60,666 nt of DNA, from IMG/VR virus record IMGVR_UViG_3300020453_000488, positions 1 through 60,666 of that record; one strand, written 5' to 3'. The position numbers and the translations under genes are program-made. Shown here one piece after another: positions 1 through 60,666 of this stretch; position 1 is the stretch's first letter; every line of letters starts with the position of its first letter. Under the pieces are notes generated by a model. The model saw nothing but the letters and a program-made list of their open reading frames with translations, was not told where the DNA came from and did not search any database. Source of the stretch: a virus.

Positions 1-422
1 TCGTCTTCAGGACATTCTGATTTTTCACATTCATCTATTTGTTTTTGCAATAGAGTGATTGCTGCTTCAAGTGCCTCAATTTTATCTGCAAGTATAAGTA
101 CTGAAGCTTGACCGGCATAAATATCATTTTCAATATTTGACATGACATTAACATTCCCAGGTATTGGTTGTAAAGTACAATATGTATCTTCTAGTCCTTC
201 ACATATTAAACCAATATCTATTCCTAATTGCCAGGCTTGACCTGCACGTACACCTTTTGCATAAGCGTCACCAGCATTTGCTGCAACAACTAAAGACCAT
301 TTACCAGCTTTTGTTTCATTAGTAAATTGAATTCTGCTTAGAGCTGCTCCAGCTCCTCTTTTTATTTTTCCTCGTCCCCCATTCTTAATAGGGAATTTTG
401 GTAGTGTTTTACATGTTGCCAT
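1..422 (-). CDS. virion-associated protein downstream of the capsid gene (3' end cut off)
   Basis: A reading frame open from the ATG at 422 leftwards off the window edge, giving at least 140 residues beginning MATCKTLPKFPIKNGG. The N-terminus is basic and Gly-rich; the centre (residues about 45-75) is Ala/Gly-rich, and the visible C-terminal part (ALEAAITLLQKQIDECEKSE) looks like an amphipathic helix with Cys residues. It follows the major capsid gene on the same strand after a hairpin, so a head decoration, fibre or neck role is plausible, but I recognise no family. The stop codon lies outside the window. Confidence 0.75.
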   Translation of the reverse strand, partial: MATCKTLPKFPIKNGGRGKIKRGAGAALSRIQFTNETKAGKWSLVVAANAGDAYAKGVRAGQAWQLGIDIGLICEGLEDTYCTLQPIPGNVNVMSNIENDIYAGQASVLILADKIEALEAAITLLQKQIDECEKSECPED

Positions 423-450
423 TTTTTCTATGTTTTAAAAGTTAAAAAAT

Positions 451-472
451 GGGAGGAGACTAATCCCCTCCC
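451..472 (-). terminator. intrinsic terminator/attenuator after the capsid gene
   Basis: GGGAGG (451-456) pairs with CCTCCC (467-472). Read leftwards the stem is followed by a run of six T (444-449). It lies between the capsid stop and the next leftward gene and probably sets the relative amount of capsid versus downstream transcript. Confidence 0.7.
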
Positions 473-482
473 TTTTAATTAT

Positions 483-2099
483 TTAGAATGATCCTCCAGT
501 AACTGGATTTCTCATTACAATTTTTAAAACTTTAGTTGGATCTTTCACCCATACAGCTGGCATGGTTTGAGTCATATATACTCTATAACCATTAAACTGT
601 CCAGTTGATGCAAAACCTTGAGTTCTTCCCATATAGTCCATAGTACCATTTTGGTAGAACCACTTCAATTGATTATCCCAAGAAAGTTTCAACAAGAAGA
701 TGTTGTCATTTCCTTCATCAGTAACGTCAAAGATAATAAAGCTATAAGAGCTTAATGGTCTTCCGTCAATTAGAGGATTCTCAATATCATTAGTGTGTAG
801 GTTATCAAATGCTGGGTTAAGTACAAACTTAACGTTAGCAAGGAAAGGAATAGTAAAGCTTGTATAAGCAAAACCATAATCTAAATCCATTCCTGATCCA
901 CTAACTGCACCTATATCAGAAGCATTCTGAACTAATCCAGAACCAAATACTTCATTAGCAATAGCTGCATTGATCATTTGCATACCACCAATACCTGTTT
1001 GTACAACAAGTTTTCTTTGTGGGTCTGGCCCTTTGAATTCAACTTTACCTTGGTAGAAGTTGTAAAGTTCAGTTTTGAACATATCCAAAGAGAAAGAAGA
1101 TTTGTTGTATACTCTTTTAAATGAGTTATCCAACTGCTTCCAAAGACCAACAGACATTCTGATATCATCTGGACCATCTTGCTTAACTCTACCACCGTGA
1201 CCCCACATAAGGTAAGTCTCAATGTCATTAGCAATCTTAGAAAGATGAGCTGCTTCTAGGTTAGTAACAAAAGTTCTAGAAAGTTTACCGCTTTCAAAAG
1301 CTTCTCTAGCACCTGCTTTACCCATATTACCAACTAATTCTTCAATAGAAGAAACAGATGGATTAGCATCTTGATCAAAATTTCTCCAGATTTCTGTAAC
1401 TGGAACAGTACCATCAGCATTCAATCCACCTTTAAGCATTAAATCTGCTCTAGAAGAAATTGAATAATGTACATGTGCTTCAGCTCCACCTACAAAGTTG
1501 TAGAATTCACGGAAACCAGATCCTGTTTCAATGTCAGAAAATCTTTCACCATACTCACCTCTTGCAGAACCTTTTCTAAAGTACTTAGTTCCTGCAGCTA
1601 AATAAGCATCATCAAGAAATGCTGTATTATCATTATTTACAAGTTGAACAGTGTAAATGAACCCGTCACCAGCTGGTAAAATATCATCAGCAGTAATATA
1701 AAGTTCAGCACCATTATACTTATCATAAGTGATAATGTCACCATGACCAAACGTTCTTTTGTTTAGTTTAATTTTAAAGGTAGTTCCATCTATACCTTTT
1801 TTGTCATTACCTTGATCTACATCTACAGTGATGTAAGGTAAATCTTGTGCGATTGGAGTTTGCCATTTATACTCACCTCTTGCATTATCCACCATGATTG
1901 TATTCTTTCCACCAAAAGAAGCCATTTGATACAAAGGCATTTCTACCTTTTGTGTCATAGCCCACAAATCAACAGGACCCATATCCATAGGTTCTGAAGA
2001 TCCTAACATTGCAGTTAGGTGATAAGAATCAACATGAGAACTAGCATTATACTGAGTATCTCTTAGGAAAATTCCGTTGTTTAACATTGGAGTTGCCAT
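483..2099 (-). CDS. major capsid protein
   Basis: A 538-residue protein that I call the major head subunit from its place beside scaffold, portal and terminase genes and from its overall composition. The N-terminus (MATPMLNNGIFLRDTQYNAS) is followed by a mixed alpha/beta sequence with no membrane segment; length suits an HK97-fold capsid of a large podovirus. Upstream there is no Shine-Dalgarno, only an AT-rich leader. Codons such as GCA/GCT and AGA are used heavily and base composition is less AT-rich than in neighbours, as expected for the most expressed late gene. A hairpin terminator follows it. Fold assignment is by context and not by a motif, so a structure prediction would be the deciding evidence. 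Confidence 0.85.
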   Translation of the reverse strand: MATPMLNNGIFLRDTQYNASSHVDSYHLTAMLGSSEPMDMGPVDLWAMTQKVEMPLYQMASFGGKNTIMVDNARGEYKWQTPIAQDLPYITVDVDQGNDKKGIDGTTFKIKLNKRTFGHGDIITYDKYNGAELYITADDILPAGDGFIYTVQLVNNDNTAFLDDAYLAAGTKYFRKGSARGEYGERFSDIETGSGFREFYNFVGGAEAHVHYSISSRADLMLKGGLNADGTVPVTEIWRNFDQDANPSVSSIEELVGNMGKAGAREAFESGKLSRTFVTNLEAAHLSKIANDIETYLMWGHGGRVKQDGPDDIRMSVGLWKQLDNSFKRVYNKSSFSLDMFKTELYNFYQGKVEFKGPDPQRKLVVQTGIGGMQMINAAIANEVFGSGLVQNASDIGAVSGSGMDLDYGFAYTSFTIPFLANVKFVLNPAFDNLHTNDIENPLIDGRPLSSYSFIIFDVTDEGNDNIFLLKLSWDNQLKWFYQNGTMDYMGRTQGFASTGQFNGYRVYMTQTMPAVWVKDPTKVLKIVMRNPVTGGSF

Positions 2100-2158
2100 A
2101 ATTGATTGTTTTTTGTTTTTGTTATTAATTATTAATTGTTACTATATATATTGATTGA

Positions 2159-3472
2159 TTAAATCCTTTTAAAAATGTTATTAGATCTTGGTATAGTTCT
2201 TTTAGTAGACTTTTTAGCTACTGCTTTTTCTCTCCTATCCGTTCCTAAAGAATTTCCACCACTGCCCGCTTGTTCAGTTTTCAATTTTCTTACTGTTTTT
2301 TCAACAGATTTTTGAGCACCTTTTTCCATTATTTTTGCTTTATATCCAGTTGGATCAGCAAGCAACCATAATGCTTCAGTTACTAACGTATAGTTAGGCT
2401 CAACAAATTGATACTTTTCAAGCAAATGCCCTAATAAGTTTGTGTTCTTTCCACTTACAGATGGATAATTAGGTGCAACTAAACCATTATATAATAATGA
2501 TTGAGTTTTTTTATCTACTTTCATATCCCCTAATGTTCCTTCTTTAAGTGTATTGTATACATTTGACATGTATTGTTTTGATGCTTGTTCTTGTTGTTTC
2601 TTCTTTAAATCCTGTTCTTGAATTTTTTTAGCAACAACCGCCTCTTGCATCTTATCAAGTTTGGGCTTAAACTTAGAAGCTTGTTGTTCAAGCTTACCAA
2701 GATCTTTCCATATCTCAATTTCTTCTTGAATTTCTTCAGATGAACCATAACCAGTGGCACCTAAATACTCTCTTATAATATATTCTTGATCTTTTTCTTT
2801 TTTAACATCTAAAGATCTATGCTCTTCTACTTGAGCTAAAGTTCCAAATAAACCTTTTAAATCTGTTCCACCATCTGCAACATAACGTGCAGCTATTTGA
2901 AGTTCTTGTGGTAATGAATTAAAAAATTGTTGAGGAGTTTCACGTCTAACTTGATTAGCTTTTTCATCTAGATTAGCTTGAATTAATTCTTCCCAATCTT
3001 TTGCACTATAATCTTCTAAAGATTTATCATCATCAAATGGTACTATCTTATCATCTTTAATAAGTTTAGTAAATACATCAGCCATTCCTGTTATAGCTTT
3101 TCTACCTCTAGTTTCTTTTTTTTCTGTTACAGGTTCTGTTTCTTCTGTTGCAAAAGTTTCTGCATCCAGTTCATTAATAACAGAATCACCAGCTTTTTCT
3201 GCTTCACTTGTTTCAGCAACTGGTTCAGTAATTGTTTCAGATGTTTCTTCAGTTGTTTCTGTTTTAGTATCAGCAACTGATTCAGTAGTTGGTTCAGTAA
3301 AAGAATCCATATCTACTTTTTCTTTAACTTTAAAGAAGTTTTTCTTAGCTGTATTTTCTGGTGTTGATATTACAGAATCTGCGTTTGCACCTACTTCTGT
3401 AGCAAAGATTTCATCTAAGTTAATATTTTCTTGTGTTACTTTTGTTTCCACAGTTTTTGTTTCATTACTCAT
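2159..3472 (-). CDS. putative capsid scaffold/assembly protein
   Basis: A 437-residue acidic protein directly upstream of the capsid gene. Residues about 1-125 are low-complexity Glu/Thr/Ser/Val-rich repeats (many TETxE and EPVxE units) ending near the basic ETRGRK. The central part (about 225-300) is a predicted coiled coil (EEIQEEIEIWKDLGKLEQQ) and the C-terminus is basic. Acidic disordered region plus coiled coil plus basic tail, and the position between portal and capsid genes, is the usual picture of a scaffolding protein. I see no protease active-site motif. An internal virion protein is the alternative. Confidence 0.65.
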   Translation of the reverse strand: MSNETKTVETKVTQENINLDEIFATEVGANADSVISTPENTAKKNFFKVKEKVDMDSFTEPTTESVADTKTETTEETSETITEPVAETSEAEKAGDSVINELDAETFATEETEPVTEKKETRGRKAITGMADVFTKLIKDDKIVPFDDDKSLEDYSAKDWEELIQANLDEKANQVRRETPQQFFNSLPQELQIAARYVADGGTDLKGLFGTLAQVEEHRSLDVKKEKDQEYIIREYLGATGYGSSEEIQEEIEIWKDLGKLEQQASKFKPKLDKMQEAVVAKKIQEQDLKKKQQEQASKQYMSNVYNTLKEGTLGDMKVDKKTQSLLYNGLVAPNYPSVSGKNTNLLGHLLEKYQFVEPNYTLVTEALWLLADPTGYKAKIMEKGAQKSVEKTVRKLKTEQAGSGGNSLGTDRREKAVAKKSTKRTIPRSNNIFKRI

Positions 3473-3614
3473 AATTGTTGGTTTTAAAATAATTTATAAA
3501 CTATCTCTATATACAATATAACAAACTTTTGTTTTATAAACCTCAAAAATTTTAAAAATTATTATGATTTTTTGTAGTATATAGCTATCATTAAAAATCT
3601 TTATTTATAAAGAT

Positions 3615-6401
3615 CTATTTTTTATCTTTTTTATCTTTTTTGGATTTAGCTTTTTCAGCTTTTTCAGCAGCAATATCATATTTATTTTTGTTTTCTCTAG
3701 CTATTTCTAATTTTGTATCTGCAATTTCACGTTGAGCATTTGTTCTATCTCTTTCTACATCAAGTTTTTGTTTTGCTAAAGAGTTTTTCATAACATTTTC
3801 TTCTCTTTTAAAATTCATTTGCTCCCTATATTGAGATGTTTCTCTAATATCTTTCATTGCATCTTGAAAATCACTTACTTGATTTTGATTTACATCTACT
3901 TGTGCACCATATCCAGCAGCTCTAATTTCTGCAACAGTAATATCTTTTTGTCTTTCTTTTTCATTTTCTTGTTGCTCAAATTCAAGTTTCATTTTTTCTT
4001 CTTGCTGTTTAGCAGCAATCTGATCTTGTTGCATTTTCTCTTGTTGCTGCATTTCTTCTTGTCTTTGTTTCTGCATTCTCATTTCTGAATCTTTAAGAAT
4101 ATCAGATACTTCAGCTATAGAATCTGCTTTTACAATATTACCTAATTCATAAATACTTGCTCCACTTGTATTATTAGTAAGAGCTAATTGTTTTAGTTCA
4201 TCTAAAATAGCTCTATGATTAGTACGTGTTGTACAAAAAATATTAAAATCTCTAAGCAATAAATCAGTACCATTTATTTGGAAATTAACTTTTTCTGCTT
4301 CTGAATTTATATAACTTAATCTAACACTTGGATTTGTACTATAATAATATTGTGCAAGATCTGTTCTCATTTGATGAACTCTTGGCATTAAATGATCTGA
4401 ATGCTGTACAAAATATGATTCTGTTTGTGCATATGATTGATTCATTGCATTAATTACTCCCGTTGCTGTTTCTTGTGCTATTGGTTGTCCCATTCTTTGA
4501 GGATTAACCCCAATAGCATCAAATGCTTGTTGTTTAAAGTAATTAGCTAATTGAATTCTAGACATTAATCTATTTGTTTGTTCTAGATTAAGTGTTTGAT
4601 AATGATTAAAATTTGTTGCATTTTCTGTGTTAGTAATAGATGTATCTAAAGGAAGCATGCTAAAATCTTTCATTGCTGTATAAGCTTTTGCATAATTTGC
4701 TTTACCCCAATCTTCACCCATTGAATGTCTTGGTAATGCATTTTGATCAAACATAATTACAGTTCCTAATTCATCTACAAGAATATCTGCAATTTGATTG
4801 TTAACCATATTAAAGCCTATTTGGTAAGCTTTCATTAAATCAACTAAAGATGTTGATTTTGTATTTCTGTCAGAAAATACTCTTCCTTCTACTGGAAGTT
4901 TACATCCATAAAGTGTAGTATCTCCTTTAAATTGAAATGGTATTCTTCCAGGCTTAGATCTATTAATACCTAAATAAATAGGATTAATATTATCAGACAT
5001 ATTTGATTTCCAAAATGCTGGAAGATTTGGTCCTAATTTTACACCGCCCCATACTTCATTAATCCATATCCATTCTATATGCTCACCTTCTAATAAATTA
5101 TCTTTAGATTTATTTTTAAATAATGATGTATCATAAACTGGTTTTTCAGTTACCTTATAAGATTCATCAATAACATCTTGTATTATTTCTCCATCTGATT
5201 TAATATGCGTTAAATGACCTACTTTACGTTGAGTTTTCCAGTATACTGTTGTTACACGCATTAATTCTCCTTCACCCCAATGCATTAAGTCATCTCCTTC
5301 ATTTAAAATCCAACTTACAATATCTCCGTCATTTCCTGCACCTCCAGGACCATAATTACTTACAAATTGTCTATAATTTAAACTTGGGCTATTTGTATTC
5401 CATTGATGAGATCTAGTAGGATCATAATATGAACCATCATTTTGATATCCATTTAATTGATACATTGCAGATTTTGCAGGATAAATATTTTGTAAAGAAT
5501 GCAATTGTTTTTCATTCATAAGATAGCCATATCTATCTATCACATCAGATACAGTCATTAAATCTATTTTACCAGCAAAATTAGAATTAGATATATATCT
5601 TACGTCTGGTGATTTTTGATAAAAAGTTAAAACAGGATTCCATAATTCTACATCATAATCATCTTCTAACATGCGGAAATGCCAAAATTCACGGTCTGCA
5701 ATTAACATATCACGGAAAGCTCTTTCTTCTAATTCTTTCATTTTAAATCTTTCCTCATCTACATTTAATTGATGGCTAGCCCATTCTTCAACTAAACTTC
5801 TATAGTCTTTAGAAAAGAAATCTTCTATTTCCGGTAATGATTTTAAAGCATCTGGATTAAGTTTTGCTTGAGCTTCTTCTGATGATGGATCCATCCCTTG
5901 CTCTATCATTTGTGCTAAAAGCTTTTGTTCTGCATCAGCCAATAAATTTTCTTCAACCAGTATTCTTTTTTGTTCAAGCATTTCATTGTATGATAAATCA
6001 TCAACTGCTCTAAACTGTACTTTATTAAATCTTTTACAAAACTCTCCTACTAATACATTAATTACATTTGGAATTATTGGGTAAAATTTTAACTCAAGAG
6101 CTGTTTCATCTTCTTTAGTTAAAATATCCATTAAATCTCCATATTCATTAGCTTCTTCAACTATGTAATCACTTTTAGTAATAATGCCTTTTGCAAGTTT
6201 ATAGTTTTTTAATAAACCTCTAGCATTTTCTCTTAAGAATTCTAAACCTTGTAATTCTAACCAATCTAAATTCCAGGCTGCCCAATCATCATCCTTTTTT
6301 TTCTTTGGTAAGAATTGAATAGGTTGAGTTAAGCTAGCTGTAGTTGGTCCATCCTCAGCTTTTGCTCCAGCTTTTAATTGCATTGCATTTAATACCTTCA
6401 T
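3615..6401 (-). CDS. portal protein
   Basis: A 928-residue protein between terminase and scaffold genes, where portal genes sit. Residues about 40-700 are a mixed-fold body typical of large podovirus portals (including the segment QPIAQETATGVINAMNQSY, the long wing/stem region). Residues about 765-928 form a very long charged coiled coil rich in Gln/Glu/Lys (QKQRQEEMQQQEKMQQDQ) ending in a poly-Lys tail KSKKDKKDKK. The coiled-coil extension explains why it is longer than the usual 600-800 residues; it may form the portal barrel that reaches into the head. The assignment is by position and general resemblance. Confidence 0.8.
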   Translation of the reverse strand: MKVLNAMQLKAGAKAEDGPTTASLTQPIQFLPKKKKDDDWAAWNLDWLELQGLEFLRENARGLLKNYKLAKGIITKSDYIVEEANEYGDLMDILTKEDETALELKFYPIIPNVINVLVGEFCKRFNKVQFRAVDDLSYNEMLEQKRILVEENLLADAEQKLLAQMIEQGMDPSSEEAQAKLNPDALKSLPEIEDFFSKDYRSLVEEWASHQLNVDEERFKMKELEERAFRDMLIADREFWHFRMLEDDYDVELWNPVLTFYQKSPDVRYISNSNFAGKIDLMTVSDVIDRYGYLMNEKQLHSLQNIYPAKSAMYQLNGYQNDGSYYDPTRSHQWNTNSPSLNYRQFVSNYGPGGAGNDGDIVSWILNEGDDLMHWGEGELMRVTTVYWKTQRKVGHLTHIKSDGEIIQDVIDESYKVTEKPVYDTSLFKNKSKDNLLEGEHIEWIWINEVWGGVKLGPNLPAFWKSNMSDNINPIYLGINRSKPGRIPFQFKGDTTLYGCKLPVEGRVFSDRNTKSTSLVDLMKAYQIGFNMVNNQIADILVDELGTVIMFDQNALPRHSMGEDWGKANYAKAYTAMKDFSMLPLDTSITNTENATNFNHYQTLNLEQTNRLMSRIQLANYFKQQAFDAIGVNPQRMGQPIAQETATGVINAMNQSYAQTESYFVQHSDHLMPRVHQMRTDLAQYYYSTNPSVRLSYINSEAEKVNFQINGTDLLLRDFNIFCTTRTNHRAILDELKQLALTNNTSGASIYELGNIVKADSIAEVSDILKDSEMRMQKQRQEEMQQQEKMQQDQIAAKQQEEKMKLEFEQQENEKERQKDITVAEIRAAGYGAQVDVNQNQVSDFQDAMKDIRETSQYREQMNFKREENVMKNSLAKQKLDVERDRTNAQREIADTKLEIARENKNKYDIAAEKAEKAKSKKDKKDKK

Positions 6402-6497
6402 TTTATATGATAAATTTAGTTGGTGTTGTTATAATACTATCTACTATAATATACGTAATATGAGTGTAATTATGTGTACAAGATATGTAATAATCCA

Positions 6498-8687
6498 TTA
6501 TTTAAAATTTTTAAACCCAGATCTTACCTTTTTACTGTAAGATCCTTTATTCTTTTTACGTCCTAAATTACTAAACGGACTATACTTTAATTTATACAAA
6601 TTTTCTGAATTATGCAAGGAATTAGCCTTATCAATTTCTTTACGTTTAACATACCCTCTATTAGATTGCTGTACTTTTGCAAAAGCAACTAATGCAGAAA
6701 AAGTTACTAACCTATCTACGTTTAAACCTGGATAGTATGCCATCATTTCTTTAATTAGCATTGCATCCGGAATTCTTTCAACTCCAAAAGTTTGTCTTAT
6801 TACATTTCCATTTTCATCAGTTTCTTCATCAATAACCTCTCTTAAATATTCAATTGCATATGATATTAAATGAGATTTAAAAAGAGTTCCTGTGTTTTTC
6901 CAGCCATATTCTTGATATACTGATTTATTTGATCCAAGATCTTTTAAAAATAGTATTTGGTTTTTAGGAACTAAATATTTTTGTTTTTTTCTAGAAATCA
7001 TATATTGTATAAAAAGAGAAATATTATTTTCTACTATAGTCCATGCATTATACCATTCAATTATTAATTCTAATCTTTCATGAGTTTTATTAATATCATC
7101 AAATCTCCCACACCATGAAGCAACTATTTTGTCTTTCTCTATAAATGTTTCTAATCCATCAGGCGTTTCTCTTGTAATTTCTATAGGATTTTTATAAATA
7201 AATATTGAACACAAAGAATCTGATGTAGTTGTTTTACCTTCAGAGACGGGGTCAATAGATCCATAATAAGTACCAAAACCAGGATTTTTAATTGGTCTTT
7301 CCCAAACAACTAAACAACCACTTTTATCTTGCATTTTTTTATCTACTGGAAATTGTGATATTGGTAATCTATTACTCTTTTTAGCTATAACTCCTGTTTC
7401 ATCTCTATCTAATTCAAGAAGTTCATATCCATATTCTTTATCTTCAATTCTTTTTAATTGTTTAGATGTAATACCTTGTGGAAATACAGATTCTTTTCTA
7501 TATGCAAATCCTTCTGCAATGTTAGTTGGTTTCTGAGATATTCTTAATTGATATTGTTCTGGATTAAGTTTTGTTTTCCATTCTTCTCTTTCAATCATGA
7601 TTGCTTCTAAAGCTTCTTTTACTTTAGAATTACCATAATCATCTATATACGGTGGCATAGACCATTGTTCTGGAATAAATAAACCAGATAATCCAATAGT
7701 TCCATTTTTATCTAAAAGATTAGTTTCAACGGCATATATATCATTATTAACCGGCTTTAATATCATTTCTTTTAAAGGATTGCATTGATCTAAATCACCC
7801 ACAGATCCAGCAGCTATAAACATACCTGTAGTCATCATACCTGAAGACATTGCAGGACGTAAATACTCATATGTATCCATCATCTTAGGTGCTATACCAG
7901 CTTCTTCATGAAAGAAATAAGTTGTTGGTCCACCTACACCGGTTGTTGCATTTTTTTCAAATGATGCTCCTTGTATTTTAGACTTTAAACCCTTACTTGT
8001 TTTTCTATTGCCAACTCTAACTTCTATTTGTTGTTGCCAAAGTAAAACCTTTTCTGGGTTGCTTGGTCTATACCAAGCCGTATGCTCATTAAGGAAGTCT
8101 TTATACTCTTCCAGGAATTTCCAAGAGCCTTTGTCATTTATATAATCTTTAAGACTTGCTCCAATTTTACAAACACTACCTTCTTCAAACCAGTAAGTAT
8201 TTATAATTTTACCCATATGAAAATAAGAAGATGCTATTTGACGTTTTTTAAATATAGCAGAATGCTTATTATGTAATTCAGCAAGCAATTCATACAACGC
8301 CATATGATATTGAGCATCTCTAACTTTAGCAAATCCATAAGCTTTTTCTTCTTTATCATAAATAGGAAGAAAGTTTAACCACATATAATAATCTCTAGTT
8401 AAATACCATGATTTACCTTCACTATTATATATTACACCTTTTCTGCATTTATCTTTTTCAATATTCCAATACTTAATAAAATCCTTAGATCTAAATGGTG
8501 CATTACAATAAAACCCTTGTTTATTAAATGTTCTAGCTTCTTGATTAAATATAAAACTTGTTTTATCAAAATCATATTTACCAGGTTCTTTAAATATTGA
8601 TAATAAATAATTTATAAATTCTTCCTCATCAAAAAAATCTGTAGTAGTCCAATTACCATTTTCATATGTAGGTACTTGTTTATACAT
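6498..8687 (-). CDS. terL: terminase large subunit (packaging ATPase-nuclease)
   Basis: A 729-residue DNA-packaging motor. The ATPase half has the adenine/Walker A-like region FKKRQIASSYFHMGK (about 146-160) and a Walker B-like strand TYFFHEEAG (about 256-264) in which the usual Asp-Glu pair reads His-Glu-Glu. The nuclease half has the first metal Asp in YYGSIDPVSEG, a second acidic site in WTIVENN and a third in RIPDAMLIKEM. The C-terminus is a basic tail (GRKKNKGSYSKK). The protein moves DNA through the portal and cuts concatemers. No small terminase gene is obvious beside it. The gene overlaps the GroES-like gene by 8 bases, which suggests translational coupling. Confidence 0.92.
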   Translation of the reverse strand: MYKQVPTYENGNWTTTDFFDEEEFINYLLSIFKEPGKYDFDKTSFIFNQEARTFNKQGFYCNAPFRSKDFIKYWNIEKDKCRKGVIYNSEGKSWYLTRDYYMWLNFLPIYDKEEKAYGFAKVRDAQYHMALYELLAELHNKHSAIFKKRQIASSYFHMGKIINTYWFEEGSVCKIGASLKDYINDKGSWKFLEEYKDFLNEHTAWYRPSNPEKVLLWQQQIEVRVGNRKTSKGLKSKIQGASFEKNATTGVGGPTTYFFHEEAGIAPKMMDTYEYLRPAMSSGMMTTGMFIAAGSVGDLDQCNPLKEMILKPVNNDIYAVETNLLDKNGTIGLSGLFIPEQWSMPPYIDDYGNSKVKEALEAIMIEREEWKTKLNPEQYQLRISQKPTNIAEGFAYRKESVFPQGITSKQLKRIEDKEYGYELLELDRDETGVIAKKSNRLPISQFPVDKKMQDKSGCLVVWERPIKNPGFGTYYGSIDPVSEGKTTTSDSLCSIFIYKNPIEITRETPDGLETFIEKDKIVASWCGRFDDINKTHERLELIIEWYNAWTIVENNISLFIQYMISRKKQKYLVPKNQILFLKDLGSNKSVYQEYGWKNTGTLFKSHLISYAIEYLREVIDEETDENGNVIRQTFGVERIPDAMLIKEMMAYYPGLNVDRLVTFSALVAFAKVQQSNRGYVKRKEIDKANSLHNSENLYKLKYSPFSNLGRKKNKGSYSKKVRSGFKNFK

Positions 8688-8955
8688 TCACAATAATAGC
8701 TAAAATGTCTTGGATGTTTATTAGCAAATGCTCTTCACCTTCATGAGTCATTACTACAGGAACTGCATGATCAGCAAATTGAATATGATCTCCCTGCTTC
8801 ATTGTATTTACTAAATCTCCTACTGCAACAATAGTTCCTTTATTTTCTTTTTCTCTTGTACCAGCAATTAAAATTTTTGTATTTCCATAATATTCTGGAA
8901 CTTCATCTTGCTTTATTAATACTTTGTTTCCTACGGGAATGATTTTTGTATTCAT
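8680..8955 (-). CDS. GroES-like co-chaperonin
   Basis: A 91-residue protein with the Cpn10 pattern. It starts IIPVGNKVLIKQDE (compare the family's PLxDRVLVKxxE). A mobile-loop-like stretch TKILIAGTREKENKG follows, with a hydrophobic tripeptide before it joins the beta-strand TIVAVGDLV. MKQGDHIQFADHA comes next, and the C-terminal strand is DILAIIV. In known phages such proteins (T4 gp31, RB49 CocO) replace host GroES so that GroEL can fold the capsid protein. It is placed beside terminase and portal genes, overlapping both neighbours by a few bases, which fits a head-assembly role. The start at 8955 leaves a four-base overlap with the gene before it. Confidence 0.8.
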   Translation of the reverse strand: MNTKIIPVGNKVLIKQDEVPEYYGNTKILIAGTREKENKGTIVAVGDLVNTMKQGDHIQFADHAVPVVMTHEGEEHLLINIQDILAIIVNV

Positions 8956-10415
8956 CTTGTATGTTTTAAATAGTTATATGTTATATGTTGATTATTAGGT
9001 TCTATTTTTCTAAAAAAATATGCTCCGCTTTTTCTTTTTCTTTTTAGACTAGTCATGTTTAAAGAATTATAAATGCATCTATGAGTTCTATTATCAATTT
9101 TACATTGCATAATCTTTTTATTTTCAATATTATTTTTATCTAATTGTGATAATATTTTATAATAATAACTTTCATCAGGAACTGTTTTTGGAATGTCATG
9201 GGTGTCCTCTTTATCTCTATTATCTAATATTAATTTAACATGCTCTCTAGTTAGTAAAAAGAATTGTGAACACGCAGTATGAGTTTCTTTTTGCTCTAAA
9301 ATATTAAACCAACTTTTTTTACTGTTTATAATATCATCATAAATTTTATCAAAGCCATATAATGGAACTGTATCTGCTGATGTTAAAATAAATATTTTAT
9401 TTGTTTCATCTTTATATGCTTCTTCTAACATATTGTTTGTTGCTTTAACTAAACTGATATCTCCCCATTTTGTAGGTATATGTTTTTTAATATGATTTTC
9501 TTTTAAAAGTTTACTTGTACATTTATCTTTATTTTTAACATGCGTATAAAAATTAGATCTATCAGAACCTTCATCAAAAAAATCTAACCAAACATTTGGA
9601 TAATCAAGTGATTTATATGCCAACATTAATATTGCAATTTTATCTTTATTATTTTTTTCAAAGCTTATTGTTTTATCATGCCCTGGATCTGATACACTCA
9701 ATCCTTCTTCTATACTAACAAATGATTTATTTATGATTATTGATCTACGTGGTACTTTATATCTATCTGCAACTTCATGCCAAATATCAGCCCTAATAGC
9801 CCAAGTTTCATCTCCTTTTGTTAATTCTCTTACACCACCTTTAGCTGCATCCTGTGGGTTTATACATACAACAGCATCTACTAATGCAATTTTATTATAA
9901 CCATTAGCCCATGCTGCCAATCTATCTATCCCCCAACCAACTAATTTAGGATCAAAAACATCCATCAATCTTCTTAAAGCTTCTTTTTTAAATAATGGAA
10001 CATTAACTTCAACATAATTTGTATATCTCATAAACCACTTAGGATTATTTATAGTTTTAGGATGAGATATTTTGCATCTTGGGTTAAATGTGGGTCCACA
10101 AATATTAAGATCATATTTTTCAGATATATTAAACATTTTATTAATATCCTGTGTAGATATTATAATGTCATCATCTAAAATAAATATTCTTTCATATTGA
10201 GATAAATCTTTATTGTTATATAAATCATAAAAGTTTTGAAACTTAAAACCCTTTCTTTTAGTAATATAATCTGAATGTTTTGAATATAGTTTATACTTTT
10301 TTTCATCATCACCATAATATGTTACCCAAAGATCATAATCTTTACTATTACCACACCAATGTTTATAAAAATCAGTGTTGTCTCCTGCTGATGTATATAC
10401 TAAATTTTTGTTCAT
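8952..10415 (-). CDS. two-domain glycosyltransferase
   Basis: A 487-residue protein with two apparent glycosyltransferase domains. The N-terminal one (about 1-240) has the GT-A-like acidic motif FILDDDIII (Asp 81-83) followed by a second conserved stretch VGWGIDRLAAWA, resembling the DUF707 type. The C-terminal one (about 255-450) resembles Core-2/I-branching enzymes: it begins IAILMLAYKS, has WGDISLVKAT, FILTSADTVPLYGF and SQFFLLTREH. Likely roles are adding sugars to virion proteins, phage DNA or the host surface. It lies inside the packaging operon with four-base overlaps at both ends, so virion glycosylation is my favoured inference. The acceptor cannot be read from sequence. Confidence 0.72.
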   Translation of the reverse strand: MNKNLVYTSAGDNTDFYKHWCGNSKDYDLWVTYYGDDEKKYKLYSKHSDYITKRKGFKFQNFYDLYNNKDLSQYERIFILDDDIIISTQDINKMFNISEKYDLNICGPTFNPRCKISHPKTINNPKWFMRYTNYVEVNVPLFKKEALRRLMDVFDPKLVGWGIDRLAAWANGYNKIALVDAVVCINPQDAAKGGVRELTKGDETWAIRADIWHEVADRYKVPRRSIIINKSFVSIEEGLSVSDPGHDKTISFEKNNKDKIAILMLAYKSLDYPNVWLDFFDEGSDRSNFYTHVKNKDKCTSKLLKENHIKKHIPTKWGDISLVKATNNMLEEAYKDETNKIFILTSADTVPLYGFDKIYDDIINSKKSWFNILEQKETHTACSQFFLLTREHVKLILDNRDKEDTHDIPKTVPDESYYYKILSQLDKNNIENKKIMQCKIDNRTHRCIYNSLNMTSLKRKRKSGAYFFRKIEPNNQHITYNYLKHTR

Positions 10416-10642
10416 ACTTCTATACTAAAATGTCTTTTGAGACATTCTATTTTATCATCTGCATCAATTAATAATTGTAGTGATTTTTCAGCATCTTCAA
10501 AAAAATCTTCAGCTGTATGATCACCAATACCAACTGCTTGATTTTCTAATAAGTCTAATGCCATTAATGCTTTTTCTTTATCTGCTATAGCTTTAGCATA
10601 TAAAGCATTCATTACTCTTGATTTTTTAAATTGTCCTTTCAT
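10412..10642 (-). CDS. small alpha-helical protein of unknown function
   Basis: 76 residues, almost wholly helical (ADKEKALMALDLLENQ and EDFFEDAEKSLQLLIDADDK) with a basic N-terminus. It overlaps its neighbours by four bases on both sides, so it is a real member of the packaging operon. I recognise no family; a small head-completion or terminase-accessory protein is possible. Confidence 0.65.
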   Translation of the reverse strand: MKGQFKKSRVMNALYAKAIADKEKALMALDLLENQAVGIGDHTAEDFFEDAEKSLQLLIDADDKIECLKRHFSIEV

Positions 10643-10851
10643 TTTTTTAATTTTAGTTTTTCTAATTCAAATTCTAAGTGATTAATTGCTTTTTGAATAC
10701 ACTCTTGAGGATCATCATGTTTTCTTTCAGCTCTTAATAAATAAGTAACAGCAGTTCCTGTATTATAAGATAATTCAAAATCTTCTACTACTTTTCTGGC
10801 TTCATACCCGTGGTATTTACCTATATAATATTTTGGTATTTTATTGGTCAT
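10639..10851 (-). CDS. DUF3310-like protein
   Basis: 70 residues from the ATG at 10851. The core IGKYHGYEARKVVEDFELSY - NTGTAVTYLLRAERK - ECIQKAINHLEFELEKL matches the DUF3310 pattern (an Ile/Val-Glu-Asp helix, then Asn-x-Gly-x-Ala-x-x-Tyr-Leu-x-Arg and a C-terminal helix), a small protein common in phages and sometimes described as nucleotide-kinase-like without proof. I chose 10851 over the more upstream ATG at 10893 because the latter would overlap the preceding gene by 53 bases and adds residues outside the domain. Confidence 0.65.
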   Translation of the reverse strand: MTNKIPKYYIGKYHGYEARKVVEDFELSYNTGTAVTYLLRAERKHDDPQECIQKAINHLEFELEKLKLKK

Positions 10852-11356
10852 AAGCAAGTCCTTGTCCTCCACGTACTGAAGTGGATTGTTCATCTTTTAA
10901 ATCTTTATATGCTCCTTTAAATGACTGTCTAATAGCATCAAAATCTTTTGCTACAGCACGTATTTGAGATATATTACCATCTCTTCCATCAGTAATAGGA
11001 GTATTGGCCATATATGTTGCCATATTATCTAAAGCTCTTTTAATTCCCATATATGCCCTAAATGTAGGAGTTTCATACATTGAACCACATCTATCTAAAG
11101 CATGTCTTATTGCAGGATCTTCTGTAGATTCTTCTAATCCTATTTCATCAATTATTATATCTTCTTTTTCATGTTCCGGTAAATTGAAGAAAGGATTTGC
11201 TTCTGGATCTGGACATGTCATATAAAATAAATATTGATATACAGGCATATATGTATCAGGATATGTATCCATGATTGTTTTTAAAAAATCCAATGTATAA
11301 CAATGTTCTGTTAATACAACTTTTTCATTTTGAATATCAAATAATTTAACTATCAT
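10841..11356 (-). CDS. conserved phage protein of unknown function
   Basis: 171 residues, soluble, acidic in the middle (HEKEDIIIDEIGLEE) with a helical C-terminal half (IRAVAKDFDAIRQSFKGAYKDLKDE) and a flexible Gly-rich end. It lies in the packaging operon upstream of the DUF3310 gene. Position suggests a head or neck component, but I do not recognise a family. Confidence 0.65.
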   Translation of the reverse strand: MIVKLFDIQNEKVVLTEHCYTLDFLKTIMDTYPDTYMPVYQYLFYMTCPDPEANPFFNLPEHEKEDIIIDEIGLEESTEDPAIRHALDRCGSMYETPTFRAYMGIKRALDNMATYMANTPITDGRDGNISQIRAVAKDFDAIRQSFKGAYKDLKDEQSTSVRGGQGLAYDQ

Positions 11357-11360
11357 AATT

Positions 11361-11858
11361 TTATTTGTAATAACAGATTAATCTTTCAGTTTTACCATCT
11401 TTTACTAAATAGGATTCAAAAGGCCTTCTGTTAGTCCATGATTTTAATTTGCCATGATCAATTGGATCTTGTTTATGAAATTTACACCAGCCTTTTCTCC
11501 ATTTATAAGGAACAGAAATAATAACATGATTGGTTAAACTAAATAATTTCTCTATAAAAGGGGAAATTTGGTCATCTTCTAAATGTTCTAACACTTGCAT
11601 GCATAATACAATGTCATACTTTTCTTTTGCATTCCATTTTAAAAAATCTGCATTTATAAACTCCACACCTTTTTCTGGCTCTCTATTTATTTTATCCAAA
11701 CAAACTTTTTTATCAATAGGAGTATTCTTTACAAAAAATCCATTCCAACCACCTATATCAATTATAGATTTAGATTTATTATCCATAGCTATTCTTTCTA
11801 TAAGTTCATTACATTTCTTATAGTACTTAGCATCTTTTCTTTGTTCAATATATTCCAT
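11361..11858 (-). CDS. SAM-dependent methyltransferase (class I)
   Basis: 165 residues with a Rossmann methyltransferase core. Motif I is SIIDIGGWNGFFVK (about 34-47), the acidic residue after strand 2 is in KVCLDKINRE, and the motif IV region is YDIVLCMQVLEHLED (about 91-105), followed by HVIISVPY. The sequence VLEHL is typical of methyltransferases acting on small molecules, sugars or lipids. It overlaps the preceding gene by one base (TAATG). Together with the nearby glycosyltransferase it could modify a virion or surface glycan; the substrate cannot be told from sequence. Confidence 0.78.
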   Translation of the reverse strand: MEYIEQRKDAKYYKKCNELIERIAMDNKSKSIIDIGGWNGFFVKNTPIDKKVCLDKINREPEKGVEFINADFLKWNAKEKYDIVLCMQVLEHLEDDQISPFIEKLFSLTNHVIISVPYKWRKGWCKFHKQDPIDHGKLKSWTNRRPFESYLVKDGKTERLICYYK

Positions 11859-12118
11859 TATGGTAATTCATTTTCAAAAGCTGATACAGTTCCGTTATAA
11901 ATAAATCCAGTTAGTCCAAGAGCTACTTGAGTTTTGCCACTTATAAACTGTTGTCCATTTGAATCCCAATACTCTCCATAAGCACTTATATCATCTGGAT
12001 TAAAAGTTATTTTACCACTTTTAAATTTTGTATTTAAAGTAGGTGGATTAACATTTGTATTAGCTTCAGGCACTGCTTGAACTATATTTACTTCTATAAA
12101 ATTATTTGGTGTTGGCAT
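11858..12118 (-). CDS. unknown small beta-rich protein
   Basis: 86 residues, predicted mostly beta strand (FIEVNIVQAV, GKITFNPDDISAYGEYWD, TQVALGLTGFIYNG), no cysteines and no membrane segment. Its end overlaps the methyltransferase start by one base. It could be a small virion decoration or fibre-attachment protein, but this rests only on composition and neighbourhood. Confidence 0.6.
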   Translation of the reverse strand: MPTPNNFIEVNIVQAVPEANTNVNPPTLNTKFKSGKITFNPDDISAYGEYWDSNGQQFISGKTQVALGLTGFIYNGTVSAFENELP

Positions 12119-12123
12119 AATAT

Positions 12124-12951
12124 TTATTTTTTATTTGTTTTTAACCATTTTATTAAAGAGTTTATTTCACTTTTTAAATATGATAAATCATACATTTTTA
12201 TTGTTTCCATAACTGGCTCTCCATCTACATGTTCATTAATAGGATATCCATTAGAATCTTTTCCTACTTCTTTAAACTTAACATGTTGAATAGTAAGTTT
12301 ACCTATTTTTAATTTAGGGTTATGCTTTTTAATAATATACGCATATAAACTTAATTGTAAACTATAATGATTAAGGTTACAATCATCTAAATGATTTACC
12401 GGGTTAAACATTTTATTAGTAATTCCTTCCCAATTAGTAAATCCTTTTTCTTTAATTTCTTTATTTGTTTTATAATCTGTAATGTTAATAGTCCCATTTA
12501 CTATTTCTACTAAATCTGCTTGGCCACATAAACCTGCAGATTTTAAATAAACCAAATGTTCTGGGTAAACACCATCAGATAACTTTTGTTCTGGGGCTAT
12601 TTTAATACCATTCCCATCTTCTATAGGATGGATGATAGGTACTTCTGTACCTTCTCTTTCAATAGTTTCAAATTCTAAAAGATCTTTTTCTCTTTGGAGG
12701 TGATACCAATTTCCTAATTTAATAGCTCTTTGTGATTCACCATCCCATGCAGCCAAAATATCTTTTTCAGGCATTTTATACCATTTAGATCTTTTATTTT
12801 TAGATGATTTTTTTGCTTGTGCTTTAGCATCAAACTTTGGTTTAAACATACCAATAAATGATGTTACACTAGTCCACTTAATATCTTCCTTATCTAAATT
12901 AGGATCTAAGCTTTCATACACATGACCATCTTCTTTAAATATTACTGCCAT
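12124..12951 (-). CDS. PD-(D/E)XK nuclease-like protein
   Basis: 275 residues. A RecB/Cas4-like nuclease core is visible: SAGLCGQADLVEIVNG (catalytic Asp in GQADLV) followed by INITDYKTNKE, the D-x-K motif. The N-terminal half contains SVTSFIGMFKPKFDAKA and a Trp/Tyr-rich segment WYHLQREKDLLEFE, where family members carry a helix with a conserved Glu. A downstream Gln-Leu-x-x-Tyr motif is present in HYSLQLSLYAYIIKKH. Members act as exonucleases or single-strand nucleases in recombination or packaging. Its location in the late block argues for packaging-related DNA trimming. A second such nuclease lies at 41.3 kb. Confidence 0.72.
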   Translation of the reverse strand: MAVIFKEDGHVYESLDPNLDKEDIKWTSVTSFIGMFKPKFDAKAQAKKSSKNKRSKWYKMPEKDILAAWDGESQRAIKLGNWYHLQREKDLLEFETIEREGTEVPIIHPIEDGNGIKIAPEQKLSDGVYPEHLVYLKSAGLCGQADLVEIVNGTINITDYKTNKEIKEKGFTNWEGITNKMFNPVNHLDDCNLNHYSLQLSLYAYIIKKHNPKLKIGKLTIQHVKFKEVGKDSNGYPINEHVDGEPVMETIKMYDLSYLKSEINSLIKWLKTNKK

Positions 12952-12954
12952 AAC

Positions 12955-13137
12955 TTATAGTTTTGTAGGGCCTGGATAAACCCAGTTATAATTTTTATAA
13001 TCTTGTGGTGGAGTTACTACTTTTAATACACTTATATATTTTTGTCTTGCCATTTTACCTAAATCTTGGTCATTAGGAAAATCTTCAAAGTCTTTTTCAG
13101 TTAATGTAATTCTAATATCATTCTTCTTTGCTGCCAT
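12955..13137 (-). CDS. short protein of unknown function
   Basis: 60 residues, basic N-terminus and hydrophilic throughout (NDIRITLTEKDFEDFPNDQ). It overlaps the next upstream gene by 20 bases, which with its tight packing supports it being real. No family is recognised. Confidence 0.5.
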   Translation of the reverse strand: MAAKKNDIRITLTEKDFEDFPNDQDLGKMARQKYISVLKVVTPPQDYKNYNWVYPGPTKL

Positions 13138-13456
13138 TTTCTTTGCTTTTAATTTGTTCTATTATTTTATCTTCTACATCTTCTTCCATTAACGCACTCC
13201 ATTTATCTAATGGACAATCAGAAGAAAGGGCTCTTAATTTTAAACTTAAACTACATCCACAATCTCCACAACATGGTTGAGTACCAGGAGCTACACATTC
13301 ACTGCCTTCTTTATCTAATTTTTCACATGTTTTGCATTGTTGCCATCTTAAATGAGCTACAGCTTCTACATGTTCTTTTTTAAAAATATTATTTTTAAGA
13401 CCTTCCATGATTTGGTCAGCATTTTTAAAAGCATTAATTAGTTTTCCTAGTTTCAT
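13118..13456 (-). CDS. Cys-rich putative zinc-binding protein
   Basis: 112 residues with nine cysteines concentrated in residues 40-82: QCKTCEKL, then a Cys in GSECVAP, then QPCCGDCGCSL and SSDCPLD. This is enough for two zinc-binding knuckles. The N-terminus is basic and helical, the C-terminus acidic. It lies between an IHF-like gene and a nuclease gene, so a DNA- or RNA-associated accessory role is possible. I recognise no named family. Confidence 0.6.
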   Translation of the reverse strand: MKLGKLINAFKNADQIMEGLKNNIFKKEHVEAVAHLRWQQCKTCEKLDKEGSECVAPGTQPCCGDCGCSLSLKLRALSSDCPLDKWSALMEEDVEDKIIEQIKSKENGSKEE

Positions 13457-13818
13457 TTTTCAGCATTTTCTTTTAACCAATCTTTTTTTCTTTGTTCATT
13501 TTCTTCAATCAACTTTAAAGCATCTTCTAGATTATTTAACTTTTCTTTTACTGCAACATGTTTGTCATATCCACCAAAAGTCATTTTTGTTAAATTGCCT
13601 AATATGCTTTTATATCTTTTGATCTTATCTTTTAATCTTTTTTTTCTTAAAGAAAAAGTACCTAATCCATCTAAATGCAAATTGCAACAATTTAAATCAG
13701 ATAAATTTTTTCTTACTTTTCCATAATAAAAAGTAATAAAAGCATCTACTACATCAGGATGAACCCCCACTTCTTTTGCAATATCCTTTTTAAAGGTATT
13801 ATGCTTCTTGGGGTTCAT
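13453..13818 (-). CDS. HU/IHF-like DNA-bending protein (divergent)
   Basis: 121 residues. The first 65 resemble the HU/IHF fold: helices in FKKDIAKEVGVHPDVVDAFI and YYGKVRKNLSDL, then the strand-turn LHLDGLGTFSLR, the characteristic GxGTF-R signature. The beta-arm region is missing or replaced by a basic helical stretch (KKRLKDKIKRYKSILGNL), and a Lys/Glu-rich coiled coil forms the C-terminus. Expected role: DNA bending in packaging or late transcription. It overlaps the HTH gene before it by 20 bases. Confidence 0.6.
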   Translation of the reverse strand: MNPKKHNTFKKDIAKEVGVHPDVVDAFITFYYGKVRKNLSDLNCCNLHLDGLGTFSLRKKRLKDKIKRYKSILGNLTKMTFGGYDKHVAVKEKLNNLEDALKLIEENEQRKKDWLKENAEK

Positions 13819-14170
13819 GCCCTAATATTTTAAAATCCAATAATATTGTGCCATCTGTTTGCACATTAAGCTCTTTACTAATGGATATAGTTTTTTTATT
13901 TTTGCCTCTTTTAACAATAAGATTCTTTTTTGCTGCTTTGGTTATAGCATTTCTAGCAGATTGTGGACTTTTAAATATGTCAACAATTGATATTTTTTTG
14001 CAAAATAAAGTTAATTCTGTCTCACCATCTTTTGCCAATTGGGTCAAGCATTTGAGATCAGAATTACTTATTTGAATATTGTTAAAAAAGCAGTGAGTAA
14101 GTATCTGATATTTGATTGCTTCATCAACAGATACTCTTACTCTTTTATCTACTTTATTTACAAGTGCCAT
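13799..14170 (-). CDS. winged-helix/HTH-type DNA-binding protein
   Basis: 123 residues. The segment SNSDLKCLTQLAKDG followed by FKSPQSARNAITKAAKKNLIVKRGKNKKTISIS looks like a winged helix: a recognition helix and a basic wing. A regulator of late transcription is a reasonable inference because it sits just before the IHF-like gene. Its end overlaps the next gene by 20 bases and its start abuts the endolysin stop. Confidence 0.5.
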   Translation of the reverse strand: MALVNKVDKRVRVSVDEAIKYQILTHCFFNNIQISNSDLKCLTQLAKDGETELTLFCKKISIVDIFKSPQSARNAITKAAKKNLIVKRGKNKKTISISKELNVQTDGTILLDFKILGHEPQEA

Positions 14171-14994
14171 TATATTATATCTTTAGATTCAATAAGGGTG
14201 TACGTAAACCACGGATAACCAGCATCTTTTGATTTATAAGCCAATGCCATAAAATCATCAAAGTCATCCGGATCAGAAAATACCTGACATCCCGCTGAAT
14301 ATTTATTAATATAGCTTCCTTTTCTATACGCTGAACTACGGTGAATATTAATACCAAAATATCCTACATCAACAGTTTCAGGATCATGATTATAAATATC
14401 ATCACGGTTTCCATCACGATACACACTTACCCTCCCACCTCTTTGGCATAAAGCATCATACTTTCCAAGGTGTTTAGTAATTTTATATGTTTTAATATAC
14501 TGACCTGGTACTAAAATAGCACATCCATCTGTATTCATAGGATGATCTATCCAGTATTCACCAGGATCTGTTGTGATAGGCCAACAATGATACTTCATAT
14601 GATTGCCGTCTTGATAAGAGACAGTCATAAGATCATCATATTGATTAGTAAGCCTGTTTTTTGTTTCAGAGTTTCTAATTCCTACTATATTTAATAGCCA
14701 ATCTTGTTTAAAATAAGTATAACCTTTTGCTTTAAGTGCATCTTCAATTTGTTGACGGCTATACTGACAGTATCCACTATCACAATAATCATCACCTAAT
14801 CTAACAGCTGTAGATTCTAATACACTCCAAGTTTTTATACCTACTATTCCATCAGCAGTTAAGTTATACTTAGATTGAAACTCTTTAACTTTCTTTTCAG
14901 TTTGAGGACCAAAAATACCATCTTTATCAATCCCCAGAAACCTTTGGAGTTTTATCACGTCACTTCCGTGATCTCCACGCCTTATAGTTTTCAT
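14170..14994 (-). CDS. endolysin: peptidoglycan-binding domain plus L,D-transpeptidase-like catalytic domain
   Basis: 274 residues. Residues about 1-60 are a peptidoglycan-binding type 1 domain (GSDVIKLQRFLGIDKDGIFG and YNLTADGIVGIKTWSVLE). The C-terminal half has GYFGINIHRSSAYRKG followed by YSAGCQVF. A His, about 15 residues, then Ser-x-Gly-Cys is the spacing of the YkuD L,D-transpeptidase nucleophile motif, so Cys about 250 is the probable catalytic residue. No signal peptide is present, which is normal for a holin-released lysin. A transpeptidase fold used as a wall hydrolase would be unusual but has been proposed for Bacteroidota phages; that reading is inference. Confidence 0.75.
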   Translation of the reverse strand: MKTIRRGDHGSDVIKLQRFLGIDKDGIFGPQTEKKVKEFQSKYNLTADGIVGIKTWSVLESTAVRLGDDYCDSGYCQYSRQQIEDALKAKGYTYFKQDWLLNIVGIRNSETKNRLTNQYDDLMTVSYQDGNHMKYHCWPITTDPGEYWIDHPMNTDGCAILVPGQYIKTYKITKHLGKYDALCQRGGRVSVYRDGNRDDIYNHDPETVDVGYFGINIHRSSAYRKGSYINKYSAGCQVFSDPDDFDDFMALAYKSKDAGYPWFTYTLIESKDII

Positions 14995-15308
14995 TACTTA
15001 GTGCGTTTAAGAGTCCTTCCTTCTTTCATTGCTTTCTCAAATTCTTCAGACATTTGCTCTGCATTTGGGTTTTGTTGCCCATTGGCTGCAGCTTGTGCTT
15101 GTACCATAAACATTTGAGCTTGCGTTCTTTCTGCTCTTCTTTTTTCAATATCACATAATAGAGTTTCATACTCCAATTGCACTTTTAAATGCTTGATATT
15201 GTCTTTGTAAAATTTTGAAATTTCTGCTCTCTTTTCTTCTAACTGTTGTGGTGTTAGTTCAGGAGCTTCCTTTGTAGTGTTCTCTACATTGTCAACAACG
15301 TTTTCCAT
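14994..15308 (-). CDS. coiled-coil protein of unknown function
   Basis: 104 residues. After an acidic N-terminus it is continuous helix (TPQQLEEKRAEISKFYKDN, EKRRAERTQAQMFMVQAQAA) with a Gln/Asn-rich linker and basic end. It abuts the endolysin start by one base (TAATG-type coupling). A structural or lysis-associated function is possible; no family recognised. Confidence 0.6.
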   Translation of the reverse strand: MENVVDNVENTTKEAPELTPQQLEEKRAEISKFYKDNIKHLKVQLEYETLLCDIEKRRAERTQAQMFMVQAQAAANGQQNPNAEQMSEEFEKAMKEGRTLKRTK

Positions 15309-15395
15309 AATATTGGTTTTTAAATTAATATAATTGTTATTATGACAAATATATATAAAATAAGTTTAAATACTAAAAGTTTATTGGATTAATTT

Positions 15396-15482
15396 TTATT
15401 TACGTCTTTTCCAACCTATATAAAACATGACGATTATGCCTAATGTCCAAGATACTATTGTTATATCCGGTATATGTTCCAT
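15396..15482 (-). CDS. 28-residue single-span membrane peptide
   Basis: A short gene reading MEHIPDITIVSWTLGIIVMF then YIGWKRRK and stop. It has an acidic N-terminus, one hydrophobic span (about residues 7-22) and a basic tail, the topology of small phage membrane peptides. It starts 4 bases after the stop of the methyltransferase gene on the same strand and lies just before the coiled-coil and endolysin genes, so a small lysis or envelope factor is an option. Real coding is likely but unproven at this size. Confidence 0.5.
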   Translation of the reverse strand: MEHIPDITIVSWTLGIIVMFYIGWKRRK

Positions 15483-15486
15483 AATT

Positions 15487-16026
15487 TTATTTTTTTACAC
15501 CATAAATAAAACTAGCTCCAGCCCCTTTCATGTAGCCTACGTTTATTTTTAAATTTTTCTTTTCCTTAAGCTCCTCAAAGATCTTGCTTTTACCGGTATT
15601 ATGCAATACTCTTACACCATCAGGTAATGCATCCCAGATTTTATTTATGTTTTTTGCATCAAAACCACAACCATGTATAATTACTATAGTTGGTTCCTTA
15701 TCTAACTTCATTGGATAAGATCCAAATTTATACTTTAGATTATCTAATCCATATTGACCAAACATTCTTACTGCTTCTCTATGTCTTGAATCTTTCATCT
15801 CAACGCCTATTACGGTTGCATCCGTTTCTACGGCAAGATGAGCACAAAGTCTGCCGGTTCCAGAACCAATATCTATTATTACATCATCCTTTGTGGGTTT
15901 AAAAAGATCTATTATATCTACAGCACCCATTTCAGTAATTTCACCATATAGATGGTTAGGGTTTGAATCTTTTGTCCAAATTCTTTCTTTAACCTTTGCT
16001 GACCAGATTTCATTTACATTCAACAT
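15487..16026 (-). CDS. SAM-dependent methyltransferase
   Basis: 179 residues with a clear class I core. Motif I is DVIIDIGSGTGRLCAHLA (about 43-60), motif II is ATVIGVEMKDSRHREAV with the Glu that binds the SAM ribose, and the motif IV position reads PTIVIIHGCGFDAK. The N-terminal EITEMGAVDIIDLFKPT is the helix that precedes motif I in DOT1-like and protein-type methyltransferases. The substrate is unknown. No catalytic DPPY/NPPY motif is seen, so it is unlikely to be a typical N6-adenine DNA methylase. Confidence 0.75.
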   Translation of the reverse strand: MLNVNEIWSAKVKERIWTKDSNPNHLYGEITEMGAVDIIDLFKPTKDDVIIDIGSGTGRLCAHLAVETDATVIGVEMKDSRHREAVRMFGQYGLDNLKYKFGSYPMKLDKEPTIVIIHGCGFDAKNINKIWDALPDGVRVLHNTGKSKIFEELKEKKNLKINVGYMKGAGASFIYGVKK

Positions 16027-16315
16027 CTATTACATCTTTTAATTCCTGGCATTTTTCATATTCCTCTAACTCAATGAAGTGATCAATGATATTTTCTACT
16101 TCACCTTTGTTAAGATCTAAATGAGGGTCATGAGCTAGAATAGCTGAGTTACCAGTCTTATGCTTCTTAACCAATAGATCCTCAAAGGTAGTCTTATCAG
16201 TTATAAGGAGATAAGAGTTCTCATACGCCATGGCCAATAACTCTTGTTCTAACAATAAGATCTCCATTTCAGTTAGCTTTGATAGCTCACTATTTTCTTC
16301 ATTAGGTTCTTCCAT
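16010..16315 (-). CDS. acidic protein, first gene of the leftward block
   Basis: 101 residues, Glu/Leu-rich and helical (SELSKLTEMEILLLEQELLAMA and IDHFIELEEYEKCQELKDVI). The C-terminal segment resembles a UVR-type helical hairpin (LEEYEKCQELKD). It overlaps the methyltransferase by 17 bases and is the promoter-proximal gene of the late cluster. No firm family. Confidence 0.6.
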   Translation of the reverse strand: MEEPNEENSELSKLTEMEILLLEQELLAMAYENSYLLITDKTTFEDLLVKKHKTGNSAILAHDPHLDLNKGEVENIIDHFIELEEYEKCQELKDVIDVECK

Positions 16316-16524
16316 GTGTTTGTATTAAATGAACATCTCTATACAATAATATACTGAATTTGTCCCATACATTCAACTTATTCCCCCACCAATTATTTAA
16401 AAATTTTATTCCCCCCTAGTAAAAAATTGTGTGTTTGGCATTGTAATAAGGTTCTATTGTACTGCTCCCCAGCTGAATCCCGGCCACCGTTGGCCCCCAT
16501 ATGTTTAACCTAAATTAAAAAAAA
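16316..16524. promoter_or_regulatory. divergent control region between leftward and rightward genes
   Basis: 209 bases separating the two main transcription units. It holds a direct repeat TTATTCCCCC at 16378-16387 and 16406-16415 (period 28, reading GGGGGAATAA leftwards), an AT-rich core, and a GC-rich hairpin GGCCA (16482-16486) / TGGCC (16491-16495) within a local GC-rich patch just ahead of the first rightward gene. Because the genes diverge here, promoters for both directions must lie nearby. I could not find a clean TAnnTTTG box, so the promoters may be of a phage-specific type. Confidence 0.55.
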
Positions 16525-16896
16525 ATGAATGAAACACTCTTTTTTTATTCTTATGCTTATGATAAGAAGAACCATGCTGATAGAAAGAACTATCCAGATG
16601 GTAGTCCTGTAACCATTATGCTTACAGAAAGTCCTGCAAAAGTCCAAGAAACAAAGTTTCAAGGAATATCTTTTGAGACGGACAACAAGCGTGAGCTTGT
16701 ATATGGCACCCTTAATCTAAAGATTGACGGGAAGAAAATCCTTAGCAGAAGCAAAGAATTTCTTGCCATGCAAAAGAAACCTTTAGCACAGGGAACACCT
16801 GTGAAAGGATTCTACCTTGACAAGTCTAACCCTATCTTAGATAGAGAGACTGGCAAGGAGACTGGATTATATCCAGCCCTACCTGTTGAAGCATAA
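16525..16896 (+). CDS. first rightward gene, unknown function
   Basis: 123 residues, soluble. It starts MNETLFFYSYAYDKKNHADR and contains a strand-rich core (ELVYGTLNLKIDGKKILSRS) with a basic surface. It follows the GC-rich hairpin and a run of nine A directly before the ATG, an A-rich leader of the type used as a ribosome-loading site in Bacteroidota. Position at the head of the early region suggests an early host-interaction or ssDNA/RNA-binding factor; no family recognised. Codon use is a little less AT-rich than in the later early genes. Confidence 0.65.
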   Translation: MNETLFFYSYAYDKKNHADRKNYPDGSPVTIMLTESPAKVQETKFQGISFETDNKRELVYGTLNLKIDGKKILSRSKEFLAMQKKPLAQGTPVKGFYLDKSNPILDRETGKETGLYPALPVEA

Positions 16897-16910
16897 GCTT
16901 CAATGGGTTT

Positions 16911-16970
16911 CACCCTGCAGGTTGGCATTGCCATTTAATTGCCTGCACCAAACCGGTTGGTAAAAGGGTG
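16911..16970 (+). ncRNA. compact three-way-junction RNA element
   Basis: Outer stem CACCC (16911-16915) / GGGTG (16966-16970). The second stem is TGCAGG (16916-16921) / CCTGCA (16942-16947), which encloses a small hairpin GGC/GCC (16924-16926/16930-16932). The third is CCAA (16948-16951) / TTGG (16957-16960) closing a loop ACCGG. All stems stack with almost no unpaired bases between them. It lies 15 bases after a stop codon and 18 bases before a strong terminator, so it may be a processed 3' element or a small RNA. Confidence 0.55.
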
Positions 16971-16987
16971 TTGACTTGATTCTTACT

Positions 16988-17025
16988 GTGCATTGCTACT
17001 TAACCGTGGCAGTGCACTTATTTTT
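16988..17025 (+). terminator. intrinsic terminator
   Basis: GTGCATTGCTAC (16988-16999) pairs with GTGGCAGTGCAC (17006-17017) through 12 positions including G-U pairs, with a six-base loop, followed by TTATTTTT. It ends the first rightward gene plus the structured element before it. Confidence 0.75.
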
Positions 17026-17045
17026 AACCACTCTAAAACCACAAC

Positions 17046-17243
17046 ATGGCAAATAAAATCACATACAGATCAGCACAAGACATGGCATTAAAGCATATTA
17101 GTGCATATGCAAAACAATTAGCTAAAGGCATTGACACTGACTATAACTACTATATAGGCCAGAACATAGTATCATCAAGCTATCTAAACACTAAAGAGAC
17201 AAGAAGACTCAACAAATTAGTGTTACGTCAGGGTAAATTATAA
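17046..17243 (+). CDS. small basic protein of unknown function
   Basis: 65 residues, basic and helical (AQDMALKHISAYAKQLAKGI ... KETRRLNKLVLRQGKL). It stands alone between two terminators (16988-17025 and 17269-17302), so it is probably its own short transcript. Compact basic helical proteins at this position are often nucleic-acid binders or host-takeover factors; no family recognised. Confidence 0.6.
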   Translation: MANKITYRSAQDMALKHISAYAKQLAKGIDTDYNYYIGQNIVSSSYLNTKETRRLNKLVLRQGKL

Positions 17244-17268
17244 TATTTGCCACTGACTTCTTTAATTC

Positions 17269-17302
17269 CACACACATTTTTATTTATTTGTGTGTGTTTC
17301 TC
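17269..17302 (+). terminator. intrinsic terminator
   Basis: CACACACA (17269-17276) and TGTGTGTG (17289-17296) form an 8-pair stem with a T-rich 12-base loop, followed by TTTCTCT. Confidence 0.65.
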
Positions 17303-17534
17303 TTAGGGTGAGGTCATATTCACCACATTCTTCCACTAATCACCACCATATTTACAACAACCACAGTAATAATTAATATAGCTATCACTGATACTATAAT
17401 TAAAACAAACAGACTTAATACCTTTTGTTCTTCCTATGTATGTTCTCTATATACAGGATAAGCATATTGGTATCCGGAATCTTGTGGTTGAGTGGGTTCC
17501 TAAGCATGAATCAAAACTGCTTTAAAATATACAG

Positions 17535-17589
17535 TAGTCTAGGGAAAGCCTTCAAGAAAGGGTTGGCCTTAGAGATAGTACCTAGACTA
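17535..17589 (+). promoter_or_regulatory. structured leader RNA upstream of a 64-residue gene
   Basis: TAGTCTAGG (17535-17543) is perfectly complementary to CCTAGACTA (17581-17589), nine pairs. Inside it CCTT (17549-17552) can pair with AAGG (17558-17561), or alternatively GCC with GGC, so two folds compete. The ATG of the next gene is 24 bases downstream. The stretch 17303-17534 before it has no convincing gene and holds only AT-rich sequence where a promoter could lie. Confidence 0.5.
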
Positions 17590-17613
17590 TTGTTTAACTT
17601 AATACCAAAAAGT

Positions 17614-17808
17614 ATGACAACAAAACAAATATATAATTTACTGAAAGATGTAAGTGAAGGTTATGTCACACCTGAAAGAGCATTGACACAACTATGCAAA
17701 GATGACAAACAAACAAAACCCAAGATGGGTAATATAGAAGCTTGCTTCCAAGAAGCAGCAATGGATCATATGTTCAATGAACTTAATGATTTTGAACAAG
17801 GAATATAA
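17614..17808 (+). CDS. small helical protein just upstream of the giant RNA
   Basis: 64 residues beginning MTTKQIYNLLKDVSEG, with an acidic C-terminus (AMDHMFNELNDFEQGI). The frame is open further upstream to 17425, but that extension is hydrophobic, covers the structured leader and is not protein-like, so I start at 17614. Its stop codon is only seven bases before the first stem of the large structured RNA, so both may be on one transcript. No family recognised. Confidence 0.55.
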   Translation: MTTKQIYNLLKDVSEGYVTPERALTQLCKDDKQTKPKMGNIEACFQEAAMDHMFNELNDFEQGI

Positions 17809-17814
17809 TAATAA

Positions 17815-18678
17815 TTCTAGGCAGTTAAATAAAAGAGCCTATAGCCAAGTAAGATATAAGTCGTTATGACATTTAGTATAGCATTATTTGTGCCTAGAAA
17901 TTGTTATTAAAAAGTATTGGTCAGCCTTCGTGGCCATAAGGATAAACCAGCAATGGGATAAAAGAGAGTTGAATATGGAATAGACTCTCTGATGCAGCAA
18001 TGCATTTCACTGAAAGGTATCGTAACATCTATGTTATGGTGTATCAAATCCTCTTGAGGTGATACAGTAGCATAGACAATCAGACAGGCTGGTTGTTGAG
18101 ATGGAAACATCAATAAGCGTTATGATAGGTAATGGTAGTATGATCTCACCGGATCAAAAGCTGTTATTAGAATTTTATCTAGTTGCTAGTAGAAATACTG
18201 TGACAATAGATTTAAAACAATGATTAATGGGGAGGCCCATGAAAGTAGGTAGAAGTTATAGTCTAAACCGGTCAAAAGCTGGCATGATTATATAAACTTT
18301 ACGTGTCTTCTACTACTAACCTGAATCCTTTTAACAGAACGCCAATGAAAGTTCAATAACTAAAAGCAAAATTAACGTAGAGGCTATTGTATGTGGGAGA
18401 TACCCCAACAATACACTTATCCTGTTGTAATATACAGGTGCAGATAAAGCTCGCAAGGCCTAATGTAAATGAATCAAGTAAAATTTATCTAGGAGAGGTG
18501 GTTCTCTCTTAATCCTGCCAAGGAAGTTAGTTTGAAAGTGAAGTTATGTCTATAATAGCAGTGATGGCGGACATCTTAATCCGTGTGTATTCTAAGTACA
18601 TGCAGTAATGCATAGTGTGAATTGAGTCAGAAATGGCAAATATAAACTTAGAATAAAGGGCCACATTCTCAACCCTTT
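17815..18678 (+). ncRNA. giant ornate structured non-coding RNA (GOLLD/ROOL-like candidate or new class)
   Basis: About 864 bases with no credible reading frame but many clean stems. From 5' to 3': TTCTAGGCA 17815-17823 / TGCCTAGAA 17891-17899. TTGGT 17917-17921 / ACCAG 17946-17950 enclosing GCC/GGC. AGAGAGT 17963-17969 / ACTCTCT 17984-17990. ATGCA/TGCAT at 17992-18005. CGTAAC 18021-18026 / GTTATG 18033-18038. TGTATCA 18040-18046 / TGATACA 18060-18066 with an inner CCTC/GAGG. GATG-GAAA-CATC 18100-18111. TGATC/GATCA 18141-18156. AGTA-GAAA-TACT 18188-18199. ATGGG/CCCAT 18227-18240. AGTAGGTAGAAG 18244-18255 / CTTCTACTACT 18307-18317. TATTGT 18385-18390 / ACAATA 18408-18413. AGATAAA 18442-18448 / TTTATCT 18484-18490. 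GAGAG/CTCTC 18493-18508. ATGCA-GTAA-TGCAT 18600-18613. TATTCTAAGT 18588-18597 / ACTTAGAATA 18646-18655. A final AAAGGG 18655-18660 / CCCTTT 18673-18678 terminator-like hairpin is followed by a T-rich stretch. Three hairpins end in GNRA loops. G+C in counted 60-base lines is 33-38%, against 23% in a counted coding line. Size, loops and phage setting recall GOLLD and ROOL RNAs; membership is untested. Confidence 0.72.
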
Positions 18679-18700
18679 GTTTATTTTAAACCAAAACGTT

Positions 18701-18850
18701 ATGAAAAAAAAACCACTAAAAGTAATTAAGGTTACTATGCAAGAAGTATATGATGCAATGAAACCTTCCGTTCATAAGAACAAAAAGAAATACTCACGTA
18801 AAACAAAACATAGAAATCATGAAGAAAAAAACAACTCAGAGAATTTGTAA
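18701..18850 (+). CDS. 49-residue basic protein
   Basis: Begins MKKKPLKVIKVTMQEVYDAM and ends in a very Lys/Arg/His-rich tail (HKNKKKYSRKTKHRNHEEK). It is the first gene after the giant RNA, starting 22 bases past its terminal hairpin. High basic charge would suit RNA or DNA binding, possibly of the adjacent RNA, but that is speculation. It overlaps the next gene's start by 32 bases. Confidence 0.5.
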   Translation: MKKKPLKVIKVTMQEVYDAMKPSVHKNKKKYSRKTKHRNHEEKNNSENL

Positions 18851-19148
18851 ATTTATTTACACCGTAATGTTACCATTACTATGTATTACAACTGACATCC
18901 TCGTAATGTTAAGTACTAACATAACATGGGATTGGTTGACTATATTAATTATTGGAACAATGAATATTGCTGTTATATCTGTAGCATTTTTTATGCTAGT
19001 ACAGCTCAACCATGTAAAAATGTTACCTAAAGTAAGATTTAAACCTAATCGTTTTAAAGGTATAGGTATTGGGTTCGGACAAGAATCTGATAGCAGATAC
19101 GTATTACTCTTACCTTTTGTATACTTTGATATAACCCTTAAATTTTAA
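18819..19148 (+). CDS. membrane protein with two transmembrane segments
   Basis: 109 residues. There is a basic start, a first hydrophobic span (IYTVMLPLLCITTDILVML) and a second (WLTILIIGTMNIAVISVAFFM), then a basic soluble tail with the glycine-rich stretch KGIGIGFGQESDSRY. No signal cleavage motif is evident. It is paired with another small membrane protein four bases downstream; together they may act on the host envelope (for example superinfection exclusion). No family recognised. Confidence 0.6.
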   Translation: MKKKTTQRICKFIYTVMLPLLCITTDILVMLSTNITWDWLTILIIGTMNIAVISVAFFMLVQLNHVKMLPKVRFKPNRFKGIGIGFGQESDSRYVLLLPFVYFDITLKF

Positions 19149-19151
19149 ACC

Positions 19152-19376
19152 ATGAAAAGACATATTCATTTTACTATTGCTGTACTAAGTGTTTGTATAG
19201 CAGTGTTATCATTAATTTTTATAACTAACATGACTGCCAAGATGTTTATATTGGTAACATGTTTATTTTCACTTTGTTATGCAGCAGCAATCCTTGAAAC
19301 TATGAAGGAAGATGAGCGTATAGCTAAAAGAAGAAAATCTTTCACTAAAGAAAGACGTCAGCACATTAACGCATAA
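19152..19376 (+). CDS. small membrane protein
   Basis: 74 residues with two hydrophobic helices (IHFTIAVLSVCIAVLSLIF and KMFILVTCLFSLCYAAAIL) and a strongly charged C-terminal tail (EDERIAKRRKSFTKERRQ). It directly follows the membrane gene before it and precedes a strong terminator, so the two form a short unit. Confidence 0.6.
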   Translation: MKRHIHFTIAVLSVCIAVLSLIFITNMTAKMFILVTCLFSLCYAAAILETMKEDERIAKRRKSFTKERRQHINA

Positions 19377-19392
19377 TGTGATACAATAGCTA

Positions 19393-19423
19393 GGATTACT
19401 GGGAAACTGGTAATCCTTTTTTT
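19393..19423 (+). terminator. intrinsic terminator
   Basis: GGATTAC (19393-19399) / GTAATCC (19410-19416) followed by seven T. Confidence 0.85.
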
Positions 19424-19443
19424 ATTCATTTAAAACCAAAACA

Positions 19444-20214
19444 ATGAAAATCTTAAAATATTACTTTAATAAATTCTTTTTTAACAAACCAGATACACAA
19501 TTTAATCCTACAATTGACAACCACAAACCACTTGAAGAAGCTATTGCTCGTTTAGATAGTAAAAGCATCTATAAATTTGATCGTAATAGATTATTTAAAG
19601 GCCATCAAGGCAGGATTAGCTTAATGAACTTTAATAATCAACAAGTTTTAGATTTTTCTAACACATATTTTGGTGGTTTCACAAACCATAGATATGTAAT
19701 TAATGATAATCAAACACATTTGATGTCTACTAAGCATATAAAAATGCCTAATAAAATTCAAAAAAAAGTTGTAGCACTGTCTAATTATATGCATAAAGAT
19801 GTTATAGAACATGGTAATATTCCAGGCATAAGATTTAAGCATGAGACTTTTACAGATAATAATGGTATTCATGATTCAATAAGTTTTGAGACTAGACATA
19901 TGTATTCCCATAAAGGAGAAGACTTAGAAATCTGCATTGTTCATAGAACAATAAAGCCAGGACTTCATGTACATGGTCATTATGATAATATACAAGAATT
20001 AAATGCATTAAATCTTAGATACAAAATATTCAAACAGAATATGGAATCGTTATCTATTGAAGATTTAAGTAAAAAACTGTTAGAAAATAGAATTAATCTA
20101 GGTAAACTAGAAGATTCTATACGGATGTATTTAGATGCACCAGATCAACATACAATCTATCATAATCAATTTAAGAATTTACATCTTGAATTAGATAATA
20201 GGTTTTTTGAATGA
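19444..20214 (+). CDS. conserved-looking early protein of unknown function
   Basis: 256 residues, soluble. The N-terminus is hydrophobic-basic (ILKYYFNKFFFNKP). The middle has a His-rich strand region (HYDNIQELNAL and ICIVHRTIKPGLHVHGHYDN), and the C-terminal 60 residues are helical (MESLSIEDLSKKLLENRINL). Terminators on both sides (19393-19423 and 20303-20340) make it a single-gene transcript. The His cluster could bind metal; I recognise no family. Confidence 0.6.
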   Translation: MKILKYYFNKFFFNKPDTQFNPTIDNHKPLEEAIARLDSKSIYKFDRNRLFKGHQGRISLMNFNNQQVLDFSNTYFGGFTNHRYVINDNQTHLMSTKHIKMPNKIQKKVVALSNYMHKDVIEHGNIPGIRFKHETFTDNNGIHDSISFETRHMYSHKGEDLEICIVHRTIKPGLHVHGHYDNIQELNALNLRYKIFKQNMESLSIEDLSKKLLENRINLGKLEDSIRMYLDAPDQHTIYHNQFKNLHLELDNRFFE

Positions 20215-20302
20215 CACCAGTGTCACACTAACAGTACCAGTATTAAAACCCACATTAAAAGAAGAGGATTTTTATCTTACTTGTTTTGGTTGAGTGAGTG
20301 GG

Positions 20303-20340
20303 AAAGGGAAGGCTTTGTATTTAATTACACCTTCCCTTTT
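20303..20340 (+). terminator. intrinsic terminator
   Basis: AAAGGGAAGG (20303-20312) / CCTTCCCTTT (20330-20339), ten pairs, with a 17-base loop, followed by TTACTTCTT. Confidence 0.75.
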
Positions 20341-20359
20341 ACTTCTTAAAATTATAATT

Positions 20360-20866
20360 ATGAAAAAAACTGAATCATATAATCTTAACAAAGAAACTGT
20401 CAGCAAAATAATAGATCCCATTTTTAAAAGCAATCATGTAAATAGTTCTGTTATAAATGACATTATATTAAGATCTTTAAATTCTAATTCATTAGAATTA
20501 ATAATGACTTTAATGCACACTTCAAAAGAATATAAACCATTTAAAATAGGAGATGTGTTTAGAACACCATTAAGTACTTATACAGAAGTATGTAATTCAA
20601 CTGATGAGTTAGAAGATTTAAGTCTTCTAAAAGTATTTGATTTTGGTGGCTATGCAACACCTTTTATCTATGGTAAAATTTTAGGAGATGACAGTTACAA
20701 CTCTGATATAGAGATGTTTGATCCTTATTATTGGAAGATGAAAGTTGAATTATATGGAGTAAAAGAAAAAAAATTCCATGTATATACAACAACAGTTTAT
20801 ACAAAAGATCTAATAAAGACACATAAAGTGCCTTTTAAATTTCTCACTAATGGGGAAGAAAGTTAG
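20360..20866 (+). CDS. unknown early protein
   Basis: 168 residues from the ATG at 20360; the frame opens upstream but that part is the terminator stem. Notable are a helical N-terminus (KETVSKIIDPIFKSNHVNSS) and a beta-rich C-terminal half (FKIGDVFRTPLSTYTEV, KFHVYTTTVYTKDLIK), which could be a small barrel domain. It overlaps the HTH gene after it by 17 bases, suggesting a functional pair with that replication-initiator-like gene. Confidence 0.55.
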   Translation: MKKTESYNLNKETVSKIIDPIFKSNHVNSSVINDIILRSLNSNSLELIMTLMHTSKEYKPFKIGDVFRTPLSTYTEVCNSTDELEDLSLLKVFDFGGYATPFIYGKILGDDSYNSDIEMFDPYYWKMKVELYGVKEKKFHVYTTTVYTKDLIKTHKVPFKFLTNGEES

Positions 20867-21098
20867 ATTTGGTATAATTTCTTATAAAGTCATGTCTGAT
20901 CCAAGTATAACATTGCAAGCAAAAGGTATATATGCTATACTTTGTTTATTTGCAGACAAAAACAGAAGTTGCTATCCATCTATTAGTACTATTGCTGATT
21001 TAGCAGATGTTAGTCAACGGACTGTTTCAAGAAAAATAGCTGAATTAAAAGACGCTAAATACATTAAAAGATCAAATAGAAAAATCTTTTTAGTGTAG
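20850..21098 (+). CDS. helix-turn-helix protein (replication-initiator / replisome-organiser type)
   Basis: 82 residues. The sequence SITLQAKGIYAILCLFADKN - CYPSISTIADLADVSQRTVS - RKIAELKDAKYIKR is a winged-helix domain of the HTH_36/RepA-N kind: a 'resting then reading' pattern in which SISTIADLADVSQRTVSRKI is the HTH. Phage proteins with only this domain commonly organise replication initiation or repress early genes. A terminator follows directly. Confidence 0.7.
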   Translation: MGKKVRFGIISYKVMSDPSITLQAKGIYAILCLFADKNRSCYPSISTIADLADVSQRTVSRKIAELKDAKYIKRSNRKIFLV

Positions 21099-21124
21099 AT
21101 AGCTATAATTATGCTATTTATTTT
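21099..21124 (+). terminator. weak intrinsic terminator
   Basis: ATAGC (21099-21103) / GCTAT (21113-21117) followed by TTATTTTT. The gene-free stretch 21125-21203 after it is AT-rich and holds no other structure I can support, but probably carries the promoter of the next gene. Confidence 0.5.
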
Positions 21125-21203
21125 TACAAATCCTAAACATTTAAAATTTTTTATCCGTCTAAAGTGTAAAGATTTAATTATTTTTAAAATTATTTTTTAA
21201 CAA

Positions 21204-21476
21204 ATGATTTATCAATTACCAAACGGAAGAATTATTGAATTATCTCTTGAACAATTTCTCTCTATGAGTGAAGAGGAGGTAAATGAATTAAATGGTTTGG
21301 GATCTGCTTATACTAGTGATTGTCACAATCCTAATGCTTTTAGTTTTGCTAAAAGATCGTCAACTAAGTCTGATACAATTGAAGCTCAAGAAGAAAAACA
21401 TGAATATGAGCCTAGATTGGATGAACTAGATGAAGCTGACAAACTAAATGATGCTGATTTTTATGATCAAGATTAG
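21204..21476 (+). CDS. acidic small protein
   Basis: 90 residues. The start MIYQLPNGRIIELSLEQFL then SMSEEEVNEL is a pattern I associate with small proteins in Bacteroidota phages (a strand then a helix). The rest is Asp/Glu-rich and disordered (LDELDEADKLNDADFYDQD). A protein-binding or DNA-mimic role is imaginable, without evidence. Confidence 0.6.
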   Translation: MIYQLPNGRIIELSLEQFLSMSEEEVNELNGLGSAYTSDCHNPNAFSFAKRSSTKSDTIEAQEEKHEYEPRLDELDEADKLNDADFYDQD

Positions 21477-21519
21477 CAATCAATCAATTATTTTATTAAC
21501 CTTTATTAAACTTTAAAAA

Positions 21520-22122
21520 ATGCAAAAAGCTAAAGTTCAAATCGTGCCTAATGATATGGGTGCAGTAATTAGAGTGTCTAAAAACAATCCAGAATTTGGT
21601 CATGTTAGATTGACACAAACAAAAGTTACATTTACAGCAACAGGCTGGGTAAAAAAAACAAATCTTAGTACATTACTTCACGGTAAAGTAGAAGATTTAG
21701 AAGATATGGGTATTCAAAATCAAAAAGAATTACCTGGAAATATAGTAATTCAAGAACAAACTACACCGTTCAGTGAATCAGATCCAGATAGAGATCTTAA
21801 AATAGCTGGTGAAACAGGTATTATTTGCTGCAATGCTGATGGTGAACCAATATATAGAAAAACTATGTATGATGGAACTGGATCTATAGAAGATACATTA
21901 GTTGCACATGCAAATGGACAAGCAATCAGAGAAGCTAACTCAAATACTTCAGGTGCTAATGATATAGCAGCTGATGAGTTTGAAAAAGCTGTAGAAAAAG
22001 GAAAAAAATCATCAAAAAAAGCTAAAGAAGAGCCAAAAGCTGAAGTTACTGAAGAAGTAATAGAAGATGCTTCTGATGATTTAGTATTAGAAGATGAGTC
22101 TTCTGATGAATTTGATTTATAG
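21520..22122 (+). CDS. putative single-strand DNA-binding protein with acidic tail
   Basis: 200 residues. Residues 1-125 are strand-rich (KVQIVPNDMGAVIRVSKN, GHVRLTQTKVTFTATGWV, ELPGNIVIQEQTTPF), compatible with an OB-type barrel. Residues 140-200 are a Lys/Glu-rich linker ending in the acidic tip EDESSDEFDL. The ordered barrel, disordered linker and acidic-hydrophobic tail are the layout of SSB proteins. It is a separate transcript ended by a triple-hairpin region. No motif proves it. Confidence 0.5.
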   Translation: MQKAKVQIVPNDMGAVIRVSKNNPEFGHVRLTQTKVTFTATGWVKKTNLSTLLHGKVEDLEDMGIQNQKELPGNIVIQEQTTPFSESDPDRDLKIAGETGIICCNADGEPIYRKTMYDGTGSIEDTLVAHANGQAIREANSNTSGANDIAADEFEKAVEKGKKSSKKAKEEPKAEVTEEVIEDASDDLVLEDESSDEFDL

Positions 22123-22125
22123 AAA

Positions 22126-22222
22126 TTAGTGTGATAAAATCACATTAATATTTACAATACCATCATATTGTAAATTTTTTCATCTAAATAGGGGTAGTGT
22201 AAAAACTACCTCTATTTTTTTT
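22126..22222 (+). terminator. three consecutive hairpins, the last two with T-runs
   Basis: Hairpin 1: TTAGTGTGAT 22126-22135 / ATCACATTAA 22139-22148, ten pairs with a three-base loop. Hairpin 2: TTTACAATA 22151-22159 / TATTGTAAA 22166-22174, followed by six T. Hairpin 3: AATAGGGGTAGT 22187-22198 / ACTACCTCTATT 22205-22216, followed by nine or more T. A double terminator at least, possibly a small RNA of its own. Confidence 0.8.
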
Positions 22223-22259
22223 TTCATATCAATCTTAATAATCACTTAAAATAACGCTT

Positions 22260-22829
22260 ATGTTTAAACCAGAACAAATAGAAAAAATTAAAAAAGTAGT
22301 AGATAAAGCTCAAGCAATTGAGGAATTAAAAAAAAGAGAAGAGAGATATGCATATTTAGGTTTATTATCTGAATATCAAACTCAACCAAAAAATTTAGTA
22401 CAAACTATATGTTATACTAAATTAAATCCGCATCAACATTTTTTATTTAAAAGAGTGTTACACGGCCTAAATGTATATAAACCTGAAGAAGTTCAGAAAA
22501 TGCATTGGGACAAAAAAAGAAGAATCAAAAAAGTTTGGCAAAGAGGACAGAATGAGTTAAACATGTGGAAACAAGTCATTTGCAATAAAAGATCAAATGA
22601 AATATTCCGTATATTTACTAATAGTTCTTTAGCTAAAGGTTTTGTAAATGCATCTATTAATGACGTAGATCTTACATATAAAAATAAAATAAGTTTAAAA
22701 GATTTAGGTTTAACCTATGATGATTTAATATTATTTTATATATCAAAAGGACTTTTACCAAAGGATTTTTTATCATTAAAACCAATTAAAAATGAGAAAA
22801 GTCTCAAAAAAGTTAGCAAAGCAAAATAA
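22260..22829 (+). CDS. basic protein of unknown function
   Basis: 189 residues, Lys-rich, mostly helical (EQIEKIKKVVDKAQAIEEL; WDKKRRIKKVWQRGQNELNM). Tryptophans and basic residues cluster in the middle as in nucleic-acid-binding proteins. It overlaps the HNH-like gene by 38 bases and starts a long run of tightly packed genes, so it is probably the promoter-proximal gene of the replication/repair operon. No family recognised. Confidence 0.55.
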   Translation: MFKPEQIEKIKKVVDKAQAIEELKKREERYAYLGLLSEYQTQPKNLVQTICYTKLNPHQHFLFKRVLHGLNVYKPEEVQKMHWDKKRRIKKVWQRGQNELNMWKQVICNKRSNEIFRIFTNSSLAKGFVNASINDVDLTYKNKISLKDLGLTYDDLILFYISKGLLPKDFLSLKPIKNEKSLKKVSKAK

Positions 22830-23052
22830 TTCTTATTCTAAATTAAGAAAAGAATTTTTTAAAGATAAACCACTCTGTGAAGCTGTAATACATAATTGCA
22901 TGCTTAAAGCTACAGATGTGCATCATATGAAAGGCCGGGGAAAGTATCATTTAGATACAACTACCTGGCTTGCAGTATGTAGAAATTGTCATATGTGGAT
23001 AGAAGAACATCCACAAGACGCAAAAGAATTGGGATTTTCTCAATCAAAATAA
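22792..23052 (+). CDS. HNH-like endonuclease (short)
   Basis: 86 residues. The segment CEAVIHNCMLKATDVHHM and the later TWLAVCRNCHMWIEEHP give a Cys pair, the catalytic-type His-His of a beta-beta-alpha metal finger (DVHHMKGRG), then Cys-x-x-Cys-His. This matches the HNH fold with structural zinc. Short stand-alone HNH proteins help packaging or act as homing endonucleases; being in the early operon it may instead process DNA during replication. It overlaps the preceding gene. Confidence 0.68.
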   Translation: MRKVSKKLAKQNNSYSKLRKEFFKDKPLCEAVIHNCMLKATDVHHMKGRGKYHLDTTTWLAVCRNCHMWIEEHPQDAKELGFSQSK

Positions 23053-23057
23053 TTATT

Positions 23058-23330
23058 ATGGCAAAGAAAAGAAACATTAGAGAGTATAGACAAGTAAAGG
23101 ATTCTGTATACAGACCGCCTGTTACTCATATACATCAAACATTTACAGAAAAATTTGGAAATAAACTATATGCAGTATTATTTCATTATAATCATCATAG
23201 AAAACATTGGTTTTGTTTTCCATCTGATGGTAAAAGAGAATATTTTAATGGAGCTACATATTTAGTAGGTAAAGGAGACACTCCAGAAGAAGCATTTCAT
23301 GAATTACAAACAATTTTAAAAAAACAATGA
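23058..23330 (+). CDS. unknown basic protein
   Basis: 90 residues from the ATG at 23058 (the frame is open from 22986 but that part overlaps the HNH gene and is not protein-like). Aromatic and His-rich (HYNHHRKHWFCFPSDGKREY) followed by a helical C-terminus. Its stop overlaps the next gene's ATG by one base. No family recognised. Confidence 0.55.
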   Translation: MAKKRNIREYRQVKDSVYRPPVTHIHQTFTEKFGNKLYAVLFHYNHHRKHWFCFPSDGKREYFNGATYLVGKGDTPEEAFHELQTILKKQ

Positions 23331-23331
23331 T

Positions 23332-23679
23332 ATGGAATCAATAATATTAAATATAACTATAGGTTTATGTGCAGCATTATCAGGATTTTATATTGGATCT
23401 TTATATAAAAGAGTTCAATTGTATAATGCATTACAAAAAACCATAAGTAATTTAGAACAAAACATAGTAAATCTTTTAAAAGAAGTTAAAGAAGCAAATG
23501 TAATGGAATCAGAATCAAATTCTTTTCAAAAAACTGATGGTCTTATTGGTGATTTTGATCAAAAAGATCTTTTACAATTTAGTTTAAAAATGGCAGTAAT
23601 GAAAGAAGATTATAAAGGAGCTGCATTTATTAGAGATATTATAAGAATGAAATATGGAGAAGACAGCAACTTTGAATAG
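23332..23679 (+). CDS. membrane-anchored protein with a UVR-like helical motif
   Basis: 115 residues. An N-terminal hydrophobic helix (ILNITIGLCAALSGFYIGSL) anchors a coiled-coil stretch (ALQKTISNLEQNIVNLLKEV). The C-terminal LLQFSLKMAVMKEDYKGAAF then IRDIIRMKYGE resembles the UVR motif of UvrB/UvrC (two short helices with Lys/Glu and an Ala-x-x-Arg-Asp core). It overlaps the helicase gene by 26 bases. A helicase partner is a reasonable guess. Confidence 0.5.
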   Translation: MESIILNITIGLCAALSGFYIGSLYKRVQLYNALQKTISNLEQNIVNLLKEVKEANVMESESNSFQKTDGLIGDFDQKDLLQFSLKMAVMKEDYKGAAFIRDIIRMKYGEDSNFE

Positions 23680-24766
23680 AGATGTTGTTAATAAAGAGGC
23701 TTTAACAGAAGCATATAAACATCAAAGATGTGGTTTAGGAATGTCAATGGGTATAGGTAAAACCAGAATAGGTTTAAATCATATGCAACATTTTTATGAT
23801 CCTTTTGCAAGATATCTAATTGTGGGTCCAAAGCATTCTGTATTTAAATCTTGGATTGATGAAATTGCTGAAATTGATGCAGAAGAATTAATACCTCATA
23901 TAACATTTACTACATATTTGTCTATAAATAAACATAACCCAAATGATTTTGATTGTGTTTATTTAGATGAATGTCATAGTTTATTAGAAAGTCATGAACC
24001 ATTTTTGTCTCAGTTTAAAGGTAGGATTCTTGGGTTAACGGGAACTCCTCCTAAAAGAAAGGGTTCTGAAAAGTGGAGAATGGTACAAAAATATTGCCCT
24101 ATTGTTTACACTTTTACTGTTGATCAAGCAGCTGATAGCAATATTTTAAATGATTATAAAATTGTTATTCATCATCTTGAGTTATCAGGATTACCTACAT
24201 TAATGAAAAAAGCTAAAAATGGTGGTAAATGGCATACATCTGAAAAAAAAGATTATGCTTATTTATGTGAAAGACTAGCACAAGCAGTTACTCCAAAGCA
24301 AAGACAATTCTCCTCTATATTGAGAATGAGAGGCATTATGGATTACACATCTAAAGAAGACTATTTAAAGGGACTTCTTAAAAATATAAATGAAAAGTGT
24401 ATAATCTTTGCAAATACTCAGGCTCAGGCAGATAGAGTATGTAAACATAGTTATCATTCAAATAATAAACAATCTGAAGACAATTTAGAATATTTTAAAG
24501 ATAATAGAATTGATAAACTATCATGTGTACTGCAATTATCAGAAGGTGTTACAATACCTAACTTAAAACAAGGTGTTATTATGCATTCATATGGCAATGA
24601 AAGAAAAACATCTCAAAGGATTGGTAGATTGTTAAGATTAAATCCAGATGAAACAGCTATATGTCATATACTATGTTATAAAAACACTGTAGATGAAGTA
24701 TGGTTAGAAAAAGCTTTGGAAAATTTTGATCGTAATAAGATTGCTTATTTTAATCCTTTAACATGA
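23654..24766 (+). CDS. superfamily 2 DNA/RNA helicase
   Basis: 370 residues, short for the family, with all key motifs. Walker A is SMGIGKTR (Lys 36), motif Ia YLIVGPKH, Walker B/DExH box YLDECHSL (105-108), motif III LGLTGTPP, and in the second domain CIIFANTQAQADRV. Motif V is LQLSEGVTIPNL and motif VI QRIGRLLRL. This is the SNF2/DEAD-like core of phage helicases such as UvsW-type enzymes, likely unwinding or branch-migrating replication intermediates. Four-base overlap with the next gene. Confidence 0.88.
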   Translation: MEKTATLNRDVVNKEALTEAYKHQRCGLGMSMGIGKTRIGLNHMQHFYDPFARYLIVGPKHSVFKSWIDEIAEIDAEELIPHITFTTYLSINKHNPNDFDCVYLDECHSLLESHEPFLSQFKGRILGLTGTPPKRKGSEKWRMVQKYCPIVYTFTVDQAADSNILNDYKIVIHHLELSGLPTLMKKAKNGGKWHTSEKKDYAYLCERLAQAVTPKQRQFSSILRMRGIMDYTSKEDYLKGLLKNINEKCIIFANTQAQADRVCKHSYHSNNKQSEDNLEYFKDNRIDKLSCVLQLSEGVTIPNLKQGVIMHSYGNERKTSQRIGRLLRLNPDETAICHILCYKNTVDEVWLEKALENFDRNKIAYFNPLT

Positions 24767-25596
24767 TAAAAAAACAAAAAACTAAAACTTTAATTACAAA
24801 ACCCAATAACAATAGTTCTGATTGCATTGCACCAAATATTATTTATGGATGTTTAGGTAGATGCCTTAAAACATATTGTTATATGGCTAGATTTAATGGT
24901 GAAAGAGTTTTTGTAAATGAAAATGTAGATGAAATATTTGGATCTGTAGTTGATTGGGAAAAAACTTATAAAAAAATTCCTAATCAACAAGATCCAGTAT
25001 ATACTATGGTAGATATTGCCTGTAATTCAGATTTAGTTCTGATGCAAAAACATATGCCAGAACCATTGATTGATTATCTTAAAAGATATGATGATCATCC
25101 TCAACTTAATAGCACTATGGCTACTAAGTATCCAGGATTATTAAAGTTAGATGTAAATCATTTTAATAAAGCTCCACGGGTACGTGTAAGTCTTATGCCT
25201 CAACGTTATTCAAATGTTTTAGAACCTAAGATGCAGAAAATTGAATCAAGAGTTCATGATATTAATAGATTAAAAAAATTAGGATGGGAAGTTCATTTAA
25301 ATTATAGTCCTTTAATATTTTATAAACAATGGAAAACTGAATATGATCATTTATTCAATTTAGTAAATGATGTAGCAGGTGAAAATAAATGTGAAGTAAT
25401 TGCATTAACTAATCACCAAAGACAAATGCAACGTGCATCACCAGAAGCTAGAGAAATAATGAGATTGTCTAGTGAAATTAAAAATGGTGGTGGAGTAATG
25501 AGATATCCGTTAAAATATAAGACTACATTATTAAATCAATTTAGACAGATTTATAGTCAATATTTTAACTTAAATACAATTAGATATATATTTTAA
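24763..25596 (+). CDS. radical-SAM, spore-photoproduct-lyase-like enzyme
   Basis: 277 residues. Near the N-terminus the sequence CIAPNIIYGCLGRCLKTYCY contains three cysteines (30, 34, 39) in the place of the 4Fe-4S cluster site. The spacing is C-x3-C-x4-C, one residue longer than the canonical C-x3-C-x2-C arrangement gives after its last gap. The following segment includes VDIACNSDLVL, and later RVRVSLMPQRYSNVLEPKMQ is the region where photoproduct lyases bind substrate. If the assignment holds, it reverses UV-induced thymine lesions, useful to a sunlight-exposed phage. It is embedded between a helicase and a PNK-type phosphatase, a repair context. An unrelated radical-SAM enzyme is the alternative. 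Confidence 0.6.
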   Translation: MIKKQKTKTLITKPNNNSSDCIAPNIIYGCLGRCLKTYCYMARFNGERVFVNENVDEIFGSVVDWEKTYKKIPNQQDPVYTMVDIACNSDLVLMQKHMPEPLIDYLKRYDDHPQLNSTMATKYPGLLKLDVNHFNKAPRVRVSLMPQRYSNVLEPKMQKIESRVHDINRLKKLGWEVHLNYSPLIFYKQWKTEYDHLFNLVNDVAGENKCEVIALTNHQRQMQRASPEAREIMRLSSEIKNGGGVMRYPLKYKTTLLNQFRQIYSQYFNLNTIRYIF

Positions 25597-25597
25597 A

Positions 25598-25735
25598 ATG
25601 ATAAAATTAATATTAGGTTTATTTAAACCAAAGAGTCCTTGTCACAATACACCAATGGAAAGTGAAATTGAATATAACTCTTGGGGTAATGGTGTAATAT
25701 ATGAATGCCCTCAATGTAATAAAAAATACGTTTAA
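25598..25735 (+). CDS. 45-residue zinc-ribbon-like protein
   Basis: Begins MIKLILGLFKPKSPCHNTPM and ends VIYECPQCNKKYV. A C-x-H near the start and a C-x2-C near the end could form one treble-clef zinc site. It starts two bases after the preceding stop. Small gene, supported by packing and by the cysteine pattern. Confidence 0.5.
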   Translation: MIKLILGLFKPKSPCHNTPMESEIEYNSWGNGVIYECPQCNKKYV

Positions 25736-25750
25736 CTTAAAAATAATTAT

Positions 25751-26173
25751 ATGGCAAAAGAAAAAGCAATTATTGTTGATGTAGATGGTACATTGGCAGA
25801 CATGAAAGGTGTAAGAAGTCCATTTGAATGGGATAAAGTTTTACAAGATAGACCTCATCAAGATGTTATTCAACTTGTACAAGATTTAGCAAGTCTTAAT
25901 AAATATAAAATTATTATTACTACAGGTAGAGATGGTATTTGTGAACAAGATACTGTAACATGGTTACGTAAATATAAAGTAGGTTTTGATGATTTTTATA
26001 TGAGAAAAGCCGGTGACTTTAGAAAAGATAACATTATTAAGTCTGAAATCTATATGGATCATATTAGACCTAAATATGATGTTATGTATGTTATTGATGA
26101 CCGTGATCAAGTAGTTGATATGTGGAGATCTTTAGGACTTAGAGTTTTACAAGTAGCACCAGGAAACTTCTAA
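25751..26173 (+). CDS. HAD-family phosphatase, like the 3'-phosphatase domain of polynucleotide kinase
   Basis: 140 residues. Motif I is IIVDVDGTLAD (nucleophile Asp plus Asp at +2), motif II IIITTGRDG, and motif IV MYVIDDRDQVVDMW. The linker WLRKYKVGFDDFYMRKAGDF - RKDNIIKSEIY resembles the T4 PNK phosphatase domain, which removes 3'-phosphates from broken DNA or RNA ends. No kinase P-loop is present, so it is the phosphatase half only. Its stop overlaps the next start by one base. Confidence 0.8.
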   Translation: MAKEKAIIVDVDGTLADMKGVRSPFEWDKVLQDRPHQDVIQLVQDLASLNKYKIIITTGRDGICEQDTVTWLRKYKVGFDDFYMRKAGDFRKDNIIKSEIYMDHIRPKYDVMYVIDDRDQVVDMWRSLGLRVLQVAPGNF

Positions 26174-26403
26174 TGGGCAAAATGAAAGAAATCTTCATGC
26201 AAATGCGTGAAGCTGAATTCAACGGTCCCTTAGAAGAATTCATTAATTTACAAAAAGAAGAGGCTTTAACTGAGCCTGTAGATATTCTTTGTCCAAATTG
26301 TCTAACTGATAAATTGGTGCAAACAAAGAATAATGAAATGAATTGTACCACATGCGGGTATGATTTTATCTTAATTGATAGGAATACAGTGAGATTCAAG
26401 TAA
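26173..26403 (+). CDS. zinc-ribbon small protein
   Basis: 76 residues. Residues about 39-62 form a C-x2-C ... C-x2-C zinc ribbon (ILCPNCLTDKLVQTKNNEMN followed by CTTCGYDFI) after an acidic helix. Such ribbons occur in transcription or replication cofactors. It follows the phosphatase with one-base overlap. Confidence 0.55.
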   Translation: MGKMKEIFMQMREAEFNGPLEEFINLQKEEALTEPVDILCPNCLTDKLVQTKNNEMNCTTCGYDFILIDRNTVRFK

Positions 26404-26413
26404 TTATTGAAAT

Positions 26414-26427
26414 AAAATTCGTATATT
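26414..26427 (+). promoter_or_regulatory. possible promoter element AAAATTCGTATATT
   Basis: A 14-base sequence identical to the one at 28280-28293. It lies about 45 bases upstream of the membrane-protein start at 26471. The copy at 28280 contains the Bacteroidota -7 box TATATTTG; here the box reads TATATTAT, so this copy would be weaker. No clear -33 TTTG is visible at the right distance. Confidence 0.45.
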
Positions 26428-26470
26428 ATTATGTATCAACTATTTTCTAATAATTATATTTTAAACTAAA

Positions 26471-26947
26471 ATGAAGTCATATGGGTATGCTTGGAGGTTA
26501 CTAACAATCTTAATAGCATCCACATATCCATACCTTTGTTTGTTAATACATGGTTATGAACCCTCATTATCATCATATTGGCAAACACCATTGCAACCAT
26601 TATTTATATTAGCAAATATTGCAACAGCTTATTACTTCTTACAAATAAAAAACTGGGAAATACCTGGTTTATTATTAATATTATTAACTGTTTTTTCAGT
26701 TGATTTATATGGAGGATTGCATAATGTATTTGCAATTGCATTTTTTTTAGCATGTTTACTTCCATTATGGAAAACCAAAAGGTATGTATATATTTTTTAC
26801 ATTTACATATTTGGTGGTATATCCATGGCATTTAGTTTACTAATTGGAGAAATAATATGCATTACAGGAATAAGTTTATTCCATTTATTATTACTAACCA
26901 AATTTAAAACCATTAAAGAATATAATGAAAACAATTTACATCAGTGA
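26471..26947 (+). CDS. multi-pass membrane protein
   Basis: 158 residues with about five hydrophobic segments (LLTILIASTYPYLCLLIH, LQPLFILANIATAYYFL, LLLILLTVFSVDLYGGL, NVFAIAFFLACLLPLW, YVYIFYIYIFGGISMAFSLL). Mostly membrane-embedded with short loops. It stands apart from the replication genes by intergenic gaps on both sides and its own possible promoter. Envelope modification or exclusion of other phages is an inference. Confidence 0.65.
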   Translation: MKSYGYAWRLLTILIASTYPYLCLLIHGYEPSLSSYWQTPLQPLFILANIATAYYFLQIKNWEIPGLLLILLTVFSVDLYGGLHNVFAIAFFLACLLPLWKTKRYVYIFYIYIFGGISMAFSLLIGEIICITGISLFHLLLLTKFKTIKEYNENNLHQ

Positions 26948-26996
26948 TCCTGGAGATGAACAAGAGGGTTGCTCAATTACAAATCAAATATAAAAT

Positions 26997-27260
26997 ATGA
27001 GACTAACAATACACGTAGAAAATGCAGAGCAAGTAAGAGAAGAAAGAAAAGTTAAAAGATTGAATCCTAAAACAAATGAGATTGAAAAAATAACTAAAGA
27101 AATTCTTATTACATATAATACTTTATCTTTCACTGATATTCCATCTAGATCTGAAGCTGAAGCTTTATTAGGTCAATGCAGAGATAAATACAGAATCCAA
27201 AAATGGACTAAAGGTCATAAAAAAGGAAAAGAGATGTATTATATATCAAATGAAAAATAA
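26997..27260 (+). CDS. unknown basic protein
   Basis: 87 residues, Lys/Arg-rich, probably alpha/beta (RLTIHVENAEQVREERKVKR and LLGQCRDKYRIQKWTKGHKK). It overlaps the following gene by 11 bases. No family recognised. Confidence 0.5.
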   Translation: MRLTIHVENAEQVREERKVKRLNPKTNEIEKITKEILITYNTLSFTDIPSRSEAEALLGQCRDKYRIQKWTKGHKKGKEMYYISNEK

Positions 27261-27639
27261 TCTATTTGTTAAAGCCATCAAAAAAGATGGTGAAGTCACG
27301 TATCCAATTAAGGCTCAAGGTACAAGATATAAAAAATTTATAGAAGATATCCCTGATGGGGCCAATATAGAAATATTTATTAGCATATCTACAACCAGTA
27401 AAGGATCTAATGCCCAACTGGCAAGAGTACATGCTATGATAAGACAATTAGCTAATGATATTGGCTATACTTTTGAAGAAGTTAAAATGATGGCCAAAAG
27501 ACATACTGGACTTTGTTTTAATAAAGATAATCAAGAGTATTGTAAATCATTTGCAGATTGTGATAAATCTGAATTGAATTTAGTAATTCAAGAATTGATA
27601 AGAATAGGTGATTTTAATGGAAGTCAATTAAGAACTTAG
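27250..27639 (+). CDS. NinB-like recombination mediator (tentative)
   Basis: 129 residues. The central part SNAQLARVHAMIRQLANDIG - YTFEEVKMMAKRHTGLCF and the later CKSFADCDKSELNLVIQELI resemble the NinB/Orf family pattern (Gln-Leu-x-x-Val-His near a helix, Glu-x-x-Lys, Lys-Ser-Phe). NinB proteins bind ssDNA-SSB and help recombination. The gene converges with an opposite-strand gene, overlapping its end by four bases, with no terminator in between. Confidence 0.45.
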   Translation: MKNNLFVKAIKKDGEVTYPIKAQGTRYKKFIEDIPDGANIEIFISISTTSKGSNAQLARVHAMIRQLANDIGYTFEEVKMMAKRHTGLCFNKDNQEYCKSFADCDKSELNLVIQELIRIGDFNGSQLRT

Positions 27640-28106
27640 ATTTTTTTAACATCTAAAGACTTTACTAAATCTTTCATAACTTGTGATTGTTCACTATCAC
27701 TTTTATCTTTTTCATTAAGAATCAAATCAAACATCTTCTTGGTCTGTTCAGGATCAAGAGGATTTGATTCTATCTCAACCATACATCCCTGTTTTTCTGC
27801 TTCTTCTTGGCAATATTGAACCAAATAAGTGCAAGTATAAATCATTTGCTCAAATTGATTTAAAACAAGTTCCATAGGAATTTCTTTTTCCTCTTGAATA
27901 TGTTTTTCAATTGAATTAATTTTTGAATAAATACCAGCAATTTCTTCTGGATTTTTCATTTGAGCAATAAGAGTCATTAAAATATTTTGAAATGTTGGAA
28001 CAATGGAGGCATTTAATGTAAGTCCGGTTATTGTTTTAGTTCTATCAATTACTTTTCTTCTTTCTCTTTTGGAAGCAGCTGCTTCTGAGGTTTTATTTTC
28101 TGACAT
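27636..28106 (-). CDS. lone leftward protein in the early region, possible regulator
   Basis: 156 residues, the only leftward gene inside a 32 kb rightward block. N-terminus basic (SEAAASKRERRKVIDRT), then helical (VPTFQNILMTLIAQM; LNQFEQMIYTCTYLVQYCQE) with an acidic C-terminal third. It has its own promoter region with a good Bacteroidota -7 box and a palindrome (see 28107-28314). Its reverse orientation and divergent promoter are what one expects of a regulator or moron gene, but I do not see an HTH. Confidence 0.6.
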   Translation of the reverse strand: MSENKTSEAAASKRERRKVIDRTKTITGLTLNASIVPTFQNILMTLIAQMKNPEEIAGIYSKINSIEKHIQEEKEIPMELVLNQFEQMIYTCTYLVQYCQEEAEKQGCMVEIESNPLDPEQTKKMFDLILNEKDKSDSEQSQVMKDLVKSLDVKKI

Positions 28107-28314
28107 TTTTTTGTATTTAATGAGTTACTATAGACCACAAATTGTTTGTGGCTGGGTAAATTATTTAATAATTCAAGATCACGCAGTAATTTTAAATTGT
28201 ATAACATTGGACAAATATAGTAAAATTTTTTTAAACCAAAAAAGTGTATTAGATCTTATTTTGCACTTAAATGTCATTAAAAATTCGTATATTTGTTCTT
28301 AAATAAACTAACAT
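28107..28314. promoter_or_regulatory. divergent promoters with a palindromic operator candidate
   Basis: Leftward: the reverse strand reads TATATTTG (28215-28222) with TTTTTTG 17 bases upstream, matching the Bacteroidota -33/-7 pattern. Rightward: TATATTTG at 28288-28295 with TTTG at 28260-28263 (24-base gap), 19 bases before the next ATG. Between the leftward promoter and its gene lies a perfect inverted repeat CCACAAA (28135-28141) / TTTGTGG (28145-28151), which could be an operator or a small stem in the leader. Confidence 0.65.
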
Positions 28315-28821
28315 ATGTCTATAAAAGATGAGCTTCATAGCATGCATAATGCTATTGAGGAATTTAAAGTTTCATTTGAAAATAATTTTGGTGAAAAGGT
28401 CACTGTAATTATTGGAGAAACAGATATTTCTGGAGACGCAAAAGTATCATTACCAGTAATTGAAAAAATTACACTAAATATTTTAAAAGAGGATTATCCT
28501 CAATATGATCAGGTTAAATTCCTCTCATATAGAACTAGAGAACTTAATTATCAAATGCACTTACAAGCATTTTGTTTAATATCATTTATTCATGGTCATA
28601 ATAAAAGCATGATAGCTAGACATATAAATAAAAATCATGCTAGTGTTATAAATGCTATTAAATCTGCAGAAAATTATATTTTTTGTAAATCAAGCAGTTT
28701 CTTAAAAATACATACTAACATTTTAAAAGAAGTAAAAAATTATGTGGGAATTTCTGAAAATAATATTGAAACACAAAATAACACCAAACCAAGCATTCTT
28801 TCTTTTTTCCCTCAAGAATAA
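28315..28821 (+). CDS. DnaA C-terminal-domain-like replication initiator
   Basis: 168 residues. The middle section FCLISFIHGHNKSMIARHIN - KNHASVINAIKSAENYI matches DnaA domain IV: an HTH followed by the signature helix in which DnaA has Asp-His-(Thr/Ser)-Thr-Val-x-x-Ala (here Asn-His-Ala-Ser-Val-Ile-Asn-Ala). There is no AAA+ ATPase part, so it is a DNA-binding domain with an acidic N-terminal arm. It is promoter-proximal to the helicase operon, which supports a role in origin recognition. Ends at 28821, overlapping the next gene by 80 bases. Confidence 0.65.
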   Translation: MSIKDELHSMHNAIEEFKVSFENNFGEKVTVIIGETDISGDAKVSLPVIEKITLNILKEDYPQYDQVKFLSYRTRELNYQMHLQAFCLISFIHGHNKSMIARHINKNHASVINAIKSAENYIFCKSSSFLKIHTNILKEVKNYVGISENNIETQNNTKPSILSFFPQE

Positions 28822-29335
28822 AGTTTCAATGCCTATAGTAAATGATCAAGATATAAAAGATCTTGAAAATAATAAGTATATAGAACCTGTATTAGAAGGA
28901 GGTTATAATATTACTGTTGAAGGAAAAATTTTAATGGCCCATTTGGATAATTATTTTTTAAAAGCAAAAAAGAAAACAAATTTGCAGCTAATGGGAAAAG
29001 ATTTTAATGAGAAGATTAAACAATATAGAGAAATCTTTCCTGCTAAAAAATTACCCAGTGGTAAACCAGCTAGACAAAATGTCAAAGCATTAACTGATTC
29101 ATTTAGATGGTTTTTTGAAAACTATGATCATACATGGGATGATGTAATTAAAGCAACAAAAATGTATGTTAATGAATATAGGGATGCTGAATATTTATAT
29201 ATGGTAACAAGTCAATATTTTGTCTCAAAACAAGATAAGCATAGGGTAAAGGTTTCATTACTTGCTGATTATTGTGATTTGATTAAAGAAGGTGTTGACA
29301 CCATAGAAGATCATTTTAAAGAAAAAGTAGTATGA
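28742..29335 (+). CDS. putative helicase loader / replication accessory protein
   Basis: 197 residues starting MWEFLKIILKHKITPNQAFF, an HTH-like helical start. The C-terminal half (FRWFFENYDHTWDDVIKATK ... YFVSKQDKHRVKVSLLADYCD) resembles helical regions of loader-type proteins. The alternative start at 28829 would drop the HTH-like helices, which look real, so I keep 28742 despite the 80-base overlap. Position two genes before the DnaB-type helicase suggests loading, by inference only. Confidence 0.55.
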   Translation: MWEFLKIILKHKITPNQAFFLFSLKNKVSMPIVNDQDIKDLENNKYIEPVLEGGYNITVEGKILMAHLDNYFLKAKKKTNLQLMGKDFNEKIKQYREIFPAKKLPSGKPARQNVKALTDSFRWFFENYDHTWDDVIKATKMYVNEYRDAEYLYMVTSQYFVSKQDKHRVKVSLLADYCDLIKEGVDTIEDHFKEKVV

Positions 29336-29520
29336 AACCAATTAATATTAAAAAGAAAAATAAATTATATGGCAATGATTTTTTAAGAATTAATGATGAA
29401 GATCAATGTATTAATGATTGGATAAGAAATGATCCAAAAATTTTAATTAAAACATTAAGAGAAAGAAGAATTAATCTTGAATATAAATGCTATAAAAATT
29501 TATTAGCAAAAATAGTATGA
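29332..29520 (+). CDS. short basic protein before the helicase
   Basis: 62 residues, Lys/Arg/Asn-rich, helical (INDWIRNDPKILIKTLRERR). Four-base overlaps with both neighbours (ATGA) make it a solid member of the helicase operon. No family recognised. Confidence 0.5.
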   Translation: MKPINIKKKNKLYGNDFLRINDEDQCINDWIRNDPKILIKTLRERRINLEYKCYKNLLAKIV

Positions 29521-30473
29521 GTAAAAATAAAGAAGCGTGGGTTGGGCAATATGCAGCTTTTAATGATGCATTAAAGTATATGCTTAATAGACAAAACGGA
29601 AGTGAAAAGTCTATATATACACCATGGCCTAAATTTAATGATGCTACTACAGATGGATTAGAATGGAATACTCTTACTGTAATTGGTGGAAGACCTGGTT
29701 CAGGTAAAACATTAATTAAAGATCAAATAATAAGAGAATCATTTACATTAAATCCAGATGATAATTTTAGAGTTTTAGAATTTCAATTTGAAATGGTTGG
29801 AAGAACTTCAGCTATTAGAGAATTTAGTTCTATAACTGGTAAAACTTATAAAGAATTATGCAGTGCAGGAAGCACACTGACAACAGATGTTTTAAATGTC
29901 TGTCATCAATATGCAAAAGAAAGAGTAAAATATCCAGTAGATATTATAGGAACTCCTATGACAGTAAATCAAATGCGTGATCAGATAGACATGTATATGA
30001 ATGAACACAAAGGTCAAAAAACTATAATAACATTGGATCATACTATTCTTGTAAAAAGAGCACCTTATCAAAATAATAGATTAGATATGTTATTTGAGTT
30101 AGGTGAATTCTTTACACAATGTAAGCGTGACTATCCTTGTTTATTTATTGCTTTGTCTCAACTCAATAGAAATATTGATAATCCAGATAGAGCTGTAGAT
30201 GGTAAGTATGGAAATTATATTCTTGAATCAGATATATTTGGTTCAGATGCAATGTTACAACATGCAGATACATTGATTGGTATTAACCGTCCTGCTAAAC
30301 AGAAAATTAGATTTTATGGTCCTGATAGATATATTATAGAAGATGATAGAACATTAGTTCTTCATTTTTTAAAAGCTAGAAATGGGGACACTAGAATGAG
30401 TTTTTTCAAAGCACATTTTGAACAAATGGAAATTGCAGAAATGAACACACCAGGACAACAGCAAAGAAGATAA
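29517..30473 (+). CDS. dnaB: DnaB-type replicative helicase
   Basis: 318 residues: the C-terminal RecA-like motor without the N-terminal DnaG-interacting domain. Walker A is VIGGRPGSGKTLIK, followed by FRVLEFQFEMVGRTSAIREF, the Walker B-type strand TIITLDHTIL, the motif CLFIALSQLNR (sensor-like Ser-Gln-Leu-x-R) and DAMLQHADTLIGI. This matches ring helicases of phages that drop domain I. It moves on the lagging strand ahead of the polymerase encoded at 43.7 kb and works with the TOPRIM primase at 32.6 kb. Confidence 0.88.
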   Translation: MSKNKEAWVGQYAAFNDALKYMLNRQNGSEKSIYTPWPKFNDATTDGLEWNTLTVIGGRPGSGKTLIKDQIIRESFTLNPDDNFRVLEFQFEMVGRTSAIREFSSITGKTYKELCSAGSTLTTDVLNVCHQYAKERVKYPVDIIGTPMTVNQMRDQIDMYMNEHKGQKTIITLDHTILVKRAPYQNNRLDMLFELGEFFTQCKRDYPCLFIALSQLNRNIDNPDRAVDGKYGNYILESDIFGSDAMLQHADTLIGINRPAKQKIRFYGPDRYIIEDDRTLVLHFLKARNGDTRMSFFKAHFEQMEIAEMNTPGQQQRR

Positions 30474-30475
30474 TT

Positions 30476-31012
30476 ATGATAAGTACAAAAACAAAAAGCA
30501 TGACTCCAGCGGAACGCAAAGAAAAAGTTAAAAATTTAAGAAAAGAGCACCAAAAATATTTTGATAAAAATAATATTCCAAATGCTCTATATATACCTAA
30601 GATGGCTTATAGGCCACCAGGAAAAGATGAATTACATGTAAGTTTCTTTCCTAGTGAATTTGAAAAAGAACAAGATGTTTATACAGAATTTGTAAGTATT
30701 AATTATGATACTGAAGATCCTAAAAGAACTCTTTATCTTTTACATAAAAATTTACATTGGAAAGAAGAATATGAACTTGTTACAAGTAATTCAGGATTTG
30801 AAAGACATATTGTTCCTGTATCTGAATTAAATATCATTAATGATATTAATACCAGGAATCCAAAAAAAGTAGAATCTATAATAGAAGATTTTGCTGATCT
30901 TCCTAATCCAGATGAAACTGCAGAAAGTTCTAATTTACTTCAAAAATTAGACAGAATTGCTGATTCAATAGATAAACTAGCTGAAATATTAACAATAAAT
31001 AATTTAAAATAA
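30476..31012 (+). CDS. unknown replication-operon protein
   Basis: 178 residues. N-terminal basic helix (TPAERKEKVKNLRKEHQKYF), a central strand-rich part (ELHVSFFPSEFEKEQ, KRTLYLLHKNLHWKEEYELV), then an acidic stretch and a C-terminal coiled coil (LLQKLDRIADSIDKLAEILT). Between helicase and Sak4-like genes with one-base junctions. No family recognised. Confidence 0.5.
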   Translation: MISTKTKSMTPAERKEKVKNLRKEHQKYFDKNNIPNALYIPKMAYRPPGKDELHVSFFPSEFEKEQDVYTEFVSINYDTEDPKRTLYLLHKNLHWKEEYELVTSNSGFERHIVPVSELNIINDINTRNPKKVESIIEDFADLPNPDETAESSNLLQKLDRIADSIDKLAEILTINNLK

Positions 31013-31695
31013 TGGCAGAAAGTACATTAGTAATTGCAGAATCCGGAAGTGGAAAATCTACTTCTATTAGGAATTTAAATCCTGAAGAAACATTCATTAT
31101 AAATATTGCAAACAAACCTTTACCTTTTAAAGGATGGAAAAAGAATTATACATTAATTTCTAAAGAAAATCCTGCAGGTAATATGACAGCAGCATCTACT
31201 GCACAAGGTATTATAAAAGCAATGCGTCATGTAAATGAAAAAATGACTCATATTAAAACTTTGGTTGTAGATGATTGGCAATATATGTCCAGCTTTGAAT
31301 ACTTTGATAGAGCTAATGAAAAAGGATATGATAAATTTACTCAAATAGCTACTAACCTGGCACAGGTTGCAAAATATCCAAAAGATTTGAGAGATGATTT
31401 GTGTATATTTTTCTTAACTCATTCAGAGGAATCAACGGATATTAATGGTCACAGAAGAGTTAAAGCTAAAACTGTTGGTAAAATGATAGATAATGCTTTA
31501 ACTTTAGAAGGCCTTTTTTCAATGGTACTTTTTGGTAAAGTACGTAAAAATGATGATGGTACTCTTGACTATGGTTTTGAAACACAAACTAATGGAGAGA
31601 ATACATGCAAATCACCAATGGGGATGTTTGAAGATCAATTCATTCCAAATGACCTTCAATATGTAAAAGAACATATAGAAGAATACAATAAATAA
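31012..31695 (+). CDS. Sak4-like RecA-fold ATPase (single-strand annealing/recombination)
   Basis: 227 residues. Walker A AESGSGKSTSIRNL (Lys 15) is near the N-terminus. The Walker B strand TLVVDDWQYM follows and the sensor-type strand CIFFLTHSEES comes later. The layout (P-loop at the very start, one RecA-like core, no C-terminal DNA-binding domain) is that of the AAA_24/Sak4 group, which supports ssDNA annealing with an SSB partner. The gene after it encodes an SSB-like protein, the usual Sak4 neighbour. Confidence 0.78.
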   Translation: MAESTLVIAESGSGKSTSIRNLNPEETFIINIANKPLPFKGWKKNYTLISKENPAGNMTAASTAQGIIKAMRHVNEKMTHIKTLVVDDWQYMSSFEYFDRANEKGYDKFTQIATNLAQVAKYPKDLRDDLCIFFLTHSEESTDINGHRRVKAKTVGKMIDNALTLEGLFSMVLFGKVRKNDDGTLDYGFETQTNGENTCKSPMGMFEDQFIPNDLQYVKEHIEEYNK

Positions 31696-31720
31696 TTAAT
31701 TAATCAAAAAAAAGTAACTT

Positions 31721-32398
31721 ATGTTAAATACTAAGGACATGACCGTTGGGAGCGGCAAGACTAAACCAGTAATTAGTGCTGGTAATCACGTTGTAAGAAT
31801 TAATTCAATTAATTTTGATCAAACGCCATATGATGCTGAAGCTTATAACATTTTATTAAATGTTGAAACAGAGCCTGTAGGTGGAGAGTTTGAAGGATTT
31901 TTATTAGATGTAAATAATCCAAATGGTCCAAGATATCAAGGCCAAGTAGGAAGAGTGAGATTTTCTCCTTATCCGTATAAAGATGCTACACTTCCATCTG
32001 GAAGAGAAATTAGTAGAGATAATGAAGTGATGAAAGCTATGGTATATCTTTCTGAAGTTTTGGGTAAAAGAGATGAGCTTGATAAAGTAGAAGCATCTAC
32101 TATTGAAGAGTTTATGAAATCTTGTAATGACATTTTTTCTGATAGTGCATGGTTTAACATGTGTGTTGGTGGAAAAGAATGGGAAAATAAAGAAGGTTAT
32201 ACTAACCAAGATTTATTTTTACCTAGAATGTCTAAAGATGGTATTCCAATGGAAGCATTAAATACTGAAAACTCTAGACTTTTAACTTTTGATAAGGATA
32301 ATCATATTATTCCTTTAAAAAAGAAAAATTCAGCACCTGCAGCTACTAATTTTGAACCAGTGAGTCAAAATGGTAGTGCATCTGATTTTGATTTATAA
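31721..32398 (+). CDS. SSB-like protein partner of the Sak4 gene
   Basis: 225 residues. Residues 1-115 are strand-rich (GNHVVRINSINFDQTPYDAE, YNILLNVETEPVGGEFEGF) like an OB fold, and the C-terminal 40 residues are a disordered linker ending SQNGSASDFDL, an acidic-hydrophobic tip like that of the 21.5 kb protein. In many phages a DUF669/SSB-like gene follows Sak4 and stimulates it. This is context plus composition; the OB fold itself needs structure prediction. Confidence 0.6.
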   Translation: MLNTKDMTVGSGKTKPVISAGNHVVRINSINFDQTPYDAEAYNILLNVETEPVGGEFEGFLLDVNNPNGPRYQGQVGRVRFSPYPYKDATLPSGREISRDNEVMKAMVYLSEVLGKRDELDKVEASTIEEFMKSCNDIFSDSAWFNMCVGGKEWENKEGYTNQDLFLPRMSKDGIPMEALNTENSRLLTFDKDNHIIPLKKKNSAPAATNFEPVSQNGSASDFDL

Positions 32399-32404
32399 AT
32401 TTAT

Positions 32405-32592
32405 GTGGTGGACACTGGTGAGATATTGTCCTTAATTAAATGCAGAATGATGCACCAAGCATTTAGCCCAACAATTTGCGTGGAAGATACAACTTGCTTT
32501 TAGCATGTCTGCGTAAATGATCCTTTCAATATAGGATTCATAATTAGAATAGAGAGGTGGTATAATCAACAATACCACTTCTCTTTTTTTTT
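32405..32592 (+). ncRNA. structured small RNA with its own terminator
   Basis: Gene-free stretch of about 190 bases between SSB-like and primase genes. Stems: GGACA 32410-32414 / TGTCC 32427-32431; AAATGC 32438-32443 / GCATTT 32459-32464; ATTTGCG 32474-32480 / CGTAAAT 32512-32518 (one G-U); ATCCT 32520-32524 / AGGAT 32533-32537. It ends with a 13-pair terminator 32551-32563 / 32572-32584 and a run of T. Either an excised 3'-UTR small RNA or a cis-regulator of the primase gene 20 bases further on. Confidence 0.6.
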
Positions 32593-32611
32593 AATTTATT
32601 ATATTTGGAAA

Positions 32612-33592
32612 ATGTTTAATACAAAACAATTAGTTTTTACTGAAAAAGATGTTCCAAGTAATTGGGTATTTGAATACTATTTAGATCTACCAGAAAAATT
32701 AACTGGTCAGGATGTTAAAATAAAATCAATATTTAATCCCAATGAAAGAACACCTAGTATGTGCATTTTTGTAGATCAAATTAATGCACAATATAAATAC
32801 AAAGATTTTTCAAGTGGAAAATTTGGTAGTAAAATTGATTTAGTAAAAGAACTATTTCATGTTGGTTATCCCGGTGCTGTAGAAAAAATTATTGAAGACT
32901 TTAATTCATTTATAAAAAACAATGAGTTTTTAAATACAAATTTTAAAGCTCAAGAAAAATATAAAGTGGATTATGTTAAACCAAGAGAGTGGACAGAAGA
33001 AGATAAAAACTTTTGGTTAAAATTTAGAATTGGTGCTACAATGCTCAATACATATAATGTTAAGCCACTGGAATATTATAATATGGTTAAAAAAGGAGAG
33101 GACGGATCTACTGATCTTATTAAAATTAAAGGGTCTAAGCTTTATGGTTATTTTAAAAAGGATGGTTCTATCTATAAGATATATCAACCTGCACAAAAAA
33201 AGCATAAATTTATAAAAGTATGTGTGCATACTCAAGGATTAGATCAATTAACATATACTCAACCTTATTTGGTAATCACTTCAGGCCTAAAAGATGTAAT
33301 GTCTTTAGCTGGAATAGGCTACAATATTGAATTAATAGCTCCTGACAGTGAAAACACAATGTTAAAACCAATTCTTATTGAGAATTTAAAAAACAAGTAT
33401 AAAAAAATTATAACTCTTTTTGATAATGATACTGCTGGTAAAAAAGCTGTAAATAGATATAAAGAAGTATATAATATAAATGGTTTTGTTTGTCCTTTAG
33501 AAAATGATCCTGCAGATGCTTTGCATTTACATGGGTTAGATCTATTACATGAAAAACTAAAACCATTATTAAAACAAACACTAAACTTATGA
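32612..33592 (+). CDS. DNA primase with TOPRIM domain
   Basis: 326 residues. The N-terminal half contains DVKIKSIFNPNERTPSMCIF - VDQINAQYKYKDFSSGKFG, the pattern seen after the zinc finger in DnaG-type primases, but no cysteine zinc ligands are visible. The C-terminal half holds a TOPRIM fold: YLVITSGLKDVMSLAGIG, then KIITLFDNDTAGKKAVNRYK with the Asp-x-Asp metal motif in FDND, and a final acidic ENDPADALHLHG. It makes RNA primers for the family B polymerase. Missing zinc finger is unusual but occurs in phage primases. Confidence 0.78.
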   Translation: MFNTKQLVFTEKDVPSNWVFEYYLDLPEKLTGQDVKIKSIFNPNERTPSMCIFVDQINAQYKYKDFSSGKFGSKIDLVKELFHVGYPGAVEKIIEDFNSFIKNNEFLNTNFKAQEKYKVDYVKPREWTEEDKNFWLKFRIGATMLNTYNVKPLEYYNMVKKGEDGSTDLIKIKGSKLYGYFKKDGSIYKIYQPAQKKHKFIKVCVHTQGLDQLTYTQPYLVITSGLKDVMSLAGIGYNIELIAPDSENTMLKPILIENLKNKYKKIITLFDNDTAGKKAVNRYKEVYNINGFVCPLENDPADALHLHGLDLLHEKLKPLLKQTLNL

Positions 33593-34017
33593 AATGGTTT
33601 ATACCAGGGAATGTACCCTCAAGTAAAAATGGAAGAAGATGGACAGGTAAATACTTTATATCAAGTAAAACTGTAATGAAATATAGGAAAGACACTAAAT
33701 CCTACTATCAGAAATATGCTAATCAATTTAAAAAAGAATTGGCAAAGCATAAGCTACCTGCTACAATTTCATTTACTTTCATTAGAGGCACACGTCATAA
33801 ATTTGATTACATAAATCCAGCACAAACTGTACAAGATGATATGGTTACACACGGTTGGATAGAAGATGATAATTGTGAATTTATGATTCCAGCATTTAAA
33901 CCATATTCATATGATAAAGAAAAACCTGGTGTAATTATTGAAATTATAAATGAAAAAAATGCAAAGAGGAAAAAGAAAACAATTAATATTAAAAACAAAA
34001 CTGGCCCTATTAAATAA
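33589..34017 (+). CDS. rusA: RusA-family Holliday junction resolvase
   Basis: 142 residues. Start WFIPGNVPSSKNGRRW is the RusA N-terminal signature (Pro-x-x-x-x-Ser-Lys-Asn-x-x). The acidic core DYINPAQTVQDDMVTHGW - IEDDNCEF supplies the carboxylates that bind the metal (Asp residues around 82, 91-92 and 100-101). Cleaves four-way junctions before packaging. Overlaps the primase by four bases. Confidence 0.82.
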   Translation: MKWFIPGNVPSSKNGRRWTGKYFISSKTVMKYRKDTKSYYQKYANQFKKELAKHKLPATISFTFIRGTRHKFDYINPAQTVQDDMVTHGWIEDDNCEFMIPAFKPYSYDKEKPGVIIEIINEKNAKRKKKTINIKNKTGPIK

Positions 34018-34336
34018 AGGGGTACATACAATCAGAGCTCATTTTGATGGAGGAGGTGATGACGGTTCTATTCATGAAATAGAATATTTAGATCCTGACG
34101 GTAATTGCATATCTGACTATAAAGGTTGTGAACCTTTTGTTACTACTGATGATATTGAAGAATTAACATATCATTTTTTTGAAAATTATGTAAATAGAGT
34201 GGGTGATTGGGTTAACAATGAAGGTGGTTGGGGATCAATTGATATATCATTAAGTGATTTAACTTACACAATTGATTATAATCAAAGAACATATGAAGAA
34301 TATGAGGATGCCGGAACTCTATTAAATAATATTTAA
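33950..34336 (+). CDS. DUF6878-like acidic protein
   Basis: 128 residues. After a basic start the sequence VHTIRAHFDGGGDDGSIHEI contains a Gly-Gly-Gly-Asp-Asp-Gly turn typical of the small phage protein family tentatively called DUF6878; the second half (WVNNEGGWGSIDISLSDLTYTI) fits the family's Gly-Gly and Asp-rich strand. Function unknown. It overlaps RusA by 68 bases and could start at 33959. Name from memory, not verified. Confidence 0.5.
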   Translation: MKKMQRGKRKQLILKTKLALLNKGVHTIRAHFDGGGDDGSIHEIEYLDPDGNCISDYKGCEPFVTTDDIEELTYHFFENYVNRVGDWVNNEGGWGSIDISLSDLTYTIDYNQRTYEEYEDAGTLLNNI

Positions 34337-34683
34337 TGGCCCATCCTTTAAAACATGCTAAATCATCTGTAAAAAAATGGGGTGGTTTAGAAAAAGATTA
34401 TATGCATATTCATAATTGGTTTGATGAAACTAAATCTTGGATTGGCAATTCTTATCATAGAATGTATAGACATCATAGTGAAGGAATCTTTGAATGTGAA
34501 AAAATATTTGGAGAACATTTTACTAATTCTGATGGTAAAACTGTGTATACACGGTATGTTGGTGAACAACATGTAAAAGAAGATTGTAATAATTATATAC
34601 CTTCTGCAAAAGAATGGATTATTAACATGAATGAAAAAAAACATCCAACGTGGATGCTTAGAACTTTAAAAATTGAAGACTAA
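34336..34683 (+). CDS. DUF6915-like protein
   Basis: 115 residues, His-rich. HPLKHAKSSVKKWGGLEKDYMHIHNWFDETKSW and NSYHRMYRHHSEGIFECEKI, then TRYVGEQHVKEDCNNYIPSA, form a pattern with conserved His and Trp that I recall from a small family of phage and bacterial proteins (DUF6915). The many His may hold a metal. It joins its neighbours through one-base overlaps. Family label is from memory. Confidence 0.5.
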   Translation: MAHPLKHAKSSVKKWGGLEKDYMHIHNWFDETKSWIGNSYHRMYRHHSEGIFECEKIFGEHFTNSDGKTVYTRYVGEQHVKEDCNNYIPSAKEWIINMNEKKHPTWMLRTLKIED

Positions 34684-35159
34684 TGGAAACACTATATAAA
34701 CATGATTATAAAATAAAAGTTGAAAAATCAACAAATAAAGAATCTATTTCAGAATCCATTAAAACTTTGTCTGATTTAAAAGGGTTAATAAAATTAATTA
34801 ATTCTCCAAATCAAGATGATAAAGAAATAGCTTATAAAATAATAGAAGATACATCCTTGCATTTTTATGATTGGGAAACAGAAAGTTATCTAACTCCTTA
34901 TACTATATTAATAATGCAATTAATATCAAATAATAATTCACGTGCTTATCAAAGTTTTGTAAGCCGTTTAAAAATAAGTACTTGGGATAATAGAGCAGGA
35001 TATGAATATGATCAATTATATGAATGGATTAAAAGTCAAGATAATAAAGATCCTCTTTTAATAGAATTTTTCAATTATGTTGTCCAAAAAAATCTTATAG
35101 GTGATATTAATAATATGTTTCCATTTCTTAATGTAAAATCAAATATAAACTGGGATTAA
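34683..35159 (+). CDS. helical-repeat protein of the MoxR/vWA cluster
   Basis: 158 residues. The part LKGLIKLINSPNQDDKEIAY - KIIEDTSLHFYDWETESY is a two-helix unit (Leu-rich helix, short Asp/Asn turn, then Glu-Ile-Ala-x-x-Ile helix) that also appears in the proteins at 35161, 38034 and 39109. Such units look like HEAT or ARM-like repeats, usually protein-protein interaction surfaces. It is next to the vWA-metalloprotein and MoxR ATPase genes. Confidence 0.55.
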   Translation: METLYKHDYKIKVEKSTNKESISESIKTLSDLKGLIKLINSPNQDDKEIAYKIIEDTSLHFYDWETESYLTPYTILIMQLISNNNSRAYQSFVSRLKISTWDNRAGYEYDQLYEWIKSQDNKDPLLIEFFNYVVQKNLIGDINNMFPFLNVKSNINWD

Positions 35160-35160
35160 T

Positions 35161-35595
35161 ATGAAGAAAATATTGACTTTAGAAGATTTTATAGTATTAG
35201 AAAAAATGTTAAAGGGAACTGATGAAGATATGGAGGTAGCTTTTTCTAATATTAAAAATTTTAAGTTGGATATAGCATATCACATGTTATTTATTAAAGC
35301 ATTAGACCATGGGCGTAGATATAGATATATGCAAACATTTTCTGAATATAATAAGTTTATGGATGAAATTAAGTTACTTAAGGATAATGGTTATCATATT
35401 ACTCCAATGTGGAACTATCGTCATGGTAGTTTTAGCTGGGAAGATTTGTTATCTCTTATGAAATATTTATTCAAAAGAAAAAATGAAGATTTTAAATCTT
35501 CTATTATGGATATTATTGCATATCAAATGAATAAAATTACTCCTGAAAAACAAGCAATAGAAAATTATTTTTCAAAACTTAAATTAAGATTATGA
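35161..35595 (+). CDS. helical-repeat protein of the MoxR/vWA cluster
   Basis: 144 residues. LEDFIVLEKMLKGTDEDMEV - AFSNIKNFKLDIAYHMLFIK has the same Leu helix - Asp turn - Ala helix unit as the gene before it, so the two are probably diverged copies. Basic C-terminal helix. Four-base overlap with the vWA gene suggests it works with that protein. Confidence 0.5.
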   Translation: MKKILTLEDFIVLEKMLKGTDEDMEVAFSNIKNFKLDIAYHMLFIKALDHGRRYRYMQTFSEYNKFMDEIKLLKDNGYHITPMWNYRHGSFSWEDLLSLMKYLFKRKNEDFKSSIMDIIAYQMNKITPEKQAIENYFSKLKLRL

Positions 35596-36758
35596 GTATA
35601 ATAATAAGTGAAAAGGTTGCAAAAACCGTTAAAACTTTAATCTTAGAAGAGCCCTTTTACGGGCTTTTTCTTATTGGATTAAATAAAAGTTATAGAAAAG
35701 ATATACCTACTGCAGGTGTAAGTAAAAAAGGAATAGGTATTCAATTAGCTATTAATCCAGATTTTTTTCAAGAATTAAATATAAGACAACAAATTGGTCT
35801 TTTAAAGCATGAATTACTTCATGTTTCATTTGGTCATTTGACAATGAGAGATTTATATTCTGATCATAAATTATTTAATATAGCAGCTGATTTAGAAATA
35901 AATCAATATATAAATGAAAATGATTTACCTGATGGTGGATTAACTTTAGATACATTTCCTGAATTAAATCTTCCTGCTAAAGCGGGTACTAAAAAGTATT
36001 ATGAATTACTTGAACAAGCTCAACAAAGTGGAACTTGTCCTTCATTAGAAGCTTTGTTAGGACAAATGGATGGTGATAGTCAATATGATCATAAAACTTG
36101 GGCTGAATTTGATGAATTAAATGAAGCAGATAAAAAATTGGTTGAAAAACAAATTGAACATCAAATTAAGGAGACTGCTGAAACAACTGAAAAAAGATGT
36201 GGTCATATTCCAGGTGAACTTGCAGATTTAATTCAAAGACTAAGACATGTTGAACCTCCAAAATTTGATTGGAAAGGATATCTTAGAAGATTTGTTGGAA
36301 ATTCTACAGTGAGTTATACAAGAAAAATGCGTAGAAAATTTAATAAAAGATACAGTGAAAATCCTGGTCTTAAAGTTAAATTTAAAAATCATATTCTTGT
36401 GGGCGTAGATACATCCGGATCAGTTAGTACTAAAGAACTGGAAGAATTTTGGAGTGAATTAACACATATGCATAAAACAGGTCATAAGATTACTGTTGCA
36501 CAATGTGATTCTGCTTTTAGAGGCATACAAGAATTTAATCCAAAACAAGATTGGGAAATACACGGTAGAGGTGGTACATCATTTCAACCTGTTATAGATC
36601 ATTATAATGATAATAAACGTGCATATACTGCACTTATATATTTTACAGATGGAGAGGCATCAAGCCCTGAAAACTGTCCAAACAATACATTATGGGTTCA
36701 TAGTTCTCATTGTGAGATCAATGAAGAATTACCCGGATTTAAAATACAATTAAACTAA
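35592..36758 (+). CDS. vWA-domain metallopeptidase-like protein
   Basis: 388 residues. N-terminal region LLKHELLHVSFGHLTMRD contains HExxH (His 73, Glu 74, His 77) with a third His at 82, a zinc-metallopeptidase-like signature. C-terminal region HILVGVDTSGSVSTKELEEF has the MIDAS motif Asp-x-Ser-Gly-Ser (273-277), and later ALIYFTDGEASS, typical of von Willebrand A domains. This is the DUF2201-type architecture that pairs with a MoxR ATPase; the ATPase gene follows at once. The usual model is a chaperone-like pair that remodels a target protein or metal cofactor; in this phage the target is unknown. Confidence 0.8.
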   Translation: MSIIISEKVAKTVKTLILEEPFYGLFLIGLNKSYRKDIPTAGVSKKGIGIQLAINPDFFQELNIRQQIGLLKHELLHVSFGHLTMRDLYSDHKLFNIAADLEINQYINENDLPDGGLTLDTFPELNLPAKAGTKKYYELLEQAQQSGTCPSLEALLGQMDGDSQYDHKTWAEFDELNEADKKLVEKQIEHQIKETAETTEKRCGHIPGELADLIQRLRHVEPPKFDWKGYLRRFVGNSTVSYTRKMRRKFNKRYSENPGLKVKFKNHILVGVDTSGSVSTKELEEFWSELTHMHKTGHKITVAQCDSAFRGIQEFNPKQDWEIHGRGGTSFQPVIDHYNDNKRAYTALIYFTDGEASSPENCPNNTLWVHSSHCEINEELPGFKIQLN

Positions 36759-36766
36759 TAAAAATT

Positions 36767-38032
36767 ATGGCACAAGTAAATTTAAACATTGATGAATTAA
36801 AAGGGTTTATTAACCACATAATAACTAATAACAGATTTTTACAAGAAGAAAATAAACTTCCTGTAGCTATTGAAGTAGTAGGTGAATCAGGAATTGGTAA
36901 AACATCTACAGTAATGGAAATTGCAAAAGAAAATAATCTAGATTGCGTAAAATTAAATTTAGCTCAAATTGAAGAGTTAGGAGATCTTGTAGGATTTCCT
37001 GTTAGACAATTTCAAATGTATAAAGAAAAGAAAGTTCCATCTAAAAAGATAGATGATCTTAATTATACAGCAGCACAAAAAGCAGCAGCGTCTGCTCAAG
37101 CAGCAATGGCTCCTATAACTAAAAAAGTTGGTCAGTGGGTTGATGAACTTGCTGTTGAAGAGTATTTAAAGCAAGGCTGGAAAGTTACTGGTAAAAATAG
37201 AATGTCTTATTGTGCTCCTAACTGGATTGCTGATGTAAAAAGAGGTGGTATGTTAATCTTAGATGATTGGAACCGTGCAGATATGAGATTTGTTCAAGCT
37301 GTTATGGAATTAGTAGATAGACAAACTTATATTTCTTGGTCTTTACCAAAAGATTGGCATATTGTTTTAACTGCAAATCCAGATAATGGAGATTATATGG
37401 TTAACTCAATAGATTCTGCACAAAAAACTAGATTTATTTCTGCAAATCTTAAATTTGATGTTGAAGTATGGGCTCGTTGGGCAGAAGAAGAAGGTATAGA
37501 TACAAGATGTATTAACTTCTTATTATTACACCCTGAACTTGTAACTCAAGAAACAAATGCAAGATCTATTACTAGCTTTTTTAACTCTATATCTAGTTTT
37601 GAGTCATTTGAAGATAATCTTCCTATGATCCAAATGATTGGTGAAGGTTCTGTAGGTGATGAATTTGCATCTATGTTTACAACTTTCATTAACAATAAGC
37701 TGGATAAGCTGGTAACACCTAAAGATTTATTAACTCATGATAATGAGCAATATATTCTTGGTGAATTAACCAATTGTATTGGAAAAGATGATGCTTATCG
37801 TGCAGATATTGCATCAACATTAGCAACAAGACTTGCAAACTTCTCAGTGGTATATTCTAAGGAAAATACTATCAGTCAGAAGATAACAGATAGACTTGAA
37901 ACTTTATGCACTAAAGATTATTTTACTAATGATCTTAAGTATTTAGTAGTAAGAACAATATTCAATGGTAACAAACAAAAGTTTAATAAACTTATGATGA
38001 AGCCTGAGATTATTAAAATGACAATGAAATAA
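36767..38032 (+). CDS. MoxR-type AAA+ ATPase
   Basis: 421 residues. Walker A EVVGESGIGKTSTVMEIA (Lys 45), Walker B GGMLILDDWNRADMRF (Asp-Asp), sensor-1 strand HIVLTANPDNGDYMVNS, then an arginine-containing helix TRFISANLKFDVEVWARW. The insert KVPSKKIDDLNYTAAQKAAA is typical of the RavA/MoxR branch. Acts with the vWA protein encoded just upstream. Confidence 0.85.
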   Translation: MAQVNLNIDELKGFINHIITNNRFLQEENKLPVAIEVVGESGIGKTSTVMEIAKENNLDCVKLNLAQIEELGDLVGFPVRQFQMYKEKKVPSKKIDDLNYTAAQKAAASAQAAMAPITKKVGQWVDELAVEEYLKQGWKVTGKNRMSYCAPNWIADVKRGGMLILDDWNRADMRFVQAVMELVDRQTYISWSLPKDWHIVLTANPDNGDYMVNSIDSAQKTRFISANLKFDVEVWARWAEEEGIDTRCINFLLLHPELVTQETNARSITSFFNSISSFESFEDNLPMIQMIGEGSVGDEFASMFTTFINNKLDKLVTPKDLLTHDNEQYILGELTNCIGKDDAYRADIASTLATRLANFSVVYSKENTISQKITDRLETLCTKDYFTNDLKYLVVRTIFNGNKQKFNKLMMKPEIIKMTMK

Positions 38033-38033
38033 A

Positions 38034-39119
38034 ATGGCAAAAAAAACAGTATATCAAGATTTTGATCAAGATGCACTGGACCATTTCTTTTATAATCTTT
38101 TAACAGATGAGGAGCTCTCTTTTATGGGAGTTCCTTTATCTGGAGGATATGAATTTGGTAAAGTGTTAGTATCAGAATCTGAAACAACGTATGATAAAAT
38201 AAATAATATATTAACTGCAGCTCCAACTAAAAATTTTAGTTCATGTAAAAAGGCTTTTGTTTATCCTAAGTCTCCTGTCTCTTTAGATAGGATAAAAGCT
38301 GCTTGTAAAGAGCATAAAATAACTATAACAAATGACTATACCTTAGCTGATATGGTTATTGTTCATGATGATAATACTAGTATACATTTAAATAATGGTG
38401 AAAAAATATTAAATAGCCATATGACCTTTAAATTATGGAATTATGAATCTGTTAGTGAATTTGATAATCCTAATAATTATAGTTTTATAAATCAAGCTAA
38501 TAAATGGATTTTAGATAATGGTTCTGCAATTTGGGATGAAAAACTAGAAGAATTTGGTAGACGTCATGATCATACAGCTGGAAATAGTTGTTATGATGTT
38601 TGGTGTCTTTCTGGATTGGCAGTAAATCTTGCATTTAAAATTGACATGGGTTTAATTACTCCAGTAACAATAGATGATTTACTATTATCTTCTGCTACTA
38701 AAACTCCATTTACTGAAGAGCTTGGAGATTTAATTTATAGTCAATGTAATAATTATAATAATGAAGACATTGAATTAGCTGGTAAATTAATTCCAACCAT
38801 TGATCCAACAGGAGTTCCTCATTTATTTTGGGAATTTATTTCTAAAATGGATAACCTTATGCACAAATTTAATAGAAATAAAGATGTGCAATATTGGTTA
38901 GAAAATGTTGGTTGGGATAATCTTAGATATAAAAGTGCAGAAGACATGATTGTATACTTAGAAGAACAAGGGCAATTAAATCATGAAAGTTTTTGTCATC
39001 TTGAACCTTTAGTAAGAAAAGAAATATCTATTTGTAATAGAGAACTTTATGTATTTAAAGTAAGTGTTAAACCAGAGTATCGTAAATATTTAAAAAAAAC
39101 AATTAAAAATGAGACATAA
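38034..39119 (+). CDS. MoxR-cluster partner protein A
   Basis: 361 residues. A module around residues 79-110 (KKAFVYPKSPVSLDRIKAAC ... ADMVIVHD) is shared with the next gene (FPKLDLPRQKVDVLKEKY ... ADYSIISY), so the two are paralogues. The C-terminal part has the helical unit NEDIELAGKLIPTIDPTGVP. No catalytic motif is visible. Probable substrate adaptors or targets of the ATPase pair, by inference. Confidence 0.55.
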   Translation: MAKKTVYQDFDQDALDHFFYNLLTDEELSFMGVPLSGGYEFGKVLVSESETTYDKINNILTAAPTKNFSSCKKAFVYPKSPVSLDRIKAACKEHKITITNDYTLADMVIVHDDNTSIHLNNGEKILNSHMTFKLWNYESVSEFDNPNNYSFINQANKWILDNGSAIWDEKLEEFGRRHDHTAGNSCYDVWCLSGLAVNLAFKIDMGLITPVTIDDLLLSSATKTPFTEELGDLIYSQCNNYNNEDIELAGKLIPTIDPTGVPHLFWEFISKMDNLMHKFNRNKDVQYWLENVGWDNLRYKSAEDMIVYLEEQGQLNHESFCHLEPLVRKEISICNRELYVFKVSVKPEYRKYLKKTIKNET

Positions 39120-40362
39120 ATTATATAATATACATTTTAACTTTTATCCTGATTATAACGTAAGTAATAGATTAATACCAGAAGCTATTGAAAGTGAATT
39201 TCTTGGAATGATGGTGTTTGCATCTGAAGGATGGTCTATTAGAGATACACAAAAAGATGAATTAAAAAGTAATTTTTTAGTTCAAACTATTGATGCAACT
39301 GATCTTCAAGATGCAACTATCTATAGATTTCCTAAGTTAGATTTACCTAGACAAAAGGTAGATGTTTTAAAGGAAAAATATAATTTATCTGTTACTAGAA
39401 ATCAAGATAAAGCTGATTATTCAATAATATCTTATAAATATTTAGATTCTACATTAGATAGACAATATAATGGTATTGTTTTATCAAAAGAAGAGCTTAA
39501 AGGAGTGCTTCAAAAAATGAAACAAGATGATAAATTTGTAGAAGAAGCATGGATTAAGGTTGTTCAGTGGTTTAAGCTTTTAGAAGATGATTGTAGAATT
39601 ACTGTGACAAATGATTATTCTTATAATCAAAATAGCCCAGCTAAGGATTTATTAAAAAGTTTATTAAATGATTATAGTTCACATGATTCTCCAAAATGGA
39701 ATGATATCAATAGAAAAACTCCTTGGTATGTTAAAGCTGAAGATTGGAGTAAACTAGAAACTATATTAAATTCTGCTACATTAGTGTTAGATACTGATTT
39801 AAATAAATTTACAACAGAAGATTCACATGTTTTTACAGAAGCTGATTATCATCAATGTTTAAAAATGATAGAAGCTGATGATAGAGAAAATTGCACATTA
39901 GCTTTAGAGTTAATGGCTAATTGTAACATTGAAAAATCAATTCCATATTTAGCATTATTATTTTATTATAATAATGATAGTCTAAGATATGCTAAAAATT
40001 GGAACACTGTTAATGTGAAATCATTAAGAACAAGAATGAGTTCTTTTGTAGATGGTCTTTATGGTAGTCAAAATGCTCATGGTTTTGAATCATTTATAAA
40101 AAAATTAGATCAAGAAGGAGCATTAACTGAATTTGCATTTAAAGAAACAGTAACTAGAATGTTTTCTAATGTTATAAGTGGAAATGCAGGTTTTGGTAAA
40201 AATTCTATTTTTGATCTAGATACAAGTGCTTTTAAATTAAAGCCTGAATGGAAAGAAAAATTAGAAGCACAAAATGGAAAATGGTCATTAAAAAATGTAA
40301 GTGTCTATACAGATATGAAAGATAATCTGATATTTGATACTGCTGATGATTTACCATTTTAA
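39109..40362 (+). CDS. MoxR-cluster partner protein B, SSB-like acidic tip
   Basis: 417 residues, paralogue of the gene before it (overlap 11 bases). Central helical unit YHQCLKMIEADDRENCTLAL - ELMANCNIEKSIPYLALLF matches the units at 34683 and 35161. The last residues, FDTADDLPF, look like the C-terminal peptide of bacterial SSB (Asp-Asp-Ile-Pro-Phe), the docking site for replisome proteins. If real, this would tether the MoxR cluster to replication machinery. Confidence 0.55.
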   Translation: MRHKLYNIHFNFYPDYNVSNRLIPEAIESEFLGMMVFASEGWSIRDTQKDELKSNFLVQTIDATDLQDATIYRFPKLDLPRQKVDVLKEKYNLSVTRNQDKADYSIISYKYLDSTLDRQYNGIVLSKEELKGVLQKMKQDDKFVEEAWIKVVQWFKLLEDDCRITVTNDYSYNQNSPAKDLLKSLLNDYSSHDSPKWNDINRKTPWYVKAEDWSKLETILNSATLVLDTDLNKFTTEDSHVFTEADYHQCLKMIEADDRENCTLALELMANCNIEKSIPYLALLFYYNNDSLRYAKNWNTVNVKSLRTRMSSFVDGLYGSQNAHGFESFIKKLDQEGALTEFAFKETVTRMFSNVISGNAGFGKNSIFDLDTSAFKLKPEWKEKLEAQNGKWSLKNVSVYTDMKDNLIFDTADDLPF

Positions 40363-40369
40363 ATTAACG

Positions 40370-40428
40370 GGAGGAATGCCATAATTGATTGTGGGTTGTG
40401 TACTTTTTAGTGCACGGCCCCTTCCTCC
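40370..40428 (+). promoter_or_regulatory. structured RNA element between two operon sections
   Basis: GGAGGAA (40370-40376) pairs with TTCCTCC (40422-40428). Inside, GTGTAC (40398-40403) pairs with GTGCAC (40410-40415). No T-run follows, so it is a leader or processing site rather than a standard terminator. Confidence 0.5.
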
Positions 40429-40442
40429 TTAAAAATAATATT

Positions 40443-40784
40443 ATGACTTTAGAAAGTTTATTAGAAAGAATAGAAAAATCTGGATTTCAAATGTTTACTG
40501 AAACCGGAAATAAAAAAGTAAGAAGTATAACAAAAGCTGCAGTAAAAAAAATACATTCAAAGAGAAGAATAAGTGAAGAAGAATTGTATGATTATGTAGG
40601 TAAAAAAGTTATGAAAGCTTCTCTAAATGAAAAATATGGAGAAATACTTGATAGTGAACCTCCAGGAAGTATATGTTATTGGATTAATTATGCTTTATCT
40701 AATGTAGGATATAAGTTTAAATTAAATAGGTGGGATTTAACTGATGCTGCTTTTGAATCATTGAAAAATAAAAAAAATGAGTAA
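40443..40784 (+). CDS. unknown basic protein
   Basis: 113 residues from the ATG at 40443 (the open frame upstream covers the RNA element and is not credible). Basic, helical (LESLLERIEKSGFQMFTETG ... RSITKAAVKKIHSKRRISEE). The PPGS turn in DSEPPGSICYW is striking. Overlaps the next gene by eight bases. No family. Confidence 0.5.
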   Translation: MTLESLLERIEKSGFQMFTETGNKKVRSITKAAVKKIHSKRRISEEELYDYVGKKVMKASLNEKYGEILDSEPPGSICYWINYALSNVGYKFKLNRWDLTDAAFESLKNKKNE

Positions 40785-41169
40785 AGAAAAACCTAAAAAA
40801 GAATACAGAGAACACGGGAAAAAGTATGGCCCATATAAAGATGATATAATTTTATCACATCTCCAGGGGATGAGTGATAAAGAATTAGCAAATATTCTTG
40901 AAAGAAAAATAGATAGAATAAAAGAAAAGAGAACAGAATACATCCGGGAGTTTTTGTTAAATAATATGAGTTCACTAAACTATTTTGTTTGGATGGCCAC
41001 TAAGTTTTACTTACAAAATAAATTATTGAAAGAAAGACTTGATAATGTTGGTATTACTGTATTAGATATAGAAATATCAAATGATGATATTCAAAAACAA
41101 ATGAAAGATATACAAGACATTGCATCTAATGGAAATATATCTGAAAAATATCCAGAATGGAATCCTTAA
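40777..41169 (+). CDS. HTH-type small DNA-binding protein
   Basis: 130 residues. The first part KYGPYKDDIILSHLQGMSDK - ELANILERKIDRIKEKRTEY is an HTH of the kind that begins with a helix, then 'Ser-Asp-Lys-Glu-Leu-Ala', as in small regulators found in Bacteroidota phages. A helical, acidic C-terminus could mediate dimerisation. Overlaps the next gene by 13 bases. Confidence 0.6.
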   Translation: MSKEKPKKEYREHGKKYGPYKDDIILSHLQGMSDKELANILERKIDRIKEKRTEYIREFLLNNMSSLNYFVWMATKFYLQNKLLKERLDNVGITVLDIEISNDDIQKQMKDIQDIASNGNISEKYPEWNP

Positions 41170-41339
41170 TTTGTGTTATATGTGAGAAAGAGATAAAAGA
41201 TCTTTATCCGCATAATGCAGAACCAGTTAAAAAAGGTCCCTGTTGTACACGTTGTAATAATACAAAAGTACTTCCTGCCAGACTGGCTGCAGTATATAAT
41301 TATAAACCTGAAAAACCAAAAAAGAAAAATGGTAGATAA
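41157..41339 (+). CDS. zinc-finger-like small protein
   Basis: 60 residues with ICVICEKE near the start and PCCTRCNNT in the middle: two Cys pairs for one zinc site, followed by a basic tail (KPEKPKKKNGR). It overlaps both neighbours by about a dozen bases. Confidence 0.6.
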   Translation: MESLICVICEKEIKDLYPHNAEPVKKGPCCTRCNNTKVLPARLAAVYNYKPEKPKKKNGR

Positions 41340-42312
41340 AGAAAAAGAAAATATTTTTTATAAAAAGAAGTTTAATTTTAGTTACTCTTCTATAAATAAG
41401 ATGTTATTTTCTCCTAAGCTATTCTATAAAGAATATGTTCTTTTAGATAGAGAGGAGAGAACAGATAAACATTTAATTGAAGGCCGTGTAATTCACTGTC
41501 TTTTATTTGAACCAAATAATCTAAACAATTTGTTTTCAATGGTTCCTGGAAAAGTCCCTTCTGATAACATAAAAAAGGTTCTTAAGAATGTTACTATGCA
41601 TACAGATGCTCCTGTTTTAGCTGATGTAGAAGACTTTGTAATTTTAGATTCATTAAAAGAACAAAATCTTTATCAATCATTAAAAACAGATGAATCAAGA
41701 ATTGCTAAAGTAAAGACCAGTGATGCTGAAGATTATTATAAATTTATGTGCACTACTGGAAAAGATGTTATAGATCAAGATACATTAACTAGGTGTCAAG
41801 AAAGAGTGGAGATTATTAAATCAAACAAAGAAGTAATGTCTCTATTTAACTTAGCACAAACTGATTTTGAATTAGATCCTATTGAAGCATATGCAGAAAA
41901 TAAATTAACCAGTAAATTACAATCATATAAGTTTGGCTTAAAGGGTATAATTGATTATTATCAAATCAATCATGATCAAAAAACAATAACTATAGTTGAT
42001 TTAAAAACTACTGGTAAAACTATTACTGACTTTACAGATGCAATAGATTATTGGAATTATGATTTACAAGCAGCAGTTTATACTAAATTAGTAATAGATA
42101 ATTTAGATGAGGCTGCTTCAGATTATAAAATATTATTTAAATTTGTGGTGATTGATAAATATAACCAGGTATATGTTTTTGATGTGTCTGGTGAAACATT
42201 AAGAAGATGGGCCAATAAAATGGAACATTGTCTTGAAAAAGTTAATTATCATTACACGGAAAAAAAGTATGAATTACCATATGAGTTTTTAAATAATAAA
42301 ATTGTTCTATAA
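41329..42312 (+). CDS. PD-(D/E)XK exonuclease-like protein
   Basis: 327 residues from the ATG at 41329; a longer frame upstream covers the zinc-finger gene in another frame and is not real. N-terminus YSSINKMLFSPKLFYKEYVL then GRVIHCLLFEP is the Ser/Tyr-rich start of this nuclease family; catalytic core LKGIIDYYQINHDQKTITIV - DLKTTGKTI supplies Asp and D-x-K, and AVYTKLVI follows as the Gln/Tyr helix. Likely a 5'-3' resecting exonuclease that feeds the annealing ATPase at 31.0 kb. Confidence 0.75.
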   Translation: MVDKEKENIFYKKKFNFSYSSINKMLFSPKLFYKEYVLLDREERTDKHLIEGRVIHCLLFEPNNLNNLFSMVPGKVPSDNIKKVLKNVTMHTDAPVLADVEDFVILDSLKEQNLYQSLKTDESRIAKVKTSDAEDYYKFMCTTGKDVIDQDTLTRCQERVEIIKSNKEVMSLFNLAQTDFELDPIEAYAENKLTSKLQSYKFGLKGIIDYYQINHDQKTITIVDLKTTGKTITDFTDAIDYWNYDLQAAVYTKLVIDNLDEAASDYKILFKFVVIDKYNQVYVFDVSGETLRRWANKMEHCLEKVNYHYTEKKYELPYEFLNNKIVL

Positions 42313-42900
42313 ATGAAGAGTATATATACAGATTATTTTCAAAAAAGCAAAGTGTTTTTATATCCACTGTTGAGTCTTAGAAAGGGAATTACACATGTCC
42401 CTTCTGAGACTTTTATTGCTTGGAATAATGTATATGATGCTTTAGAAAACAAATTTCTTTGTTTATACTCTGTGGATCCAGAAGAAATAAAAAAGTTTAA
42501 AAACTTTGAATTTAAATTCTTAAAATCTCATAAGTTATTTGAAGCCTATTATCAATTAGATGATGAAACCCATCTTTATGTTTTTGATTTTAGTCCCTTT
42601 AAAAGAGATTTAGAAGTATTTAGAAAAGGTAAATATTCAAAATTTAGTGTAAAAACTAAAGATATCATATCTAATTTTTTTGGTGAAGTTGGAACAGTAT
42701 CTAATTATATACAAAGTTATATTAATCCAGAAGAATATCACGGAACATATGCTGATTACTTAGGTGTAAAAATTGAAGCTATTCAAGATGTTTATGAACT
42801 GTGTAGCAAACCGGATTTAGATAAAGAGACTTTAGTAGATCCTGAACCTAAAAACTTGCAAATCAAAAATAAATCTGTATCTTTGGAAAAAAATAAATAA
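42313..42900 (+). CDS. unknown protein near the polymerase
   Basis: 195 residues, soluble, mixed alpha/beta with a disordered Lys-rich tail (KNLQIKNKSVSLEKNK). Central segment YVFDFSPFKRDLEVFRKGKY. Directly abuts both neighbours. No family recognised. Confidence 0.5.
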   Translation: MKSIYTDYFQKSKVFLYPLLSLRKGITHVPSETFIAWNNVYDALENKFLCLYSVDPEEIKKFKNFEFKFLKSHKLFEAYYQLDDETHLYVFDFSPFKRDLEVFRKGKYSKFSVKTKDIISNFFGEVGTVSNYIQSYINPEEYHGTYADYLGVKIEAIQDVYELCSKPDLDKETLVDPEPKNLQIKNKSVSLEKNK

Positions 42901-43331
42901 TGGCAAATACAAAACCAAACGTTGGAGCTAACATGCTCCTTACTACAGGGACATTTAGAAATGTCAAAACTTTTAATCTAGTGCCAGTCACTTTAGACTG
43001 CCCATATGTTGAAGCAATGTTTGATCCTACAACAACAATCCTTGCTGTAATAACAAAAAATATGAAACAGTCTTTTCATATGGTCCCAAGACTAAATGAA
43101 GACGGACAACCTCAAAAATTAAAGTTTCCAAACAAAGAAGCCGGAAAAACAGTTAAAGAGCAAAGAGTATCTGTAGATACTTTTTCTGAATTTTATTTAA
43201 CTGAAAAAGAGGATATTCAAACATTTTTAGCATTATTTGCTATTAATTTCAAAGATTTTGATACTGATCAATATTTTGTAGAAACAAAAGATGTAAAGCC
43301 TTCAAATCTTATTCTAGGACCTAACGCTTAA
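42900..43331 (+). CDS. unknown strand-rich protein
   Basis: 143 residues, strand-rich (GTFRNVKTFNLVPVTLDCPY; TTILAVITKNMKQSFHMVPR), possibly a small barrel, followed by a terminator. Between nuclease and polymerase genes, so a nucleic-acid-binding accessory factor is possible. No family recognised. Confidence 0.5.
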   Translation: MANTKPNVGANMLLTTGTFRNVKTFNLVPVTLDCPYVEAMFDPTTTILAVITKNMKQSFHMVPRLNEDGQPQKLKFPNKEAGKTVKEQRVSVDTFSEFYLTEKEDIQTFLALFAINFKDFDTDQYFVETKDVKPSNLILGPNA

Positions 43332-43359
43332 GTTGTTAAGTTCTTTCTATGTTTATCAT

Positions 43360-43390
43360 AAAAAGGGAGGCATGTGCTTCCCTTTTTTTT
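43360..43390 (+). terminator. intrinsic terminator
   Basis: GGGAGGC (43365-43371) pairs with GCTTCCC (43376-43382) with one G-U pair, flanked by an A-tract and followed by eight T. Ends the nuclease section just before the polymerase section. Confidence 0.85.
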
Positions 43391-43402
43391 TATTTTTAAA
43401 TT

Positions 43403-43747
43403 ATGAAACCAGTAATGGATATTTTCACACGTCAAAACTTTGAATCAATGAAATTGGCAGGTGAAATATTAGGAATTCCCGTAACAAAAATTAAAGAAAG
43501 TGCTGATGAGAGTAGACCAATAATGAAAGGAAAAAGAAAATTTCAATTTAGATATTCTACTATTACTGAAACTAGAACATTTGAAGTAAAAAAGTTTACT
43601 TTTGGTAAATATAAAAATCAGCTTATACAAGAATGTGAGGATCTTCCTTACTTAGAATGGTATGTTAAACTGCCGCAATTAAACGCACAGTTTAAACATG
43701 CACTGAGAAAAAGAATAAATAATATTAAAAACTCTAAAAATATATGA
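43403..43747 (+). CDS. DUF3820-like protein
   Basis: 114 residues. The C-terminal half FGKYKNQLIQECEDLPYLEW - YVKLPQLNAQFKHAL follows the DUF3820 pattern (Phe-Gly-Lys-x-Lys-Gly/Asn ... Tyr-Leu-x-Trp). Members often sit beside or are fused to DNA polymerase exonuclease domains, and here the polymerase gene follows with a four-base overlap. Probable replication accessory factor. Confidence 0.6.
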   Translation: MKPVMDIFTRQNFESMKLAGEILGIPVTKIKESADESRPIMKGKRKFQFRYSTITETRTFEVKKFTFGKYKNQLIQECEDLPYLEWYVKLPQLNAQFKHALRKRINNIKNSKNI

Positions 43748-45735
43748 ACCACTATGTAATGGACTATGAAACTTTATCTAATTGTTTTGTAGGCGTATTT
43801 GAACATTATAAAAAAGAAGAGGTAAAAGTCTTTGTTATACATGCGTTGCAAAATGATTTAGAAGAATTCATAAGTTTTTTAGAAAATAACGTTGAAAATA
43901 GAGAGTGGCATATATCTTATAATGGATTAGCATTTGATGCACAGATCACTCAGCATATATTGAATAATAAAGATTTTTTATTAACTCAAACTTCAGAAGA
44001 AGTAGCTGCCTGGATTTATCAGATGGCTCAAGATTGTATCAATAGATCTAAAAGTAAACAATGGCAGGTGTATCCACAATGGCATTTAACTATTGGTCAA
44101 ATTGATATTTTTAAAATGCATCATTGGGATAATCCCGCTAAAAGATCTAGTCTTAAATGGATCCAATATAGCATGGATTGGGAAAATATTATTGACATGC
44201 CCATTGAGCATACTAGTAATATTTCTTCTAAAGAGGAGATTGATCTTATAATTAGATATTGTATTAATGATGTAAAATCAACTAAAGAAATCTATAATAG
44301 ATCAAAATCACAAATAGGACTACGTAAAGAACTTACGCAGCAGTATAATATTAATTTATTCTCAGCATCTGAACCTAGAATTAGTAAAGAGTTATTTGCT
44401 TATTATTTAAGTAAAAAGCTTAATATTTATAAAGGTGAGATTAAAAAGATGAGAACTTATCGTGATACTATTAAGTTAAATGATATTATACTTCCTTATA
44501 TAAAATTTGAGTCTCTGGAGTTTCAGAATCTATTAAGCCGGTTTAAAGCTGTTGAATTAGATGCTATGAGACTAAAAGGTCAATTTAAATATCACATTGA
44601 TTATAAAAATGTTTCTACACATTTTGGTTTAGGTGGTGTCCACGGAGCTAGAAAAAAGGGTGTTTACGTATCTGATGATGAACATATGATTATGTCTTCA
44701 GATGTTACTAGTTTTTATCCAAACCTAGCTATTAAAAATAAATGGTCCCCAGCACATTTTCCAAAAGAAGAATTTTGTGATCAGTATGAATGGTTCTTTA
44801 AAGAAAGAAAGAAAATTCCTAAGAGCAATCCTATGAATTATGTTTATAAAATTATACTTAATTCAACTTTTGGTTTAAGTAATGATGAAAACAGTTTTTT
44901 TTATGATCCTGAATTATGTATGCGTATAACTGTAAATGGTCAACTTAGTTTGATGATGTTATATGAAATGATAATGGAAAGAATACCGGGAGCTGTAGCG
45001 TTATTACAAAATACTGATGGTATTGAAACTAGAATACCTAGAGAATATTATGATCAGTATATGGAAATATGTAAAGAATGGGAAGATATAACTGATTTGA
45101 ACTTAGAACATGATGAATATCAAAAATTAGTTTTAGGTGATGTAAATAATTACATTGGTCTAAATAATTTTAAAGAAGTAGACATCACAACTTGGAGAAA
45201 AATCAAACAATCTAACCCGCATTATTTATTTAAAATAGTAAATAATAAATTTCTTTATGCACCTGCCAAAATGAAAGGTAGATTTGATTTTCATGGCCTA
45301 GCTCTTCATAAGAATAAATCAAAACTAATTATACCTAAAGCTATTTACAATTACTTTATTCATGATATACTTCCAGAAGAATATTTAAGTAAAAATAAAA
45401 ATATTCTTGATTATTGTATAGGAGGTAAATCAAAAGGCAATTGGAAACAAGTATCCAGGTATATTAAAGATGGTGAATTTAATGAAGAAGAATTGCAAAA
45501 AATCAATAGATATTATATCACCAAATCTGGCGTAAAAATTATTAAAGTAAACAAAGAAGATAAAAGAGAAATACAACTAGAAGCTGGAAAATGGTTACAA
45601 CATATCTATAATGATATGAAACTTGAGCCCAAGTGGGAAAATTATAATATTGATAATGGCTATTATTTACAAGCTATAGAAAAAGAAATCAATAATATAT
45701 TACAAGTTTCAGCAAATCAATTACAATTATTTTAA
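43744..45735 (+). CDS. family B DNA polymerase with proofreading exonuclease
   Basis: 663 residues, compact. Exonuclease motifs: Exo I MDYETLS (Asp 7, Glu 9), Exo II SYNGLAFDAQI (Asp 65), Exo III RYCINDVKSTKEIY (Asp 176). Polymerase motifs: A SSDVTSFYPNLA (Asp 320), B KIILNSTFGLSND (Lys 369, Asn 373), C LLQNTDGIETR, in which the usual Asp-Thr-Asp-Ser reads Asn-Thr-Asp-Gly while keeping the second, essential Asp. The fold is that of small phage PolB enzymes; no thumb-extending insert is seen and no terminal-protein gene is obvious. Replicates the genome with the helicase, primase and SSB-like proteins. Confidence 0.87.
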   Translation: MNHYVMDYETLSNCFVGVFEHYKKEEVKVFVIHALQNDLEEFISFLENNVENREWHISYNGLAFDAQITQHILNNKDFLLTQTSEEVAAWIYQMAQDCINRSKSKQWQVYPQWHLTIGQIDIFKMHHWDNPAKRSSLKWIQYSMDWENIIDMPIEHTSNISSKEEIDLIIRYCINDVKSTKEIYNRSKSQIGLRKELTQQYNINLFSASEPRISKELFAYYLSKKLNIYKGEIKKMRTYRDTIKLNDIILPYIKFESLEFQNLLSRFKAVELDAMRLKGQFKYHIDYKNVSTHFGLGGVHGARKKGVYVSDDEHMIMSSDVTSFYPNLAIKNKWSPAHFPKEEFCDQYEWFFKERKKIPKSNPMNYVYKIILNSTFGLSNDENSFFYDPELCMRITVNGQLSLMMLYEMIMERIPGAVALLQNTDGIETRIPREYYDQYMEICKEWEDITDLNLEHDEYQKLVLGDVNNYIGLNNFKEVDITTWRKIKQSNPHYLFKIVNNKFLYAPAKMKGRFDFHGLALHKNKSKLIIPKAIYNYFIHDILPEEYLSKNKNILDYCIGGKSKGNWKQVSRYIKDGEFNEEELQKINRYYITKSGVKIIKVNKEDKREIQLEAGKWLQHIYNDMKLEPKWENYNIDNGYYLQAIEKEINNILQVSANQLQLF

Positions 45736-45744
45736 ATTAAAAAA

Positions 45745-46122
45745 ATGGATTATTTTGAATTAGAATGTGCCGTAGAAGAATGGGCGGATGATAAAGGTAT
45801 CTTTGAAAAAGCTACACCAATGGCCCAAGCATTAAAAACATTGGAAGAAACAACAGAGCTTTGCACGGCTATCAATAGTGATGACCGTGCAGAGATTATA
45901 GATGCTATGGGTGACATTATGGTCACTCTTATTATTCAAGCTAAAATGCAAAAAGTATCTCTTGAAGAATGTCTTGAATCAGCATATAAAGTAATAGCAA
46001 AAAGAAAAGGAAAAATGATCAACGGTCAATTTGTTAAAGAAGAAAGTCTCCCTAAATATAATTGGGATGAAATTTCTAAGGAAGAAAAACAAATCCTTAA
46101 AAAAAATAACTTAAATGACTAA
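45745..46122 (+). CDS. MazG-like nucleotide pyrophosphohydrolase
   Basis: 125 residues. KTLEETTELCTAI supplies the Glu-x-x-x-Glu pair and AEIIDAMGDIMVTLIIQAK the Asp-x-x-Gly-Asp signature of MazG-type NTP hydrolases, followed by LEECLESAYKVIAKRKGKMI. Such phage enzymes cleanse the nucleotide pool or alter (p)ppGpp. Located directly after the polymerase gene. Confidence 0.85.
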   Translation: MDYFELECAVEEWADDKGIFEKATPMAQALKTLEETTELCTAINSDDRAEIIDAMGDIMVTLIIQAKMQKVSLEECLESAYKVIAKRKGKMINGQFVKEESLPKYNWDEISKEEKQILKKNNLND

Positions 46123-46339
46123 AAAAGATTTTATTTTAATTGCTGATGCCATTTCTATATCTGTCGTTAATGATAGATGTAGAAATGAGTTATTAGCAAA
46201 CTTATGTAAAATGCTAAAAAATGTTAACCCTAAATTTGATGAAAGAACTTTTAGGGAATACATTATACAAAAAACAAGAGAAGCTAAACTTGAAAGAAGA
46301 AAAGCTGATGTTCCTTTAACTAATAAATTAATTGATTAA
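46115..46339 (+). CDS. small helical protein
   Basis: 74 residues: KKDFILIADAISISVVNDRC then basic helices (KTREAKLERRKADVP). Eight-base overlap with MazG. A widely seen type of phage small protein; function unknown. Confidence 0.5.
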   Translation: MTKKDFILIADAISISVVNDRCRNELLANLCKMLKNVNPKFDERTFREYIIQKTREAKLERRKADVPLTNKLID

Positions 46340-46341
46340 TT

Positions 46342-47196
46342 ATGCCAAAAAAAATTCAATTTGCAGATAAATATGATATTATTAATGCTGCAACACCAAA
46401 TCATAAAAAAAGTTATACTGTAATTCCTCATAGAGAAGTTATAGATAACACCATAAATTTATTAAATGCATCTGGATTTGTAATTACGGATGAGCAATAT
46501 AGATGTACTGATGAAGCACAAATTGCTCAAGGCATTTATTATATAAAACCAAAGAATAACTATTCAGATCCTAATTTAAATTCAGAAACTGAATTAGGGA
46601 TGATGTTTGCTTGGTTAAACAGTTACAATAAAAGAATAAGATTTCAATGTGCAATTGGAGGATATGTTTTAGTATGTAATAATGGTATGTGTGCAGGAGA
46701 TATGATGTCATATGCAAGAAAACATACAGGAAGTGCAAATTTTGATGCTAGAATGCAAATAAGTAATCAAATCAAAAGTGCTGAAAAATTCTATAAAAGA
46801 CTTGTGGATGATAAAAGAAATATGAAAAATATTACTTTAGATAAACAAACACAATCTGAATTATTAGGACGTTTATATGCTGAGGAAAATATTCTTGAAA
46901 CAAGTCATCTTTCTACGGTTAAAAAAGAAATGACTAATCCTTCTTATGATTATCAGTGTGATCAAGAAAATGCATGGGTATTTTATAATCATGTAACACA
47001 CGCTTTAAAAAAGTCTCATCCTACTAGTTGGTTAAGTGATTTGCAAAAGTTTCATGAATTTTATACATCTAATGTATTATCTAGTATGGGTATTAATCCT
47101 ACAGATAATCCTAGCAGTATACCTGAAGAAGCAGCAAATGCAGCAGCAGATATTGAGGCACAAGACTTTTTTACAATGGGTAACTATAAGATATGA
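46342..47196 (+). CDS. DUF932-family protein
   Basis: 284 residues. YTVIPHREVIDNTINLLNAS, then FAWLNSYNKRIRFQCAIGGY - VLVCNNGMCAG and ARKHTGSANF reproduce the DUF932 signature (Asn-Ser-x-Asn/Asp-Lys ... Val-Cys-Asn-Asn ... Arg-Lys-His-Thr). In phages and plasmids the family is linked to DNA metabolism but has no proven activity. Downstream of MazG, with a four-base overlap to the next gene. Confidence 0.75.
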   Translation: MPKKIQFADKYDIINAATPNHKKSYTVIPHREVIDNTINLLNASGFVITDEQYRCTDEAQIAQGIYYIKPKNNYSDPNLNSETELGMMFAWLNSYNKRIRFQCAIGGYVLVCNNGMCAGDMMSYARKHTGSANFDARMQISNQIKSAEKFYKRLVDDKRNMKNITLDKQTQSELLGRLYAEENILETSHLSTVKKEMTNPSYDYQCDQENAWVFYNHVTHALKKSHPTSWLSDLQKFHEFYTSNVLSSMGINPTDNPSSIPEEAANAAADIEAQDFFTMGNYKI

Positions 47197-47480
47197 TGAA
47201 TTCTAAAATTAAGTTAGATAACTTAAAAGTTTTATTAAAATGTCATGATCTTTCAGTTTCCAAAATTAATGAGAAATCATTTGAATTAAATAGTCAATAT
47301 TTAGATTCAGAAGATTATGATAAAATTAATTCTTTTTTTCCTGCTGTTGTTTATGAACAAAAACACGCAACAGTTTATCTTACTTTAAAAGAAATTCAAG
47401 ATGGAGAAAGAGAATGGGATGATGATAGGCATTTTTATCCAAAAGTATATTTTAAAGAAAATATATTTTATCACAGATGA
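47193..47480 (+). CDS. unknown small protein
   Basis: 95 residues, beta-rich (HATVYLTLKEIQDGEREWDD) with a Lys/Leu start. Its stop overlaps the next ATG (ATGA). No family. Confidence 0.5.
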   Translation: MMNSKIKLDNLKVLLKCHDLSVSKINEKSFELNSQYLDSEDYDKINSFFPAVVYEQKHATVYLTLKEIQDGEREWDDDRHFYPKVYFKENIFYHR

Positions 47481-47563
47481 TAATTATAATACTAAAGCTA
47501 CTTATCTTATGTACTGTATTATATTTAATTATAAACAGAAAAGATCCATTTAACAAGAATTGA
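47477..47563 (+). CDS. 28-residue transmembrane peptide
   Basis: MIIIILKLLILCTVLYLIIN then RKDPFNKN and stop: one hydrophobic span and a short charged tail. The start is coupled to the preceding stop (ATGA). Mini membrane peptide, possibly anti-host. Evidence is the coupling and the clear span. Confidence 0.45.
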   Translation: MIIIILKLLILCTVLYLIINRKDPFNKN

Positions 47564-47570
47564 TCTTTAC

Positions 47571-47616
47571 GGAAGGAACCAATCAGGCCAGTTTTTGCAT
47601 TTCTGGCCTGCCTTCC
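47571..47616 (+). terminator. strong two-part hairpin closing the early operon
   Basis: GGAAGG 47571-47576 / CCTTCC 47611-47616 enclosing CAGGCCAG 47584-47591 / CTGGCCTG 47603-47610. No immediate T-run, but a T7 stretch follows 15 bases later. Probably a terminator or RNA-stability element. Confidence 0.55.
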
Positions 47617-47640
47617 TCTGTTAAGTGTCAATTTTTTTAC

Positions 47641-47648
47641 TATCTTTA
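47641..47648 (+). promoter_or_regulatory. -7 box-like element directly before a lipoprotein start
   Basis: TATCTTTA fits the Bacteroidota -7 box in seven of eight positions (TAnnTTTG). Only four bases separate it from the ATG at 47653, the same spacing as at 48778. The transcript would be leaderless or nearly so. No -33 TTTG is visible. Confidence 0.4.
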
Positions 47649-47652
47649 TGGT

Positions 47653-47847
47653 ATGAGGCTTTTACTTTTAATACCATTTTTTTTCTTTGGATGTAAGAAA
47701 TATCAAGTAATACAAGAAGTTCGTGTAAACATGTATCACCTACAAAGCCCTAAACACGGTATTGAAATAATTATAACACATGATGATCTAGAATTAGGAG
47801 AATGGTATAGATTAGGTGAAATTAAAACAATTGATATTAATAAATGA
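47653..47847 (+). CDS. small lipoprotein
   Basis: 64 residues from the ATG at 47653. MRLLLLIPFFFFGCKKYQVI is a short signal peptide with a lipobox-like Phe-Phe-Gly-Cys; the mature part is beta-rich and charged (GIEIIITHDDLELGEWY). Would be exported and lipidated at Cys 14. Ends in a four-base overlap with the next lipoprotein. In other phages such proteins block receptors (superinfection exclusion), which is my inference. Confidence 0.6.
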   Translation: MRLLLLIPFFFFGCKKYQVIQEVRVNMYHLQSPKHGIEIIITHDDLELGEWYRLGEIKTIDINK

Positions 47848-48392
47848 GAAAACTGTTTATATTTCTATTACTTCTTTTTGGTTGTAAAAAAATTGACCAA
47901 GAAGGTATGGAAATATTTACCATTTATGAAGGCACCCACAGATCTACTTTTAAATATAGATCAACAAACTCAACCTATTTAGAATTTGAAGTCAAGTTTG
48001 ACAGTTCTGCAATTTATAAAACAACAATTGAAGAAAATCAAGCTGACATAAATAAACTTTTTGGAGTTAGTGATTGCAAATCACACCATATGGATAACTC
48101 TATAAGGTTTGGATGGAGATATTATAATGAACGTTTACAACTTTTATGGTTTAAACATGAAAATGAAATTTTTACATATGGATTTATAACTTATATAAAA
48201 CCAAATGTTAATTATACATGTAGCATTGATATACAATCAGAGTATTATGTATTATGTGTAAATAATACATGTGAAATGGTTCCCCGTAATTGTGGGATCA
48301 GAACTAATTATAATAAATATATTTTATGGCCTTATTTTGGTGGAGATGAAACAGCTCCACATGATATTAAAATAAGACTAAAAAGATTATAA
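47844..48392 (+). CDS. lipoprotein, second of the pair
   Basis: 182 residues. Signal MRKLFIFLLLLFGCKKIDQE with a lipobox Leu-Phe-Gly-Cys, then a beta-rich body with repeated aromatic strands (YLEFEVKFDSSAIYKTTIEE; IRFGWRYYNERLQLLWFKHE) and four or five Cys. This looks like a jelly-roll or lectin-type fold. Coupled to the lipoprotein before it. Function by analogy only. Confidence 0.6.
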   Translation: MRKLFIFLLLLFGCKKIDQEGMEIFTIYEGTHRSTFKYRSTNSTYLEFEVKFDSSAIYKTTIEENQADINKLFGVSDCKSHHMDNSIRFGWRYYNERLQLLWFKHENEIFTYGFITYIKPNVNYTCSIDIQSEYYVLCVNNTCEMVPRNCGIRTNYNKYILWPYFGGDETAPHDIKIRLKRL

Positions 48393-48408
48393 ATCAAAAT
48401 CAACAAAT

Positions 48409-48666
48409 ATGAAAGAATACCTAATATGGTTTTTTACCAAACACGTAAAGCAAGGATGGTCACAAATGATGAAAATCCCGGCAACTATCTATGGAATAGT
48501 ACAGGCTATTTATGCCACCCCAATTGTATGGGATGAGTGGTATTATGGACACATGCCCATATGGCCTTTAATAGGAGCTTATATAGCAATATATGGTTTC
48601 TTAATTGGTATAATATATCAACCAATCTCAATTTATCGTAAACTGAAAAGGTTGGGTAGATTATAG
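48409..48666 (+). CDS. small membrane protein
   Basis: 85 residues with two hydrophobic segments (IYGIVQAIYATPIVWDEWYY and WPLIGAYIAIYGFLIGIIY) and basic ends. Last gene of the rightward run. Membrane topology suits a small inhibitor or lysis helper. Confidence 0.6.
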   Translation: MKEYLIWFFTKHVKQGWSQMMKIPATIYGIVQAIYATPIVWDEWYYGHMPIWPLIGAYIAIYGFLIGIIYQPISIYRKLKRLGRL

Positions 48667-48677
48667 ATGGTTGAGTG

Positions 48678-48738
48678 AAAGAAAGTGTGTGGGAGTGAAA
48701 AGCCAAGACTGTTAAAGCCAGGACCACATGCTTCTTTT
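48678..48738 (+). terminator. large hairpin and T-rich tail after the rightward run
   Basis: AAAGAAAG (48678-48685) pairs with CTTCTTT (48731-48737) with one bulge, and TGTGG (48688-48692) with CCACA (48724-48728); T-rich sequence follows. Confidence 0.5.
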
Positions 48739-48777
48739 ATTTAATATTTAGTAAATATACAGTTTACATATGAGATG

Positions 48778-48785
48778 TATATTTG
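48778..48785 (+). promoter_or_regulatory. perfect TATATTTG box four bases before an ATG
   Basis: TATATTTG is an exact Bacteroidota -7 box. The start codon follows after CAGT, so a transcript started from it would be leaderless. No good -33 box is visible at 19-20 bases. Confidence 0.45.
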
Positions 48786-48789
48786 CAGT

Positions 48790-48987
48790 ATGAAAGTATT
48801 AATAATATTTATTTGCGTGTTGTTAACTAGTTGTGCAACTACAAAAGAATATCTTTGTCCTTGGGAAGGAATGGATGTTTCTAATTATCAAAGTTCTATA
48901 GATACTACATTTAATTATCTTGAGGATGCTCTTGAGGTTTTTCCTCAATGTCATTATCTTTCGGACGCCAATCATCCCAATAGATGA
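48790..48987 (+). CDS. third small lipoprotein
   Basis: 65 residues. MKVLIIFICVLLTSCATTKE has a classic lipobox (Leu-Thr-Ser-Cys), followed by a short soluble domain with Cys and aromatic residues (YLCPWEGMDVSNYQSSIDT). I start at 48790, not at the upstream ATG in the same frame, to give a normal signal peptide. Its last 77 bases overlap antisense with a leftward 33-residue gene, so one of the two may not be real. Confidence 0.55.
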   Translation: MKVLIIFICVLLTSCATTKEYLCPWEGMDVSNYQSSIDTTFNYLEDALEVFPQCHYLSDANHPNR

Positions 48988-49012
48988 AAACCCATTGTTC
49001 TTTTTCATTCAT
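48911..49012 (-). CDS. 33-residue acidic peptide
   Basis: Reads MNEKEQWVFIYWDDWRPKDN then DIEEKPQEHPQDN. Trp/Asp/Glu-rich, a natural composition. It starts ten bases after the stop of the gene before it on the same strand, as if part of the leftward lysis cassette. It overlaps the lipoprotein gene on the other strand over 77 bases. Confidence 0.45.
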   Translation of the reverse strand: MNEKEQWVFIYWDDWRPKDNDIEEKPQEHPQDN

Positions 49013-49021
49013 GATTGTAAG

Positions 49022-49186
49022 TTAGTTATAAATATTTATGTTGATTGTTGCTACAAACAAAAAAATACTAATTGTTGTAGCAGGAAACTGTCTTGTTGGT
49101 CCAATATATTCCCAACCTAAAGCAAATCTATCATGAGGCCAATGTAATACTAATAAAACATCCCAACCTGAAGTTCCAAAACTCAT
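49022..49186 (-). CDS. 54-residue small membrane-associated protein
   Basis: Reads MSFGTSGWDVLLVLHWPHDR then FALGWEYIGPTRQF and a hydrophobic C-terminus ATTISIFLFVATINI. Its ATG is fused to the stop of the holin gene (TAATG, shared base 49186), a translational-coupling arrangement seen elsewhere in this phage. One short C-terminal span. A small lysis-cassette protein is likely. Confidence 0.6.
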   Translation of the reverse strand: MSFGTSGWDVLLVLHWPHDRFALGWEYIGPTRQFPATTISIFLFVATININIYN

Positions 49187-49590
49187 TATTTTTTCTTATT
49201 AGTGTTTCTTACTTTTTCAACAGATCTGCCACCAAAATAGGCACCAATAACTGTAATAAGGACTAATTCTAATAAGCTTGTCCATTTTTGCTCAACATCA
49301 AACTCAATCCAACCAGCATCAATAAAGATCATTATTACTGTAGAAAGAACTAAAAATATTAAAACCATAGGTCTAACATTTTTACTTAACCAAGAATCAG
49401 AAGACATATCAGCCTTCCATCTCTCTGTTACATTTTTTTGAAGCTCTGCCTCACTGTCAATAAGCATTTGTTGTAATGCATTCTTAAGAGTCATTTTTTC
49501 CTCTTTAGAGGTTACAATCTCATCTATGATCTTATCTGCTTTACCAAATAAGCCACCAAATATTTTAGTTACAAAAGCTGGAACTGGCAT
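49186..49590 (-). CDS. holin (3-TM family)
   Basis: 134 residues. The segment RWKADMSSDSWLSKNVRPMV is the signature of the 3-TM holin family (PF11351-type), followed by two hydrophobic segments (LIFLVLSTVIMIFIDAGWI and LLELVLITVIGAYFGGRSV) and a basic tail. The N-terminal half is amphipathic. It releases the endolysin encoded at 14.2 kb, though the two genes lie in different leftward blocks. Confidence 0.8.
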   Translation of the reverse strand: MPVPAFVTKIFGGLFGKADKIIDEIVTSKEEKMTLKNALQQMLIDSEAELQKNVTERWKADMSSDSWLSKNVRPMVLIFLVLSTVIMIFIDAGWIEFDVEQKWTSLLELVLITVIGAYFGGRSVEKVRNTNKKK

Positions 49591-49602
49591 AATTTCTTTT
49601 TT

Positions 49603-49803
49603 TTAGTGAATTTCAAAACCATACGCTGCTTTTTTAGATGGCCTAACTCTATTTAAAGTTTTCCATAATGTGCAACGTTTCTTATTTTTACCTTTTGCAG
49701 TTTTACAAAATTCTGATTTGCTTTTACCAGCACGTTTTGCTGCTGCATTTAATGAGCCAGGATTTTTTATAGCTCCTTTAATCCATTTTTTCTTGCTTGC
49801 CAT
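49603..49803 (-). CDS. small basic virion-type protein
   Basis: 66 residues, strongly basic. KKWIKGAIKNPGSLNAAAKR and TLWKTLNRVRPSKKAA, two Cys in between. Similar small proteins occur beside structural genes in many marine phages. Likely DNA-associated head protein or connector; unproven. Confidence 0.6.
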   Translation of the reverse strand: MASKKKWIKGAIKNPGSLNAAAKRAGKSKSEFCKTAKGKNKKRCTLWKTLNRVRPSKKAAYGFEIH

Positions 49804-49805
49804 GA

Positions 49806-51560
49806 TTACGTAGGATTAAGAGTTAATGCTAAAGGTTCATGATGTATATAATAACCATGTCTATTATTATTAACATTATAAATATCTACTGGAGCTAATT
49901 CAAAATCAGGATCTGCTTTAGCAACAAGATATACAGTATATAATTGACCAAATGTAAGATTTTCAATATCTATATAATCTGCTATATCTGTTACAGCTCC
50001 TGCACCATTTAAAGTATATTGTTTGGATCCTACATATGGTGTACCAGGTAAATTGTTAGTTGTAGTTGCACCTAAAGCATAACCTATACTTACTGTACCA
50101 CCACCACTACTTGGTCCTTGTGTTCCTCTTATAGCAATATTAAAATGAATTCTATGTATATCAGATGATGCATGAAAATCAAGTCTCAATCTTCTTTCTG
50201 TACCATCAGAATTTAAACTTAATGCAGTATAAGGTACTGTTGCAGGTGTAGCGGGTGCAACAAATGATGTAGATTGCTCCCATTCATCACCAGTTGACCA
50301 TGAACCACTAAATCCACCACTTGAACCATCATCCGGATCTGTGTTAGATGCTATAATGCTACCTCCTTGATTAGTTTCTGTAGTTAAAACCCATGCTTTA
50401 CTATTACCATCAAATGGTTCATTGGAATCCCAAGCATCATCATATCTATCATAACAATTTATATAATATGTAGCTCCATCTTTAGGTATTACTATTGGTT
50501 CATCATCTAACTCCCCAGCATTTGTACCAAGTTGTGGTCCTTGTGACCATGTAACTCCACCTGTATTTGCATAATTTCCTAAATCTGTTAATGCTACACT
50601 TCCCGGTGTAGGATTTCCCAATTCATCACCTTTACTTATACAAACCCAAATTTCACTTCCTTGTCCTGATGCGGCATCAGTTGATAAATAATAAGTTACA
50701 GTACTTACAGGATTAGCTGCTATAGCTCCAGTTTCACCACCAGTAGTTTTTACTTGTGTAATTTGTTTACGGTGTAATGGTGTAGGAATTACTTGAAAGT
50801 TTATTTCACTGTTTGTCCATGCTGTTGGGTCCGTATCATTTGGATCTATTCCACTATCAATTTCTTCAACCTGACATGCAGGAAAAAATACTTTAGAAAA
50901 TGAAATAATTTTTAAAAGCTTAAATGTTTCCGGGGCATCCGCCTTTGTAATTTTTAAGAGTGCATGATTTAAATTACTCATTCCTACAGAGATTTGTAAT
51001 AAATCAAATATTGCACTATAAGTAGAACTAGCATTAAATCTTAAGAATTCTGCAGTATTCCAAGTATTAAAATTACCAGAAGTATCAATTAAATAAAATT
51101 GATCAATACCACCTGGTTGAGAAGGAGGTCCTGCTGGAGGGCCGCCAACACCAGATGCTGTAGGTGAAACATAAGTTAATTTAAAATGTTCTCCACCACC
51201 ACCTGATCCAGATGGTCCCGCTGGCCCTTGTGGTCCAGTAGCACCCGTAGCTCCTGTAGCTCCTGTTGCACCATTTGCACCCGGATCTCCTTGAGGACCC
51301 TGAGCACCTGTTGCACCAGTATTTCCTGTAGCACCAGCAGGGCCTTGAGGCCCAACATTTCCTTGTGCTCCTGTATTTCCTTGAGGTCCGGCAGGTCCCT
51401 GTGGGCCTGTAGCTCCGGTTGATCCTTGTGGACCTTGTGGGCCTGGAGTACCAAGAGCTAAATTACCTTGAATAGTACTATCAATGTTTTTTACTTGAGC
51501 ATGCAGATCTTTAAACCTTACAACACCTAATGCTTTACCTGCTACTTTTTTTGTGCCCAT
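49806..51560 (-). CDS. collagen-like fibre protein
   Basis: 584 residues. Residues 1-36 are a short N-terminal anchor ([19 protein letters not shown]). Residues 37-117 are 27 Gly-X-Y triplets ([15 protein letters not shown] ...), the collagen-like stalk. Residues 118-584 are a beta-rich, Gly/Thr/Ser-rich adhesive head with Asp-Gly and Asp-Asp patches. Trimeric tail or head fibre with host-recognition function is the obvious reading. The start is coupled to the preceding tiny gene (shared base 51560). Confidence 0.82.
51210..51452 (-). repeat. Gly-X-Y collagen repeat-coding segment
   Basis: 27 consecutive triplets in the fibre gene. Base composition here is markedly G+C-rich for this genome because Gly, Pro and Ala codons dominate; GAT, GPQ and GPA units recur almost identically at the DNA level, so it is a recombination-prone tract. 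Confidence 0.9.
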
Positions 51561-51703
51561 TATCTACCGTATTTATGTGATTTTCTTCCTTGTGCATTTT
51601 TTTGATCATACACAGAAGTTATTCTACCACTCTGTAATAAAGTAGTATTTTTTATTCTTTTTGTTGGTTTAACAGTTTTTTTCTTACCACATCCGCAACC
51701 CAT
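51560..51703 (-). CDS. 47-residue Cys/Lys-rich small protein
   Basis: Reads [20 protein letters not shown] ... [12 protein letters not shown]. Alternating Gly-Cys at the start and a very basic body. The stop is fused to the fibre's ATG (shared base 51560). Coding is supported by the coupling; function unknown, perhaps a metal-binding virion peptide. Confidence 0.6.
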
Positions 51704-51706
51704 AAC

Positions 51707-51865
51707 TTATTTTTTAAGTTTCATTGGTGTACAACCACCTTTTCTATAAACTGGTAATTTTACTTCTTTTCCAGATCTCATTTTTTCCATCTTTTTAAGA
51801 TCCTCTTTATATTGAGCCATTCCAGCTGCATCATAAGAGTATTTTTTTCCGTTTAAATTAGGCAT
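51707..51865 (-). CDS. 52-residue small basic protein
   Basis: Reads MPNLNGKKYSYDAAGMAQYK then EDLKKMEKMRSGKEVKLP and ends GGCTPMKLKK. Lys/Met-rich, helical centre. It starts eight bases inside the end of the gene before it and ends three bases before the next start. Similar tiny proteins occur in structural clusters of marine phages; role unknown. Confidence 0.6.
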   Translation of the reverse strand: MPNLNGKKYSYDAAGMAQYKEDLKKMEKMRSGKEVKLPVYRKGGCTPMKLKK

Positions 51866-52127
51866 CTTTTTTCTTTTTATTAGTTGAACCTTTCTTTCTA
51901 CCTGGACGTTTTTTACCAGCTGCTGCTTTTGCTACATCACCAGCTTGATCGGCAACTTCAGCTATTGCTTCACCCACATCTTTGAGTTCTTCACCAACTG
52001 CTTTTACTCTTCGTTTAGTCTCTTTAGCTACTTCTATAGCTTTTTCGTCTATAGTGGTTTGATCCCAAATCCAATCCCAACCTTTTTTAAGGCTGAATGT
52101 CCATATACCGTTTAAAATTGTTTTCAT
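51858..52127 (-). CDS. Lys/Ala-rich helical protein
   Basis: 89 residues: WTFSLKKGWDWIWDQTTIDE, then continuous helix with Ala, Lys, Glu and a poly-Lys tail KKRPGRKKGSTNKKKKDA. The amphipathic helix and basic tail resemble small DNA-condensing or virion peptides. Confidence 0.55.
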   Translation of the reverse strand: MKTILNGIWTFSLKKGWDWIWDQTTIDEKAIEVAKETKRRVKAVGEELKDVGEAIAEVADQAGDVAKAAAGKKRPGRKKGSTNKKKKDA

Positions 52128-52161
52128 GATTATTAGTTTATACTATTAATATACAAAAAAA

Positions 52162-52476
52162 TTATATATTTTTCAAACGTTGATTCTCTTTTTCAAGATG
52201 CTCAACCTTAACCTGAAGTGCAGAAACCTCACTCGTCAAAGAAAGAATTTGCTCTCTCATTTCATCTTTTTCTTTAGAACTTTCTTCTAATAAAGACTCC
52301 AGTTTTCTTACCCTTTCTCGTAAATCATCTCTGTACATATTCTTTTCTGATTTTTCATCTGAACTTGCTTCGTGTTTTAGTGCCATTCTTTTTTCATAAA
52401 ATTTCCAAGCACCAGCTGAAAACAAAACTGTCATCAGAGATACAAGTACTGTGGTTAAACTATCTAAATTTTCCAT
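52162..52476 (-). CDS. membrane-anchored coiled-coil protein
   Basis: 104 residues. One N-terminal hydrophobic span (LTTVLVSLMTVLFSAGAW) and a long acidic/basic coiled coil (LRERVRKLESLLEESSKEKD; LTSEVSALQVKVEHLEKENQ). In the lysis cassette this could be a spanin-like or holin-accessory protein, inferred only from topology. Confidence 0.6.
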   Translation of the reverse strand: MENLDSLTTVLVSLMTVLFSAGAWKFYEKRMALKHEASSDEKSEKNMYRDDLRERVRKLESLLEESSKEKDEMREQILSLTSEVSALQVKVEHLEKENQRLKNI

Positions 52477-52480
52477 TATA

Positions 52481-52861
52481 TTATTTTTTTATACTTGTTT
52501 TTTTAGCATAATATCTTGCTGTAACTCTTTTTAAACTTGTTAAAGCACTAAAAGCTACAAATATCCAACCTAGATGCGTTGCATCTTTTAAAAGCCTTCC
52601 ATCACATAAAAATAACGCACAGACTACTAAGGATAATATAAAACATGCATAAGCAAAAGTTTTTCTTTTACGTAAAGAAAAAAAGCACACTGCTCTCAAT
52701 GTGCCATAACCAATTAAAATACTTGGGATAAGAATCCATAAGTTTAAACCTACTTCTAATATGTAAATAATAGGGAATAATAAAAACCATATTAAACCTT
52801 GCATAATCTCAGTAGGTTCTGAGTCATAATATTTTAGTATATGACCTAATTTATTTAACAT
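52481..52861 (-). CDS. multi-span membrane protein
   Basis: 126 residues, three to four hydrophobic segments (GLIWFLLFPIIYILEVGLNL, WILIPSILIGYGTLRAVCFF, FAYACFILSLVVCALFLC). First gene of the leftward lysis/fibre block. Could be an antiholin or a second holin; no family. Confidence 0.6.
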   Translation of the reverse strand: MLNKLGHILKYYDSEPTEIMQGLIWFLLFPIIYILEVGLNLWILIPSILIGYGTLRAVCFFSLRKRKTFAYACFILSLVVCALFLCDGRLLKDATHLGWIFVAFSALTSLKRVTARYYAKKTSIKK

Positions 52862-52970
52862 TACAAAATATAAACATTTTACTTAGCATTAAACATTTAA
52901 TGCATATAATATAATATACAAAGAAATTATCTAATTTCCTTAATTTTAACTAAATATAAATCAAATATAT

Positions 52971-53177
52971 ATGGAAGAAAGACATACAAATGCCCAAAAT
53001 CATAAGGGTTTAAATAAAAAAAATAACTTCAGTATTGATTTTTTACCTTCTGAACCATTGATAGGAGTAAAAATCAGAAATTGTGAAATACGCAATGATG
53101 AAGAAACTTTTAAAAATTGTATTGGAATACATGTAGGTATTTTTTTTACTACTTTTAAATATGAACGTGTTGTTTAA
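52971..53177 (+). CDS. 68-residue protein of unknown function
   Basis: Soluble, Asn/Glu-rich N-terminus (TNAQNHKGLNKKNNFSIDFL) and a strand-rich rest (GVKIRNCEIRNDEETFKNC). It precedes the ribonucleotide reductase gene by about 100 bases. The region 52862-52970 before it separates two diverging genes and must hold promoters for both; it contains a small hairpin GCATT/AATGC and AT-rich sequence. Confidence 0.4.
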   Translation: MEERHTNAQNHKGLNKKNNFSIDFLPSEPLIGVKIRNCEIRNDEETFKNCIGIHVGIFFTTFKYERVV

Positions 53178-53279
53178 TAGATTAAATTTTTATATCTTAT
53201 AATACACACTACAGCAAAAACCAATAATTGATAAAGTAATCAATTATATATTAATTATTAACATTTTAAAACAATCAAT

Positions 53280-55139
53280 ATGGAATTAAGTAATCAAATT
53301 CTAAGTGAAATCACTGTCTATATGAAGTATGCAAGGTTTGTTCCAGAACTAAACCGCAGGGAAACCTGGAATGAGTTAGTTACCAGAAATAAAAACATGC
53401 ATATTAAAAAATATCCTAAACTTTCTTCTCAAATTGAAGAGGTTTATAAAATGGTATATGATAAAAAAGTTCTTCCTTCTATGAGAAGTATGCAGTTTGG
53501 TGGTAAACCAATTGAAATATCTCCTAATAGAATTTATAACTGTGCATATCTACCTATAGATCATGTTGATTCATTTAGTGAGATTATGTTCTTATTATTG
53601 GGAGGAACTGGTGTAGGATACTCTGTTCAAAAACATCATGTAGCTAAATTACCTCCTATAAACAAACCTTATACAAAAAGAAGTAGAAGATTTTTAATTG
53701 GTGATTCAATTGAAGGTTGGGCTGATTCTATTAAAGTGCTTATGAAGTCTTATCTTAATGGTAAAGGATCTCGTATTGAATTTGATTATTCAGATATCCG
53801 TGCTAAAGGTGCAAGACTTGTAACATCTGGTGGTAAAGCACCTGGACCTCAACCACTTAAAGAATGCATTGTTAAATTAACAGGTATTTTAGAAAGTAAA
53901 GAGGATGGTGATCAATTAACAACTTTAGAAGTTCATGATATTGTTTGTCATATTGCTGATGCAGTATTAGCAGGTGGTATTCGTAGAGCTGCTTTAATTA
54001 GTTTATTTTCTGCTGATGATAATGATATGATTGCAAGTAAATCTGGTGATTGGTGGGAATTAAATCCACAGCGTGGCCGTGCTAATAACTCTGCTGTCCT
54101 GATGAGACATAAAATTACTAAAGAATTTTTTATGAAACTTTGGGAACGTGTAGAAAAGAGTGGTGCTGGTGAACCTGGTATTTACTTTAATAATGATAAA
54201 GATTGGGGAACTAATCCTTGTTGTGAAATTGCATTACGTCCATATCAATTCTGCAATCTTTGTGAAGTTAATGTATCTAATATTGCATCTCAAGAAGATC
54301 TTAATGAAAGAGTTAAAGCTGCTGCATTTATTGGAACACTTCAAGCAGGTTATACTGATTTCCATTATTTAAGAGACATCTGGAGAGAAACAACTGAAAA
54401 AGATGCACTTATTGGTGTATCAATGACAGGAATTGGATCCGGTGCTGTATTAGGTTATGATATGACTAAAGCTGCAGATGTTGTAAAGAGAGAAAATTCT
54501 AGAATTGCAAAGTTAATTAATATTAACAAATCAGCTAGAACAACAACTGTAAAACCTGCAGGAACTACATCTCTTACTTTAGGTACTTCTTCAGGTATTC
54601 ATGCTTGGCATAATGATTATTATATACGTACTTTACGTGTAGGTAAGAATGAAGCTATTTATGAGTATCTCTCTAAGAATATCCCTGAACTAGTTGAAGA
54701 TGAGTATTTTAGTCCTCACACTACAGCTGTAATCAGCATTCCTCAAAAAGCTCCTGCTGGAGCTATAATGAGAACTGAGTCTCCATTTCAATTGTTAGAT
54801 AGAGTTAAACGTATAGCACAAGAGTGGATTAAACCAGGTCATAGAACTGGATCTAATACACATAATGTTTCTGCAACAATTAGCTTAAAAGAACATGAAT
54901 GGGAATCTGCAGGTGAATGGATGTGGGATAATCGTAAGTATTATAATGGATTATCTGTATTACCTTATAATGGAGGTACATACAAACAAGCACCTTTTCA
55001 AGACATTACTAAAAAAGAATATGAAGATATGTTAGTATATCTACAAGAAATAGATCTTTCTAAGGTAATTGAAGAAAAAGATGAAACAAATCTAACAGGT
55101 GAACTAGCTTGTGCTGGTGGAGCTTGTGAAATTCAATAG
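53280..55139 (+). CDS. nrdJ: class II (B12-dependent) ribonucleotide reductase
   Basis: 619 residues, monomeric RTPR type. Key motifs: LLLGGTGVGYSV (about 109-120), EFDYSDIRAKGARLVTSGG, catalytic NPCCEIALRP with the Asn-x-Cys-x-Glu radical site, YQFCNLCEVN, then LIGVSMTGIGSGAVLG and TVKPAGTTSLTLGTSSGIH near the end, and the C-terminal redox cysteine pair CAGGAC. Converts ribonucleotides to deoxyribonucleotides with adenosylcobalamin, so it depends on host vitamin B12 rather than oxygen. It is a lone rightward gene outside the replication block, ended by a terminator. Confidence 0.9.
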   Translation: MELSNQILSEITVYMKYARFVPELNRRETWNELVTRNKNMHIKKYPKLSSQIEEVYKMVYDKKVLPSMRSMQFGGKPIEISPNRIYNCAYLPIDHVDSFSEIMFLLLGGTGVGYSVQKHHVAKLPPINKPYTKRSRRFLIGDSIEGWADSIKVLMKSYLNGKGSRIEFDYSDIRAKGARLVTSGGKAPGPQPLKECIVKLTGILESKEDGDQLTTLEVHDIVCHIADAVLAGGIRRAALISLFSADDNDMIASKSGDWWELNPQRGRANNSAVLMRHKITKEFFMKLWERVEKSGAGEPGIYFNNDKDWGTNPCCEIALRPYQFCNLCEVNVSNIASQEDLNERVKAAAFIGTLQAGYTDFHYLRDIWRETTEKDALIGVSMTGIGSGAVLGYDMTKAADVVKRENSRIAKLININKSARTTTVKPAGTTSLTLGTSSGIHAWHNDYYIRTLRVGKNEAIYEYLSKNIPELVEDEYFSPHTTAVISIPQKAPAGAIMRTESPFQLLDRVKRIAQEWIKPGHRTGSNTHNVSATISLKEHEWESAGEWMWDNRKYYNGLSVLPYNGGTYKQAPFQDITKKEYEDMLVYLQEIDLSKVIEEKDETNLTGELACAGGACEIQ

Positions 55140-55187
55140 TCATGTGTTGGATTGAAAAATTATATTATAATTTACCAATTTAATAAT

Positions 55188-55211
55188 AAGGGAAGTAGCA
55201 ATGCTTCCCTT
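55188..55211. terminator. bidirectional terminator between convergent genes
   Basis: AAGGGAAG (55188-55195) / CTTCCCTT (55204-55211) with flanking A/T tracts on both sides, so it can end the reductase transcript and the leftward transcript alike. Confidence 0.8.
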
Positions 55212-55214
55212 TTA

Positions 55215-55454
55215 TTATAAAAGTAAATGCTTTAACCAAGCTAATAAACCATTTATATTTAATGCTACCAAGTTCCATTGCTTACGTACAATAACTTGTA
55301 CAATAACACATAAAAATCCAATTATAAATAAAATTGGTTCTAATGTCCATTGTCCGGCTATTAAAAGTCCAGCTCCTAAATACCCTATTCTACTAGCTAT
55401 TCTCTCTACTGGAGTCAGCTTTCTTTTCCTGTTGATTATGTTTATCCAATTCAT
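55215..55454 (-). CDS. membrane protein
   Basis: 79 residues, two hydrophobic segments (IGYLGAGLLIAGQWTLEPIL and FIIGFLCVIVQVIV) with a basic N-terminus (NIINRKRKLTPVERIAS). It overlaps the previous gene by 62 bases. A small cassette member, role unknown. Confidence 0.55.
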   Translation of the reverse strand: MNWINIINRKRKLTPVERIASRIGYLGAGLLIAGQWTLEPILFIIGFLCVIVQVIVRKQWNLVALNINGLLAWLKHLLL

Positions 55455-55665
55455 TACTCTTATAATCTAACAAAAATCCTATTGCTACCAAAACATTCAT
55501 ACCAATAGATGAAAATATTTCTATTAAATCATGAAAATTGTGAATTGATAAATGTATATGACCAACTATCCAAAATGGTATAGCTAAGTTTTGACTTATC
55601 CATATTAAAGTAAACTTTATAAATTTACTAATATTACTTGATATAAAAGTCTTTTTGATTTTCAA
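55393..55665 (-). CDS. membrane protein
   Basis: 90 residues, hydrophobic middle (LIWISQNLAIPFWIVGHIHL; IFSSIGMNVLVAIGFLL) and a charged C-terminal tail. It overlaps the giant gene by 32 bases. Together with the gene after it, it may form a membrane pair. Confidence 0.5.
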   Translation of the reverse strand: MKIKKTFISSNISKFIKFTLIWISQNLAIPFWIVGHIHLSIHNFHDLIEIFSSIGMNVLVAIGFLLDYKSNELDKHNQQEKKADSSRENS

Positions 55666-58600
55666 AATCAGCCCATCTTTGAATACCGTATATTATTGGA
55701 ACTGCATCTTTCCATTCCTTTGCCATTTTAAGTTGACCTTTACGCGGCCTTCTTTGATAATAAATATCTGAATTTTTATAAAATTCTTCTGGTGGTTGAG
55801 TTAATCCATAATATGCATAATCTACAGTTGAAACAAAAGCTTCCGTTAATTCTCCTAATGTTCTTGTAGAAGCTATAGGTGATCCTACCATTTGCCATAT
55901 TTGTTTTACTCCATCTGGTGTAAACCAAGCAAATTGTATTAATTCTTTATATGCTCTATCTGCTTGATACACTGTAGCATTTTTAAGTCTTCTCATTGTT
56001 GGTGAGTCATCATCATCATCTTCCCATAAACCTTTTAATAAACTTGCTAATGCAAGTGTAGTAAACATTATAGCCATTTCACCCCCTGCTCTCCAAAGAT
56101 TTAACACTTTCATTTTAGCTCTATTGCCTTCACCAAAATCTTGTTTAAACTGCTCTTTAAGGTTTTTCATGTTGGCTTTATTTTTCCAAGCCCACTTTGT
56201 TAATTGAAATAAAGTTCTATATCTACCTTCTAACCATCCTACATTTTCATCAAAATATTCTTTTCTATATCTTGCTTTAATAGCAGGGACAACCCATTTG
56301 TGAAATTGAGCTATTAATTCACCACCCCAATGTGATTGAATTACCATTCTATCTTCATGAGCATAGTTACCGTGTATTTGTTTATTTACTTCACGTATTT
56401 TATTTCTATATTGATATCTCCACTGGTCATTATATTTTTTCCAAGTTCTTTCTCCACTTTTAGGATCAGCACTATTTCTTTCTGCTACTTCATCAAAACC
56501 TTCTTTTAAAGTTAATTTATGAGTAACTGAGTTAAATTCCATAGCATCCCATAAACTCAATGTTTCTCCTCCATTGCCATCTTCACTTCTTCTAACTTGA
56601 ACATCCATAATCATGGCCATTCCTACTTTAGTTTGTACATTATATTCCGCACCATCTTGTAGTAAATAACCTAAGTCCATAAGTTTAGAAAATAAACCTT
56701 TTTTTCCATTATAACCAGATTCACGGATATCAGCAGTATTATCCATCATTCTAAATAATTCAACAAAGGCTTCATATTTTGATTGTGCTTCATACTGATC
56801 ATATTGACCTGATGCAAATTGTCCACCAGCAAAAGCTGTTTTTCTTGCTAAGTCTGGCATAACTCTTTTATTAAATTCTGCTGTTGCTCTTGCATATGAT
56901 TTAGCAGAAAAAAATCTTTGTCCTGCTACTTCTACACCATTATTTAATCTTGCTATTACATAGTTATTTATATTACCAAATGGATTCCAAGCAACATAGG
57001 ATAAAGAAGAATATCTTATTATTTTAGATACCATTTTATCTGCTACAGATTTGCTCATTGAATCATTGTTGTAATAAACCATGCTCATCCACTTTTTAGC
57101 TCTTTTATAAACATTTGAATCTGTACCTTTAACTTCTCCTACTCTTTCTTTTTTACCTTTTACATATGCTGTAACAATATTATCAGATGTTGAATAAGTT
57201 CTTCTTTCTATTATTTTTAACATGGCATTTATAGTATCTTCTGCTTGTCCCATGACTTCATAATTTTCAGCCATTGCAGTAAATCTTAGTAAACTATCAG
57301 CCATATCTTTACTTATTTCTGATCTTGTAGGAACTTGTCTTATTTTAGCTTCTTCTCCTTTAAGAATTTCTAACTCTTTTTTATAATCTTCAAAGCTTAT
57401 TGCATTAGAACCTCCTTCTTTATATCTTGTTTCTAAAGCTTCTATATCATCAAGAATTTTTTTCAATTGTTCTTCTGTTCTTGGAGAACCAACATAAAAT
57501 ATTGGCAATTGATCTGTAAGATTACCTTGTTCATCTAAAACAACCCTTCTACTATGAGCAGTACTTGTAAAGAAATCTTTAGTACCTCTAGTCATTTTAG
57601 TCCACATATTAGCCACTACATTTGGTTTATCTTTCAGGCTTTCAAAAAATGTGTTTTTAATTAAAGGCATTTTACCTAACATCTTATCTCTAGTTGTCAT
57701 AGGTAATTTTTCTAACATGTCATTATAAATCTCCATATAAGTGTTATAAAACTCTTTTTGAGCTTCTCCTAGTGCATCAGTGGGATTCATTATTTTATCC
57801 CATTTTTCACTGACCATAGATTCTAAACCACCTTTATCATTTTTTGCAGTTTCATTTATAACTACATAATCTTTTTTGACATAAAATCTAGTTGGTACAT
57901 CATATACTCTACCGGTAAATTCACCACCAATGTATTCAGATTTAGTTACATTATCTTTTTGATCATAATACTTAACTAAATATTTTTGATATACAGCATC
58001 AGAAATACCTTTCTTTTGCTCCCAATGGCCATGATTTTCTCCTACTTGTACGTAAGTTTCATGTGCTAAACGTGCTTTTTTAAATTCATCATTATATCTA
58101 TGATATCTGCCATCTCTTAAAGTACCATCTTGTGTATACTCAGCTCTCATAAAAATAGCAAACTCCATTTTTCTTTTATGTAATGCTATGTTATATGCAA
58201 TATCTTCTCTTCCTTGTTTTGTTTTTTTAGCTTCTTCTATACTATCAATATGTCTGTATTGTAATGGTGTACCACTAGCATCAGATAGTTTATCATAAAA
58301 AGTTTTCTTTTTATTCCAATATTGTTGTCCAATTTTTTGAACAACCATTCCTGTTGGAACACCTTCTTCATCAAATTCTAACATATAATTGTAGAATTCA
58401 TTTTGATCATTTCCTGGAGATAATTTAGCTAAAGCTGAAGCAGCTTGCCTTATTCTATATTCTCTATTAGCAATTTTATCTAGTACTTCCTGTTGTTTAG
58501 CTTTAAAAACCTTATCCATTAATGCAAGAAGAGTATCTCTTGATGTAGATAAATCATAAGTTCCAAATTCAAACAGGCCTATATCTTCACCTAATTTCAT

Positions 58601-60666
58601 TATTTGATCTAATGTAGCATCATCTAAATCTTCTCTGTTACTATTTTCTTTTACATATGTTCTAACATAATTTTCAATAGCTTTATCTACAAGTCCTTCT
58701 ACTACTTCTCCACCTGATTTTTCATAACCACCAATTTCTTTAAGTTTATCTTCCAAAGTCAATAATAATTTCATTTGGCTATTATTCAAATCTCCAGATT
58801 TTTTTATATTTCTTAACCCAGAATATGTAGCAATAAACTTATCAAAATTCAAAGCATAGTTAATATATTTTTGAGAATTATAATTTTTAGGATCATTCAT
58901 ATATTCTATAAACTTATCCATTTCTTTAATAGAAGATGTAAGAAGTTTAGTATATTCAGCTGCCATTTTTTTACCATCACCTATTAAAGTTGCAACCTCA
59001 ATAGCAGCTATTTTATCATCAATCATTTCAACAGCTTCAGCTCTTGTTTTGTCTAATGTAATTGCTGATCTTAATTGTAATAATGCGGTTTTTCTATCTA
59101 ACAATCCTTGTTTAAAATCTTGCAATGCAGTAAAAATAGTGTTGTATTCTGTAAGTCCATTTGCATCAGTAATATCTTCTGGCATTGCTTCGTTATCATC
59201 TAGATAACCATTCTTTAAAGTAGAGTTTTCATCTTTCTCAATTGTTCTTTGCATTTTTTCAGCACTCCAGCTATTTCTATCTTCAGGTATTAATTGATCA
59301 ACATACGGTTCATTTTGCTGATCTTGTTGAACTTGAAAACCTTCTAATCTAAATGTTCCTATATATTTACCATCTTCATTAAAATCTTTTTCAGTCCAGG
59401 GAACATGAATATGATAAGTCATTGTACCTAACCTACCATGCTCAACATCTAACCCCATGTTTTCAGCCATTCTTCTATAAAGATTGACTTGCATATCATG
59501 TTGTTGCTTTGTAGTCATATTTATACGTAAAGGCAAACCTTTTCTTTTTCCAGATAATTCTGTTTTTTGAATCTTATTACCTTTTGAATCTAATAAATAT
59601 TGACCATCTTCAGTTTCATATAATAATTTAGAATCTTCTCCTAAAGGAAAACTATTTGTACTATATGTAGGACTTTTAGAAAATCTATCAATTTTGTTAA
59701 TTGAATTTTTACTGGTTTTTAAATCTATAATTCTTATTTGTCCTGTTGGTGTAATAACCATTAAATCTACTGTACCAGCAGTTTTTGTCTTTTCATCATA
59801 TAAAATTACTTGTGGTAAAACAATATTTCTTTCTGGTTTACCCACCATTGTAGGTTCCATTTGAATATTTTTAACTGTTGCATATATTTGATTATATGCA
59901 TCTCTAACTACTTCAGGATCTAATACTGTCATATTATCTTTAATTTGATCTAAAGTTAATCCTGCAGCTATACCGTCTGTAATTGCATCAAAATCATTTC
60001 CTAATTCAAGAGCTATTCTTTTATCTTTTCTCACTGATTCAGGCATTGTACCTTTTACAACTGTAGTAGCTGATGTATATTTTTCTCCTGTTTTCACATC
60101 ATAGTATACATGATCTTTTTCATTTAATACTATTATAGTTTCACCATCTTGTACCCCGGTAGCAGTTAAAAAATCATAGTTACCATCTTCATCTGTAAAA
60201 GCACTATCTTTATCCATAGGTGCATTTCCAGGTGTATGAAATAATTGTGCTACAATCTTTTTTTGAAGCTCATTTCCTTGATCTATTGCATCTTGTATAA
60301 TGGCCGTTTTAGCAGGAGATAAAGAATACTGAACTTTATTTACTTTATCTTTATTTGCTAATGATAAATCAAATGAAATATCTGAAGTATTTAAAAGTTT
60401 GGCAATATCAGATAATGTTGCAAAGCCAACTATAGATTCAACTCTAACACCCTTTAATTTTTTACCACTTATATATTTATGTAGATCTTTTAAAATTGTT
60501 ATGAAAAAATCAAACAAATCTTTTATCATTGTTGTCCAACTTTCTGTTGGTTTATTTTCATATTCTCTATTAAAGTGTCTAGATAAAGCTTGTGTTACTA
60601 TTTCTTTATCTATTTGAGTTTGATCAAAAAATACATCATCACTAGTTTTGTATGCATTTTCAATTT
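55634..60666 (-). CDS. giant putative internal virion/cargo protein with PD-(D/E)XK domain (5' end cut off)
   Basis: At least 1,677 residues, open through the right window edge; an internal Met at 60529 is not its true start because coding-like sequence continues upstream of it. Counting from that Met, residues about 225-275 hold a PD-(D/E)XK-type nuclease core: AGTVDLMVITPTGQIRIIDL and KTSKN (Asp 255, Asp 269, Lys 271). The middle 900 residues are long helices and charged coiled coils; the C-terminal part has a hydrophobic segment MAIMFTTLALASLLKGLWED and an acidic patch DDDDD. Size, order and helical content are those of ejected inner-virion proteins of large podoviruses. I found no RNA polymerase metal-binding motif. 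Confidence 0.65.
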   Translation of the reverse strand, partial: IENAYKTSDDVFFDQTQIDKEIVTQALSRHFNREYENKPTESWTTMIKDLFDFFITILKDLHKYISGKKLKGVRVESIVGFATLSDIAKLLNTSDISFDLSLANKDKVNKVQYSLSPAKTAIIQDAIDQGNELQKKIVAQLFHTPGNAPMDKDSAFTDEDGNYDFLTATGVQDGETIIVLNEKDHVYYDVKTGEKYTSATTVVKGTMPESVRKDKRIALELGNDFDAITDGIAAGLTLDQIKDNMTVLDPEVVRDAYNQIYATVKNIQMEPTMVGKPERNIVLPQVILYDEKTKTAGTVDLMVITPTGQIRIIDLKTSKNSINKIDRFSKSPTYSTNSFPLGEDSKLLYETEDGQYLLDSKGNKIQKTELSGKRKGLPLRINMTTKQQHDMQVNLYRRMAENMGLDVEHGRLGTMTYHIHVPWTEKDFNEDGKYIGTFRLEGFQVQQDQQNEPYVDQLIPEDRNSWSAEKMQRTIEKDENSTLKNGYLDDNEAMPEDITDANGLTEYNTIFTALQDFKQGLLDRKTALLQLRSAITLDKTRAEAVEMIDDKIAAIEVATLIGDGKKMAAEYTKLLTSSIKEMDKFIEYMNDPKNYNSQKYINYALNFDKFIATYSGLRNIKKSGDLNNSQMKLLLTLEDKLKEIGGYEKSGGEVVEGLVDKAIENYVRTYVKENSNREDLDDATLDQIMKLGEDIGLFEFGTYDLSTSRDTLLALMDKVFKAKQQEVLDKIANREYRIRQAASALAKLSPGNDQNEFYNYMLEFDEEGVPTGMVVQKIGQQYWNKKKTFYDKLSDASGTPLQYRHIDSIEEAKKTKQGREDIAYNIALHKRKMEFAIFMRAEYTQDGTLRDGRYHRYNDEFKKARLAHETYVQVGENHGHWEQKKGISDAVYQKYLVKYYDQKDNVTKSEYIGGEFTGRVYDVPTRFYVKKDYVVINETAKNDKGGLESMVSEKWDKIMNPTDALGEAQKEFYNTYMEIYNDMLEKLPMTTRDKMLGKMPLIKNTFFESLKDKPNVVANMWTKMTRGTKDFFTSTAHSRRVVLDEQGNLTDQLPIFYVGSPRTEEQLKKILDDIEALETRYKEGGSNAISFEDYKKELEILKGEEAKIRQVPTRSEISKDMADSLLRFTAMAENYEVMGQAEDTINAMLKIIERRTYSTSDNIVTAYVKGKKERVGEVKGTDSNVYKRAKKWMSMVYYNNDSMSKSVADKMVSKIIRYSSLSYVAWNPFGNINNYVIARLNNGVEVAGQRFFSAKSYARATAEFNKRVMPDLARKTAFAGGQFASGQYDQYEAQSKYEAFVELFRMMDNTADIRESGYNGKKGLFSKLMDLGYLLQDGAEYNVQTKVGMAMIMDVQVRRSEDGNGGETLSLWDAMEFNSVTHKLTLKEGFDEVAERNSADPKSGERTWKKYNDQWRYQYRNKIREVNKQIHGNYAHEDRMVIQSHWGGELIAQFHKWVVPAIKARYRKEYFDENVGWLEGRYRTLFQLTKWAWKNKANMKNLKEQFKQDFGEGNRAKMKVLNLWRAGGEMAIMFTTLALASLLKGLWEDDDDDSPTMRRLKNATVYQADRAYKELIQFAWFTPDGVKQIWQMVGSPIASTRTLGELTEAFVSTVDYAYYGLTQPPEEFYKNSDIYYQRRPRKGQLKMAKEWKDAVPIIYGIQRWADFENQKDFYIK

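What the first reader, a model, noticed from the sequence alone, without database searches (positions are those of the whole stretch)
17815..18678. A roughly 0.86 kb giant structured non-coding RNA at the head of the early region
Seen: no credible frame on either strand over about 860 bases. More than fifteen stems of 4-11 pairs are nested in order. They include a closing 9-pair stem at the 5' end, a 10-pair stem at the 3' end (18588-18597/18646-18655), a bulged 11-pair stem (18244-18255/18307-18317), and hairpins capped by GAAA or GTAA loops at 18100, 18188 and 18600. A final AAAGGG/CCCTTT hairpin and T-rich tail look like a terminator. G+C is higher than in coding lines nearby. Known: GOLLD and ROOL are giant ornate phage RNAs of about 0.6-0.9 kb that form large multimeric cages. 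Inference: this is a member of, or an analogue to, those classes in a Bacteroidota phage.
Basis: partly seen in the sequence, partly recalled or inferred. Interest (0 to 1): 0.9.

Follow-up and report, generated by a model that had tools for sequence, protein, structure and literature searches.

The report
Divergent GOLLD giant RNA in phage
The phage encodes a roughly 0.86-kilobase folded RNA that is a distant relative of GOLLD, a phage RNA known to assemble into hollow cages, and the same RNA turns up in crAss-like phages and in giant Lak phages of Prevotella.

Summary
Window 17815-18678 has no credible gene, folds better than 20 of 20 shuffles, and its stems show compensatory changes. The RNA is a divergent homologue of GOLLD. 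Rfam's GOLLD model aligns end to end at 18248-18676 (37.1 bits, E 4.8e-8 for 1 kb searched), far below the gathering score of 150. Nine of 16 relatives score 68-132 bits, and 54 of 84 mapped Rfam pairs recur exactly in a fold predicted without GOLLD. I collected copies from 56 other viral contigs. On 37 copies, window included, 148 of 173 pairs change on both sides, and an 8-pair pseudoknot covaries. The 5' domain matches three GOLLDs weakly but at the expected place. Carriers include crAss-like relatives, 412 kb phages and 15 Lak records. Neighbouring genes differ between phages, so it is probably a stand-alone RNA. By analogy with GOLLD I expect a homo-oligomeric cage; untested.

The parts
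17815..18678 (+). whole RNA gene as proposed; conserved part starts near 17912
   Evidence: ORF-free, copies in 56 other contigs, conservation, covarying stems
17815..17899 (+). 9-pair stem TTCTAGGCA/TGCCTAGAA at the 5' end; conservation elsewhere not shown
   Evidence: sequence; poor conservation
17912..18247 (+). 5' domain (cap domain by analogy with GOLLD)
   Evidence: conservation; model R2; covarying pairs
17941..17962 (+). highly conserved stretch, ATAAACC-GNRA hairpin-GG.ATAAA
   Evidence: pattern scan; conserved columns; similar stretch in three GOLLDs
18100..18111 (+). hairpin with GAAA loop, 5' domain
   Evidence: covarying pairs 18101/18110, 18102/18109, 18103/18108 (the first also)
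18188..18199 (+). second hairpin with GAAA loop, 5' domain
   Evidence: covarying pairs 18188/18199, 18189/18198, 18190/18197 (the second also)
18148..18236 (+). candidate kissing interaction 18148-18151 with 18233-18236 (intra- or intermolecular not distinguishable; only the two middle pairs are standard in the window itself)
   Evidence: score 74.1 against null maximum 38.1 in 30 nulls; 87.8% of cells paired
18248..18676 (+). 3' domain matching Rfam GOLLD model positions 1-416 of 416 (ring domain by analogy)
18248..18314 (+). first 3'-domain arm with UCAAAAG loop
   Evidence: covarying, agrees with Rfam pairs
18297..18382 (+). pseudoknot helix 18297-18304 with 18375-18382 closing the variable linker
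   Evidence: inner four pairs score 132.9 against null maximum 38.1; 8 of 8 pairs with double changes, 89.0% of cells paired
18315..18374 (+). variable A-rich linker (by analogy with the disordered linker inside the GOLLD cage)
   Evidence: low conservation; PMC12286853 passages
18411..18590 (+). 3' core: closing helix 18411-18416/18585-18590, hairpin 18421-18438, CGCAAGG hairpin 18448-18460
18591..18652 (+). stem 18591-18596/18647-18652 with nested hairpin 18597-18617
18655..18691 (+). terminal hairpin (also the last hairpin of the GOLLD model) and T-rich tail; probable intrinsic terminator (inference)
   Evidence: covariation; tail sequence

Best explanation
The region encodes a stand-alone structured RNA homologous to GOLLD, clearly in the 3' domain and probably in the 5' domain. 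Shown here: a conserved two-part fold, compensatory evolution, a significant full-length match to the GOLLD model, and variable gene neighbourhoods. Inferred: it is transcribed from the plus strand with its neighbours or from its own promoter and ends at the terminal hairpin. It then folds into a 5' cap domain and a 3' ring domain with a variable linker, and self-assembles into a symmetric RNA-only cage, as published for GOLLD env-38 (14-mer). The cage is made in bulk during lytic growth and most likely holds or sequesters a molecule that the phage wants kept apart (tRNA, ribosome-related, or cargo bound by the linker). I put about 0.7 on cage formation and about 0.3 on sequestration as its purpose. 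The confidence below is for homology to GOLLD.
For: Rfam GOLLD match end to end. 9 of 16 relatives at 68-132 bits and 79 bits in a 412 kb phage. A profile from the 19 group-2 copies hits the window at E 4.1e-66 and the reversed window only at 2.7. 54 of 84 mapped Rfam pairs recur exactly, 63 within one base, 0 after shifting. Covariation: 12 significant pairs in an all-against-all test on 51 copies, 11 of 12 complementary in at least 80% of copies; 64 of 161 fold pairs against 0-1 significant pairs in 12 null alignments; 148 of 173 pairs with double changes and 1259 double-changed cells, 0 of 500 shuffles as high. The 5' model's three best hits outside the family lie about 406-443 nt upstream of GOLLD 3' domains, right strand. 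Neighbours fall in 36 clusters of 56 (downstream) and 42 of 58 (upstream), 51 and 52 of them co-oriented.
Against: The window scores 37.1 bits against a gathering score of 150 and is missed in gathering mode; the record-wide family search missed its near-twins G001 and G002 and matched only 6 of 50 records at E up to 1. 7 of 16 loci scanned gave no GOLLD match at E 0.001, among them L145, a near-twin of the window; L166 and the Lak copy L211 gave none at E 0.01. Sequence profiles of this family and of 22 other GOLLD loci (4 verified, 18 found by a hairpin pattern) do not find each other, and model R1 finds none of the 22. The 5' match is weak (E 0.026-0.42), with one similar score at a wrong place (L232, E 0.36). 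Covariation in the window's own group alone gives 1 significant pair. Tests 34, 35 and 102 use a fold predicted from the same sequences, and the reverse-strand fold of the alignment covaries too (57 of 118 pairs). No tRNA in the window. No expression or structure data.
Confidence: 0.88

Rival explanations
1. A giant structured RNA that works like GOLLD but is not homologous to it; the Rfam match reflects convergent short motifs (CGCAAGG, UCAAAAG, A-rich linker).
For: Score far below gathering; no sequence-profile match to 22 other GOLLD loci either way; R1 finds none of them.
Against: End-to-end alignment of the 416-position model with E down to 1.3e-34 in relatives, 54 of 84 pairs exact, 5' module at the right distance in three loci.
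Confidence: 0.07
2. A cis-acting leader that regulates the genes downstream of it.
For: Co-oriented with the downstream gene in 51 of 56 loci.
Against: Downstream genes fall in 36 clusters of 56, upstream in 42 of 58; a terminal hairpin and T-rich tail follow the RNA in the window.
Confidence: 0.04
3. A decayed or frameshifted protein gene.
For: A 68 aa minus-strand ORF lies inside.
Against: ORF lengths as in shuffles and no strong three-base pattern of change; change on both sides in 148 of 173 pairs.
Confidence: 0.01

Closest known systems
GOLLD RNA (Rfam RF02032; cryo-EM 14-mer cage, PMC12286853, outline and passages seen)
   Same: Two parts of similar size (here up to 433 and 429 nt; env-38 residues 1-420 and 421-833), full-length 3'-domain model match, agreeing helices, variable linker after the first 3' arm, phage-borne, GAAA loops in the 5' domain.
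ROOL RNA
   Same: Size class, phage origin, ornate fold and (PMC12286853 passages) cage formation.
   Different: No ROOL match at E up to 10 in the region.
ICP1 abundant ~800 nt noncoding transcript (PMC7567579, one passage seen)
   Same: ORF-less, about 0.8 kb, phage without tRNAs.
   Different: Not compared by sequence here.

Membership tests
GOLLD (RF02032) | score at or above Rfam's gathering cut-off of 150 bits | tested here: not met
   37.1 bits in the window, best relative 132. This is an annotation threshold; I therefore call the RNA a divergent GOLLD homologue below Rfam's cut-off and do not file it as an Rfam member.
GOLLD (RF02032) | conserved 3' region: significant full-length alignment to the model | tested here: met
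   model 1-416/416, E 4.8e-8; 9 of 16 relatives at E 1.7e-15 or better, 7 of 16 none at E 0.001
GOLLD (RF02032) | same helices in the 3' region | tested here: met
   74 of 84 mapped pairs standard in the window; 54 exact in the independent fold; the 10-pair bracket helix and two short helices not recovered exactly
GOLLD (RF02032) | less conserved 5' region related to that of other GOLLDs | tested here: inconclusive
   weak hits in L212, L215, L221 at the expected place; none at E up to 1 in L213, L214, L217
GOLLD (RF02032) | length about or above 800 nt, in phages | tested here: met
   864 nt as proposed; conserved part 769 nt in the window and 705-868 nt in the 37 copies; all but L216 from virus records
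GOLLD (RF02032) | often near tRNA genes (typical, not defining) | tested here: not met
   0 tRNA in the 60.7 kb window; present near some relatives
GOLLD (RF02032) | homo-14-mer cage with intermolecular contacts | not testable with these tools
   needs purified RNA
ROOL | match to the Rfam ROOL model | tested here: not met
   no match at E up to 10
twister ribozyme (for the downstream element of relatives, not in the window) | match to Rfam twister-P1 or P5 | tested here: not met
   0 of 26 records at E up to 10 for each model

The most novel reading that the evidence does not exclude
This is a large, unrecognised GOLLD clade of Bacteroidota phages whose exact 3' end matters so much that different phages secure it by interchangeable means directly after the terminal hairpin: a terminator, a tRNA cut by RNase P, a Pistol ribozyme, or a still unnamed self-cleaving element with twister-like layout.
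Probability: 0.3. Interest if true: 0.82.

Novelty: new variant of a known kind. Interest (0 to 1): 0.64.

Why it matters
GOLLD's function is unknown although its cage structure is solved. A divergent clade in crAss-like phages and in 15 Lak megaphage records gives a wider, independent set of sequences for testing which cage contacts are conserved, and brings the question to gut-phage systems. It also shows that Rfam's cut-off leaves part of this RNA's relatives unannotated. Ribozymes or tRNAs right after the 3' end in some phages suggest that a precise end is needed, which can be tested directly.

Tried and rejected
Rfam at gathering scores finds nothing in the window. blastn of the window RNA against named phages: no match. 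A profile of 22 other GOLLD loci against the family, and the reverse: no significant match. R1 on those 22: none. R1 on 74 loci, most of them relatives without a known copy: only L036, L005 and a weak L190, so the long ORF-free stretches in L013, L017, L032, L049 and L056 are not shown to be GOLLD. A single-sequence test of the linker pseudoknot was weak (7 of 25 family copies and 2 of 9 others at p 0.05, one further copy without a site); I rely on the covariation instead. The reverse-strand fold of the alignment is weaker (118 pairs, -116.5, against 161 pairs, -174.1) but also covaries (57 pairs), as expected from the same columns. Coding and leader explanations rejected. Twister models do not match the downstream element. 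blastn with L194 and L160 copies gave only short matches to other phages, not followed.

Full report
Observation. The stretch 17815-18678 lies between plus-strand ORFs, has no credible frame, and folds to -225 kcal/mol, better than 20 of 20 shuffles (z -3.74). Those from about 17919 to 18678 are supported by relatives; the 9-pair stem at the very 5' end is not, because 17815-17911 is poorly conserved. The window is a virus record of 60,666 bases. The longest records of relatives found by helicase and terminase are about 108-128 kb, so the window is probably about half of such a genome. Its terminase matches 135 phage records, all below 60% identity; the best listed are crAss-type phages at about 25%.

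What it is. At gathering scores Rfam finds nothing in the window. With E-values on 17750-18760, GOLLD (RF02032) aligns over all 416 model positions at 18248-18676, plus strand, 37.1 bits, E 4.8e-8; the other three matches have E 0.21 or worse. In 50 records of relatives 6 had a match at E up to 1, four of them strong (132, 104, 83 and 45.7 bits, E 5.2e-38 to 1.7e-12). In a scan of 16 loci, 9 matched over the full model at 68-132 bits (E 1.3e-34 to 1.7e-15) and 7 did not at E 0.001. A copy in a 412 kb phage scored 79 bits, while L166 and Lak-A1 gave none in the same call. None of the family reached 150 bits.

Relatives. blastn in the loci found the RNA at 98 and 97% identity in L003 and L002 and at 66% over part of it in L062. 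Two degenerate motifs from conserved stretches found 58 and 39 stretches of viral contigs. With a few mismatches allowed, both motifs occur on one strand 420-561 nt apart in 65 sequences held; 57 remain after dropping 8 that repeat a contig or the window, the window itself being one of them. Some of the 57 are near-identical. These counts are selected by the motifs. In the set not selected for the RNA, the 56 helicase loci, a profile of the 57 finds it in 4 (L002, L003, L005, L036); over all 216 loci then held, 82 match at E 0.001, partial copies and repeats of one contig counted. A profile from the 19 group-2 copies alone finds the window at 17912-18692, E 4.1e-66, while the reversed window gives 2.7.

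Compensatory evolution. With a null that keeps tree and substitutions (my own script in the style of R-scape), an all-against-all test on 51 copies gives 12 significant pairs, 11 of them complementary in at least 80% of copies, in both domains; group 1 alone (18 copies) gives 1. RNAalifold on 49 copies gives 161 pairs of which 64 covary significantly; 12 null alignments folded the same way give 0-8 pairs and 0-1 significant. In the union of two folds 69 of 211 pairs are significant. A separate alignment used 37 copies: 40 were left after thinning at 90% identity, and L185 and L156 (cut off) and L194 (divergent) were dropped. On it the count tool finds 87.2% of cells paired, 148 of 173 pairs with changes on both sides and 1259 double-changed cells (shuffles 411; 0 of 500 as high); sliding partners drops pairing to 37-47%. 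Some predicted helices fail (helices 1, 11, 21 and 39, at most 50% paired). Two non-nested helices stand above the maximum of 30 nulls, 38.1: 18301-18304/18375-18378 (132.9), extendable to 8 pairs, and 18148-18151/18233-18236 (74.1); they are 89.0 and 87.8% paired.

Agreement with GOLLD. The Rfam pairs were mapped to the window through the alignment, less one stretch that the output does not show: 92 pairs, 84 mapped, 74 standard in the window. Of the 84, 54 are exactly and 63 within one base in the fold that was predicted from the family without GOLLD; shifting by 5 to 12 bases gives 0. Sequence profiles of the family and of 22 other GOLLD loci do not find one another, nor does model R1 of the 3' core find any of the 22. 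Of these 22, four (L212-L215) score 188-287 bits in Rfam and 18 were found by a GOLLD hairpin pattern and not checked further. Model R2 of the 5' module gives L212, L215 and L221 among its best hits outside the family (24.7, 20.9, 18.9 bits; E 0.026, 0.16, 0.42), with L232 at a wrong place between them (19.2 bits, E 0.36). The hits lie 424 and 443 nt upstream of the GOLLD 3' domain in L212 and L215, and about 406 in L221, judged by a hairpin shared with L214. The alignments share AUAAACC-GNRA hairpin-GG.AUAAAGUG...UUGCGG. Together this supports homology of the 3' domain firmly and of the 5' domain tentatively.

Who carries it. The window's terminase has a relative in 31 of 50 RNA-bearing records, from 97 down to 23% identity; not in the 409-412 kb records, the 187 and 249 kb records, Lak-A1 or a number of shorter contigs, which may be fragments. 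The copy in the 249 kb record (L209) matches 15 named records, all Prevotella Lak phages, over its full length at 90-100%. L005 is telling: its terminase is 76% identical to the window's, yet its RNA scores low against the family profile, above all in the 5' part, which suggests replacement of one GOLLD-type RNA by another (inference). One genome contig, from a MAG labelled Alphaproteobacteria, also holds a copy; I suspect a mis-binned phage.

How it may work. Neighbouring genes differ: 36 clusters in 56 downstream and 42 in 58 upstream, 51 and 52 of them on the RNA's strand. That favours a trans-acting RNA made within operons. For GOLLD env-38 a 14-mer cage is published, with the 5' domains as caps, the 3' domains as rings and a variable linker inside (PMC12286853, outline and passages seen). 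The window RNA has the same division (5' part to 18247, 3' part 18248-18676, variable linker 18315-18374), so I expect a cage. Its cargo is unknown; the paper's authors mention tRNAs, ribosomes, metabolites and stress proteins. A prophage GOLLD was reported to accumulate during lytic infection yet be dispensable for phage production (passage in PMC7567579), which fits a supporting role.

3' ends. Around the end of the terminal hairpin (its last 6 bases and the next 16), 31 of 55 copies with enough sequence have a run of four or more T; the 12 bases after the hairpin hold 5.24 T on average against 4.02 background, and the window reads TTTGTTTATTTT. A tRNA begins 9-10 nt after the GOLLD match in L214 and L212 and 14 nt after it in L203 by Rfam, though ARAGORN did not call that one; ARAGORN calls one right after the RNA in L141. 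A Pistol ribozyme above cut-off is in 5 of 50 RNA-bearing records: 5 nt after the GOLLD match in L189 and L152, a few hundred nt farther in L149, L182 and L165; L210 has one by profile. That these set the 3' end is inference.

Novelty. No paper in the searched library holds GOLLD, Bacteroid and phage together; for GOLLD with crAss 67 papers matched by word start and the 10 listed are plant papers. Most subscription journals are not in that library, and the 806 GOLLD sequences collected for PMC12286853 may include some of these. I rate it a new variant of a known kind.

Noticed in passing
In 29 short copies 98.1% of cells pair over 22 pairs, the hairpin has double changes in 5 of 5 pairs and the loop-tail pseudoknot has one double change. 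Rfam's best match in L155 4780-5220 is a snoRNA at E 1.9; twister-P1 and P5 do not match in 26 records. The layout resembles a twister ribozyme as I recall it.
   Followed up: partly
L189:2050-2111, L152:3451-3512 (minus), L149:4605-4666, L165:1434-1498, L182:1979-2040 (minus), L210:603-664: Pistol ribozymes downstream of the GOLLD-like RNA on the same strand.
   Followed up: partly
L013:1111-2117, L017:1035-1783, L032:2174-3034, L049:1631-2712, L056:3729-4636: Long ORF-free stretches upstream of the helicase in relatives without a detected GOLLD-like RNA; possibly other large RNAs.
   Followed up: no
records G098, G088, G099, G105 (loci L153, L194, L190, L179): Terminase genes with 1 to 11 in-frame TAG codons, suggesting recoded phages among the carriers.
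   Followed up: no
L201:3945-4300, L203:3318-3772: Phages of about 412 kb carry a tmRNA and several tRNAs beside the GOLLD-like RNA.
   Followed up: no
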